DNA of 64,000 bases, taken from Gamsiella multidivaricata. Taxonomy: Eukaryota; Mortierellomycota; Mortierellomycetes; Mortierellales; Mortierellaceae. Under the pieces are notes generated by a model. The model was not told the origin of the DNA. It did not search any database and saw only the letters and a program-made list of their open reading frames with translations. The DNA is taken from contig NW_026251774.1 in NCBI RefSeq assembly GCF_025024155.1, positions 124,001-188,000 of the forward strand, given 5' to 3'. A program made the position numbers and the translations under genes. Below are positions 1 through 64,000 of the stretch, piece by piece; position 1 is the stretch's first letter, and each line of letters starts with the position of its first letter.

Positions 1-3000
1 TTGGTGTCTTACAGGAAAGGTGTGGAAAGACATTGCCCTGATAGGCATCAAATGCTCGCTGAGCAAGGCAATCACTTTTTTCGCGACATGTCGCATGGGC
101 CGATCTCGATTTATTTAAAAAAAAGCGCGCCATTTCTCTTTCTCCAACTCCCTTCCTTGATGGAGACGCGGTGCATGCATCGCGAAAGTTAATATTTTGA
201 TGCACAAGACAACCAGAGCTCCCGTTTGTGGGTGTACAGCAAACTGAACTTATACAAGAACACACAGGGCTCCTCGTTCGTTTGTGTTGTACACCACTTC
301 CGCGTGGTCATGGTGTTACTGCTGCGGATACATGGTCAGAGTCAGCTCAGCAGACGCATAACATCATAGCATAGACATGAACATGAACGAGGTAGTCATT
401 AGGTCGCTCTCTTTTTTACCACGGATCTTGCAAGGTGGCGGAGTTGTACTTGGATATGGGTGCAATTAGAACTACAAGAGAAAAAGCCGTATCTCGCTAT
501 GGGACAGAGCCTTCTCTCCGTCGATGGTTCTGTGTTCTGAACGGGCGTCGGCAGCCGTGCATCATGGACCGCCGTGATTGGTCTCTTCGATCCGATCAGG
601 GTGCGTGTCTATCTTTTGGAGCTATTGTGGTGTTGTTTGTTTTCAAAGCTGGATGGCCTAGTGATCCAATCTTGCCCAGGTATGGGGCCATCTCTAAAAT
701 GAGCAAAAAATAAAATACACAGCACCGTACAGGATATACGGCTATCTAGTCCATGGGTCTTTCTCCAGATTCCAGACCGTTCCTGCTCTGGGTAATGTTT
801 TGCAACAGCTAAAGCTAGGATGTAAAAAAAAGTATCTGTCATTCTCAATCCACTTTACCGGTCCTTGCGCGTCTAAGTGTATGCAGGCTGTAATGTAATC
901 GTACCTTTGTCAGGGTATCTATCATTTTGGGTTAGGCTGGATTTACTCAATATGCTCTGTGCCCATAAGGCTTCCGTGGGGGTTCCGCCAGCACATGCAT
1001 ACTCGTGCTGGACCAGAAATAACGGCGGGCCCTATTATAAAATTATGAGATCGACTGAGGAGTGAATGAGATATAGTAATGGTCCTAGCAGAAGAGCAGT
1101 TTAACGAAAGAATAAAGTTGCTGGAAAGCCCCTCACTGGTCGTGCCTTTCGTTCGAGTGTTGGAGGGTATGCTCTCGCCTCCAACGGCAACAAAAACAGT
1201 AACACAACACAGTTGCCGACTATATTTGATACACACAAAATAACGTTTAGTCCGACGGAAGACAATTGAACAAGGAGCATGCGTGTTTATCCTGGAAACA
1301 TAGACATCAAAACAGCCTTTGCACCCGATCAGGCTGGGCAAGATATTAGTACAGTACCCTGGTCTGGTTGTGCGCTCGCTATTCAGTCTCGAATAGGGTA
1401 TAAGAGAATCATGAAGTGGCGTTATATGCCGGACTTGGCAAGGCAAGAGAGCAATTGAAAACCATGCATTAACGGGCAACTACATGCCAGAATGTCTCCC
1501 CCTCCCTTGGCCACCATTGGTGCCCATACAGCAGCATGCCATTGCATAGGCATGGCGGGAAAAAACTGTTTGTTTGTCTCTCATGTCTTTCATGATGTTA
1601 ATGTTTTTTGCGAGGGGATGCTGTGAGCACCAATTTAGTCCTACAGTTGAGCATAGCAGATGTCCAGGAAAAAAAAAAGCGTCATGATAATTTTTCGGGT
1701 CATGATGAAAACACTCGTACCTCATATTCTCGCTGTGGGTAAATAGTTATGTGGAGAATGGAGGTAGCTGCACGATGTGTCGTCAGAGTTGGGCAAGACG
1801 TAAAGAAGGAGGAGGGGGGTCGATGACAATTAGCGTAGAAGGATATCCGAATGGGCATTAAGCTAATGGGCCTTGATGACATAGACACCACTGTAGCATC
1901 GGATTCAACGCGTGTGCGTATGTATTGATGATGAAGATCTTAATTAACCTTCAACTCTCTACATCTTTTCACATCTTTCTGCATCTCTTTCTTTTATTCT
2001 CTTTCTCGCTCTCACTCTCGCACATACGCACTCGCACGCACACTCGCATCCACACTCTTTTTCTCGCTTTCTCGCTTTCATCTTTTTCACGCTCGTTCCT
2101 CGCCCTCTCTTTGCACTTCTCGACACACATACTTCGAAATCTACCGAATTCGCTTTGAACATATTATCCCACCATCTGAGTCATCGCCAATCACATCCCT
2201 TTGATCGGGAGATTTCCTCACCTCTTCTTGTCGTGTCCCTGAAGGGCCCTACACAGCACATCCGTACACACTCATCACACGGACTATCCAGCACCTACCA
2301 TTCCTTATGTACATACATCCTTTGAGATAACAAGACTCGAAACCATACGATATCAGACAGACAGGCATTTTGCGCGCTGGTTATTTTTTATCCTTTTTTC
2401 ACCAGACAATAGAAGGTAATTATCCTGCACTAAGCACATTGACTCATGCAATTTACATGCGACTGAGGAATGAAATATACACAGTGGCAAGGAGGGCATG
2501 GGCATGGCACGAACAATTGAGCGGGAACGTGGAGCGCGACCCGTAACAAATAATAACCCCTTTGTGTGCCTCCAGCATTCCCTCGGAGATAATTGCGATC
2601 GTGTTTCCCTTGTTCTTTTCTTCCTCCGCTTCCCGCCAGAAATATTGAGAGAGATAACCATGCCAACTCTAATGGGTGAGGGCCATGGAGACTATGTGAA
2701 TGATATGTGTGTGTGTCTGTGAATTTGGCAATTTGGCTGAACACAAAACCATCCAGAGAGACGTACTATCGGTAACTTTAACAAACATTAGGAGATATAC
2801 ACACACAAAAGTGAACAGACGTGCGGGTGCGCCTGTCTCCCATGCTGCTGAGAGTCCTTTAATGCCATATTAGCTGTGGTCGCTGCGCAAGCCTGGTAGT
2901 CGTTCCCTTGCTTCATTGTTTCCTCTTTGCCCCTGAAGAAAAAGACTAGCAGACAAACAGGGCACTTTTCCCTTGCATCCATGACGCGAGGTACAGAATC

Positions 3001-3419
3001 CTTTTTTAAATTTTTTTCCCGCCATTGTCATTTCCAGCCTACGATCACCTGCCGCATTGTTAGCATTCATCATCGTCCTTCCCTTCTCTCCAGTACTCCA
3101 GTACGTAATACATAAACCCAAAAAGATATTTTTATGCTTACCTGTCATGGCATTCCCTATAATCCAATGGTCATTACTCATACCATCCATCCGTTCACTC
3201 ACATACGCACACTCCCTGATCTCTCCTCGGAAACAGCAGCGGCTTTCTTGGTTACACCCACTGCAATGCAAGGGAAGCATAAGGCCTTCCAAACATATAA
3301 AGACATCGAACGACGACAATTCTCCCTCGTCTTTTTCTGTAACTGCAATATCTTAACACAACCTCTTCTGTGTGCCACACACACATTGTACATACTCTTT
3401 ACATAGTAATACAGCAGCC
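1..3419. other. Gene-free left flank
   Basis: No coding region, tRNA or rRNA could be supported here. Open frames are short and have no recognisable domain or exon structure. A pyrimidine-rich block with CT, CACT and TCGC runs lies at about 1955-2130, the sort of composition that elsewhere in this window precedes gene starts; it may belong to a promoter or an untranslated exon of the gene starting at 3420, but nothing proves it. Confidence 0.5.
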
Positions 3420-5978
3420 ATGTCCGACTTGACCATTTCTTTACCCACTATCTCTACACCAACACCAGAGAACGCACCCCGCACTACAACATCCACACGG
3501 GCGCCAACCTCCACATCAACACACACATCAACACGCACATCAACACGCACATCGACACACATATCCTCAGCAACCCTCACGTCAACACTATCACCAACAC
3601 CAACACCAACAGCAGCACCGAAATCCAAAACACACACACCCGTAGCTGCTATCGCAGGGGCTATAGGTGGAATCCTCTTCATCCTCATCGTCGTTGCCCT
3701 TTGGCTGCTTATTCGAAGACGTCGACGATTGAGCGCAAGGACATCGCCTTCATTGTCATCCAAGGGTCAAGATCTCGAGCAACAGCTTCAGCTCGCCTAT
3801 AACAACAAGCGCAGCCCTCCGGCCCCAGATTCAAGACCAACCACTCACGCTCGCCCTGAGCAACCAGCCAATAACAACGTCGACACAGATAGAGGCGACA
3901 TCTTATATAATGCACATTATCACAACGCCAACACAGCACAGCCCTCAATACCCTCTAGGCCAACAACGCCAGCAACAGAAGCCCCTGCCGCTCCTCGAAG
4001 GTCCAACTCATCTAGCTCCAAACGATTTTCCTCAGAAAAGCGAGCAGGCCATAGACCATCCCATAAACGCCGAGGATCCTCTCAGTCCATACGGTCCGTC
4101 ATCCTCCCCAACCCCCCTATTTCCGCACTTCCCCCCCTCCCTCCATCACCAGCAAATCTCCCAACTCAAACCTCCTCCAGACCGGTAACCCCTTCCAGAC
4201 CAACAACCCCTTCCAGGCCAACAACTCCCTCCAGGCCGACAACGCCCTCCAGACCGACAACCCCCTCCAGACCGACAACTCCCTCCAGGCTAACAGCCCC
4301 TCCCAGGCCACCCAGGCCGGTGTCACCCTGCTTTGAATCGCTCATTGTCGAGCCACCCGTTCAGAACCAACCCACAGACGTTCACATCGACATGTTGAAC
4401 ATGGACGTTGGGAAGCTACTGCCAGTCATAATCAGCGACGAGATTTTTCCTCCAGAAGGAAGCAATCCTCAGCAAACACAACAACATCAGCTTGCAACCA
4501 TCGACAACAAGCAAAATAGCACATCTGGTTCCCAGATCTCTGCACCTTCACATCGTCGACCGTCCATGGTACCCCGAAAGAGCAGTGATAGCTACTTCTC
4601 TCCAAGTCGCTCGCGCATCTCCATGTCTCATCTCCCACCACTACCTCCGCCATCAACCCCTCCACCTATCATACCGCGGACACATCCTAGTAACCTGTCC
4701 GAAGACCGAGGACGGGTCTCAGCCGAGTCATCCAATCGATCAAGCATTTACTCGGCCGTACCAAGTACTGCAAATACTCGCGGACGAAAGTCTAGAACGT
4801 CGACGGAATCCCTCTTATCTGCCGCCTCCTCTGCAAGACGCAGCACCAGTCTGGATTCGATCAACCTTCGGGAGGACTACTTAAGTCACAATGCTCGTCT
4901 CAAGGGCAACAACAGCCCCTCCGGAACTGGCCCGCAGATGACATCCAAGAAGTTGACTCTCCCTCTAGGCACTCCTCCACCGAACTCTGTCGTAAAGTCG
5001 TTGTATCAGCCCCAGCAGTACACGGAATCTGTACATGCCCGTCGGAAGCGCCCAAAAAGCCCCAGCCAGCTCCTCAGCACCGGGTATTTTGCCCCCTCTG
5101 ACCGATCTACTCTCTCGCCACTGTCCCCACCGCTCTCGCCACTGGCGGTTCAGGTCCCGAGGAACACACTTCCGCGCTCGTCGACCCAGCTCATGCATTC
5201 TACCACTGCGAACCAGGGAGTGGATCGGCCCGATAGTCCCACCACTGGATTCAACCATCAACCAACCTCACCTGTTCAGGCGCAGCCCGCACCAACGGGC
5301 GCCTGGGCAAAGGCGCAGTTGCAGCCCCAGAGCCGTCGCACTAGTAGTAAGAACATCACGCAGGCAGAGTCTCACAGGATCATGATTCCTTCTTCCTCTT
5401 CATCGTTGCGCCCATTGTCCCCAGCTGGCCGATCCACACCTCCTACGCCCACGCGCCTTGCAGATCATCTGCCACCATTCCCATCAGGAATCCATCCATC
5501 TCAGTATGTGCATCTCAAGCGCCCTTCACTGTCGCACCATCAACAGATGTATCCCAACAGCTGGGATGGTACCCGACCTGCAACCGCGACGCCCACGACA
5601 GGAACATCGAACGCTGTCTTTGGTTCGACTTCTGCCTCAGCCCTGGAAGAGCAGCGACGATCCATGTCCTCGGAATATTGGATGCACCACTCGATGCCCA
5701 CATCGCCCAGCTATTCGAATAGTCTGGGTGGAGAGGCTGAATCGGATTTAGATGTGCAGAGAATCATTGCAAATGCGTTGTCGATTGCGGCAGCGAAATC
5801 GGCAGCGGTTGATGCGGCCCGGCATTCGTCTTCGTCCTGGTACCGCCATAGTCAGCAGCCGGGATCGCGGTCATGGACGCCGAGTGAAGAGGCGTGGGGA
5901 TCGACGGCTAATACATCCACGCCAAGTTCGAGATCTCAGTCGCCGTTGAATAACGCGGGCCCGGCCACTCCAGCCTAA
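3420..5978 (+). CDS. Single-pass membrane protein with S/T-rich ectodomain and long disordered tail
   Basis: One open exon of 852 aa. I chose the ATG at 3420 rather than the in-frame ATG at 3372, because the protein then begins directly with a Ser/Thr/Pro-rich segment. Residues 1-74 are Ser/Thr-rich, as expected for an O-mannosylated extracellular stalk; residues about 75-98 form one hydrophobic segment, followed at once by a basic stop-transfer cluster (RRRRR); the remaining 750 residues are low-complexity cytoplasmic sequence rich in Ser, Pro and Thr. The tail holds seven SRPTTP-type repeats. No enzyme domain was seen. The architecture resembles fungal wall-stress sensors or septation membrane proteins (Wsc/Mid2/Skg6-like topology) without a recognisable WSC domain or signal peptide. 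The function is inferred from topology only. A T-rich stretch follows the stop. Confidence 0.8.
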   Translation: MSDLTISLPTISTPTPENAPRTTTSTRAPTSTSTHTSTRTSTRTSTHISSATLTSTLSPTPTPTAAPKSKTHTPVAAIAGAIGGILFILIVVALWLLIRRRRRLSARTSPSLSSKGQDLEQQLQLAYNNKRSPPAPDSRPTTHARPEQPANNNVDTDRGDILYNAHYHNANTAQPSIPSRPTTPATEAPAAPRRSNSSSSKRFSSEKRAGHRPSHKRRGSSQSIRSVILPNPPISALPPLPPSPANLPTQTSSRPVTPSRPTTPSRPTTPSRPTTPSRPTTPSRPTTPSRLTAPPRPPRPVSPCFESLIVEPPVQNQPTDVHIDMLNMDVGKLLPVIISDEIFPPEGSNPQQTQQHQLATIDNKQNSTSGSQISAPSHRRPSMVPRKSSDSYFSPSRSRISMSHLPPLPPPSTPPPIIPRTHPSNLSEDRGRVSAESSNRSSIYSAVPSTANTRGRKSRTSTESLLSAASSARRSTSLDSINLREDYLSHNARLKGNNSPSGTGPQMTSKKLTLPLGTPPPNSVVKSLYQPQQYTESVHARRKRPKSPSQLLSTGYFAPSDRSTLSPLSPPLSPLAVQVPRNTLPRSSTQLMHSTTANQGVDRPDSPTTGFNHQPTSPVQAQPAPTGAWAKAQLQPQSRRTSSKNITQAESHRIMIPSSSSSLRPLSPAGRSTPPTPTRLADHLPPFPSGIHPSQYVHLKRPSLSHHQQMYPNSWDGTRPATATPTTGTSNAVFGSTSASALEEQRRSMSSEYWMHHSMPTSPSYSNSLGGEAESDLDVQRIIANALSIAAAKSAAVDAARHSSSSWYRHSQQPGSRSWTPSEEAWGSTANTSTPSSRSQSPLNNAGPATPA
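4176..4301 (+). repeat. Seven 18-bp coding repeats (SRPTTP)
   Basis: Seven consecutive 18-nt units encode SRPVTP, SRPTTP (five times) and SRLTAP inside the membrane protein tail. Units differ mainly at third codon positions and in two conservative changes, so the peptide is better kept than the DNA. The phase is exactly six codons, so unit gain or loss would not shift the frame. Confidence 0.9.
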
Positions 5979-6988
5979 AGGACGATCAAACTCGCTTTTT
6001 TTTTTTCTTTTTTTTTTTTCTTTTTTGCTCTTGTCCATTGTAAGTTAAAAGTGCTAATAATAAAAGCTTTGAATATACGGGATGACAACGAACAACAGCA
6101 TCATCGAGTGTATGGCATGTAAACAAAGAAAAAAAATCGATCTGGGAGAGGTGTGCATGCCGAAAGCTTTTTTGGGAACTGTAGCGATATGAGCTTTTTG
6201 AGCCAATGCGATTTTGGACAAGCAACTGGAGTAAAGCACCTGCCGCGGGTCTAGTTCGCTGAGCTGCGTCCGCTCACACCCCATTACTCTATTCCAGCGT
6301 GCTGACTGAGAGTTAGATACACCGCGATCAGTTTTTTTTATTTTATTTTTTATTCAACATGGCCTCCGAGAGGGAACAATCAGTGTCAGCTTCCTAGAGA
6401 GATTCTACAAGAAACATTTATGCCCAAGAGCCTCAGATGGGCCCAGACCTCCATTTTTTTTTAGTCTATAACAATTTGTCTCTCGAATCGATTGACCCTG
6501 CGAATCTATCAGACCTAACTAGCAATGATCTACTACAGTCGTCCTTTCCACCAAAGTAGAGCCGATTCACAGTCGCCGAAAGACAGGTCACATTCCTCGG
6601 GCCTGCCCTTAGGCCCTGTGCAACAATTGCCACATCTCATCAGTGTGTTAAAAGTTGAAAACTCCTCGTTACAAATAGGGTAACTTCCCCATCCTCTCCA
6701 TGGTTGTCAACCGCCTCCTTCCTTGCAGGCAGTCCAGCAGCGTCCGATCCGCAGCGTCCGGGTCGAGCATGGGGCCAGGGCAGCTCCCGTTTGTATGGTC
6801 GGCGAGCAACGCACCACAAGGACAGTGGTCAGCCAATAAAAAGGGTATCTTCCCATCCCCTTTTTTTTTATGGTCAACCGCCTTACAAAAAGGCCCCTTA
6901 AAAGTCTAAGCCGCCGCGAATTAGAGCCCTTAAGTATTTTATTCACGTAAATATAATAATAATATTTTCTCTATTAATATGAAAGAAA
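5979..6988. other. Intergenic region with a diverged direct repeat
   Basis: The stop of the membrane protein gene is followed by T-tracts at about 5996-6026. No gene was recognised. A motif of about 40 nt (AGGGTA.CTTCC.CATCC followed by GGT..TCAACCGCC) occurs at about 6678-6715 and again at about 6843-6884, in the same orientation and some 165 nt apart. It may be part of a degraded mobile element. Confidence 0.45.
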
Positions 6989-7059
6989 GCGTGGTTGGTT
7001 TAGTGGTATAATTACCGCCTGCCACGCGGTAGACCCGGGTTCGATTCCCGGACCACGCA
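6989..7059 (+). tRNA. tRNA-Gly (anticodon GCC)
   Basis: A 71-nt cloverleaf is readable by eye. The 7-bp acceptor stem pairs GCGTGGT with ACCACGC, with discriminator A. The D arm carries the TGGTTTAGTGGTA box A sequence. The anticodon arm pairs ACCGC with GCGGT around the loop CTGCCAC (anticodon GCC). The variable region is short, and the T arm pairs CCGGG with CCCGG around TTCGATT, giving a good box B. There is no intron and no encoded CCA. All stems pair without a mismatch, so the gene is probably functional. It sits at the left edge of the repeat island. Confidence 0.97.
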
Positions 7060-7206
7060 ATCTATCGTTGACGATGAAGATAGCAAGCCTGCTCAAATTT
7101 CTGTTCGATCCTGTAACCGAACGATGTCTCTCTTCTGAGAGTAAAAGCGGGCAGTCGAGTCTCTCCTTTTGCCTTTTGCCTTTGGCAGCTTTTTTTTATT
7201 AGGAAT

Positions 7207-7224
7207 AATCTATTTGACAACCCC
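7207..7224 (-). repeat. Transposon-end-like 18-bp repeat (inverted copy)
   Basis: AATCTATTTGACAACCCC is the exact reverse complement of the 18 nt at 7533-7550. Both copies lie next to a shared GGAATAATCTAT motif and a T-rich run. The CCCC/GGGG end, followed by GTTGTC, looks like the tip of a Tc1/mariner or pogo terminal inverted repeat. Confidence 0.7.
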
Positions 7225-7532
7225 TGCACAAATCCCATGTAAAACAAGACTCGTATCTTTTGCGATTTCAAGTCGAAACAACGCGGCGAGAGGTTGAGAA
7301 CCATTCCTTCCCCATGCAACCTTTTACGACCTTGGGAGAAGCCTTCTTCATGACGGAAAACAGGGTTTTATCGATGGCGTACTCAGCGATGACGAAATGG
7401 GAAATCGGTTACATTGTGGAGTCCTTTAAGAGACAGATGACGATCTAGTTTAAAGAGCCGGGGCCAGGTATCATAAGGACTACTGGCATAATCGACATTT
7501 AAAAAATGCTGGCCTTACATGGAGTTAGTATA

Positions 7533-7550
7533 GGGGTTGTCAAATAGATT
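7533..7550 (+). repeat. Transposon-end-like 18-bp repeat, preceded by TA
   Basis: GGGGTTGTCAAATAGATT begins immediately after a TA dinucleotide (7531-7532), the target duplicated by Tc1/mariner elements. It faces right, toward the Tc1 relic at about 7820-8110, and is a plausible left terminus of that element. A 15-nt version recurs at 13074-13088. Confidence 0.65.
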
Positions 7551-7819
7551 GTCCCTTTTTATTATGAGGAATAATCTATACTGGCGTTCAAAAATGACTA
7601 ATACCAAATCCGTTTATTTTTTTCCTCAATGGTGTGCTATCCAATTGCCATGAAAGCTGGTTCTCTAGTAGCACTTGACCTTGTTAACGATCCCACTAAC
7701 TTGGAACTTGATATCTCCCTGTCCAAAGCAGAAATATTAGCATGTTAATTGAAGCAAGTTATTTGGCTAGTTTTGAACCATGCTGAAAAATGACACAGAT
7801 AAAACTTACTGTTGGATTG

Positions 7820-8110
7820 TCAATCGAATTTAGTACCTTGTTTGCTTGCCTTTGCTTCTGTGGACCGCAGTGAATCTCCAAGATGTGCTTCGAACCAGAG
7901 CACGGCTGAAATCCAGTGGAATCTTGTGCCATCCCACAGATATCCTCTGTCAAAGTTCCTTGCAGCTGTTCCGACGTGTTGGATACTTCCCAAGTTGTTT
8001 CTTGAGGTATGCCTACATGTGCTCGATGGGGCTCAAATCCGATGATTTCGCAGGCTGTGATATTTACATGGAGATGATATGAATGAGAAACAGTTGCCTT
8101 CTTGAAGATT
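7820..8110 (-). mobile_element. Tc1/mariner transposase relic (C-terminal part)
   Basis: Reading the minus strand in one frame gives the end of a Tc1-family transposase: QPAKSSDLSPIEHM, a stop, AYLKKQLGKYPTRRNSCKEL, a stop, then QRISVGWHKIPLDFSRALV. The block SPDLNPIEHVW...LK is the family hallmark around the third catalytic position. Both stops fall where tryptophan is expected: TGG has become TAG at 8013-8015 and TGG has become TGA at 7950-7952. Another stop lies just upstream, near HIISM. The amino half and the other catalytic residues are not readable. The copy is dead. Confidence 0.75.
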
Positions 8111-8313
8111 GTCCTAGTGTAGCTTATAACTAGAGCCGAACCTCCATAGTTTGCACACTTTGGTATCATTATAGAGGGACCAGTCCCGTATTCAATCCAA
8201 TTGAAACTGTTATTTTATACCAACGAACACATCCATATCGTCCAGAGCGACCTGGCTTCCTGGACATTAACGGTGGCAGATATGAACTCGTTTACGGCGT
8301 CTTGAAGACGTTC

Positions 8314-9755
8314 TTAAGAATAGACCTCTTCTGCGTAGGGGCTTGAAGGTGGTGACGAAAATCCTTCCATAGGAACCTCTTTCTCGACGGTGCGGTTGCG
8401 GAGAGTGATTTCGATTGCCTGCATCTCTTGGTCACTAACAACTGGCTCCGGATATTCGTAATCCAGGTCAAATTTGTCGTCGTCGCCCCACGTATCGTTA
8501 TCAGAGTCTTCAGAGTTGTCCTCATCCACAAAATCATTCTCCTTCAGTTGCTGGAATGTTCCCTTTTATTCCTCGCGACTCATTATCTCGTGAGTGGCCT
8601 CGACAATCACTTGTGAAGATCCTTCGCTATTGATCATGCTGAGGTAGTTCGGGGCAGAGGAGACCTTCTGATCGGCGATGGTTTCTTTGTTTCCTGCATA
8701 TCGTTCCTTGAACTCTTCTTGAAGACGATTGACTTGATCTGCCTTTGTTTCGACTCCAAGGCCCAGCAATCCAATTTTCTGGTACTCAAAGAGGATGGGA
8801 ACTTGGACAAAGTAATCACGAACGCATTCAGGGGTCACCTTCTCCCAAGAGCGAACTACACATGCCCAAAGTCTCCTATTTGTAACCGTAGCCGTGGATG
8901 ATCTTTTTCGAACGCGACGATTGCAGACGACTTCGAGCATCTCTCGGCTGTAGTGAGCCTTCAAACATCGGATAATCCCAGCATCGAGCGGCTAAGGCAT
9001 GGATGTTGTATTTGAAGGTAACCTGCTGATGGTGATGTTGAGGAAATCCCAGTCTTCGCATCTCCCATATCCTGGTGCGTTGTCGATCAGCAAAGTGATC
9101 TTGCGTCCCTTCCTGTATATGTCCCAGTCTAGCTTCCAGAGCCAGTCGGCGAACAGTTCACATCTCATGTAGCCACTTCCTTTAAATTCGGCATCGATAG
9201 TCTTCAATGTCGCTTGGGCCAAACCGTTCGGGCGGTACTTGACTATGGACGTATAAAACTTAATGAGTAAAAACCTTTTGCATTGCTTACGAGGATATAG
9301 AGGTTGCGTTTGTCTGTACCTGCGGCATTACTGCACACCAACACCGACTCTCGAGCAACCCGAGTGATCTTCCTGCCACGAATTGGACCGGTAGCAAGGG
9401 GTTTGTTGGACAGAGCTTTTAGAAAGAGACCCGTCTCATGGCAATTATAGATGTTATCAGGGCCAAAGTCCTCGAGCGCCATTTGGACCTGTTTAATTTG
9501 AGTACGGTAGAGATCCAAGTTGACTGATCCGCTTTTGCTATGGCCGATGTATCTCTTGAACGCTCTCTGCCCCTTGAACTTTTGAAGCCAACCATTCGAA
9601 AAGGCAGTCGGTTCTGGCTTATGCTCAGGATGAAAAGAATCTTTCATGAGGATCCACATCGCCACAGCCGTTCCTTTCAGGCGAGAGTCAGACATGTTGA
9701 TGCCTATCAAATTATATGACCTAGGGAATATGCTTTTAGAAGCGAGCAACTGCAT
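8314..9755 (-). mobile_element. Pogo/Tigger-like DDE transposase, inactivated
   Basis: The amino part (9291-9755) carries a CENP-B/Tc5-type DNA-binding segment (SNGWLQKFKGQRAFKRYIG) and the start of the DDE domain (IYNCHETGLFLKAL). A 53-nt intron at 9238-9290 (GTAAGC...CAAG) joins it in phase 0 to YRPNGLAQATLK..., the second catalytic block LLIDNAPGYG and the third, LPSNTTSMP-stop-PLDAGII. The following C-terminal region is acidic. Lesions: TAG at 8992-8994 and TAA at 8566-8568, both where Gln (CAG/CAA) is expected, and the first catalytic Asp of the NADETG motif replaced by His. The 5' end is unclear beyond 9755. It is a non-autonomous relic of a once complete transposon. Confidence 0.85.
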
Positions 9756-10738
9756 AGACTTCCGTACCTAAGGATTCCTGCTGTTTGTACAGGTGTAAAC
9801 GGCTTCTCCCACAACCGCCATTGGTCTTGGTTTGTTACAGTCAAGGAAGAGACGCAAGCGAACGATCCCGACTCAAGCTCTATCCAGGGGAACCTGCCGG
9901 ATCGCCACGTGGACACAACAAGCGCTTACCTGGAAACCACACATTGAGAAACAGAGCCAACACCTGCTCCATCTTCCAGGTGCTAAGAAAGAGAAATATG
10001 TCTCGCAAAGCGAATCTTGGCCATTATGCAGAGCATAGACAGACCGTGAACCATGTTTCTCGACCCAAGGCCCAGACAGAGGAACCTGTGCATCTCGCTT
10101 TGGACATAACAGGCGCTTACCTGTCCACTGCACATTAGGAAACGAAAACAACGATCCACCCAGCTTTCTAAACATATCCCCCTTCTTTTGCTCTTGTCTA
10201 GACCCTCAACAGTCTTCTCTATTTTTTCGACGTACCTTCAAGAAATTCGAAAATGAGAACGTGGAAAATGAATTTTTTTTTTAAAAAAAAAGGTAAAAGG
10301 TTTGTTTTATTAGAAGGAGTGGTATGTTGAGAGTGGTTATTGATGTCTGGTTGATGAGGGTACAGAAAAAGAGATGATGGTCTTAGAAAAAAAAAAAAAA
10401 GAGGTTTGAGGTAGACAGATGAGAGCAAAAGACAGTGATGGTGGCGGCGGTGGCGGTGGTAGGGTTCGATGGAGAAAAAGAGAAGGAGAAGGAAGATGAT
10501 ACTTTAATGCAAACTCTGAATAGCCCACGCTCATGGACTACCTAGTCTCTCGCCCTCGCCCTGGCCCTCGCCCTCCTCCCCTTCGCCTTCACCATTGCCA
10601 GCTCGCTCTCATGCCATCGTCGCATCCGCTTTTAATGATCTTCCGATAGCATAAGTGAGTTTAAGCATTACTGGAAGATGCTAGCTGGAGCGGCGAGCAA
10701 GGAACATTAATATACGGAGCAGTCTTTGTCAATGACAT
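9756..10738. other. Upstream part of repeat island with a 191-bp-spaced duplication
   Basis: No gene was recognised. A unit of about 62 nt containing GAACCTG, GGACA.AACA.GCGCTTACCTG and CACATT.AG.AAAC occurs at 9890-9952 and again at 10082-10143. The similarity extends some 20 nt upstream of each, giving a period near 191 nt. A T-rich block with GGTGGC repeats follows at about 10265-10470. Confidence 0.45.
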
Positions 10739-11053
10739 GTTCACGAATTAAAAGTGGTGGTCAAGAGCACAAACTAAAGCACTCAATGGGTTTGAAAAGC
10801 CAAAGAGCGGGAGAGAAGGCGATGAACAATTAAGAGATCAAGCTAGGGCCACGGAGCATTGTGGGCCCATAGATGTTGACCGTGGCAGCCCGCCATCTTA
10901 AGTAATACACGCAAGAGAAACATAACTCTCCCGATCCTAAACGATCCCCTCGCGGAGAGTATTGTCTCAACTTCCCTCACCGACCCTGGCCAATATCGCC
11001 AGCACCCCGCCGCTGCGGCCAACACCAGATATATAGCTAACAACGCACTCGCC
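10739..11053 (+). repeat. Non-rRNA half of a composite 28S-linked repeat (copy 1)
   Basis: These ~315 nt do not resemble rRNA but occur a second time, inverted, at about 57462-57781. In both places they abut 28S-derived sequence at the same point. Shared anchors include GTTCAC.AATTAAAAGTGG, GTCAAGAGCACAAACTAAAG and AACAACGCACTCGCCA. I saw no open reading frame and no convincing group I intron core. It could be the 3' part of a retroelement that targeted rDNA, or part of an rRNA-derived SINE. Confidence 0.65.
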
Positions 11054-11545
11054 ATACTGAAGCAGAGTTCAGTAAGCGTTGGATTGTTCACTCACTAATA
11101 GGGGACGTGAACTGGGATTAGACCGTCGTGAGGCAGGTTGGATTTATCCTACTGATGAAATGCTGTTGCAATAGTAATTGAACTTGGTACGTGAGGAACC
11201 ATTCATTCGGATAATTGGTATTTGGAGCTGCCTGAGCAGGCAATGGCCCGGAGCTATCATTCGTTGGATTATGGCTGAACGCCTCTAAGTCAGAATCCGT
11301 GTTAGAACGCGACGATTACCGCCTTTTCCGATTTTTAGTTGAATACGAATTGACCCTCGGGTCCTGAATCCATGCTATGTGGGGTCATCTTGCGGAGCGC
11401 AAAGGTTTTATGAGACGCCTGCTAATGTTAATTTCAAACATTGGAAGAGATAAATCCATTGCAGACGACTTTTATTGAGCGGGGTATTGTAAGCAGTAGA
11501 GTAGCTTTGTTGCTACGATCTGCTGAGATTAAGCGTTTTTTCTCA
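11054..11545 (+). pseudogene. 28S rRNA 3'-end fragment
   Basis: This stretch follows the fungal large-subunit rRNA from the GAAGCAGAATTC..TAAGCG region to its end. Recognisable blocks in order are GCGTTGGATTGTTCAC, GACCGTCGTGAGGCAGG, CTACTGATGAAATG, GAGGAACC.TTCATTCGGA, GGATTATGGCTGAACGCC, and GTAAGCAGTAGAGTAG with GATCTGCTGAGATTAAGC at the 3' end. No upstream 28S, 5.8S or 18S sequence is attached on its left, so it cannot make a ribosome. It is an isolated dispersed piece, about 490 nt long. Confidence 0.9.
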
Positions 11546-11885
11546 TTCATTCTCTTTTCTCTCTGAATGGATCTGGTTAAGGGGATATGAACTGTGAAGG
11601 AAAGGGGGTGGATCCCTAGGTCCCTGGGATCGAAAATGGAATGTCAATTCTGACTACCTAATTTTCTATTTGTGCTACTTATGAATAAGCTGAAACAGAT
11701 GTGGTGTACCAGAGATATTGTGTTGCGGGAGCGTTGTAAGCGCAACCAATGTCGTGCTACTCCAAGATTTTATCAAGTTTGCAACTGTTTTTAATGAATA
11801 ATAGTTTATAGTTACTCGTGCGAAAAGCAAGTGTCGTTCATTTCATGATGATGAGCTGTATCGAAAAACGACTTGGCCAATGCTC

Positions 11886-11916
<31 letters not shown>

Positions 11917-12388
11917 TCTCACGGCTGCTCTGTTGCGTTCTGATAATCTCTGGAGGTTCATGTGAAGCCCCTGAGGTGGTGGCGGAGTTACCCTAGTGTC
12001 AGTTGTCAAAAACCCCCTACTGACCTACTCATCAACCATTAGCGCACACATCCCATTGTCAGTGGCCGACCTGATCGATCTTTCTTTTTTATTTTTATTT
12101 TTTGTGAAAGCCCCACGACTACCCGGTTGCACACCAGCACTCTATCACAGACCATACGTGTCTCTGAGGCGGTTGTTGGGTCTCTCTACTGTCTGTGCTG
12201 CTCAATATTTGATATTAAATGTTCTTGAGATTACGATTTCATAAAGTAAAAGAAGATCTCAGGTACAGCCAGAAAGGGCATTAAGATCCGTCAGAACATT
12301 ACAGGGTGATAATTAGACAGGCTGTATTGTAAGGCATTGCGCCTTATCATTCGTGACTAGATATCGAGATACCTATATGGGCAAAATG
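11546..12388. other. Spacer between two 28S-derived pieces
   Basis: No coding region or RNA gene was recognised. If the flanking 28S fragments were once part of an rDNA array this would correspond to intergenic spacer. It contains a long T-run at about 11886-11912 and a second T-rich run at about 12082-12102. Nothing resembling 5S rRNA, 5.8S or 18S was found. Confidence 0.4.
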
Positions 12389-12595
12389 AATCGATCCTAC
12401 CAAGGATAAGCTCTAGAATAAGTTTCTTTTATAGGTATAGTAATAACTGGTTTGTGGCAGTCAAGCGTTCATAGCGACGTTGCTTTTTGATTTTTCGATG
12501 TCGGCTCTTTCGATAATCCTTGCACGAGAATTCTATCACCCTAGCGTTGTGTGAATGTTCGCCGTTTTAAAGGGGTAACAGATTTAGATGTTATA
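12389..12595 (+). pseudogene. Diverged 28S rRNA fragment (segment upstream of the 11054 piece)
   Basis: The core at 12443-12520 reads ATAACTGG.TTGTGGCAGTC, AAGCGTTCATAGCGACGTTG, CTTTTTGAT and TTCGATGTCGGCTC, the peptidyl-transferase region of eukaryotic 28S rRNA. Flanking blocks (ATCGATCCT and CTAGA upstream; GAATTC and AGCGTTG downstream) keep the expected order but are eroded. In a normal 28S this segment lies immediately before the part found at 11054-11545; here it lies after it, so the pieces are out of order. Confidence 0.8.
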
Positions 12596-13424
12596 ATGCT
12601 TATACGGCGTGCGCACAGTTCTTTTAAGATTTAAGTGTCTGTGCTCTGCTGGTCAGTGCGCGTGCCTAATTAACAGAACGGTGCTGTTCCTTAAGGAGTG
12701 TTAAAACGTGTTTGCTGTACGACCTACGATCACAGCCTCCCGAACTTTTTGTTGGATACAGAAGTGTATATAGAATCAGAGAGACACTGTTGAGGCGGTA
12801 TATTAGCTGTAATTTAGGTGTGGACTTGAGGTGCATCCTCCTTTTTATTTGATAGGGAAATTTAGCCATAGAAACTACTTGGCAACCTCCACGTTGAGAA
12901 CGCAAGCAAATTTCAGTAGGAAATCCATGTAATTCGTTCGCTTTGAAAAATCGGACCTAATGGCTTAAATAATGCCTTTCCTGTGTTCACATGGCGTCTG
13001 GTTCATGAGGGTGTCTGTTATTTACGCTCAGGCTGCCTTTATCTTTAGCAAATGTACCATGGATTTTCTGCAGGGGGTTGTCAAATAGGACTGACAACCC
13101 AGGTTTAAACTTGGTAGGATCTGTGAGGCATTGATACAGATACATCAGGCTGTAGTCAAACGTGAGACGCGAGACCTTTTTTTCCAGCCAGAAACAAAGT
13201 CAAAGTCGACCTGTTCCTCTGGGACGTCAACACAAAGGCACGCGCTCGCTCCATCTTTTGTTCTTTTCTGATCTTCAGGAACCACACAATCTCCTCGATA
13301 GTAACTTTTTAGATGGTATTAGAGCAAATAATTTGCTAGAAAAGTAATATGAAGATCCTATATCGTACACGCCCTCCTTCGCATCCTTCTGTCGATTCGT
13401 TTTTCGTATCGCACGTCATATTCA
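12596..13424. other. Right part of repeat island, no gene seen
   Basis: No gene was supported. The interval between the diverged 28S piece and the antiporter stop codon contains the transposon-end-like palindrome at 13074-13098, listed separately. The rest shows no similarity that I recognise. Confidence 0.4.
13074..13098 (+). repeat. Palindromic transposon-end motif
   Basis: GGGGTTGTCAAATAG (13074-13088) matches the first 15 nt of the end at 7533 and is followed within a few bases by ACTGACAACCC, so GGGTTGTCA and TGACAACCC face each other. This looks like two element tips brought together, as left by an internal deletion. Confidence 0.6.
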
Positions 13425-16400
13425 TTATGCCCTCGTATCCTTGCCGTGCCGATTGAACAGATCCGTTAGATGGTGATGCCCTGAAGACGACTGTGAATGA
13501 GCGGGTGGATGCGAGGACGATCCCGATCGTGACTCTGACTCTGACTCTGACTCTGTGCCGGAGCCTGTTCCTGCTCCCTCGATCTCTTCCTTCACATGAA
13601 CTTGGTCCTGGTTTTCGATATCATGGCTCACGGTCCTAATCACCCCATTATCATTCTCCTGCTCAACCTCATGTATCTTGACCACGGACGACGATGGCTT
13701 ATGGTGTGCCGCAGGCGGTGGTCGCAATGTGTTCGACCCCATCATTGAAGAAATCGAGTTCCGCGATCCAGGAGTGCCAGGAGAATCCGGTCGGTTGAAT
13801 GAACCCTTCGAAGGAGAAGGAGATGAACTTGGAGAGTTTGTAGCAGGGTGGTTCTCCTTCATCGACTGCGCAATCTCCTGCTCACTCTCTGTGGAGCCTG
13901 ATCGTGGACTCATTGGCTGAGAACCCACACGACCTCCATCCCTTGCGGGGACATTGAAGCTGATACTTGGACTATCCCGGATGTTGTTGTTTGCTGTAGA
14001 GCTGCCTCCTGCATTGGGGATGTTGTTATTGTTCGACGCCAGCATGTTCCTGTTGGCTGCTGTACCTCTGGATGCCTCCTTCATCTCCTTGACCACGTCC
14101 TGGAGTGTTCTCACAGTATTGTTATTGCTGTTATTCGCACGGCTCAGATCAGGCACACCCGCGATCCCGAATCCTCCATAAGGAGCCGAACCGCCATAGC
14201 CATACGATCGCTGGTTTATAGATCTCTGATGGTCGTATCCAATCGATCTCTGATTGTCGTATCCGATTGAACGCTGGTTATCATACCCAATAGTCCTCTG
14301 CTCGCCATCAACTTCAGCAACCGATCCATTGATAGTCGGGGGCCGCAACACAATCTCGTCTCCAATGTTGATATGGGGGAGGCGTGTGACCGCATGGTTA
14401 CTGTCCTCACGTTTCCTGGACCAAGTTCGCGTGTACTTGTATTGGAGGTGGAGCAACGGCACAGTGACACCATGGATTAAGACACTCGAAAAAACCAGGA
14501 ACATCACCACAGGAAAGATCACGGCGCGCACTCGGTTCAGTTTCTCTAAATTATGAGCGTCCTCGCCAATGTGCTCCGGATGTGTCAGCATTGCGGTGAC
14601 CTTTGAGAAGAACACGGCACCGACACCAATAGGTCCGAACCATCCGGCGAAGGCCGCCTCACGATATGTCGTTAACGCTGGTATAAGCGGCTTCAGTGCT
14701 ATCACGAAGGGCAGTCGTCGGAACATCAGCACCACGACTGCAAGGATAATCATGCGCCACACAGTCAATCCCAGGGCGGGATCCCCAAAGCTGGAGAAGG
14801 GGATCGATGCTCCAATGTAGACAAAGCAAGCCAAGTTCAGCAACATATCGATGATCTCCTGAATGTGTGCCTCTGCAATCTCGTTCGAAAACCAATCACT
14901 ATCATGATAAAGTGATAAGGACACGTTATAAGATTGATTAGCGTTTTCCTTTTTCTTTTTCTAAATATCCTTGGCGCTGGAAAAGAGTAATAACCATGCA
15001 TCTCCACTTACTCCCAGGCGAAAATGTTGCCACAAATAAAGCATGCCAACAGATCGTCGGACGCCAAGATGCTGACAATACCAGCAACTGCGAGGGCCAA
15101 GGCGATCGAAAACACCAAAAAGGATTCCTTATCAATCAATTTTCTATTGCGGACGAAACAATAAAAGGAGGTTCAGTACACTGAGGTTTTTTTTTTTGCT
15201 GCAATGCGATGGGTCCGATATAGGCAAGAGATAAGTCTTGCTGTTGTACCTGTTTTTAGCTCCCTTAACGAGCTTCCTTGCCGCAAATCCGATGATACCG
15301 CCAATGATGATACTTAAAAGGATCTGGTAGGCCCAGACAAGGTAGAACCACTTGGCAATGGCTACACCAGCGGTTTGTTCGCGGAGGAGATAGAGACCCA
15401 GGAACAAGAAGGGAAGTCCCATACCATCGTTGATGCCGGATTCAGCAGAGAGAAGATAACGAATACGAGGAGGCACATGCTTCTCAGCAAAGCGACCCTT
15501 GACGACCGAGTTGGACAAGACTGGATCTGTAGGGGTGACACATGCTGCGATGACCATTGCTTCGACCTACGTTACGTTGTTAGAAGGAAAGTCTCAAATT
15601 AGATCCATTCCGCATACGATCTGATGCACACGTACAGCTGATATGTGTATTGGCTGACGCGAGATAGAGAGTATCGTGCTTACAAAGCCGAGGTTGGGAA
15701 TCAGGCCCCAGATTAACAGGGCAGACGTGCACCACATCAGGACCATGAGGGGTACGATCATCATGAAAAGTGACAGTCGTTCCTTGACAATATAGGCCCT
15801 AAGAGATTTTGAGAGCAAAGATTTGATTCCTCGGTAAGTTTTGGTAGCACACATTCATTTCTCAAGAAGAAAAGCAGGGGGAGACAACAAACAGACACGC
15901 GGATTCATCCAGCTTCCTATCCACACGACTGTAAATGGTGTGTCGAGAACAACCCAAACACACCGTGATCGGGAGGGGAACAATGCTGTGCAAGGGAGAT
16001 TGTAGTACGACAGGGTTGGGTATGTGGTACTCATGCAGACCACGCCGCCTCTTTTCTTCTTTTCCCTTCCCGGAACAAGATTATTCCCCTTTGCACCCGA
16101 ACTAGCAATGCTCACCAAAAAGTGCAGTTGATTCACTCGTAAAAGAGGCAAAGATGCCATATCCAGCAAATGGATCTCTTTGGGCTTACCTTGGTAAAGA
16201 CACTCCTGCGGCCATGACCTGGACTGCAATGACGATCCGTGTGAACTCAAGTGTGACCTGGTCAAACTCCTGCCATCCTAAGGGATCAAAGATCCCAATT
16301 GCGTAGGGCCCGATGATGATGCCGAAGACAGTCGATACAACTGCGCATGTCACACGTAGGAGAGCAGACAGAATATGGAAACATCCGAGGGCATAAGATA

Positions 16401-16566
16401 AGGTATATGGAAATGGACGAAAGGTTAGTTCTGTATCTGGCAGGACAAAAAAAAACAACCTGAGCGAATCGAATCGCATGGCACCCGTCATCTTGCGCTT
16501 ATTTCTATTCTTTCTAGACTAGCCCATGGAAAAATTGGGTCGATGAATATCCCCACTACCGCTCTT

Positions 16567-16597
<31 letters not shown>

Positions 16598-17571
16598 ATT
16601 TTGTCTGGATCCTCTGTCCCTGCTACTATTCTGCTTGTTTCACCCTTCCTAACTTGGTCACGAAGGCGGTTGATGGAGGGGAAGAAGGATGAAGGAGGGA
16701 AGCACGTCTGGCAGGGATTGCAGGTTCGTAATGTCCCTCCAGTTTGAGTTAAAGTTAAAATCAATGAAATAGAACAAATATATACTGAACCGATGAGCGA
16801 CTGAACATGAACATCCCTGTCCTTATTGCTGATGGATTAAAAAATGGAACGCGATTGTCTTGTGCAGAATCAGCGTTCTTAAAGAACATATAGAACAGCT
16901 GGATTCTCCCTGTAGAAGAATAGATAGGGTGATCGATCGAGGGATCTGGGGCAAGGGCCCAGTAAAGGGTACCCATTTGGGGATTTTCTTTGTTTGGGCA
17001 GTTGTTGGAGTTGTCCGAGAATTCCACGGGTCATGCAGGTCCAAGTTCAAGGGAAGAGAGGAAAGGACCAGGGAGACGATGGCGGAGGAGTACTCGTACG
17101 ATAGGTTTCATCACTCCCACCATCCCATCTCCTGGAGATGCCTTCCAGATGTGTCATTCAAAGAGCACCCGAAGTATAGATGTATACACATCCATGTGCG
17201 CAACGCATGGTACAGTGTATTGTACACATGCATGCATGTGTACACACACGCACGAGAGACTGAACTCATAGCCCTGACAAGAGACAGGCTCTCTTTTCTT
17301 TTCTTTTTTTCTCATAGATCCAAACCAGGGTGTGTATGGAAAGGGGGGCTGAGAAAGAGGTGGCGGACATGGGTAGGGGAAGTGAGAGAGCAACTGAATC
17401 ATGTTTTCCTGTTTTCCTGTTTGTTGCATCTGAGTTCTACTTACAAGCTTCGGAAATGAACAGCTTTTCCTTGACAAATAGACTGACTAGTCCAAAGACA
17501 ATGATGAAGCAGCCTAGGAGTGCATAGGCTATATGCTCAGGCGATGCCTCGAGCACAATTGAAGCAGTCAT
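13425..17571 (-). CDS. Na+/H+ antiporter (fungal Nha1/Sod2 type, CPA1 family)
   Basis: A plasma-membrane exchanger that would export Na+ (and perhaps K+) for H+. Six exons keep frame: 17571-17445, 16340-16190, 15798-15684, 15566-15250, 15143-15012 and 14898-13425, giving 771 aa. Visible family blocks are FISEAFVSTVFGIIIGP, the conserved ACVTPTDPVLSNSVVKGRFA region, LLSAESGINDGMGLPFLFL with the transport aspartate, and SDDLLACFICGNIFAWDDWF. About 440 residues carry the membrane segments. The long cytosolic tail is disordered, with RSIGYDN-type repeats and an SE-repeat, as in fungal Nha1. Introns 2-5 are 106-391 nt; intron 1 is 1,104 nt and contains a 30-nt homopolymer. The start is supported by a hydrophobic N-terminus beginning MTASIVLEASPEHIAYALL. 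I am confident of the family; the ion preference is unknown. Confidence 0.92.
16568..16597 (-). repeat. 30-nt G homopolymer (sense strand of antiporter intron 1)
   Basis: The plus strand has 30 consecutive C residues, so the pre-mRNA of the antiporter would carry G30 inside intron 1. The actual length may differ in the organism, because such runs are unstable and poorly sequenced. Confidence 0.85.
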
Positions 17572-18506
17572 TGTGGCACTACCGATTCAAAAGCTCTAGA
17601 TGGCGACAGAGTATGCAAAAGGAGAGCGACACTAAGGAACTAAGGAAGGAGGAGAGGGGAAGGAAGAAGGATCTTTAGGGTACGAAGGGTCGGAACAGCT
17701 GTCGTCGTAAAAGAGGGGAGGAAAGGAAGGGAAGGGAGGAAGGAAGGAAGGAAAAGAAAGAAGAAGGGAAGGAGGGGATTGAGGGGGAAGGGTATGTTTT
17801 GTGAAAAGAAAGAGCCGGGGAGGAAGAGATGGTAATAAAAACTACAGGTGTGTTTTTTATTTTTTTAAGCTCAGCACAACAACAAGAAAAGAAAGTGATG
17901 GCACTGGCTAGGCCAGTCAGGGAATGAAGAGTGAAGATGAGATGAGGTTGTGGAGGATGGATGAATGGGATGAAAGGAGTTGATTTGACCTTTGCCTCAA
18001 AAGAACAGATCTGCCGTAGTCTATCTGCGGCGATGACAACATCACGACCGCTCCGCCTAAAATTTTCGTGTTTGCGACCTCCGTGCTTGCGACCTTCGTG
18101 CTTTGCCACCCTCGATTGCCACCAAAAACAAGCACGAGCACAAAGGCATAATAGAGATACAAAATCAGTCGTCTGTCTCCGTCGACAGGGCCAGCTCATC
18201 TCGTTGAAGCATGCGTCATATAGCACTCTGATGCCCGCAACTGCAAAGTACCCATGATGGTAGCGGTGGCGATAATAATAATGATGGCAATACTAGTGCC
18301 CTACCAACCAAATGGTGCCCACAAACAGCCCTGGTTGTCTGAGCGAAAAAGCGGAGAGACCCTCCTTCCTCTTCTTTAAAGACAGGCAAGCAGCAACTTC
18401 AATTGACATATCAACAACATCTTCCTTCATTGCTATTAGATCGAGACGTCCACAGGCCATGCTACTCTATTACTGCTTTTAAATGTCTATAGTCAATAAA
18501 CTTCCC
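17572..18506. other. Upstream region of the antiporter gene
   Basis: This is the presumed promoter and 5' UTR of the minus-strand antiporter, and the 3' flank of the HSPA12-like gene. It has a purine-rich block (GGAA/GGGAAGG type) at about 17640-17815, pyrimidine-rich on the antiporter sense strand. A 15-nt direct repeat of the type TTGCGACCTCCGTGC occurs at about 18071-18100. No other gene was recognised. Confidence 0.45.
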
Positions 18507-21382
18507 TCATCCTGCAAACTGGCAGCGCGTGCTGACTACCACTCCATTGACCTCTGCCTCCGCCCGAATCTCCGTCGCCCCAAAATACATTCGCAGTTCA
18601 AACACCACCTTGTGGCCTGGCTGAGCTCCTGGAATAAAAGGGAGCGGGATCAAAAAGTCACCAATCTTCTCCACCATTGGCGAATCCACATACCGGGGCA
18701 GGTTCATCGACGAACACGCAAACAGCGGCGAGTTTACTGGCTTGGGGTATTGGTATGTGATATACCGCTTCGTTATACATTCGTCCACTCCGATCTGCTG
18801 TCCTGGGGCCGCATAAACCGAGAACCGATCCCTTGCTCGAACCTGCCCCATGCGATCGCTTACCATCTTCGACATCAAATCAACATTTTCCTCGAACGCC
18901 ATCATTGAGTCGACTCCGTACCACCGACGTGCCACCCGCTGTGTGATCATCCGAGGCATCAAGCCCGCATACACTGCTCCCCGGACCACAGCCAGTTCCG
19001 CACGAGGAGGCACACCGATCAGCGGCACCCTTGATCCAAACTCAGCCATGACACGCGTGTGCAGATACGATGAACATCCGAATCCACCGACCAAAAAGAT
19101 GGCATGACATTGGAAATGTGTCTGCTGAAACTGATGTTGAATCAACCGCAATACATCGTTCACTACAGGATCAAACACCTCACGCCTCATTTCCTCCGCT
19201 GTCACCGTCAATACACCGTCCTCAAGTCCAATATCATAATCCGTCAGTTCAGCGCGGCCGGGCACCGCAGGCATGGTGAGGTACTGATCCTCCACTCCAT
19301 CGAACAGGGGCTTGACATTGTGGACAAATGTATCCATAAGTTGGACCCAATTGGCGGCCGTAAGTCCCTTCTCCTGCCACTTTGCAAACCGTTTCCTCAA
19401 TAGTGCCTCCATACGCTCGTCCAAAAAGATTGATCCGCAGCTATGCCCGCTTCCCCTGGTGACTTCCCTTAGTGTCCGGCCATTCGGTCCCACTGCAACC
19501 TCAAAGACGATCAAATCTACGGTCCCTCCACCAGCATCGCAAATCATAAATCGCTGACCATGTCCTATCGAAAACTGGTCGCACTTTTTCTCGCAATAAA
19601 GAGCAGCAGCTTCCGGCTCTGAGATCAAAAGGAGCCGGTGGGGTGGATCCAGATGTGAGATCATGCCAGCCTGGAGCGCAGCTTGACGCATCATGGCCTT
19701 GGCATTATCAGCCCACATAGCGGGCACCGAGAGACAGTACTGGATGTGTTGTTGATTGAATGACGATCCAAATCCCTTGAGTACTGTCTAATATTCGTAG
19801 CGACAGTCATTCGTGTTAGCGTAAACCATTAGCGCATACAGCACACATTAAAAATCATTAGAATAGCAAACTTTGGGTGACTTACCTGAAGAACATGTGC
19901 ATGGAAAAGGCGGAGATAGTCTGCAATGGCATCGACGACCGTAAGACCATTAGGAAGCGGTGGGTGGGGGCCAGAGGCTTCATCGAGATGTAGCTTGTAC
20001 TTTGACAGGAGAACATGATTCTTGAACGGTGGTTTAGTGATGGCTAATTTAGCTGGGTATCCCCACTCGATGATTTCTTTCGAGCCTGGACCATAAAGGT
20101 TACATGTGGGCACCTTAGGATAGCTGTGTGTTTGCTTTGGCCTATGATATGGATATCCCGTAGATTGATGCATGTTAGGTTTGTAGAGGGAAGCTGAAGA
20201 TGAAAAGCAGAAAGCAATCTGATATTTGTGTGACGCGCCTAAGAAACAACCTCATTCTTAGAATAAGCGCTCAACTGGGTCATTTAACACTCATTCTTGT
20301 GCAAACACGTACCAGCTCGACACTTCGTGCACTTCACCATCCTGTTGGAAAGCGTAAGCCATGGAAGAATAGGTTGTACCCCAGTCGATTGCCATGATAA
20401 TAGGGTATGTCTGGTTTTCGCTGCCCGGCATGACATAGGGTCGGTGGCCATATTGCTGCGATCCAGAGGTCGAGGACGAGTATGCTTGCTGTGGGGTCCA
20501 AGGGTTGGGAAGATCTGGAGATGTCGCATATGACTGCTGATACGGCTGCTGATACGGCTGCTGATACAGTAGTGGTTGGTTTGGCCCCGAAGGCGAAGGT
20601 GTAGTGGCCTGGCTTGTCAATGGCGAGGACGGCGGTACCGTATAGGGCATGGAAGGAGTCGTCGAAGGACTGTTCTGACGAGTACTCGAGTCATGTCGTG
20701 TAGCTGCCGCGTTCATCAGGTCTGGTGATGGAGCGGAGGCTGCATGAATGTTCGTGGCATGGCTTGCCAGAGGGATGTTCAGACTATTGTAAGAGGGTGG
20801 TAGTGTGCTGGTGCGATGCAACGCTGACAGGCCTTCTCCGTCGAGGTCATCTGCAACAATTCCGGTACCAGCGATGATGTCTACGTCGTCAGTCTGAGTG
20901 GTATGGGGCGCTCGCGGGTCAGTCTCCGTTGGCCGTGTATCTGGGTCAGACTCACTGAGCGAGTTCTGAGTCCTGATCAAGGGCGAATTCTCGGTCAGTT
21001 GGGGGTTAGAGGGTATTGCCGTCGGAGTCCTGGCGGGGGCGCTGGATGCAGCTGGTGAAGATTGTGGATGTGGATAGGCAGCAAGATCAACGACAGAGGT
21101 CGACTGGTTCGGGGCGTCAATTGGCAGTGGTGGCAACGGCGGGACCGCTGGGACGTCGAATTCATCGTGAGGAGAGAAACCTGATCGACTGAGTGAGCTG
21201 ACGCTGGATATGGTACGGACAGTGCCGTTGCGCGGACTGGTGCTGTGGTCCTTGTTATTGGTACTATTGAAGGTGGCATTGGAATTGGCGCCGGTAATAC
21301 CGATGCCTTTATCATTCTCTTTGTCGGCCCTGTCCTTCTTCTTGGGTGAAAATGCCTTCTTCAAGGACTTGAAGGACTGCAT
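18507..21382 (-). CDS. Hsp70-family ATPase, HSPA12-like, with long disordered N-terminus
   Basis: Three exons (21382-20313, 20141-19886, 19787-18507) splice in frame to 868 aa. Residues 1-326 are disordered, rich in S/T/P and Q, and carry YQQPYQQPYQQSY-type repeats. The actin-like ATPase fold begins near residue 327: phosphate-1 motif MAIDWGTTYSSMAYAF, phosphate-2 motif MICDAGGGTVDLIVF (Asp near 526), and the adenosine motif IFLVGGFGCSSYL. The C-terminal part does not resemble the canonical substrate-binding domain or EEVD tail of cytosolic Hsp70, which is characteristic of the HSPA12 branch. This branch is expanded in Mortierella-like fungi. The role in proteostasis is inferred; the client is unknown. 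Introns are 171 and 98 nt. Confidence 0.9.
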
Positions 21383-22633
21383 GTAATTAGTGGCGTTTAG
21401 ACGAGTGTTTATAGAATGTCCAGGACTGGGACGGAGGGGGAAGATGGAGAGGGCGATGGAAGGCGGAATCGACCGAATCGGGTTCCGATGAGAAGAGGGC
21501 GAAGAGGTGTGGTTGATTCAGGAACTGCGGGCGAGAGATAGAAGAAGTTGAAGAAGACAGAAGGGTGGAGGATTGAGTGTTTAATTGGACAACAGAAGTC
21601 GACAGAGCAAGTGTGAAAAATGAGCCATGGGTAGCCGTTTGTTTGGTGTCCTGCCTGCATGAGGAGGACAGGCGTCAAAAAGGCGGCGCCATACTCGCAT
21701 TAAAGTCGACGACCAATAAGTGGGTTGGCCTTTTTCTCATCATTTGTTGTCCTGCAAGCCCAGCCCAGTCCGCCCCACCCGCCAACACATGTCTACCCAA
21801 CCTGTATGCCGGATTTGACTGCCTTAGCCGCAGCAGTAACGGTCTTCAATGCTGCCTCTCCTGCTGTTCTTAAGGTTGGGCTGTAGTTTACTCATAGATC
21901 TGTATAAAATGGAGCATGCCTACGATGGTTACCATGTTGATAGAGACAATCGATCGTCGCCATATGACACTTTGTAATAATAGCTTCATTTTTTAAGGTC
22001 TTCTTCTCGAAAAGTGTCCAGCCTGGAGCTGTGCCATCGCCATTAAGCCCTTATCTTTTTGGTAAATACAAATATAAAGATGTACACGGACATTCCTGTC
22101 CTCAGAAGTATTCATCATGGGAAGAACTCTAACATCAGGGACATCGACACGCGTTGCGGACAAAATCGCTGAGATGACAGATCACCTACACTGCATTATT
22201 ACGAACCCCTGTTGCAATTAATTGAACTTCCTCGACGCACTTACAATAGAACAAAGCACAACAGTTTATTTTAAACTACCCATGGCTAAATGCCTCCTCA
22301 ACCACATCAAATCGAGAAGCTACTAGCGTCCCGTAGTATGTTTTTCTGCGTGCATTTATTTGCATGCTGCCATGGTATGGTCCCGCACCTGAACCCAAAC
22401 GGGCACCTGCCCCTCATCCCTTACACCAACAGATCGATAGTTTTTTATTTTCGCTGGCCATCCCCTTGACACACTTTGACCTCCACCTCTTCTCCATAAG
22501 CTTTTCTGCTCCAAAGTTCACTTTTTGCTCGTAGCATACTCAATCATTTTATCCGCACACATTCCTCCACAGCAAACTCTCTGCCAGCACCTAAACTGCC
22601 GCCATCTGAATACCTTTCCTCAGACCTCGGCTC
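21383..22633. other. Divergent intergenic region
   Basis: About 1.25 kb separates the starts of the HSPA12-like gene (minus) and the kelch gene (plus), so it probably holds both promoters. It includes a pyrimidine-rich stretch before 22634. No additional gene was supported. Confidence 0.45.
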
Positions 22634-24851
22634 ATGAGCTCCATTCAGTCACGATGGTTCCATGCTTCAGTAATGAGATCGTTGTCTTTGCTAAAGAGTG
22701 CACACTGCCTCAGACCCTTCCCCTGTACAAACTCAATAGTCAACTGACTTTTCAAACTCTTGTCTATGTAGACACTCGTTAATAGCACCCTGTATATCAC
22801 AGGGGGAACTCAGCGGGATAATGCCGGAGCGACATCGATCTCAGACGAATGCCTTGCGCTTGACCTGAGCCAGCCGTGGTCAATAGAGAAACCATTGTTC
22901 ATGACTATGCCTCGTCTGAGTATGCCCCTCAGTGGACATTCTATGAACAAAGTCCCAGGATCAACGCAGCTGCTTGTTGCTGGAGGGGAATCGACTGCCA
23001 ACTTGACCATCTTCCCCATCCTGCTCTTTGAAACCTCCGGGGGCAGTATGCAGAACATCGCTGATGGCACTTGGATCTCCCCCACAAAACCTGCCAACAT
23101 TGCTGCATCTCCATATCGATTGTACCCCGCATCTATCACCACGGGCAAGGATGGAGTGCTCCTACATGGTGGCTATCCAACCACGGCGGTTGTCAATGCC
23201 ACGGTCCTTTCATCATTGGTCACACTAAAGCCTAGCAATAACTTTGCGCCCAAATACTCTGCACCTGTGTCGATGGCACTCAATTCACCAGCGCTCGCAA
23301 GACATACCATGACCCTGATGCCCGATGGGCGTGCCATCATCCTTGGTGGAACAACTTCGCAGAATGTGCTGACGAACCTCTCCATGGCCTACGTTATGGA
23401 TACTCAGGCTAGTAATGCATCGTGGAACATAGTTTCACTCTCGGGGAAGCCACCAGATCCGCGCGTGGCCTTTTCGACAGTTCTGGTCAACACAACCACG
23501 TTGCTTCTGTATGGCGGAACATCAGATTTCAAGTCAGCATTCTGGGTTACTTTCTATCTGGATCTACCCACGATGGCCTGGTCCTCACCCATGGCCCAGG
23601 GTAGGGCTCCTCGGCGATGGGGCCACACCGCAACCATGGCCGGAAGTACCATGGTAGTTGCCTTTGGTAAGCAAATAATTAACGTTATTGTATTCCTCCT
23701 AAGGTTGCGTTTCAAGATGAGTTTCTGTTGTGGCGAAAAGCAAGGTTTTGTGAAGATATAGAAAAAGCGAGGGAGTTGAAAACCAACAACAACAATACCA
23801 GACAACAGAGAGTAAGACTTTGGATTGCTTTGTCGTGCTAGGGATATTTATAAAAGCAATAACGACAAATCCCAGCAAACTAGCCGTTATTGGGATGTTT
23901 GGGCATGTGTGTATTGATAAATCATGATTGACATGAGACGTCTACGCATGATATATAAACCATTTGCCTTATTACGCCTACTCATGGCTTTTGTCATCGA
24001 TAACATTATTTTATATGATCAATGGCGAGAACAGAAAAGACATCATTTCTCACTCTTTGCTCTCCTTCACTTTCTGCCATCTAGGTCTATCCTCCCGTCA
24101 AGCACCTGATAACACAAGTGTTGTACTGCTGGACACTAAAACCAACACCTGGATTACAGAATATCGTCCACGAGCCATGTCCGCCACAAACACACCTAAC
24201 TCGGGCAACGGAAATAATGGCGGCAACAACAATAAGTCTCTAAGTATCGGAGCTGTCCTCGGACTCGCATTCCTGATTACCGCAGCCATTGTAGGAAGTG
24301 CGTTCTTCCTACTGGTGCGGCGTAAAAAGCGCAGGACACGTAACACTGTGGCCAGGGAGAATCTAGGACAGACAACCACTCGAGCAGCACTCGGGAGAGG
24401 GCGGTCAGATAGCCATTCGCGCGGAATCTTCGGACGAATATCTGAAGGGTTCAGTCTGGGCGTCCTATCGAGGAACGGTGAGGGCCATGGCCGAGGTCGC
24501 AGACCAGACTCTAGACGGTACTCTGAATTCTCTCTTCGCGCACATCCCATGACCATCATGGAACGGATCTCAGAGTTGGGTTACTCGCCCGTCAGCCTTG
24601 GATATCCCGAAAGTGTGGTTCAGATAGGGACAGGTGCGGTTTCGGTTACGAGCTATGTGTACCCGAACCAGGCATGTGCTAAGACAGAGAGATTGACCAA
24701 CGGGGATGAGGCGCATATTATCTTCCATGACCTTTCGATGCCTCAGAAGGAAGCCCTTCGGTTGACGCGGGAGCAGGAGCAACGACGGAACCAGTATTTA
24801 CAACATCAGGCGCCCAAGACAGAGCTGTTACAATTCGTCGACGACGACTGA
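22634..24851 (+). CDS. Kelch-repeat single-pass membrane protein
   Basis: The model has exons 22634-22669, 22772-23666 and 24085-24851 (introns 102 and 418 nt), total 565 aa, with all phases matching. Kelch-type blades are seen as RWFHASTLVNSTLYITGG (spanning the first junction), STQLLVAGG, GVLLHGGYPTT, HTMTLMPDGRAIILGG, FSTVLVNTTTLLLYGGT and RRWGHTATMAGSTMVVAFG. A spacer rich in N and G then leads to one membrane helix (about residues 365-388), a basic RRKKRR anchor and a cytosolic tail. This receptor-like layout is common in Mortierella-like fungi. The first exon is short and no signal peptide was found; an upstream exon ending at a good acceptor (TTTCCTCAG just before the chosen ATG) is possible. 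The ligand is unknown. Confidence 0.82.
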
Positions 24852-26182
24852 GTGGTAGAAGACTTACACCCCTGTAACATATAATACGAATGACCTGTAA
24901 TAATAATAACAATAGTATTTTTCTCAAATATGCAACTGATTTTATCAATATTTGCAGACTAGGAGCCTCAACGAGCTTTACTTGGTAGAAAGTATGCTCC
25001 GCACACGCGCGAGAAATTGTCCTTAGGTTTGCAACGAGACCCGTGGGTATATAGGCGATTGCGCGCGTTTTTGGCCCCCCGATTAGGGCGTTATAAAATC
25101 AAGGCTGGTCATGCCCCGATCCTCCCTTGCCATTCTTGTCTCCTTTACTAGTGCGGATGGATAACTATGAGACAAAAAAATAAAATAAATAAAAAAGGCC
25201 AAGGCGACAGGCTCAGAGAGCGGGTTGATGGTCAGTGCAGATTGAGGTGATCGGCTGACTTTGCCCGATCGTCCACACCCCTGTCCTATTACCGAATCAT
25301 CATGTCCAAACTTTACCTGCCTGCCCGAATTTTCGGAATCGGTGAGGAGGAGGGAGGGGGATATTGTTCTCTTGTATTGTTTCCCACGACACTCGCCGCT
25401 ACTGCATGTGGTAACAGCAGAAGCGGGAAGGAACAAAGGACGGTCTCTCAAAAGGGCCTCATTAACCACGCGTACTTGCGCCCAGCCTCTATTTCTCCCT
25501 GCCATCCTCTCTTTTTTTTTCTCCGCTCCTGATTTTTGTATATCGCTTATGTAGATCGTTATTTAGAATCTCCAGAAACCATCGGGACTCGAAACGAACG
25601 TACCACTGTTAATGTTCATTGGTCTCTTGGGAATTCGGAACGCATCAGACCCCGAGCTACATACGACTTTCGGAAATGACTGCTGCTGTGTAGCGATTCG
25701 ACCCTCGTTTACTGTGGTGTTCCAATCGCCTTACCTTCCATTCACATTATTCTTCCGAGACTCCATAGGGGTATTTATGGGTAGTCCAAATGGTCTTTTG
25801 AGTCTGAGGATAGTCATTGACATGGCATAAGTACGAGTAATAAACTAGTATGATCAGCATCGAGCAGAGCATGTTGACTGAGTGAACACTTTTGTTTCAC
25901 TGCTCTATCGCTGCCTTTCTGTTACTAAAGCTCCCCGTTCGCCAAGCATTTTTTTTTGAATCATTCTTCCCGCCGTCCCTTGTCCATGCACTCCAAAACA
26001 TAGCCTTTTTGTTTCTTATTTCTTATTTTTACCCTGGTTCTCGGTGGCAAACCTAACAACTTCTTCGTTCTCGTCAAGACTCAATATTCCGCCGGCATTT
26101 TTCTTTTCTCGCGATCCCTTTCAATACTCTTTTTCTTTTTCTTTTTTGCCATTACCTTTAACAAAAAAAAAAAAAAAAAGCC
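24852..26182. other. Intergenic region
   Basis: No gene was recognised. T-rich and CT-rich tracts accumulate toward the right end (about 25950-26180) and finish in an A-run of 17 just before the ATG of the small hypothetical gene. Confidence 0.4.
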
Positions 26183-26702
26183 ATGAATAATCCATTTGAA
26201 AACACGACTCAAACCTCAGGGGATTGCACAAACGTTACCACTCGGCAGCAGCACCTTTATCCAGAACCGATTGATGGCGCAGAAGCAACATCTCCTCTAG
26301 TTAGGAAGAGAGCCCTTAAAGAAGACTTACAAGGACCCTATAACGCTAAAATCATTCATCTTTTTAGCGGCAAAAGCAGTGACAACAAAAATGTCATTAA
26401 CACGAGTGATGGCGGCAGTAGCAACAGAAATTCATTGCTCTGGGACCGAGATATTCGCAGTAGATGGCCAAAGAGAAAGAGTCTCACTGAGCACTCGGAC
26501 AGCGACGACCGCAATAGCCTGGCCAAACAAATTGGCTGCATACCAACAAGAGGTAAGACCACTGTGTTTTCATCTAAAAAACAACAAAAGAAATAGTCGT
26601 ATGATGGGGTAGTTCTTGTGTGTGTTTTGGGTCGTTGTAATATCATCTCTGCACATTTTTGGCCTCCTTTGCCAAGCATTTGCCGCAGAAACAAATAAAT
26701 AG
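26183..26702 (+). CDS. Small hypothetical protein
   Basis: I do not recognise this gene. An ATG in good context (AAAGCCATGAATAATCC) follows a typical CT-rich and A-rich leader and opens 137 codons (to 26596). A GTAAGA donor at 26553 and a GCCGCAG acceptor at 26688 would instead give two exons, 26183-26552 and 26689-26702, ending ...PTRETNK (about 128 aa). The product is polar, rich in Ser, Asn, Lys and Arg, with no hydrophobic segment and no known domain. It may be disordered. The call rests on start context and composition only; it may not be a gene. Confidence 0.35.
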
Positions 26703-29700
26703 AAGAGATGCATTCAGACTGAGGAGAGAGAGGGGGGATATGCAGCAGACCTTCGTAATGTTGAAGTGCATATTGGAAATGATGCATTGAAAATGCGCTC
26801 GTGCGCGGGTACCTTTCCGCCCACACAGCAGAGTGCATCGAACTGGGGGAATAGTAACGAAGCAAATGCAGAGGAGGTAAGAACGATCGTTTTAAAAAGC
26901 GTTGCATACGATTTCGTTGTGCTCATATAGCTAGCTCCCTGTACTTTCGGAACGCACGATTTTTTTTTTTTGCACTTTCCTACTCTCCTGCAGAGCGCTT
27001 TAGTCTTGGCAGAACACAACGGTATTTCTCTCTCTCTCTCTCTTTTTTTTTTTTTTTTTTTGCGTTTAAAGAAGTATAGTGCAAAACTTCGCAGCTGGTT
27101 TCTCTGGACATTTAGTCTGTTCGTCTGGCACCGCCTCTGAATACATTATTTATTCCATAAGTATTGTATCGAGATCGAGCTGCTATGGACATGATATTCA
27201 TGATTACAGTCGACTTTTCAACTGAAAAGGATCATACTATAGCCGTGTAAACGGGCCATCGACTAAGAATTTCAGTCGGTTAGACTTTGCATCTCATTAA
27301 AGATAATTTGAATGCAACGGTGCTGTGTAAAATACGTAACTGGGGAAGTAGCGTCCGGTGGGCCTCAGAAGGCAAACAGGTTCAGGTAATCAATAATTAG
27401 CTGTTGCGGACTAGGGCGCAGATAGCTACAATATGGACGGACCAAATATATGTGGTTGTAACGGATGGGGAAGAGCATTGAGGGCAAACAACCTTAAAAC
27501 CGTCAACTTCCAGCACCATTCCGCGAGGAAAACCTGGTTGGCGCGTGCATTTTTCATTGATTTTTTTTTTGGGGAATCCAGCAGTTACCTGTTGGGAGGA
27601 TTGCGTTCTAGGTACCGTCTTGACACGTTTTCTTCTTTTTGCATGATTAGGATCCGAAGTGATAGGTAGATGTAAGTGTGGGTTATCTAACGCGGGGGCA
27701 ACAAACTTCGTGTATGCACTGTATCGATTATCGGTTGTACAGATCGATGCACATCTCATTGCGCCAACAACCCAATTGATTATTTTCTACGGTACAAGTA
27801 GAAGAGAAAAGAGGGGTACACGGATACTTGATCCGGCGGTCGATTGAGGTCTTGTGTCGCCATATAAGCCCATTCATGGCTACACTTCTCCTCCTGACGT
27901 ATGAGGGTATTTTTTTACCAGCTTTGGCACTCCATTGACAAAATCTTTTTTTTTTTTTTTTGGGGGGGGGGAGCTTCACCGACTTTGCATATATTTATGT
28001 CTTCATGTCCTTGCATCTTTTATTTGCTCTCATTCGTTCCCAATGCTCTATGTCTGAGGGCCCCTGAGCGCGTTCATGTCGTTTGCTGGACAGTCGCGGT
28101 GGATCAGGTCAGGATGGCGAGGGCATCGTCTGCAGCTCATTCCTTGTAAAATTTCACGGCATCTCGTCGTTGATGAACTCTTTTTTGTTCATTGACGTCC
28201 CTCCCAACCACCCCCTCTCTCCTCAAACCTTCTGCTCTGATCTGCTATGATTCCCTGGTTCAAAATTCCATCGTCCCTGGCCGAAAAAATCCTGTGCTTG
28301 GATATGAGCTAAATGAGGGGTAGAAGCACCATGCAGTGCACAGGAAGCGCGTGAAGCGTTTTAAAATTTCCTCTCCTCCTCTCCTCCTTAACTTTCCCCT
28401 TCATTCCTTCCCTTTTTTTCATGCCCATGGTCTGCTGTCTCTCTATTGGCCATAGTCTAGTGAGGTTCTGGCGATAAGGCATGCTACTTGCATTTTTGTT
28501 TTACTTGAGAGCATGGGATCGGACATTTCACAAGGAGCCCTCCAAGTACCACTTTGCACTATGTGATGTGGGTATGCTACATGTACACTTGCGAGCAAGT
28601 GTGTAAAACAAAGACTGGGGCTTGAATTGGAAGTGATTGCTGTGCCTATCCCACCATCCCGCTCTCAGTTCCTAGATTTTTTTTTTTTACCCCCAGTCGT
28701 TTTTCCACCTATTGCCCACCTCTGTTCATTTTTAGCCCTACAACATCAAACGTGGTGCATACTCGTACGTGCATGAATATGCATGCTTATGCTTCATAAT
28801 GCGTCAAGAAATCGCTTTACACCGCCCTTTTATTTCCCGTTTCCTTGATCTCTTTTCATCTCTCTCCGTATATCCCTCCTTTCGTCTTCCCCCATTTCCA
28901 TGCTCCTTATTTGTCAGACAACTCTCGGTCCTTTTCATTCATTCTCATCCTGGCTTACTCTAGCCACGACCTCCCACCCACCAACGCATCATTGTCACCC
29001 GAGGCACTTCACCCTTCTTCTTGATAACCAGTACTACTTTCTAGTAATACCATCTACAGCGCTACGCTTGTTGGTGCGACCATCTTGTAATTGCGACCAC
29101 GTAAGCGACGCGTCGGTTAATCCACAGAGTAATATAATGCTTACTCGCATCGCGATTGTATTTTCACCAAGCGTCAAAAAAATGTTACACATCTCTCCTC
29201 CGCCATTTTTTCTTCTCTTCTGTCAAGGAAATTGTGTGTTTAATCCATCGAAATACAAATGTATAGCTTCAAATGTCTTTCCTGATTTTTGTGCATGTCT
29301 CCAGCTCTCCCCTCTATGTTGATATCATTATTCAAGACGTTATTTTTGTGTTCATTGCGCACCGTGTGTTGCACTATTGTCGGCAATCAGCATCCGCAAC
29401 TTTATATCGGCCCCAGGGCTGTTGCATTACTTTATCTGTTTGCACGACAGTCTTCGGGTCATCCCACGCACAACCCCGAGTCGCTGTGTGTAACAAAGTG
29501 CGACGGATGTACAGAGTGCGTCGAGCTGATGAGCATAGTCTGGGCTTTTTGTTTATGTGTCCTTGGAACTGGAGAGATCATTTCGACCATTGGTCGCGAT
29601 TGGACTGAGATAGACCTCCATGGAGATACTGTTTTGTGTGCCTGAAAATGATGTTGAGCGTGTCTTGCGAGAAGCGAAGCACACGCACATCGCTCTTGTT

Positions 29701-30374
29701 CCCGTGTCTCCCTGGAAAGAGCTCACGAGGACCCGGATCTTTGGATCTTTTTTTAAAGTGCTTCCTTCCTCGCGTACTATCGCACGTCCTTTTCATTTCT
29801 TCTCGATTTGCTTCACTTGTGTCACTCTGCCATTGCTCTTCTATTTATTTTCTTGTGTACTTTTATGAGACCGCTTGCGCTACCATTTACTTCATTGGCA
29901 CGTATCCTTATCATTTTCTCTCTCATCCTTACCATGCTGGGTCTTCGTGGTGTCAGTTTCAACCCAGATGCGGTCAGACGAACAGAATGAAGAGCACCAC
30001 CATTGTACCCCTCAGTGACTTTCATTAGGTCTGGGCTATCCGCTCTTGGTCGAATGGTTATTGTGGAAAACGCCACTTTAACGCGTTACTTATATGCAGC
30101 AGGGGAGGGGGGCAAAGAAAGCAGCAAAAACAAGGACGGGCGGGAGTGGAAAGGGGTTCCAATACTAACGAACAGACGGCAAGAGGAAGCACCTTTTAGG
30201 GTGTATTTGCATTGTTACGTGCATTTGAGTCCCGGCCGCCGTTTCCTCTACCGGCCTTTCCTTGTTTTGCTGTGGTGCATCGGAGATCTGCATTAACACT
30301 ATTTATATTGTCAATTTTCGAAAAGGAAAGGGGCGGACCATGCGTCCTTTTCCAGAGCTGAGCTGAAAGCGACC
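26703..30374. other. Long intergenic region, no gene seen
   Basis: About 3.7 kb without a supported gene. It contains a CT dinucleotide run followed by T-runs near 27025-27061, a T-run with a G-run at about 27946-27970, and extended pyrimidine-rich sequence from about 28350 to 29900 that may include 5' UTR or promoter of the bZIP gene. Open frames are short and lack family similarity. Confidence 0.4.
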
Positions 30375-34019
<3,645 letters not shown>

Positions 34020-34807
34020 GGACTCAGACGGCGCGTTTGGCTTGGAGGCTTATTTTTTATTTTTTAATGAACAACTTACGACTGACATGACACTTATACC
34101 GCCTAATTGCTTGGCATCTTCTCTGTTTTTATTGTATACTACATACTACACATCCTCATGTATCACATCCGTTTCCGTTTGTACCACGTCCATATCTTCA
34201 CCCTTTTTCTGATTTGTTTCAGTAAATTGGTTTTTCCAAAACGTGCTTTTGCTTCCTGCTATTCGCCTACTCTGGAATGTAAAAAAAAAAAAAAAAAAAA
34301 AAAAAAACTACCCATGGAATTGGCCCTTGGATCCAAAATGCGCGTTTTATTGGAGTCATAATCGGTGACCGAGCACAACTAATGCATAGTAATACCGCGC
34401 GTTAGTCCATCTGTTGTGACGCGCGCACGGACCAATCTTTCGCAGATTTTACTTTTATGATGATGGTCGACGTTGTTCAGTGTCGTCCCTCTTCCTTGCC
34501 CTCTGCTCCGGGCCTTGCGTCCTTCGACCACTTCACCTACATCAACTCCGCCCTAAAAGGTCAAACTTTTTATTTTTTTTATTTTTTTATTTTTTTTGTG
34601 GAGATGTGCGAGGCAGTGAAGGATATTAGGAGTTAGAATGCCGGAAGATGTTTAGATTGATGTGCGCCAGTTGAGGACATATCGCCATTGTATTTTTTTT
34701 GACATGTCTTTAAAACGTTTATGTGATAATTTCGTGAAGTCCACTGATCTGGAGATACAGCACTTTCATTGCCAATGCCCTGCAAAGCCAATATACTTTA
34801 AAAACAT
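34020..34807. other. Intergenic region
   Basis: No gene was supported. The bZIP stop is followed by T-rich sequence. An A-run of 27 lies at about 34281-34307 and T-rich runs at 34560-34610. Confidence 0.4.
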
Positions 34808-36911
34808 CTATGCACCTTGAAAGAGCTGATCCTGTAAACTCCAATACCTCAGCGATACCCCGGATTTGCTGAGTGGAATGCAGTGTACCAGCGTTTTGAG
34901 GTCGTCTATCGAAGAGTTAGTCCCTCGGAAAACCATTGCCTTCAGCTTTGAGCCTCGATAATACTGTTCAGTCTTCTGACTGGAACGAAAATACGAGCAG
35001 GCTGGATCCTTGTGATGGTTCCCATGCCGTCCATGTGTCCACGGAAGATTTGATAGATAGCGTCTCCAGTAGGCCCTCTGTGCTCTGTGGTTGAGGCGGC
35101 TCGAGAACGGACTTGTCATTCGGAGGCGAGGCCGTTGTGATGAGCCATGGAACAAACTCCTGTGGAAAGCCATCCTTATCCCCGCCGTCGCCGAGACAGA
35201 GGAACCTCAGCTTTTCAAGGTGAGGGAGAACAGCAGCTTCTTTGCCGGTACTTTAGGTAGTGAGCCAACGAGACGAAGACGGTAGTCCAGAAGAGCTGTT
35301 GAGCGATTGAGAACCTGAGCCATACAATCCACGCCGGCGGAGGACAGGGCACGTGCATTCAGCAATAGAGTCTCCAGTTTGGATTCTTTTCCTTGTATCG
35401 ATTTGTTGAGCTGCAGAGAGCGATCGGTGTTGAGTGCCTCAGAGCCGGCATCCAGCTCCCTAAGAGGCTATTTATATCGGCGGAACGCTTTAGAGAGATA
35501 GTCCGGGTCAGTCCTCGGAATTTATCCCATCTTGATATCGGCGGACATGTTAAACACAGCGAAGTCATTTGTAAAGTGCACTGTTGAGGTGATATGGTTA
35601 TTTGTATCGTCGGAGACAGCGACAAGTTCACGTCTTAGCGGTGCAAAGACGCGCGTGCCCTTCTGAATTATGCCCCTCTCTTGTTGATAATATCAGGTCA
35701 ACAACCGCAAGAAACTGCTCGCAGTCGCATTCGAGCTCGATCTCCGTGAGGTTTTGATTCCCGCGCATAATCTCCATCAGTTGAGAGTCGTCGTCCTCAA
35801 GAAAAAGCCCTGATGTCGAGAATCGTGTAAGAAGGTTATTTCGAAGAAGCAGAGTGAAAAGGCTGAATGAAGAAGCCCGAAGCTTAACATCAAAGCCCAC
35901 GTGGTCTGAGTATCGCTGCCCATGACGAACCCTTGGTACTGCGAATTAACCCAAGAACAGCTTTAACACTATGGGCTTAGGTAGAGAGCCGATGTTGTCC
36001 ATGACTACAAGCTCGTATGCCTGGGTCAAAATGACATGGAACCGATTCTGGAAATAGACAATCGATCAAGGGCTTGTTGCTGCATCTTAAGTATCTGTTT
36101 TTGATTCTAGTCCAGCTGTTCCTGCATCTGTAGCATTTGCTTTTGGTTCTCGTCCGATTGCTGCTGCAACTGAAGCGTCTGCTCTTGAAGGAATCTGTTC
36201 CTCTGCATCTCTGCAACGGTGTCGACCTGACCGGTCAGGATAACCTGCAGCCGTGATACATATAAATCGAGGTTATCATGGGCAAACATAGTCAATTGCT
36301 GCGTTATATCTGTTGGAGTAGACAACGAGACCTTGGCTCGAGGACGCCTGGCGCAGGGTAGAGAGTCCAACCACTTGCTCTGTATAAGACTCTTCACCAT
36401 CTGCAGCCGCAGGCGTGGGCGAGATGCGTCTCGAGAGGTCATTGGCCATGGTCGGGGTGTCTATTGCAAGAGACGGAGAAGCTGCCGCTGTACACATGAT
36501 TTGATGCAAGGACTCTACATCTCTTCAGAGCTGCCGACAAATACATCGAGCATGACCCTTGGGTAGAGTCTAATCCGTAAATGGTCAATGCTATTATACA
36601 GAGTCAATTGCATTACTCTCACAAGTGAATACACTCCATTCCGTCCCTGTTCTTTTTCTCTGGACTTAGTCCTGAAAGTTGTCTTCAGTCAGAAACAAGA
36701 CTACATGTTCAGCGTTTATTACACCCTTTGCGTTCTCGGAATACTGCTGAGTATCTCTCCATAGAATAATGTGTTCCCCAGTTCCGGGATCGAATCGAGT
36801 ACAAATGGTAACAACTTCCGAGCCAGTCGATGCACTTATGGGAGGACGGAGACGAAGACTTGCAAACGTAGGCGGGCCGAGTCCTCGAGCGTCATGTTGC
36901 ATATGTGTCAA
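34808..36911 (-). pseudogene. Multi-lesion relic of a lineage-specific protein family
   Basis: Minus-strand pieces in different frames line up as one decayed gene. From 5' to 3' they are: a FDPGTGEHIILWRD-type N-terminal segment at about 36770-36800; a low-complexity linker; a coiled coil rich in Q and M (LQEQTLQLQQQSDENQKQM region, about 36105-36190); the segment RFHVILTQAYEL; and repeat-like C-terminal pieces (NQNLTEIELECDCEQFLAVVDLI at 35690-35770; LKAMVFRGTNSSIDDLKTLV near 34890-34950). I associate this combination, with a conserved ILTQTYELHEYPIPRLF-like block, with a large family in Mortierellaceae, from memory only. Stops (for example after EQLD at 36107) and frame changes break every section. 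The family's function is not known to me. Confidence 0.5.
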
Positions 36912-37433
36912 GGGAGTGAATGGAGGTGGAATATGAACAAATAAAGAAGAAGGCAGAAGAAGAAACAGGAAGGCGGCGAAAGCTATAGCTTAGCAGGTCA
37001 TCTTGTGTGACATTAGGGCTGAACAGCTTCGCCATTTTTTTTAATTCATGGCCGCAATGTGCTAGGGCGAACAATTTCACATGCGGCTTTGGATCCATGG
37101 GTGGCAAGAAAGTGCACGAAGAGGTAGCGAGATGAATGGCGGTCGTTGTCGCAGGGCATCCGTCCTCAAGCGACGAAGGGACACGTCCAAAATAAAGATG
37201 AAGCTGGTAAGCTATAGCCAATCAGCAATATTCTTTATCTCTCTCAGGGCAGTATAGCGATCGACCCAGAGGAATTTTTCAGACTTCATTCCAGCATGTC
37301 AGTATATAGTCCATTACCACATTAAGCACTATCTGACTGCGTAAATCATGGAAGCGGTAGGGACAGTAACAGCAGTTTGCAAAGTATACCTGGAAAACAT
37401 AGATACAGGCCTAGAGATATGTTCGTAGCCCAC
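36912..37433. other. Flank between pseudogene and helicase cluster
   Basis: No gene was supported. A minus-strand frame of 109 codons (36892-37221) has no similarity that I recognise; it may be 5' sequence of the neighbouring pseudogene or noncoding. Confidence 0.35.
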
Positions 37434-38825
37434 TCAAATGAGATCAGCGACATTCATGGGCATCTCCAAGATCTGGGTTGAGTAAAATTTCTCAATCCCC
37501 CGCAACATCCGCATGTCGTCCGCAGTAACGAAATTGATCGCCACACCCTTGCGTCCGAAACGACCTCCACGGCCGATACGATGGATGTAATTCTCCTTGC
37601 TGGTCGGCAGGTCATAGTTGATAACCAGGGAGACCTGCTGCACATCGATACCACGCGCCGGTAAATCCGTCGCAATCAGCACACGGGACCGTCCTGAGCG
37701 GAACTCCTTCATAGTGAACTCGCGCTGGGGCTGCCCCATACGTCCGTGGATCGCTGATACTATGGTCCCGCAGGCACTCAGCTTTCTCGTCAACCAATCA
37801 ACCTTTCTGCGAGCGTTGCAGAAGATGATCGCCTGGGTGATGATCAGGGCCTCGATAAGGTCGGATAGCGTGTCCAACTTCCACTCCTCTTTTTCGACAG
37901 CGATGTAAAACTGTCTGATATCCTCAAACGTCAGCCCATCCTCCTCGACCAAGATTTGGATGGGGTCCCGCATGAATTTAGTGGTGGCTTTCATCATCTC
38001 CGTGGGTGTAGTTTCAGACAGGAACATAACCTGGAGGTTACGAGGGAGTCGCCGGAAGAGATCATAGATTTGGTCCTTGAAAGCTCTCGAGCGCATCTCG
38101 TCCGCCCCAGTCAGAACAAACATCTTAATGCAATCAGTCTTGAGGGCTTCTCGGTTGATCATGTCGAGGACACGACCAAGTGTCCCAACAACAACATGAG
38201 GACCGGCCAGCATGTTATTCATAGTCTCGCGCATATCAGAGTCATCGACACAGTTATGACAATCCACTTCCATAAAGTCGCCCACTGACAGTATGTCCTT
38301 CCGAACCTGCCGCGCTGTATCGCTCATGGGAGTGACAATCAAGGCTTGCGTGTCGGTCTTTGATGCATCCAGCCTTTGTAGGACCGGTACGGTAAGCGTG
38401 CTTGTCCGTCCAAAGTTGACGGACGTCTGCGCTATCACATCATGACCTTCAATAGCTGCTCGGATGATCCGCTGTTCGGCCGGTGAAGGCTGTCCTAGAC
38501 TAATTGTTGGTCATATTTACAAAACGGATTGTTTGATAATTAGCGAAAGTCCAAAGTCTGGATTGGGCTAAACGGAAGTGACAGTAAAATATGCTTACCC
38601 ATCTGCTTGGATGCCACGTAGAAGCTGCGGCGATAAGTTCATGCTCTTATAGGGTTTGACGACCTTGTCGTAGTAGGACTATCAAGCAAGCGTTATACAT
38701 CGTCACCTCCGGTCTCTCATGATCGACGAACGACCGATGGCGCTGTGCTACTGCTACTTCTTTACCTCAAAAGAATCATCGAGCTGGTCAAGACCAGTGG
38801 TGTTGTTTTTATTGCCGGTGGTCAT
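37434..38825 (-). CDS. eIF4A-like protein A (ATP-binding half degenerate)
   Basis: Three exons (38825-38766, 38678-38599, 38499-37434; introns 87 and 99 nt) close in frame to 401 aa, the normal length of eIF4A, and align to it end to end, ending in the typical [10 protein letters not shown]. The first RecA domain has lost its catalytic signature: motif I is SVNFGRT instead of SGTGKT (Lys to Arg at residue 78), motif Ia is PMSDTA instead of PTRELA, TPGR is TLGR, DEAD is TGAD (177-180), and SAT is SET (208-210). The second RecA domain keeps [16 protein letters not shown] (329-332) and HRIGRGGR (353-360). ATP hydrolysis is not expected; RNA or eIF4G binding may persist (inference). It is the last gene of a four-copy tandem array. 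Confidence 0.9.
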
Positions 38826-39745
38826 GCTGGAGAGAGTGTTGAAGAAAGGAAGGAAATACTGAGTAGACAAAGAATAGAGTAGGGGATAAGAGGGAAAGAA
38901 TGGCGAGGGCAGACGAACAAAAAGGTGTCCTCAGCCATGTCCTACCCCTGTTCCAGCAGGTTTCCTCACTCGTTCGTTCTTTGTCTATTTGCGTCTCGGT
39001 GCTTTGCGTTGCTTGCCTCTTTGAAATTGTCCTCATGAAACCCATAGGCGTCGCTGGGCGACGTAGCATGGTGAAGCGCAAAGCCTGATGTTCCCTATAA
39101 ACAGTTATTTCTCATCTGTGCAACTGAAGATTGAAGATACGAAAAGACGGTTTATGGCGGATAGAAGGGGGCTCAGCTGCCTGCCATGGTGTGATCAACT
39201 GCTGTGCTGTTTGCTTAGGAAATCGCTGGCCTATGTGACTTAATAAAGAACAGCAGTCCCACTCTTAGTTTCTTTTCCCTTACACTCTCCTATTCCTCGT
39301 CCTCTCTTGCCCTTGCCGTTGTCTTTGCAGTTTGTACTCTTGTGCTGCACACCGTTTCATTCACATTACAATTCTTCCTTCTCGAATCTGCAGCAGAGGT
39401 CGTTTTTCGCGGTCAGTGCGCTACGAACCAACCAAGCTTCTGGGCCGACTGATCCTTCCAACGCGTCGCTGGCGGGACAATTAGCGCGCAAAAAATAAAA
39501 AATAAAGCTGTTACCGCATATGGGGCCCAAATGGATTTGAGCTTGTGGTGTCAAAATTGCACGTCCAGTCCTCTGGTTAAGCGGTGTCATTATTTACATA
39601 TAAAGGAGAGGCGGGTTCGCTACGGCTGTCCGCATAATTGGGCGAAGCAAAGCGCGAGCTCTTCTCGCGGTCTTTACTTGATGAGTAAACGCATTGTGTA
39701 AAGGTGACGAGGAAACACCCCGAAGAGCATCCTAGACAGGTATGC
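38826..39745. other. Spacer between eIF4A-like genes A and B
   Basis: About 920 nt, the longest spacer of the array. It holds the presumed promoter of gene A and the 3' flank of gene B. No further gene or helicase remnant was recognised. Confidence 0.45.
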
Positions 39746-41089
39746 CTAGTTTAAATACTTCTGGATCCTTATCAGATAGTACTCCTCAATCTCCTTGATC
39801 ATCCTAGCATCAGCACTCGTAATAAAGCAAAACACCCGGTTCCTGTACGTCCTCTGATTAATCCTCCGGATGTAATCCTCCTTCAGTGGCATATCGTAGT
39901 TGATCGTCGCCGTCACGCCCTGCTGCAGATTCAGTCGCCGGTTGTCCTCTAGATCCGTGGAAACCAAAAGTGCGGCCCATGCAGCTCGAGCCTTCTTTAG
40001 AACTAACTGCCGCTCCTCTTCTTCCATATCCCCATAAATCGCCAACGCCGTGAAGTTGTTTGCTCGCAGTTGTGCCACTAACCAATCGACCATCCTTGGA
40101 GTGCTGCAGTAAACCACCGCGTGAAGCGCCGTCATGTGGAGATTCAGCAACGTATAAAGTTTCCGTTCTTCATTCACGACATCGATATAGAAATGCTTTG
40201 TCCGCTCTAACAATACCTCGTCCCTCGAGACTAAGAACCGCACTGGATCCCTCATGCACCGGGCCACCAATTTCATCACATTCTCGGGCATGGTCGGGCA
40301 CATGAGCACGATCTGTATCCCAAGACGGAGTTTCGCGAGTAGATCGCATATTTGGTCGATCAAGAATCTTTCCAGCAGTTCGTCTGCCTCATCCAAGATC
40401 AGCATCTTGACCGAATCCGTCTTGAGTGCTCCTCGACAGATCATGTCATAAACACGGCCGGGCGTTCCAACCACCACCTGGGCCCCCTGAGCCAGATTAG
40501 CCATGCACTCGGGTATTCTGGTTCCTCCGATGCAGACCTGACACTCCACTGACATAAACTTTCCCAGCGCCTCCACGACTCTCATAGTCGCTTGTGCCAA
40601 TTCACGGGTGGGGACAATCACCAATGCCTGACATTGGGAATTGGTCAAATCGAGCTTATTGAGCATAGAAATTATGGAGGCGATGGTTTTTCCTGTTCCG
40701 GCATGGTCGTGGATAATGACATCGTGACTCTTGAGGATGGGCAAGAAGGAACGCCTCTGGGTCGCGAAGGGCTGTTCGAAGCTGGAGATAATCGGAAGTG
40801 CGGAATCCATGGTTATATCAATGACCCCAAAGATGTCACCTACATTCATTATGATTACTCTGCTTCAATACAGGGATATTTGGTCATACCCATAGGCAAG
40901 GATGCCCTGAAGGAGCTCTGGGCTGAGATTCATGTCTTCGAAGTTGTTGGCCACCATGGTCTATGGGATCATAAGGAAAAAAAAAAAACACATTAGGTCA
41001 AGCTAGCCGAGCTGCTGTCGCTGCCACCGGTTCCTTAGTCATACTTCAGTCTCATCATTCAAAGGCTGAGGTCCATCGGGGGTAGTCAT
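39746..41089 (-). CDS. eIF4A-like protein B (second RecA domain degenerate)
   Basis: Exons 41089-41045, 40960-40890 and 40781-39746 (introns 84 and 108 nt) splice in frame to 383 aa. The first RecA domain is canonical: a Q-motif-like GFEQPFATQR, motif I AGTGKT (66-71), PTRELA, GG, TPGR and DEAD (169-172). From motif III onward it degenerates: SAT is CPT (200-202), FCN is YCSTPRMVDWL, the TDVxARGID block is TDLEDNRRLN, and HRIGRxGR is RRINQRTYR (344-352). It may bind ATP but lacks the arginine finger needed for coupled hydrolysis. The second intron sits at the same site and phase as in its neighbours (after AYG, phase 2). Collinearity with eIF4A to the end argues against a hidden frameshift. 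Confidence 0.9.
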
Positions 41090-41202
41090 GGTGCAAGTGA
41101 GAGTGACAAAGAGAAGAAAAGTGAAGTGAAAGGTGAAATTGCAGGAATTCCTCCCTCAGGTGTTCAAAAGTGGCTGCGCCGCATTTTCGCGGACTAAAGT
41201 TT

Positions 41203-42552
41203 TTATTTGTTGGGAATAAAAAGGTTGGAGGCCTGTTCGTAGTAAACGCGTATATTCGCGGATAAGTTGATAAGCCGGATCGAAAAGCGCTGCTCAATGC
41301 CACCAAAGATCTTCTTGTCACCCATGGTAGCAAAATTGATCACCACGTCCTTGCGATCCGATTGGTCTCCAAGACCGATACGGTAAGTGTACTTGTGCTA
41401 GAAGGTAGGTCGTAATTGATGACCAAGGACACCTTCGGAGCGTAGTTAAGGTGAGCTAGCGCGTTCGTCGAGACCAACACTTTAAACCCACGATTGAAGA
41501 CCATCAAAGTCGTAGCCCGCATATCCCTACACATCTCACCATGGATCGCCAAAGCCTCGATCCCACTTGATTGCAGCATCTCCGCCAGCCAGTCCACGGT
41601 TCTGCGGCTATTGCAGAGGACACCCGCCTTCTCATAGACCGCTTTCCTGAGGAGCTCGCGCAGCAGTCCGAGCTTATCCTCTTCCATGCCAGCCGCCACT
41701 ACTGACCTATCCTCTGTTACCGAAATCCGAACGAGGTCTTGTATGAACTTGGTCCTCAGCTTCTCCACACCCACGGGCAAACTGGAGGACAGGAGTACAG
41801 TCTGGATGTCCTCGTGAAGTTTTTTTAAACAAACCGTGGACCTGATACCTGAACCCGTTTGCGAGTATCTCGTCCACGCCGTCCAGTACCAGCATCTTGA
41901 TGAAATCTCGATCATGTGCATCATAGAAGAGACCTCACGGGGAGTACCAGCCACCACATGGGCTGGCTGACAACATCGTTCTTGTTCGATCCTTTAATAT
42001 AAACCTGGCATCTAACACCCATGAACACGCCCAGTACCAACAACCCCTTCTGGATAAGGAGCGCCAAATCGCTCGTGGACGTGATGATCAATGCTTGCGG
42101 AACAGGATTTGGGGCATCGAGCGCCTGCAGAACCGGTATAATAAGCGCACCTGTCTGCCCAAACCTCAAGGACACTTCGGCGATCACACTTCCTCTTCGA
42201 ATAGCGGATTGAATGATCCTTTTCTCGACGTATGAGAGTGGCCCCAGTTTAGTCATTCGGATAGTGAGAGAAGATGGGCGGTACTGGGGATATTAATTCC
42301 GGGGTTCAATTGCGACCAGTCTGGTAGGCCTACCCACAGTTTTTGATACTGCGAAGCAACTCTCTTTCCAGCCTCATGCCTTCGTATTTTTCGGCAGGCA
42401 TGTCCTGATCGGACTAGAAGAAGCGGTGTCAAGAGGTGTATCGAGGATGTAAGAAACAATCCGTCAAACTTCGCCTTGGTCTCAGCGAGAGGTCTTTCGT
42501 TCTATCAGCATGAACAACTTACCACTGAACCTCGATGGCGTCTGCGACTCAT
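41203..42552 (-). pseudogene. eIF4A-like copy C, frameshifted
   Basis: The first two exons look normal: 42552-42523, and 42413-42334, which at 80 nt has the same length and phase as exon 2 of copy A (SDQDMPAEKYEGMRLEREL...KNCG). The acceptor expected before CTGGGGCC is AA instead of AG (42249-42250). In the body, alignment to eIF4A needs frame changes near 41960, near 41900, at the A-run at about 41821-41827 and near 41400. Motifs are also lost: LRFGQT for motif I, STSDLA for PTRELA, TPRE for TPGR, DGVD for DEAD, SSS for SAT, and YRIGLGDQ for HRIGRxGR. VLCNSRRTVDWL and [10 protein letters not shown] remain recognisable. It lies 113 nt upstream of copy B and 176 nt downstream of copy D. Confidence 0.88.
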
Positions 42553-42728
42553 GATTGTGAAAAGATTATAAAGATAAGATACGGATTGAAGATGTAAAAT
42601 GAGAGGGGGCCTTTGAACGCTCTTTTTTATATCCGAGTTCGTGCCCATTTTGTGGTAAAGGAAGATTCTGCTGGGGGCTACTTGACAGCTTCGTGTTTTA
42701 TTATCCCGTTCAATCATCGTAGTAAAAA

Positions 42729-44881
42729 CTAGTTGACTATGAACTCTGCAATGTTCGCCTATATTCACATAGTTAAAGATAACGTGGTGGGTCTGTTAGA
42801 ACGTGCATAAACCACATAACATCCACAAAAAGCAAGAAACTCTCCCCCCCCCCATGGACCCAGTGTCAAAAATGATGTTCCAACTTACCGGCATATCATC
42901 AATTGTCGTCCGGTAATGTTGCTGAATCGCCCTCAGAGCCTGGCCCTCGCCCTTATGCCCATCGAGCAGCGTCACCTTGGCCCCGACTCTTCCTTTCGAC
43001 CGATCGATCCATTTCACACTAACCAGTTGACAAACAGAGCAGAACAAAGGTAAGGATGTTAGGAGACTAGTTGCTTGAGCATAGCATATAAGGGGAAAAA
43101 CGAAAGGAGAAAACTTATTCTTGAGTCATATCTTGCATGCTGCTTACCGAGGAATGTAATTGCCAATGCTCGGGACCTCGAAGCTGACAACCAGTGGGAC
43201 CGCCAAGATCTCGAGATCCTTGGCGGCTTCGTCCGTCAGAATAAGATAAAGTGGCGGAGCCGAGACCCGGAACCGTCCTATGGCGGCTTTCCTCGTTGTC
43301 ATATCCATGTCTGAGTACTAAAGAGAAAAAATAAATAAAAAGTTGAAGAGCAGGTTAATATCAATAATGAGGCAAACAACCACACCTTGGAACGTGGAAA
43401 TGAAATTGCACCGGGGCAGAGAAAAGGATGTGCAGATGCGAAACATAGACTTACTAAAGGTATGGCAAATCCTTTGCGCTCACGGATCTTTCGCACCACT
43501 CGATCGACCGTCTCATCCTTGTTGCAGAATACAACCGCACGATTTGCTCCGCTATCCTCCAGCAGCTCACAGAGCAGCTCCAGTTGCCACACTTCATCGT
43601 CCACTGTCATGTACTTGAAAAACTGAAGGATGCCCTTTAATGCCAACTCGTGTCCCTTCACCAGTGCCTTGGTTGGCTGTGTCATATACTGTGCTACATG
43701 GTCCAGGACATGCGAAGGAACCTCGGTCGAGAAGAATAAGAGCTGAGGCTGATTGGGGATAAGATGAGAAGTTGAGGTCCCGAATGATGAGCATGACGAT
43801 AAGGATGACAATGATGATGTAGAGCTCTGTGATGTTGAGCCTGGGGTGCCAGGTATGGATCGTGGTCGTGCTTCGGAGGGACTGGAGCCTATAATCCGCC
43901 CGTTCAGGGCTGCTACGGCCTTTGACACTGGGGAGGTAGGTCCCGAATTTGGTGGTGAAATCATTGAATCCGCTGCTGAAGACCCCGGTACGGTACCATT
44001 GGCGGCAGGATCCCGTACCATAGAGAGCAAACTGACGGTGGCCTCCTTCAAAGGGGACGCCAGAAGAATGTCCGCGTTTTCCAGGACCATAGCCTTGAGC
44101 GCAGAAAGGCTGATCTGCTTCGATCTGATCAGGCTGAGGACCTTTCCTGGCGTTCCAATCACGACATGGGCTGCAATGACTGGTGGTGGTTCCACATGTG
44201 CGGATCCCCGGCCGTTTTTGCTGGGATGCTCCACGATATTGACCTGAGTTGAAGACATGGTTCCCAATGATAGTGTGGCGTTACTTCCATCTGCGCAAAT
44301 CAAGCACGAGATCGTTGGCATAAAGCGGGCAAGCGCCAGCAACACTCGCTGGACGTGCTGACACAAGTCGTGGTTGGAGCACAGGATGAGCAGCTGCGGA
44401 TGGATCGAGGTTGCGGGGAGGGTCAGAAAGTTTAGTAATGGGATGGCGTAGGTCAATGTTTTGGTAACCTCTGGTTTCGCCTGAGTTAGGACGTCGTGTC
44501 TAGTCATGATCATTGGGATTCCGCGTTGCTGTAGGATGGAGGGCATTTTCAGGCTAGTCAATGTGCACATAAAAGACGAAGGATATTTAGATACGTTATC
44601 GGGGTCAAATGCACGCCTTTATCCATCCGACCGCACTGATAAAAGAATGTCTTCAAAGCGAGTCCATACCCGTATGCGTAGATGCCTCGCAAGAGCTCAG
44701 GGGTCAAGCCTAATTTGCTGAAACAGTCTGTAGTCTCCATCTTCTCAACTTGAGCGGCGACCATGGGTGTAGGCGATTTGATGCTGAAGGTGGACTTTCC
44801 TGTATCCTTGCCCACTGACGGATGTAGAATTACGCCCTGCGTATTACCCCTAAGCGCTTGCTGAACAACATCAATGAGCAT
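42729..44881 (-). CDS. eIF4A-like protein D (all ATPase motifs lost, with insertions)
   Basis: Five exons (44881-44670, 44553-43455, 43317-43148, 43018-42889, 42758-42729) join in frame to 546 aa; the four introns are 116, 137, 129 and 130 nt. The eIF4A scaffold is followed from FSKLGLTPELLRGIYAYG to the C-terminal MPANIAEFIVN. Motif I is AKPEVTKT, PTRELA is CSNHDLC, TPGR is TPGK, DEAD is ENAD (229-232), SAT is STE (346-348), FCN is kept, and the TDVxARGID and HRIGRxGR blocks are replaced (TDEAAKDLEI; RVKWIDRSKGRVG). Two insertions, about 40 residues before TPGK and about 85 S/T/P/G-rich residues between ENAD and STE, lengthen it. The ATG at 44881 is the first in frame; a later one beginning MVAAQVEK is possible. 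An open frame across five exons suggests selection for a non-catalytic role. Confidence 0.85.
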
Positions 44882-45110
44882 TAATACACTATGTCTCTAC
44901 AAAAAATCAAAGAAATTTCCGCAGGGCATATCCAGCTTACAGTGTAGCGATCTTTAACGCTGGTTTGTGTTGGGATATGGAGTTCCGAGTTGCTTCTAGA
45001 TTCTGTTTGCAAGGATCGACGCTATGGAGATATGGAGGCACGGCATAAACATTGATTGCTCTGTTAAATATGCATGTGAGCAAGGTGACGTAGCAAACAT
45101 TTTAATGGGC

Positions 45111-45980
45111 TCAAGCTGGTCGCCTTACGTTCGGTACACTGCTCTTCGTCAAATACGTATCCGAGATGATGCTGCTGGCCACAGAGGATGGTCGAGAACC
45201 CTCGGTCACGTTCGGCGAGGTGGACGATCGCCAAAATGGGGGTATATTATTGTTGCTCTGACCATTCATAGCGGCGAGAATAGAGCTTTGACTGGAAGAG
45301 GCCGAGAGCATAGGCGTGGACGGACTCTGGGGAGTGCTGGGTTTGGTGATAGCAATTGGGAACTTTGTGGGCAGTTGGGTTGTCTCGACCGTGATGGTGT
45401 GCGGTACTCGCTCCGCTTCTGGTAGTTGTGGAGTCGCACTCCGCACCGAGCCGATGGTTGTGGAAGTCAGCTCTGTGATCGTCCTGAGCTCATGCTTTTC
45501 TCCTACAGGCGAATCCTGCTTCCTACGTCGGTAGGTCGATGATCCCTCGGACGAAGTGTTGTCCTCGTCAATAACCTGGTCCTGCAAGCTAGTCTGTCCT
45601 TGCTTTATAGCCTTTTGCTGCTGTTGTTGCTTTTCAGATTCACTGCCACTTCCTGCACCGCCACCCCCTGAGGCACGTTTCTGGCTCAGGATCCGGGCCA
45701 ATGCCTTGGTTTCGTCCTTGACAGTCGAGGGTTTTCGTTGCATCAGAGACCGAATGCTGTCTCGACGGGATGCTGCAGTATTCTTGTCCTTATCGTTGAC
45801 ATTTGACCATGGGTCCACATCCAGATAGTTGAGTTCCTCCTCTACGTCCTCGGCCTCCTGCTGCTCCACAAGGACGGCGATGCCCTCGCTCAGGACCTTG
45901 ACTTCGGCAGTGATCTGCTTGAGCAGCGACTGGACATGGCTCAGCGATATGGACAGTTCAGCGAGAGTTGGTTGGGACAT
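45111..45980 (-). CDS. Coiled-coil hypothetical protein
   Basis: A single exon of 289 aa. I chose the ATG at 45980 (MSQPTLAELSISL...), because the open frame upstream to 46310 is CT-rich and looks like 5' UTR. Residues 5-50 form a heptad-like coiled coil (LSHVQSLLKQITAEVKVLSE) followed by an acidic stretch and a DVDPWS motif; the rest is disordered, with S/T/P-rich segments and a short Q-run. No domain was recognised. It might be a small adaptor or scaffold subunit. It lies 229 nt upstream of eIF4A-like gene D, on the same strand; no functional link is shown. Confidence 0.65.
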   Translation of the reverse strand: MSQPTLAELSISLSHVQSLLKQITAEVKVLSEGIAVLVEQQEAEDVEEELNYLDVDPWSNVNDKDKNTAASRRDSIRSLMQRKPSTVKDETKALARILSQKRASGGGGAGSGSESEKQQQQQKAIKQGQTSLQDQVIDEDNTSSEGSSTYRRRKQDSPVGEKHELRTITELTSTTIGSVRSATPQLPEAERVPHTITVETTQLPTKFPIAITKPSTPQSPSTPMLSASSSQSSILAAMNGQSNNNIPPFWRSSTSPNVTEGSRPSSVASSIISDTYLTKSSVPNVRRPA

Positions 45981-47150
45981 GGGTATATGGTGGAATTGGG
46001 AAGAGAATTGGGGGTGGATGGGATTCGGAATGAGGAGTGAGGAATGAGAATACGGGGAATGAGAATACGAATAAGAGAGAAGAAAGGAGGGGCGGGGTCG
46101 ACAAAGGGCACAGGGGGTCATACAACTTGTGCCTACTTTTTTGAAAAAAGGAGGCGGGCCTATGATCAGCTGTCTAATATACACAATACGACAATGATGA
46201 TAACATCCACGCGTGCGCCCCGTTGTTTGTACCTGACCGAGGGTCGACACCCAATGGCAGACAGGCCTTTGGAGAGGGGTCTGCAACGAAACCCCAGAGG
46301 AGGGCCTCAAACGAGCACCGCATCCAAGGCAGCCAACAGGGCTGTCGGAGATCTGTGGCAGTCAGTCTATCTTTAAGATGCCGCCCCGCACGGTTCCTGG
46401 AATCGAAAATCAATCTGGAACCAAGGGGAGAGGGAGGGAGAGGCAGGAATGTTTCACAGCGGACGCGATGCTCCCTGCAGCCAATCAGCACAGTGACGGT
46501 TGGGGCCTACTCAACTCGCGTAATAAAGACCGGTTTACTTTACACAAATACAAATTGCATCAATGCTTGCATTATTTCTAGAAGAATTACGCGCGCATAT
46601 GGCTGAAGCCAGGAAGAAGTGGAAGGTGGTTCCACATTAGTCTAAAATGAAAATAGTTCGAAAAAGGGCTCATCAATGTCGTGTGGTTTACGTGCCTAAG
46701 AGTCTGAAAGGACAGGAATGGGCGCATCCTAATACGCAAAAGAGTCTAGAGTGCCGATTACTACAGATATCATATGCTATGGAAATGTGGAAAACGACAG
46801 CAGCTCTAGGAATGGAATAAAAAATGCATGACGTCCATGAATGCAAGAAAGAAAGAGAGAAAGAAAGAGGGCGCCATGCTAAGGTTGGTTGAAAAACGCA
46901 CAGTCGAGACAACGCGTTGCTGTGTACATAGCACCAAGTGCCCAAGTAAAGTGAATGAACATGTAAGTTCCTGGCGAAGGGAGAAAGAAACCAGGCTATG
47001 GTCCATCGCGAGCTTGAGAGTCATCGCTTCTAGTGTTTCCATGGTCCTGATCTCCGTCAAGAGCGTCTTCATTACTTGACACACGACCTTGCAAACCCAA
47101 GTGGCTTTGTGCCCCCTTATAGCTGTCTGCTTCCTGATAAGCACCCGTAT
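45981..47150. other. Intergenic region
   Basis: No gene was supported. The left part is the CT-rich (on the minus strand) leader of the coiled-coil gene; the right part is the 3' flank of the zinc-binding protein gene. Confidence 0.4.
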
Positions 47151-49375
47151 TCACCCATGCGTACAGCTGTAGAACGACGTTGCTGGCTGTAAAGCGACGG
47201 ACTGAAGGGGTGTTTCCAAGGACACACGGCCACGAGCAGGCTTGACTTGATTGAAAGGAATGTTGCCAGCTTTTTCAGAGGTATTGTATGGGTAAGGGTG
47301 TCCATACGGGTATTCGACCTGTGCCAATGATAGACAATGCATAGGATGACGGTTATGAAGGATATGTCCATTGGGATGATGCATTGTCGCGGCAGGAAGA
47401 ACCTCTGACCCAGAAGATATAGAGTAATTCTGTGAAGGATACCCATGAGTGTGTTGAGGAGAATGAGTTTGATGTTGCTGTTGCTGTTGTTGCTGGTACT
47501 GCTGGTGTTGCTGGCGAGTCAATTGAAGACCCGAATGCTGGAATTGCCCTCGCATCGAATCAAAGGGCAAGAGCTGTCGGACATCTTGAGAGGCCCCCAC
47601 TAGACCACTAGGGCTGCAATCATTACCAGGGTTGTCATCCCTGGTTTGCTCAGCGTGTCCATATCTGCGCAATGGTTGGCTAAACAGTCCGGTACTACGA
47701 CTCATAGCGCGTTCTATGTGTCCATGATCCCTAAAATCGTCGTCCTCTTCCATGGCATCATCATCATAGTCCACATCATGTCCTTGGTCGTCCTCGTTGC
47801 TCCTGCTCTCACCCCTACCAAATGTATCTGGATAAACGAGCGAGCTGCGATTTGAAGGCTGTAGAGGAACGTCAGACTGAGTCATAATGGAACCAGCGCG
47901 GTAATGTCCTTGATGGGATAGTAACGAAGAGTCATTATGGTGTCGTCCATGAAGCCCTTCAGACTGCAGCCTTTGTTGGTCAAGTTGGGTAGAACATTCA
48001 GGGCGGGAACGGGCCTTGCGCTGCTGTTGCTGAAGATTAAGACTATGGGGTCTACCTTGTATATGTCGCTCCTGTTGTTGGCTCAAATATTCACCCTCTG
48101 ACTGACTGTGGTTCTGCATCAAGCGTTGTCCTTGCTGCTGCTGCTGCTGCTGCTGTTGTTGCTGTTGTTGCCAATGGTGCTCTGAGCTGCTATCCGCGGC
48201 ATTTCGGGAGTGCAATTCCGATCGAGAATCAGTTGTAGATAACTGGCTAGACGTGTCATAACTAGAACTATTTTCCAAAGCCGATGGAGCTCTTTGTAGA
48301 CTGTGGCGCCGACTTGAGCAGAGCGGACATTGTCTGACAAAGCGAGCGATAAGTTCTTTCGGAACCCAAGAGTAGTGCTGTCGTATCTATGAAGCAAAGC
48401 GAAAGAGTTGTTGATATCAGTGATACCAGAAAGTACAAAGGCTATTGAACAAAAAGACTTAAGATACGATACCTCAGCAGATGTTTTGTCTCGGCCTCCA
48501 TGGGAGCTTTTGCGATGGCAATAGATAAGAACATCGTATAGACATTCTTTGGTTGCTACCGGCTTTCCTCCATGACAAACGATGTGGTGCGTCTCCACTG
48601 TTGACAGAGTGAACATTTTCTTGGCCCAAAAGCGAAACTGAGCTGTTGAGACCTGGGTATTCTTTGGCTGGAGCAAGACCATCAGGATTTGTTGGTACAT
48701 GCTGTTCGTGAGCAGTGCTTTCTCTCTCTTTTTCGGCGAAAGCGATAGCAGGTATTCCTCTGCCAGCATGGAAAACTCTTCCTCGGAGATGAAATTTCTA
48801 GAGAGGGTTTCTTGTGCGCTCAGGGGACGAGACGGTCGCCGGAGTGTACGAGATGCCGTCTGCTCGTCTTCCAAAGGTTCTTGTTCCATATTCTCGATCA
48901 AGACTAGCTTATCGTCCTCCTCATGGCTTTGCTCATACTCGGACGGATGACGTCGGAACCGCTGTTGATGTTGCTGACCCTGAGGGTGAAGCCCTAGCTG
49001 CTGACACTGCTGGTGGTGTTGCTGGCATCGGTGCTGTGCTTGCTGATGAAAGCGTGGTGCCGAAGCGTAATGGGATCCCGCCAATAAAGTCGACTCTTGA
49101 CTTGTTCTTGGGGATTGTTGTGAAGTGCTTTTGTCCTGCTGCTCCTCGTAGACTTTAAAACTGGAGTGATTGTATGGAGAGATGAGCGAGGAGGAGCCAG
49201 TGGCACTAACAAAAAATCTGTCGCGAGAAATCGCGAGTGCCGAAAGATAAAGATGAGAACCACTGGACTGTGAGCTCGACCCTTCTTTTGAAAACGGTCT
49301 TATCGGCTGGTTGCTTTTCTCTTTGTTGGATCCTGAACGGTTGGGCTCTGTGTCGGAGTGATTAGTTGTATTCAT
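47151..49375 (-). CDS. Protein with integrase-type H2C2 zinc-binding domain
   Basis: Two exons, 49375-48473 and 48386-47151 (intron 86 nt, phase 0), give 712 aa. The folded core, about residues 224-326, contains QFRFWAKKMFTL, HHIVCHGGKPVATKECLYDV and the zinc ligands His287, His292, Cys321 and Cys324 (H-x4-H-x28-C-x2-C; YSWVPKELIARFVRQCPLC). This is the HHCC module of retroviral/Gypsy integrases, found without a catalytic domain in a family of fungal nuclear proteins; domestication from a retroelement is the usual explanation. Flanking regions are Gln/His/Ser-rich, including a run of 13 Gln, and an acidic segment of D and E follows. A role in transcription is plausible but unproven. Confidence 0.8.
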
Positions 49376-52300
49376 ACTTAGTCGTCAGGCACTGTGGACC
49401 TTTTTAAAGCGTCGATAGGCTTGGGATAGGGGCGCAGTGTCCGGATAAACTGAGCGCGGGTGTGGAGAGGATGGCGCTGAAAAGTTAGGTCGTTTGCTAA
49501 TAATCAAGTTTAGGTGTCGTAAAGTACTGGGGCAGCTTTCGGAGTGGCTGGTGTAATGGTGCTTATGTGAGATGTGGATGAGGCAGAGGAGGAGACTAAA
49601 AGAACATGAAAGCCTGAGATTATGTATGAGGAGTAGAAGAAGCGCCTCTTTAGGCTCTAGGAGTACAAGAGGGCAAGCGGATGGACGATTCCACGGTGCG
49701 ATAGAATAATTGCCGCTAGACGAAGAGCTGTCCAGCGAGGAGAGACAGAAAGAGTGCGTATGTTTGTATACTAAAAGGGTGACCAAGAGGGTCAAGAGGA
49801 AGACGTGCAATTGGGGGGCAACCGAAAGGTGGAGGAGCGTAGGCAGGACGGTCTGTAGGTAGTTGGTGCAGTGGGGATGTGGCAGGGATGGCAAACCCGG
49901 CGAAGGGATGAGGGCTAAATACAGGAAGGAAGGCAAAGCCGTAAACTGTCAGAGAGAGATACTATGAGCAATGGTAGTTGTATTGGTCACAGACCCAGGT
50001 GTACCAGCCGAAAGCGGGTGTGCCCAGAAAAAAAATCTAATAATGGGAAGGAGCGGCGGAGAAGCTGGGAGATACAAAGACCAACCCTGAGGAGCGAAGG
50101 CAAGGGGAGGAATCTGTGCTTTCTAATAGGATCTGGCGTAGTGGTAGTGGCGATGAAGGTTTGTATATTTCAAGGGATTGAAATGTAAGAACGAGCAATA
50201 TTGAACGAGGATAGGCGAGAAAAAGACGTACGATCTCCAACTCTGCTCCATTCATGATCACGCTGGGTAGCTGAGGAACAAAAACGGTCGAATATTTTAT
50301 CTTTGCGTCGTCGATTGAGGCACAACCAGATCAGCTGTGTACGCTTGCTGGAATGCGAACTGAAGGGAGGCAGGGCAGGCTAGGGTGCCGGGACAACAAG
50401 TGAGTCTGCTGTGCTCGAGAATGTGGACTGCAAAGGCTACGAGGGCAGACAGTTTACAGTAACAAAAACAAGAAAGAAAAAGGGTGCAGTCTTTGAGGAT
50501 GTGGGCCCTGTTGATATATATTCGCTTATTGTTTTCAGTTACGGGATGCGGAATGAAATAACGAGCTATTGGCCAAATAATTACGGTAAAGGCAATAAGA
50601 GGGCAAAAATGAGGGCAGGAGTGGGAAGGAGGGACTGATTCTAATATCGATTTGACCTCAGGAGGAGGAGGAAGAAGCAAGGACTCGTTGCTGTTGGAAT
50701 GATAAGTTTATGGTTCTTAATAGTCGATGTTGTCCCCATCAGTCTGTCGAGTGACCCTTTGGCCTCTTGCCTGGCGTGGCCGATGCGACTGACGCGACAA
50801 TATATGGGGTATAGCCCACGCGGGCTTGAACCAGTGCCTCTGTATCTGATTTGCAGGTCAAAATAGCTACTCGTAGTCGCAACGCGATTTTGGGTTGGCT
50901 GTGTGACCTGGGAGCACAGGCCAGCCAGGGTTAGACGCGTATCGACACAGCCCTAGCGTTTTGCCGCCATCTCGATGCTGTCTGTCCTATTTTTGAGATA
51001 AGACAGCTCTCCTGGAGGAGCAGAGGACCCATCCACGACCGAAAAAAGAAAAAGAAAAAGCGTACAAACCAAGGAACATCGGAGGGACAGTTGCGAGACA
51101 TGAACGAGACAAAGGGGCGGAGGGCAGAACTCCAGACATGCTTAGATCGGGTTGGGAGGGGTGAAAGAAAACGAGTCCGAGAGTGATTCATGCTATCTGT
51201 CGTTCCTGGTATCTGTGAATTCCCCCTTTTTTTTAGTACTCGCAATCCTGAATGACGATGGTTCTTAGGCATGCACTGAGAACTCAGGGCCCCTCAATTG
51301 CTACTACCTACATGTCCCAAGCCCTAAAATCCCATATTTGGGGACAATGCTGACTGCACAGCGTCATTCTCTTTCGTTGCAGTGTGCTCTACCAGCCAAG
51401 GCCATGCAGCTCGCTGTTGAAAAACATGTGAGAGAGCGGGACGACTTGCACCTCAACTGCAGCACTGCTAATCTCCAGGGCGAAGAATTAAGCGGCTGTA
51501 TCCGTGGTTGGCCCGCAGTGTTCGTTGCCAAATACTACGGCTGGGGATGCTTTTAAGTTCAATGCAATGCCCTCTCGTATGGTCTCTTCACCAACATGCC
51601 TCGCCCAGTCAGCACTCTTGCTGGTTGTTTCAATCATCCCTTTTCTTCCGCATTAAATAGTCCCAGATGGGGGTCGCTGCCCAATGGCCCAATGGCCCAA
51701 TTGCTTGGTTTGCTTAATTGCTTAGTTTGCTTCATTTCACACAGGTGGCCTTCAGTGACCATAACGAGAGAGCCTGGTGAGGACCATGGACGAGGGTGGT
51801 ACCGTGTAAAGTATTATGGTTTGCAGGAATAGAGGTGGATTCTTCATGTGAGTCCCACCCATGGAAATAGAGTAGGACGAAGTTGATCAAGGTCCGGTGG
51901 ACACGGTCCACATCCTTTTTTGCAGTGTGCCGATTCGGTGTTGATTGCGCCCTTCTCCTCTCCAGCTCCATTCGTCTCCATCCTCCGTCTTCGCCCTCTG
52001 CATCGTGATCCCCATCCTGCGCACCCCCGCACCGTACCCCCCACCACCGCCACCACTGCCGTTCCTGCCTGCGAGATCCACCCTCTGCATACACAATCAC
52101 ATCCCATCACCCGAATTCGCACACCGTCTCCATCGTCTGACAAGGGTCGGACAAAACACACTACCCAATCAAACAGTGCTTCCCGCTCATTGCAACCCCC
52201 AACCTTCTTCACGTACCCCGATCTGATCTCACCCTGGACCCTCTCGCGGTACACCCAAAACGAAGCTACTTCGAGAGCACACAAGACACAAGACCGGTTG

Positions 52301-52559
52301 GTCCTTCAGTCTGGCTATTACGTCGGTTCATCCCTTCCCCCTTCAATTCTCATCCTATCCCTCGTTCCCTTTCTCTTGGCCTGAACGGGGTCCAATCCAC
52401 CAGCCAAGTTGCCTCTGCATCCTCTCGGAACTCGACCGACGGATCCAATTCGATCAATTGGCCGGCGCTGCAAGAAGAAGCAGACTTGTCGTGTGAGGAT
52501 CGTCCGCTCAGAAATAACCAGATAGACAGACGCGTTGTTAGAGCACGCCGCTTTGTCGG
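49376..52559. other. Divergent intergenic region of about 3.2 kb
   Basis: Separates the starts of the H2C2 protein (minus) and the RS-rich AFF-like gene (plus). Pyrimidine-rich sequence precedes both starts (on the relevant strand), notably 51940-52100 before the plus-strand gene. An isolated pol III box-B-like GGTTCAAGCCC occurs on the minus strand near 50822-50832, but no tRNA folds around it. No gene was supported. Confidence 0.45.
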
Positions 52560-55500
52560 ATGACAACTACTGCTTCAGCTCGAGCGGCCTGGCCCAGCCC
52601 CTCGATCTCCAGCCCAAGTCCATCGATCCCTGCATCGTCCACCTCGAACCCAACTCATTATGTGAACTCGATTGACATCCCCCCTCTTTCGTCCGCCGCT
52701 GTCCCCACGCCCCCGCTCGCTCTGATGAACGGATCGGGTGATCTGGATCAAAAAGTGACAGAGTTCAGGCAATACCTGACATCGAAAAGCGCATGTGCCG
52801 GACCAGATCTGATATTCAATGTGTGTGAATACGCTACTTTCCTGCCTCGTCCCTTTGGCCTCAAGGATCGATCCTACGACAAAAGCCCGTCTCTGGGGTC
52901 AGGTAATGACTGGACGGTACCTCCATCTCCACCTCGTACGGTGTCAGGTTATGCCGCAGGATTTGGACCATTGCTTGGGTAAGTGAACCAAGCGAGGGCA
53001 GGGCAACGATGTGTTACGCCTGAGAGGTGCGAGAGGGCAACATTCTGGTGTAGACAGGCAGTTGGGTCTCCACTATACGACAAGGCGAAGGGAGGGAAAG
53101 ACCCCAATGCATGCCCGTGAGACAAATAAAGATGCATCTCCCCATGTGCATGTTGCATATCATGAAGGTGGATTTGCGACCATCCTTTGCGAAGATCCCT
53201 CCGTTATAACAGCTGCTCACTCAACCTTTCTTTCCAACTGCCTTCTTACCGTATTTTGCGTCCGCAATAACTGTTTTTTTAGTCCAAGCGTGCCTTCACG
53301 TAAAAACAACGATCGCCAGGTAAGGTGGAGCGATGCTGATCAATACCTCCATTCGCTGTTGTATGCCGGAGTATTCATGTCCTTAAAAAAAATTCAACTC
53401 TTTGCCCATGGGATAGTGCCTTCCCGCCTCACCTCCAGAGATGCTTCGCGCGAGCATTGAGGTAAGGAGAATTATTTTTAAAGTTAGTTCCTCTCTCCTG
53501 AATAAACACTGCCGAGAATGTTTAATTGACGCTGCGTCCATACGTCATTAGATGATCACAGAGCTGCCTCCGGTGATGAGCCCAACCATTCCAGCATGGA
53601 CATTGCCACCACGACCAGTAACAGGAGGCAAGCAACCAGGGAAAGTGCCCGCTGTCCCCCCAGATCTCGGAGCGAGTAGCGATGACAGCTCCTCGGAATC
53701 GGATATAGAATCTGATAGAGAGCATTCAGCACCTGAATCAGAGAGCATGGTGCCAAGCGAGAATGATACCAAGTCTAGATACAGGAGCATTGGGTAATCA
53801 CCAGGGACTCTGTTTAATGTTCATTAGTGGAAACAGAGCGCAATAAGAATGAGAGAAGGAATCTGGGCTAATTTTAATTTTAATTATTATTATTATTAAC
53901 AATGCCTATTAGACGAAAGACTGCACAGCGCCGGAACTCAAAGGCTGGTGCCGTAGGAGACAAGCGACTAGCAGGACCGAATTCAGAAAACGCAAAGAGT
54001 TCAGCTGGATTGTCGACAGAATGTTGCTGTTTGCTTTCGTCCGAGCAGACAAAGGGATTACCCCGCCGATTTGGCGATGGAATCCTATCAAAGTCGCCCG
54101 CAGTCGTCAGAATCCGAATCCCATCATTTCTCTTACCCACCCTCGAAGCCCGACTTGGGGCTCTCAGGAACTCGAAGAAGATCGGGAAATCGGCTACTAC
54201 AAATTCTGCTGTTGGCGGATTGCAATTATCGACCGAAGCTTCATCTGTATCCAAAAGCAAGTCTACCCCGAAGAAGGACGTTTCGGAGGACGAGCGAGGC
54301 TATATACGCGAGAAACCAAGCATGACAAAAAAAACAAAGTACATGCGTACACACTCGGACGTCTCGGACTCGAGCTCAGATTCAAATTCGGACAAATCGG
54401 ACGTTCCAGTGAGGCGAACGAAAAAATCCATGTCACCAGTGATGGAGCGTAAGAGCGAGAAGAATGGGCGGACATTGATGGCAAGCAAGCATAAGGAGCT
54501 TAGGCTTAAGGACGAGCCAAAGGAGAGTACGAACAAGCGGTCTAAGAATACACATGTAGATCCGACTCTGGCTAGGAGGACATTAGTATCGGGCAGTTTA
54601 TCGCCAGATGACCCGCCTCAGAAACGGCAGAAGAAGGATCTTAAGGAGGACTCGTATGATGACACGGCAAGGAATCGACGGCTTCCGAAGACGACTGAGG
54701 GCCGATCTGGAAATGATGGACATCGAGATGTTCGAGATAAGTCTGCGAAATACAACCCTCGCGAGTATTCGAAAACCCGCTCACACTCGCGCTCCAGATC
54801 ACGTTCGAGATCGCCAAAGAGACGCAATGATAAAGGTGACGGTCGCGATGGCAAATCTGGCAAAGATCGACGCGATTATGACATGGACCAAGTTCCATTG
54901 AAAGCAAAACGGAAACAGGAGACGAGTCGGGAGCGCAACGACAAGTCGACGAAAGGCCGGCGACACAGAAGCGAGAGCAGGAATAAGGACCGTGACAACA
55001 GTCGTGAGAGAAGCAGAGATCGGAAACGACGGCATTCACGATCGAGATCCCGCTCCCCGTCCAAATCCAGAGAGGGATTGGACAGGAAGCGGGACAAAGA
55101 GAAGCGGAGCCGCGGTTCAGCTTCCTTGGTCATTACCGCTAATACCAAAGGCGTAGAGGATAGTAAAAACGGCGATCGCCTTCAGCAAACGCAGGCATCG
55201 AAAGTTCCGTCCGACCGCAAAAAATCGGAGGGACATCGTCATTCTGCTTCGGACTCACGATCCCAGCACGAGTCGATCTCCAAGCGAACCTCAGATGATG
55301 TTATGGACAATTCGAGCAGCACATCGAATCCTATCAAAAAGTTGTCACTGGAGCACAAAGGGTCGAATGTAGATACGCCCAAGGGCGCGATGAGCTCTCC
55401 GGCTTTGGGATTGAGTAACTCTACGCTTGCCAGGAAGGAAACCGAGAGGTCTCCAACTGCAGCACGAAGGATGTCGATCGTACCAGCAGATGCTAACTCA

Positions 55501-56412
55501 GCAGGGTATACTAAATACTACCAGGATTACCGCAGGTAAGTTAATTGAAGCTTCTCTGCTGGATGCTGTGTCCTCTGAACATTGACAGCATCAGTTGCTA
55601 ACTATTGTTGTGGCCATTTGTTTAGATACCATGCGCTGGCTGTCAGTCTCAAGCGTAAAGCTGACGAGATCACTCGAATCCAGAATAACCCACGCCTGGG
55701 CGCGATCGTTTACTTCCTCAGCGGTAACGCCTTCCTTCGGGCCTTCCATTTCAACGACATGCACTGCGAGCACCTGCACTCGAACCGTCCAGAGGTCATA
55801 CTTCGGGAGTCGATGAAATGCTGGGACAGCATGAAACAGTTCTCGACCGCACTCTCAGTCCAGTGCCACGACAAGTTTTCGGGACTGGACGGACTCAGTT
55901 ACCTGCTCGAGGCCCTTGTCTATTACAAATGCCATGCCTATTCAAACTACCGACTTCGTCAGGAGATGCAGGCTGCTGAGCAGTTCCGGAAACGACCACC
56001 ACTTTCTCAGGATGCATCATTATCATCGCTATCGTCATCATCATCTTCGGTTATGATCACCACAGAACTAGCTGCGAGGCTGTTGCAGAATGCGGAAGAC
56101 TGGATGATCTTGACGACCAAATTGGCGGAATGCGAGGTGGCCCTGACACCGGATATTGCGAGGGAGCAGTTTCCAGAGACGTTCAAGAAGTGGTGTATCC
56201 ATCCGAAGGACATTGGCAGGTTCGGTGGGAAGGCGTTCTCAGCGGTCGTGGAACTGAAGCAGGAGGATGGGACGAGCAAGGTGGTGTCGAAGATCCAGTG
56301 GCCGTTGGGGACATATATGCATCTGGGCGACCTGACGGACTTTGCGGAGGAGGCCGTGCGCGAGTACCAGGTTAGGAACGGACTCGATTACGAGGCTCTG
56401 CCGATGCCATAG
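52560..56412 (+). CDS. Large RS-rich nuclear protein with AFF-like C-terminal domain
   Basis: Five exons (52560-52978, 53283-53319, 53552-53793, 53913-55535, 55626-56412) join in frame to 1,035 aa. The second is a 37-nt micro-exon with a poly-T acceptor whose inclusion reconciles the phases. The N-terminal part is S/P-rich, with an acidic serine cluster (SSDDSSSESDIESD) in exon 3. The middle is highly basic with RS repeats (SRSRSRSRSPKRR). The C-terminal domain begins YYQDYRRYHALAVSLKRKAD and runs through SGNAFLRAF to LLEALVYYKCHAY, an all-helical pattern like the C-terminal homology domain of AF4/FMR2 (AFF) scaffold proteins of the super elongation complex; fission yeast Ebp1 is a reported fungal counterpart. 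The AFF link is my inference from the pattern. The codon choice near 54020-54200 is atypical, so exon 4 may hide another intron. Confidence 0.75.
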
Positions 56413-57250
56413 TGTGAGAGAGAGGGCATTACGAGACAGAGAGAAGGAAAGAAAGAGAAAGGGTCGTTTGTCTTTTTGTTATTTGCTGTTTTTGTTTTTG
56501 TTTTTGCTGTCGTTGTTGTTTTTGTAGTCATTTTTGTTCTGGTTTACTGTTCGTTTTTTTCTTCTCATCTGCTTGTCGTCAGTCCGCCTTTGTCTTTCTG
56601 CCTTTCAGTGTTTCTCAATCGGCCATCCATTTCTCAGGTACGGCTGCAACTCTGTATTTTACTCATATGGACTTAATGGTGTTATTGTTACAAAAAATAA
56701 ATAAATGCGCTGTACTTTATTGTGGACGCAAAGTAAACATTATGGGCATAACCATGAACAGCGTTGCTTTGTGATTTTTTTCTCCTTTTGTCTACCAGGA
56801 ATTATATGTAGTCAGGGTATGCTCGTTAAATGACTAGGAGGAGGTGCTTCGGACCGAGACGTGGACATGGTCGCCTACAATTTAGTGTGCCCGCCAAGAA
56901 CGGTTAAATTCACGGCCGCCCGGAAGGGGAACATCGGACCACTACTACATAGTAAAAAGAGCCCCGTATACGAAATTTTTCTACGCGAGGGCGGAGACGG
57001 GAGACGGGAGGGGGGAATTGAAGAACCGGGAGTACGATGGTGGCGGTGGCGGCGACGGCAGAATCAATGACCCATTGGCATGGTCCGTAACGTCCTTTTC
57101 TGACTCGAGTATAGAGGCTGGAATAAAAGCGTTTTTTTTTTTTTGCTTACTGAAGGGGTTCAGCTTTGGACTGATTGAGGACAGTACTGAGAATTGTGCA
57201 GTTAGCCGCCGCAATGCTCCTTGCTCATCCTTCCTCGCCGCTTCAGCATC
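56413..57250. other. Intergenic region
   Basis: T-rich and GT-rich sequence follows the stop of the AFF-like gene. No gene was supported before the 28S-derived repeat. Confidence 0.4.
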
Positions 57251-57461
57251 ATTCTGACTTGGAGGCGTTCAGTCATGATCCAACGGATGATAGCTTCGAG
57301 CCATTGCCTGCTCAGGCAGCCCTAAATACCAATTATCCGAATGAACGGTTACTCTCGTACTAAGTTCAATTACTATTGCAACAACATTTCATCCGTTGAG
57401 TAAAACTAGCCTGTCTCACAACAGTCTGAACAATCCAACGCTTACTGAATTCTGCCTCAAT
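57251..57461 (-). pseudogene. 28S rRNA fragment (copy 2, inverted)
   Basis: On the minus strand this reads the same 28S segment as 11054 onward: GAGGCAGAATTCAGTAAGCG, GTTGGATTGTTCAGAC, GAGACAGG, TTGCAATAGTAATTGAAC, TTCATTCGGATAATTGG, CTGCCTGAGCAGGCAATGG and CTGAACGCCTCCAAGTCAG. Relative to copy 1 it lacks about 30 nt after TTGTTCA and stops after AAGTCAGAAT, so it has lost about 275 nt of the 3' end. Confidence 0.88.
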
Positions 57462-57781
57462 GTGGCGAGTGCGTTGTTGGCTGCAGATCTGGTATTGGTC
57501 GCATCGGTGATGCTGGCGATATTGGCCTGGGTCGGTGAGGGAAGTTGGGACGATACTCTCCGCGAAGGGATTGTTTAGAATCGAGAAAGTTATGTTTCTC
57601 TTGCGCATATTACTTAAGACAGTGGGCTGCCATGGCCATGGTCAACATTTACGGGCACACAATACCCCGTGAGCCTAGTTTGATCTCTTCATTGTTCATC
57701 GCTTTCTCCCGCTCTTTGGTTTTTCTAACCCATTGAGTGCTTTAGTTTGTGCTCTTGACTACCACTTTTAATTTGTGAACT
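57462..57781 (-). repeat. Non-rRNA half of the composite 28S-linked repeat (copy 2)
   Basis: The reverse complement matches 10739-11053 over its whole length with substitutions and small gaps, joined to 28S sequence at the same place. Shared blocks include CTAAACAATCCCTTCGCGGA-like sequence, CACCGACCC.GGCCAATATC and CTTAAGTAAT at corresponding positions. No open frame was recognised. Confidence 0.65.
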
Positions 57782-57900
57782 TGCTGGACGAAGACTGCTC
57801 TGTATATTCTGTATATTGTATTTAAAAAGTGCTAAAAGATTCTCAATGAGTAAAAGTCAAAGCACCGTTGCTAATCTCCTATTTGTATCATCTTCACCTT

Positions 57901-60900
57901 TCAAGCAAGCGAAAAGACATTTGCAGAGTCGACCGACTTTGCTGACTGTACAGCGGAAGAATCAACCGTGGCGCCGGTATCCATCATACTGTGGTTTGAC
58001 GGCACCTTGAGTTTATACGCCACGAACGCCATACTAATTATCTTTTTGCTTGCCTCGCGGAAACCCAAAGGTGGAACCAGCTTGCCCACAGCGCCACGTT
58101 GCTCTAATAGCCGCATATTTATCCTGCTTAAGCCTTGCACGTCTTGGATAGAGGTATTTGATACTGTAAGTCTGTCATGCATCGAACTCCAATGCAGGCG
58201 CACCTGATAGCGGTCCTCTTCTTCTACAATCTGCCACATGCGAACAGACTTATCCCAACAGCCGGTTGCGAAATAGGTGCCATTTAGAGTAGCATTCCAG
58301 GTGATGCTTGTAATTGGTCCATGGAAACCTTCAACCACTGCCAAATATTGACCCGAATTCACATCCCACAGCCGCACTGTCTCATCCCGACTGCCCGAGG
58401 CGATCTGCTGGCCGCTGGGCGAATACACCACGCTCGTAACATAGGAAGTATGACCGCGCAAGGTGTGGGCTTTGGCCCAGGTCGAAGTGTCATACACGTT
58501 GATCGTGCCGTCGTCGAGACCTACTGCACAGAACTTCCCATATGGCGAATATGCGCAGGAATTCACCTTGCTGTCTTCTAAGAGGTACGGCCATTCGCCA
58601 AACTGCACGCCCGCCATCTGTGCGTTGCTTAAATTGGCCTGACGCAGCCAGATATTGCGAAGATTGACTTTTCTCAAATCTGCCCCTTGCAGCTGAGCAG
58701 AATCGAATTGGCCGCCGCTCAGGTCCGCTCCTGGAATCTGGATGCCTTTCAGGTCTGTCCCATTAAACGAGATCCCGGCTCTGACCAATATCGTGATCGC
58801 ATTCGCCGCCGCCTTGCGTACCTCTTTGTCGATCTTGGAGCATTCGATCGTTGCGAGCAGCTGCTGCTTGAAGAGAGGTTCCTGTTGGACACGCTCTGCT
58901 AAAAATTGCAGAATCGACGGCTCGTCCACATAGCTTTCCCGTGCCAAGGGCGAATCGAGCACGGCTTGTTCAATGACTCCCACGGATTCCTCTACAGCAG
59001 CCTGTTTTTCAAAGCTCATAACGGAATGGACGCTCCCTCGACACGGCAGGGCTTGAGTTGACGCCGCGCGACTCGTGCTCTCTCCGTCTCGCGGCTCAAA
59101 CACCGCTCGGGCCAAGCAGTATTCCAATAGTGATTTATGGATAAACCGGTGTTGATTGCCGCTGCGCGTCAGGGGGCACGCCTCACGCAAGAGCTGCTGC
59201 TTCTCGTTATCCCGGCTAAAGAAATCTTCTTTCCATGTCCATCGATCGCGAAAGGGCGAGTACTCGACCACCGGACTGCCCGCTTGCTCTTCGTACATCG
59301 CTACTACTAACGCTTTCAAAAAGGCAACTCCGTTCTGCGCAAATCCATCGTCGGACAAGCTCTCGAACACCTTCTTCTCTTGATAGCTCAAGTCTTTCTT
59401 CTCAACGAGCCGTTTCTTGCCTCGCTTCAACCATTGATCCACAAACTGGTTATACAACGCGACTCTCGTGATCCGGACGGCCGAGAGATTTTGTCCTGGA
59501 TCCACCATGCGCGGCAATACCTCCGTGGACAGCGTTAACATAAAGGGGTTCTTGACCAGGTCTTGCAGGCTGGGAATCAGATTAAGAGTCTTCAAGTAGT
59601 CCGTCACCTGCCAGAGCGGTCTTGTCGCGGACACATATTTCCTGATATATTCTTGAATTTGATTCATAGAGAATGGCGCAATGACCGCCTCTTGAAGTGC
59701 TGGCTCTGCTTGGTGATTGCGATCTGCTGGCCGGAACCGATCCCGATAATCGAGGCCAAGATACTGGCTGCGGCAGCTAATGACCATCTGAACGCTCCAT
59801 CCTCCCACCTGATTCAGTCCGTTGCTCGTGTACAGGTTGTGTGTCTGCTGGCTCTCATCATATCCGTCACAAATCAAGATGAATTTGCGGTGGTCTTTCA
59901 GCTCTCGGATCTGAGGCTCAGTGAACTCTGCCTTCCGTAGGTGTTTGGCGATCAGATCCTGTTCTGGCTTGTCGATTGCGGGCAAGCTGATAAAGAGCGG
60001 AATCCTGCCTTCCTTTTTCTTGTACGCATCCCACAAGCTGCACTCGAGCTGCCGGTTAAAGGTCGATTTGCCGCCACCCGAATCGCCTAACAGGAGCATC
60101 ACCTCACGGTCACTGTTCAAGAATCCCTCAACTTCTTTTGTCAAGTCGAACAGGTTGTCATCGGACGCTTGCAGGTTAGCCTTGGCTTGAGGGGGGATGT
60201 ATACGGCTTCGCCTCGTTCCTTCAATCGTTGCTTTCTCAGTCGTCTCAGATCGGCTTCAACATCGGGCTTGTTCTGGACAAGATCAAGCAATGATGGAGA
60301 CGCGACGGTTGGTAAGGCGACCTGCATCGAATGTAAGCTTCGATTATCCTTTCGGCAATCCTGATAAAGAATCCTTTTCGTCTCATCGCCATTGGATTCT
60401 AGCCCTTGCAACAATGATTCGACACCTACACCATGTATCGCATAGATCACAATAGAATACAGTAAAGCTATTAGTAACTGCCAGGCCGTGAATTCCGTAC
60501 TTCATAGTAAGGCGACAGTCTCTCACGTATCCGTTCATCATACATACCTGGCATAGCTGAACCAAATGTCGAAGCCAACTGCATAAGGACGTGAAGGATC
60601 CATTGCTTGACGAGGGCTTGCTAGCCCCACACCGCATCGTTTCGGTACATCTCGTCCAGAAACGCAACGGCGCCTTGGCGAGACTTGGTGTCCCACAGCG
60701 GAATGGCGGCAAGGTCCCCCAGGTGCTGGCATACTCCTAATTGAAAGGCTAGGTCACGCCGACAAGGCGCTTCACAGACCAGAGTCTTGAACTTGGCAAG
60801 TTGACCGTCCCGAAGCAGCGTGTCTGTCCCGCGCAGTGCTGTATACCAGGCACGTTTCTGGCTGAAGCTGAGACTGATCTTGAGAGATTCCAAGAGTCCT

Positions 60901-62296
60901 TGTCCATTCTCACCAGTGCGCTCACACCTTCATAACCAATTTTCGCTACCTGGATCACCTCTCCCAGTCCCTCTTGAAGATGTCCGAGCCCTGTGATGAA
61001 GCCGCTGACGTCCAGACCTTTTACGGCGCTAGCTAGTCCCGAGACGCCCTTCAAAACAATTCCAGTGCGCCGCATCGTTGCTTGCCAGGATGATTCGTTG
61101 TCTGGGACACACTGCAGCGCTTGGAAGGCATAGGCAGCCTGATACACCAAGTAAGGGTCGCTGCTGGCTTGAAGCCCATTCAAATAGGCAGAGAGCGGCT
61201 CGTGCAGCTCTACATGCTTTAAACCTGAGACCTTGGTATCGGCCATGGGATCCAGGACGTTTGACACTGCGAGCGTGAGACGGCAGATGTGATCTGAAGA
61301 TTGAGTGTGAGTATCCTGTAGGCGAGTGTTGAGGATACGTAAGGTCGTGACTAGGTCATCAGCGTCGAGGTAACCCGGAGAAGCGCCTCGCATCAGTTGC
61401 GCCATTCCCTCGAGAGAATGGACGTCAAGCAGGCTGAACTGTTCGATGCCATTGACAAAGAGCTTGAGCAAATGTTGAAAATTATTCTTCTCGAGAACCG
61501 GACACAGGCATACGACTTCTGCGACGGCCTTGGCATCCTTGAGCTCATCGCGAGTGAATGTCCGGACCACATCTGTCGCCAGCATCCTGAGTCTCTCCTT
61601 CTCTTCTGCATTCTTTTCTGTGGATTTCACCCAATTTTCTGTTGTTGGCTCAAAGGCATCTTCGGGCGACGGCGTCACTTGCAGAAGGCCAAGGCAGTAT
61701 GCGAGCTGAGAAGTATCACTTAATCGCTCATCTGCCTCTGGTAACACGGTCTTGACGATGGGTTGACGCATGTCATCGGGAAAGATATCCTCAGGGACCC
61801 ATGCTATGTCGCGGCAGGCGCTGTCGGTGGCAGAGGAAACTGTAGGACCTGGATCTTTTGAAGGACGCACATGGCTGTTGAAGTCAGAGGACAGTCAACA
61901 AATTGAGAAATGCGTTAGGTACGATGTACGATATAGCCGGTTAATGCGAACAAGTAAAGAGCAGGTACCTGTCACTTACCCACATTTTTCTGCCCTCTTA
62001 TAACCGACCTGCGCCATTTTGATATATCCTAAGCTCTCCAATAGGTTAGCATGCTCGAGACAGGCGCCAGCGAATCCATCGCGCAGGGCTTGATCCTCGA
62101 TGGGCTGGGGAGTTGTCAGAGTCTTTTTCGCAGTTCTTTTCATCCGGGATAACGCGGCCTCCGCATCGTCGCATAACACTAAAGCAATTGCCTGATCCTT
62201 GATTTTGCGCGCATTCTCCACGTAAACATTCACAAGCTCCAGTTCCTTTTGTGGCAAGAGAGCCTTTCGCGGTGACAAAATAGTTCTGTCAAACAT
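57901..62296 (-). pseudogene. NLR-type STAND protein: ARM-like, NACHT, pentapeptide, WD40 (two lesions)
   Basis: Exons 62296-61980, 61874-60548 and 60425-57901 (introns 105 and 122 nt) would encode about 1,389 aa. The N-terminal half is a helical ARM-like region (SAYLNGLQASSDPYLVYQAA; RAWYTALRGTD; KTLVCEAPCRRD). Exon 3 holds a NACHT NTPase with Walker A LLLGDSGGGKST and Walker B FILICDGYDE, then pentapeptide-like repeats (GADLSGGQF; GADLRKVNLRN) and about three WD40 repeats (HTLRGHTSYVTSVVYSPSG; LWDVNSG). Such proteins are proposed fungal innate sensors. Two lesions separate the halves: a 1-nt loss near 60911-60914 (the exon length is one short of its required phase) and an in-frame TAG at 60621-60623. 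The NACHT-WD40 part remains open for 849 codons. The lesions could be sequencing errors or true inactivation. The WD40 array is short for the family. Confidence 0.8.
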
Positions 62297-63559
62297 GTTG
62301 CTTCGTTGAGGGGGTCTCTCCTGTTATCATAGAGCAGATGGCGGCGATATTAGTGACCTTGTGGTCGATTAAAATACCTGTGCGAGTAGCCAGTATACGT
62401 ACTTATACTTGACAGATACCTCAGTAACGCAATGGGATCCAATCAGTCGCAGTGGACTGGTATACTACAGACGCAGTGGTAGCAGAATGAGCTATCGTAA
62501 ATCAAAGCATTAATATCCATAGGAGCTGCATGAACTGTATCATATGTGGCTACTCGGCCAACTGATGACGCCCCACCTTGGAAGTGTTTATTCGACTCTT
62601 GTTTCCTTTGATTGGATGCAGAGGTACTGCTGAAGATTTGTCTTCTTCGTGCCTCCTAGCAGCGATACCAACTGCCCATCGTGAAGCATGCAGGATTAAT
62701 AACCCTGAAACATGCCTATAAACTACTGTCGACTGACAAGAAACACTGCCTCACCTCAACAGGAATCCGGCTCTCGAGTTCTTTCACCAGCCGAGGAGAT
62801 AGTCCGTCCCTGCGCAATGTTCTCTACTCTAACTCTTTGTTTAAGGCGGCCTGGTTTGCATACGAATAGGGCGGTCGAGTGGAATGATATTCGCTTCCCT
62901 CGTCACTTCTAACAGAGATTCCTGTGATCATGAAAGAGGGGATTATTATCCATTGCACATGAATGGCTGTTCCCCTGATCTCGGCCATTCTAGCATTAGC
63001 ACTCTTGGCTCGACTGTGGTTGTTCAGGCATATTCAGGGATGGGGCTTCTGCAGATAAACTGTGTCTTTATTACCAATGAGTCGCCACTGGACTGTGCTT
63101 ATTGAGATCGAGTAGAGACGTATGAGAGACAGACAGAAGAGCGAGAAAAGATGAGAAAGATAAAAGACAGTTCCTGATGGATTGAGGGAGGGCGAATCTG
63201 AGAAGAAGGGAAGTGGGAAAGTGGGAAAGTGTGAAAAGAGGGAAAAAGAGTGCATCCATCGTTGCAGCATTCGCCAAACGGAGCCAATGCTTGTAGTCAG
63301 ATTATTCCCTCGCCCTGGTGTAACGTGTAATGGGTTCTGTTGTTTTCCGTCTCTCCTTCGCATCCGAGTATCGTTTACAGAATGCGAGGCCGAGAACAAA
63401 TGTGCAAAAGTAGTAGAGGAACATAGTAAACTATTTTCCCAAAAAAAAAAAAAAAAAAAGAGAGCGCGAAGAAGTCGCATGTTAGATGGGGCCGATTCTG
63501 AGAAAGAGTAAGCTAAATCAATCAAAAGCAAAAAAAATCAAGATTTTTCAAATTCGTAC
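62297..63559. other. Intergenic region
   Basis: No gene was supported between the start of the NLR-type gene and the last visible exon of the arrestin-like gene. An A-run of 19 lies at about 63441-63459. The stretch just left of 63560 should be intron or 3' sequence of the arrestin-like gene. Confidence 0.4.
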
Positions 63560-64000
63560 CTGTTTGTTCCCGTAGGGAGTCGAGGGCATAGCCGCAAGTG
63601 AGTGCGGATGAGTGACCGACATTGCTATTGATGATGAAGGTCCAGACCGAGCAGGCTCGCGCGCATTGGGGTCGCATAACGATCGCTCACTCCAAACCGA
63701 GGTGGACTCCTCGGCACGCAACAACGACGCCTCTGTCTCCTCACAAGTCCACACCGCGATCTGAGGCGGGGTCAGGATGGAGTCGGGTGCTGGTGAGTTC
63801 ACGACCCAGATCTCTTGAGATGCTTCGACGTTCGAGAGGCTCGGAAACGGTCGCTGCAGGACTGCACGCACTGTGTACCGGGTCTTTGTGTGGGGTCCGT
63901 AATTGCTCGACGGCGGTACAGATACAGTCGACTCGACACTTGATAATGAAGCCGGTGATGGTGATGATGATGATGAAGTTGGGACAATACCGCCGGCGGC
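63560..64000 (-). CDS. Arrestin-like protein, partial (5' end outside window)
   Basis: A minus-strand frame is open to the window edge and ends at a GTACGA donor after codons for TPYGNKQ (exon end 63560). It encodes a Ser/Pro-rich stretch and then YTVRAVLQRPFPSLSNVEAS followed by QEIWVVNSPAPD, which resembles the arrestin N-domain beta strands of fungal ART/PalF-type trafficking adaptors (YxVxAxLxRP...). Downstream exons are not identified to the left. Family assignment rests on one short block. Confidence 0.5.

Follow-up and report, generated by a model that had tools for sequence, protein, structure and literature searches.

What have four eIF4A-derived genes lying side by side become, given that eIF4A is among the most conserved of eukaryotic enzymes? 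The question is raised by the window analysed here, a 64,000-nucleotide stretch of the genome of Gamsiella multidivaricata (Mortierellaceae), in which four such copies stand head to tail on the minus strand. A sequence-only reading had described this array, and the arrangement is borne out; its order of transcription, D, C, B, A, has to be reversed, since transcription from the minus strand gives A, B, C, D. The three open multi-exon frames that it described are those of A, C and D, which have GT-AG introns and match the Pfam families DEAD and Helicase_C, whereas B is broken and matches only pieces of both. The copies also differ in the motifs that they have lost, as had been proposed: D lacks motifs I, Ia, GG, II and III and keeps V and VI; C lacks V and VI; and in A nearly all of the helicase motifs are lost or altered.

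Several of the copies have introns in common. A phase-2 intron after the glycine of the IYAYG block, already seen in the earlier reading, is common to A, C, D and two ordinary eIF4A genes with intact motifs that lie elsewhere in the genome: one on contig C137, which is 67% identical to D, and one on C152, which is 66% identical. The preceding intron is common to C, D and the genes on C137 and C152. The same genome has a FAL1 gene with intact motifs on contig C104, in which the intron, read by eye, is apparently one base off and in phase 1. The four copies are of unequal age and state: A, which is found across the clade, is ancient, C is possibly common with Dissophora, D is partly young and B is dead. 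An origin of all four in one burst of tandem duplication is not supported, A being far older.

Table 1. Positions of the eIF4A-derived copies in the window and main features of their gene models.
Feature	Position	Strand	Description
Copy A, full gene	42729..45980	-	six exons, 823 aa, five GT-AG introns; eIF4A-derived pseudohelicase (best reading)
Copy A, exons	45980-45129, 44860-44670, 44553-43455, 43317-43148, 43018-42889, 42758-42729	-	gene model; 42758-42729 is the homologous last exon
Copy A, exon 1	45129..45980	-	284 codons; encodes the N-terminal helix (model residues 6-49) and, ahead of a variable linker, the conserved stretches YLDVDPWS and KDETKALARILSQK
Copy A, exon 3	43455..44553	-	covers lobe 1, where Walker A is ruined and DEAD reads ENAD, with a Ser-rich insert that separates motifs II and III, and the start of lobe 2
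Copy B	41203..42552	-	eIF4A pseudogene
Copy C	39746..41089	-	exons 41089-41045, 40960-40890, 40781-39746; three exons, 383 aa
Copy D	37434..38825	-	exons 38825-38766, 38678-38599, 38499-37434; three exons, 401 aa

Copy A is complete from end to end, and its six-exon model is identical, letter for letter, to the database protein P0121. The earlier reading had A start at 44881, so that the long N-terminal exon lay outside its span. A search of 5.8 billion proteins with the A protein, in which 7994 candidates were scored, returned 86 matches. The first 48 (P0121-P0168) constitute a single family (E <= 2.9e-110); the remaining 38 are ordinary DEAD-box proteins with E-values of 1.3e-53 or worse. 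The 39 named rows of the family span 13 genera, all of them Mortierellaceae, a family for which the taxonomy used lists 18 named genera; among the 48 rows, 39 of them named, no row outside Mortierellaceae was found. The search for orthologues in relatives, which the earlier reading had suggested, is thus positive for A, and C has probable orthologues in Dissophora (see below). One family member, P0138 (909 aa; longest contig of its cluster 2967 bases), has no inserts across four of the Gamsiella intron sites, which fits a spliced transcript if its own gene has these introns. In eight genomes (Linnemannia exigua, L. zychae, Mortierella spp. AD094, GBA43 and GBAus27b, Entomortierella beljakovae, Actinomortierella wolfii and Dissophora ornata), the A protein is accompanied by an eIF4A-like match from the same species on a contig of equal size; on this basis, A probably lay next to eIF4A ancestrally.

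The replacements in the helicase motifs are fixed in the family; since the rows include fragments, the denominators vary between motifs. The first glycine of Walker A is replaced by glutamate (46/46) and the second by alanine (45/46) or threonine (1/46), while the lysine and threonine are kept in all 46, so that some nucleotide binding by A may remain. The DEAD sequence reads ENAD in all 48 rows, the catalytic glutamate being lost. The proline and threonine of PTREL are replaced in 45/45 rows, the first glycine of the GG motif has become aspartate or glutamate in 46/46, and SAT is likewise replaced and fixed. In motif VI, the histidine is lost (45/45) and the central arginine has become tryptophan (37/37); the first arginine is kept in 41/45. 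None of the features of an active DEAD-box ATPase (Walker A GxGKT, the DEAD glutamate, motif VI HRxGRxxR) is found in A. More generally, of the 173 comparable sites that are invariant in eIF4A (the same residue in at least seven of eight eIF4A sequences), 86 are kept in the A family and 87 are fixed, at 90 per cent or more, to another residue.

The altered site is itself strongly conserved. Over the stretch from LLRGIYAYG to GG, which contains the ruined ATP site, the mean pairwise identity of 23 full-length A proteins is 93% (minimum 84%), against 92% (minimum 80%) for 18 ordinary eIF4A proteins. Identity in other regions of A is much lower, 50% in the linker and the Ser-rich insert and 42% in the GG-Ib loop; this contrast argues for selection on the protein sequence and not for a short time of divergence. 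Phylogenetically, the A proteins form a single clade (100/100), whose stem measures 3.96 changes per site and whose end branches measure 0.05-0.33. A tree of 59 rows puts it inside the Mortierellaceae eIF4A, with its exact origin among the eIF4A copies weakly placed (85/61), as a result of the very long stem. The division of Mortierellaceae eIF4A into two groups in this tree (86/98 and 93/80) largely collapses in a tree of 46 rows. An origin of A from eIF4A-III is not favoured: the solved structure best matching the A profile is eIF4A-III (2hyi_C, 242.5 bits versus 232 for eIF4A-I), a slight advantage, but A has the intron phase of eIF4A and its place in the tree is within Mortierellaceae eIF4A, and the genome has a separate intact FAL1. 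Copy A is therefore best read, on sequence evidence, as an eIF4A-derived pseudohelicase that has long been retained across Mortierellaceae.

Structure prediction for a family member, P0150, gives two lobes with a pLDDT of 81.8; the underlying alignment of 85 rows combined 41 from the A family with 44 from other DEAD-box proteins, and thereby partly dictates the fold. Among solved structures, Foldseek ranks eIF4A-III and eIF4A closest to this model; the TM-scores, near 0.4-0.5, reflect a different orientation of the lobes; lobe 1 of the model superposes on 7ddx_B with an rmsd of 2.0 A over 210 residues. The prediction is that of a helicase fold without the catalytic motifs. A model of P0121 built from A rows alone has a pLDDT of 50.3 and was used for the N-terminal helix only (residues 6-49, pLDDT about 80-87). 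No relative of the N-terminal 105 residues of A was found among solved structures (best E 1.4).

The sequence-only reading had suggested dominant modulators of translation that sequester eIF4G or RNA. In this vein A, and perhaps D, might be a naturally occurring decoy or dominant-negative form of eIF4A that occupies eIF4G or another partner without hydrolysis and thereby tunes translation. We examined five eIF4G-contact residues mapped in a published study (PMC7470955), the alignment around the D296/T298 loop being uncertain. The family retains R45 (40/40), E268 (47/47) and an acidic residue at the D265 site (46/47), and D retains R45, D265 and E268 together with an intact set of lobe 2 motifs. 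However, no A row (0/47) has an acid at the D296 site, where 31 have lysine, and threonine is kept at T298 in only 16/47; D has lost both residues. In human eIF4A1, the substitution D296K significantly reduces binding to eIF4G, as reported in that study (PMC7470955). A classical eIF4G-bound role of A is thus possible but weakened, and we consider the decoy explanation unlikely.

Copy C retains motifs Q, I, Ia, Ib and II (Walker A AGTGKT, PTREL, TPGR and DEAD), whereas ARGID and HRIGRGGR are absent and the second and third arginines of motif VI are gone. In three-sequence codon fits with the genes on C152 and C137, which are rough because several of them hit bounds of time or omega, the omega of C is 0.13 (P 7.7e-8 against 1) and that of its lobe 1 is 0.32 (P 0.032), with times and silent sites saturated; the same fits give about 0.025 for the ordinary eIF4A genes. 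The frame of C contains no stop, where 8.1 are expected under neutrality and the chance of none is 0.2% (500 simulations, indels not counted). C looks to be under constraint in both lobes.

Possible relatives of C are found in two Dissophora records, P0004 and P0005, each of which looks like a gene model that has merged two eIF4A copies lying in tandem. In both, the first half is C-like, with an intact Walker A in a region similar to that of C (I-H-x-x-A-GTGKT); the second half is ordinary but without the DEAD stretch in P0004, and D-like with Walker A lost in P0005. C and the two half-proteins group together in the 46-row tree (93/91) and are not joined in the 59-row tree. They have 14/63 and 8/30 derived residues in common, compared with 5/31 and 6/30 in the controls with D. 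The half-proteins are probable orthologues of C. It could be proposed from these data that C is a working variant, whose lobe 1 would bind ATP and RNA without hydrolysis, in the absence of the motif VI arginines, and act as a clamp or switch. The intact lobe 1 motifs, the lost motif V and arginines, the apparent constraint and the Dissophora grouping all agree with this. Yet that grouping joins long branches and is not recovered in the larger tree, the excess of common derived residues over the D controls is modest and the silent sites are saturated; we regard a clamp or switch as a doubtful proposition.

In D, the Walker A position reads NFGRT, DEAD reads TGAD and SAT reads SET, which are not the residues of an active ATPase. 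Over the whole core, its omega of 0.64 does not differ from 1 (P 0.27). Split by stretch, the first 80 core codons give an omega of 0.14 (P 0.005, with the time at its bound) and codons 80-200 one of 1.00; past codon 200, over the last 154 codons, the estimate sits at the upper bound (P 0.32). Silent matches to the C152 gene increase over these three stretches from 16/33 to 49/68 and 102/120 codons (first versus last, Fisher 3.6e-5), and silent identity to the C137 gene rises more weakly along the gene, from 10/34 to 63/121 (P 0.021). This rise towards the 3' end suggests that the 3' half of D was recently copied from, or to, the C152 eIF4A. The intact domain 2 was for this reason dropped as a sign of a selected function: dS to C152 is just 0.30 there, compared with 1.21 in domain 1. 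D contains no stop codon (4.6 expected under neutrality; chance of none 1.0% in 500 simulations, indels not counted). The absence of stops, together with an omega not distinguishable from 1, indicates that the frame has been kept and that clear recent constraint on the protein is absent.

B is a pseudogene. An ATG exon and a well-bordered second one can still be made out, but exon 3 is preceded by AA in place of AG, and the homology switches frame at least four times. It pairs with D in the tree (99/96), on a branch of length 3.41 that may reflect a long-branch effect.

The proposal of the sequence-only reading, that motif-poor duplicates were retained here with a possible new role, is therefore strongly upheld for A (a family of 48 rows with fixed replacements) and moderately for C, given its low omega and saturated silent sites; it fails for B, and for D it is not borne out, its omega being indistinguishable from 1 and its 3' half apparently having been homogenised with C152. 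The same reading had named dN/dS near 1 in all copies, with no expression, as a sign of simple decay; omega is indistinguishable from 1 in D but not in C. That all the motif-poor copies are merely decaying duplicates is very improbable: B agrees with it, and so does the omega of D over the whole core, in codons 80-200 and in the last 154, but it is already refuted for A by the 93% conservation of the altered lobe 1 in its family and is unlikely for C, with its low omega, while the stop-free frames of C and D and the low omega in the first 80 core codons of D also speak against it.

The best overall explanation, to which we give a probability of roughly two in three, is that the tandem eIF4A duplicate A became fixed as an ATP-independent scaffold while the same locus kept producing copies. 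Early in Mortierellaceae, a tandem duplication of an eIF4A gene would have produced the ancestor of A beside its parent. A would then have lost the residues for ATP binding and hydrolysis and gained the N-terminal helix, the linker and the Ser-rich insert, and, as a new protein, would have reached fixation before the genera sampled here diverged. We infer loss of activity and a function as a scaffold or RNP component. The two-lobed protein would work without ATP hydrolysis, the old ATP/RNA cleft of lobe 1 having become a conserved surface that binds a partner, either a protein or an RNP; the N-terminal helix might serve in self-association or docking and the linkers in regulation. The later copies at the locus would be C, the older, D, with its altered lobe 1 and its 3' half homogenised with C152, and the dead B. 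A more specific version is held tentatively, at a little under even odds: A would found a Mortierellaceae-restricted family of eIF4A-derived pseudohelicases, its lobe 1 cleft rebuilt as a binding surface that is kept as strictly as eIF4A itself, acting as an ATP-independent translation or mRNP scaffold, and the locus would still be yielding half-disabled copies, of which one retains an intact lobe 1 and another an intact lobe 2.

The closest known system in kind is Utp25 (Def), a pseudohelicase of the SSU processome. According to its published description (PMC9539457), Utp25 resembles A in its predicted two-lobed, DEAD-box-like fold, in the loss of catalytic motifs and in a disordered N-terminal extension, and is evolutionarily conserved; the organisms covered by that description are yeast, human and zebrafish, whereas A was found here in Mortierellaceae alone. 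A differs in being clearly derived from eIF4A and in carrying an eIF4A intron, and the Utp25 model is not among the ten Pfam families matched by any of the 48 A rows (E 0.1; family listing). In searches of the open-licence PMC literature, we found no validated pseudohelicase of the DEAD-box kind other than Utp25; there, eIF4A with Mortierella gave nothing on this protein by title, and Mortierellaceae with DEAD-box gave nothing.

With eIF4A itself (TIF1/2; eIF4A1/2), A is collinear in both lobes and has in common half of the comparable invariant sites, the intron phase and, judged by the contigs of equal size, the locus in eight genomes; it differs in the fixed replacement of the Walker A glycines, the DEAD aspartate and glutamate, SAT and the central arginine of motif VI. 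By kind, A joins Utp25 as a helicase without the chemistry, its loss of activity being predicted, and by descent it is an eIF4A. Public records that name A proteins eIF4A or eIF4A-III are best read as misannotation, and these names mislead counts of initiation factors in these fungi. Copy A would represent a case, open to dating, in which an essential helicase became a non-enzyme: the chassis was kept, the chemistry was lost and the altered lobe was frozen; the active parent, eIF4A, is present in the same genome, which allows the two to be compared.

In two species of Linnemannia, the eIF4A copies that apparently adjoin the putative pseudohelicase gene, copy A, have kept their motifs (proteins P0238 and P0242), and in the tree the branch common to both (0.33) is longer than for other eIF4A genes. 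Two proteins of Dissophora (P0004 and P0005) each have the appearance of two tandem eIF4A copies within one database record, and look like tandem pairs joined by gene prediction.

Long open frames matching copy D, the 401-residue eIF4A-derived frame, are present on four other G. multidivaricata contigs (C147, C96, C99 and C60), the match being confined to the C-terminal half of the helicase. Some have identical scores across separate contigs, and one lies less than 600 bases from the contig start. These are possibly subtelomeric helicases.

Further frames of the window with domain matches are listed below. The frame at 57901-60501, which matches NACHT, pentapeptide and WD40, is a predicted NLR-like gene, and perhaps forms one single gene with the adjoining ARM_5 frame.

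Other frames in the window and their domain matches.
Domain match	Position	Strand
Na/H exchanger	13425-14960	-
Hsp70 (weak)	18507-19787	-
Kelch	22772-23761	+
NACHT, pentapeptide, WD40 (open frame)	57901-60501	-
ARM_5 repeat (open frame)	60749-61894	-

The database names of the copy A family (P0121-P0168) are eIF4A, eIF4A-I or eIF4A-III, although the protein is devoid of ATPase motifs; this is a naming error propagated through many records.
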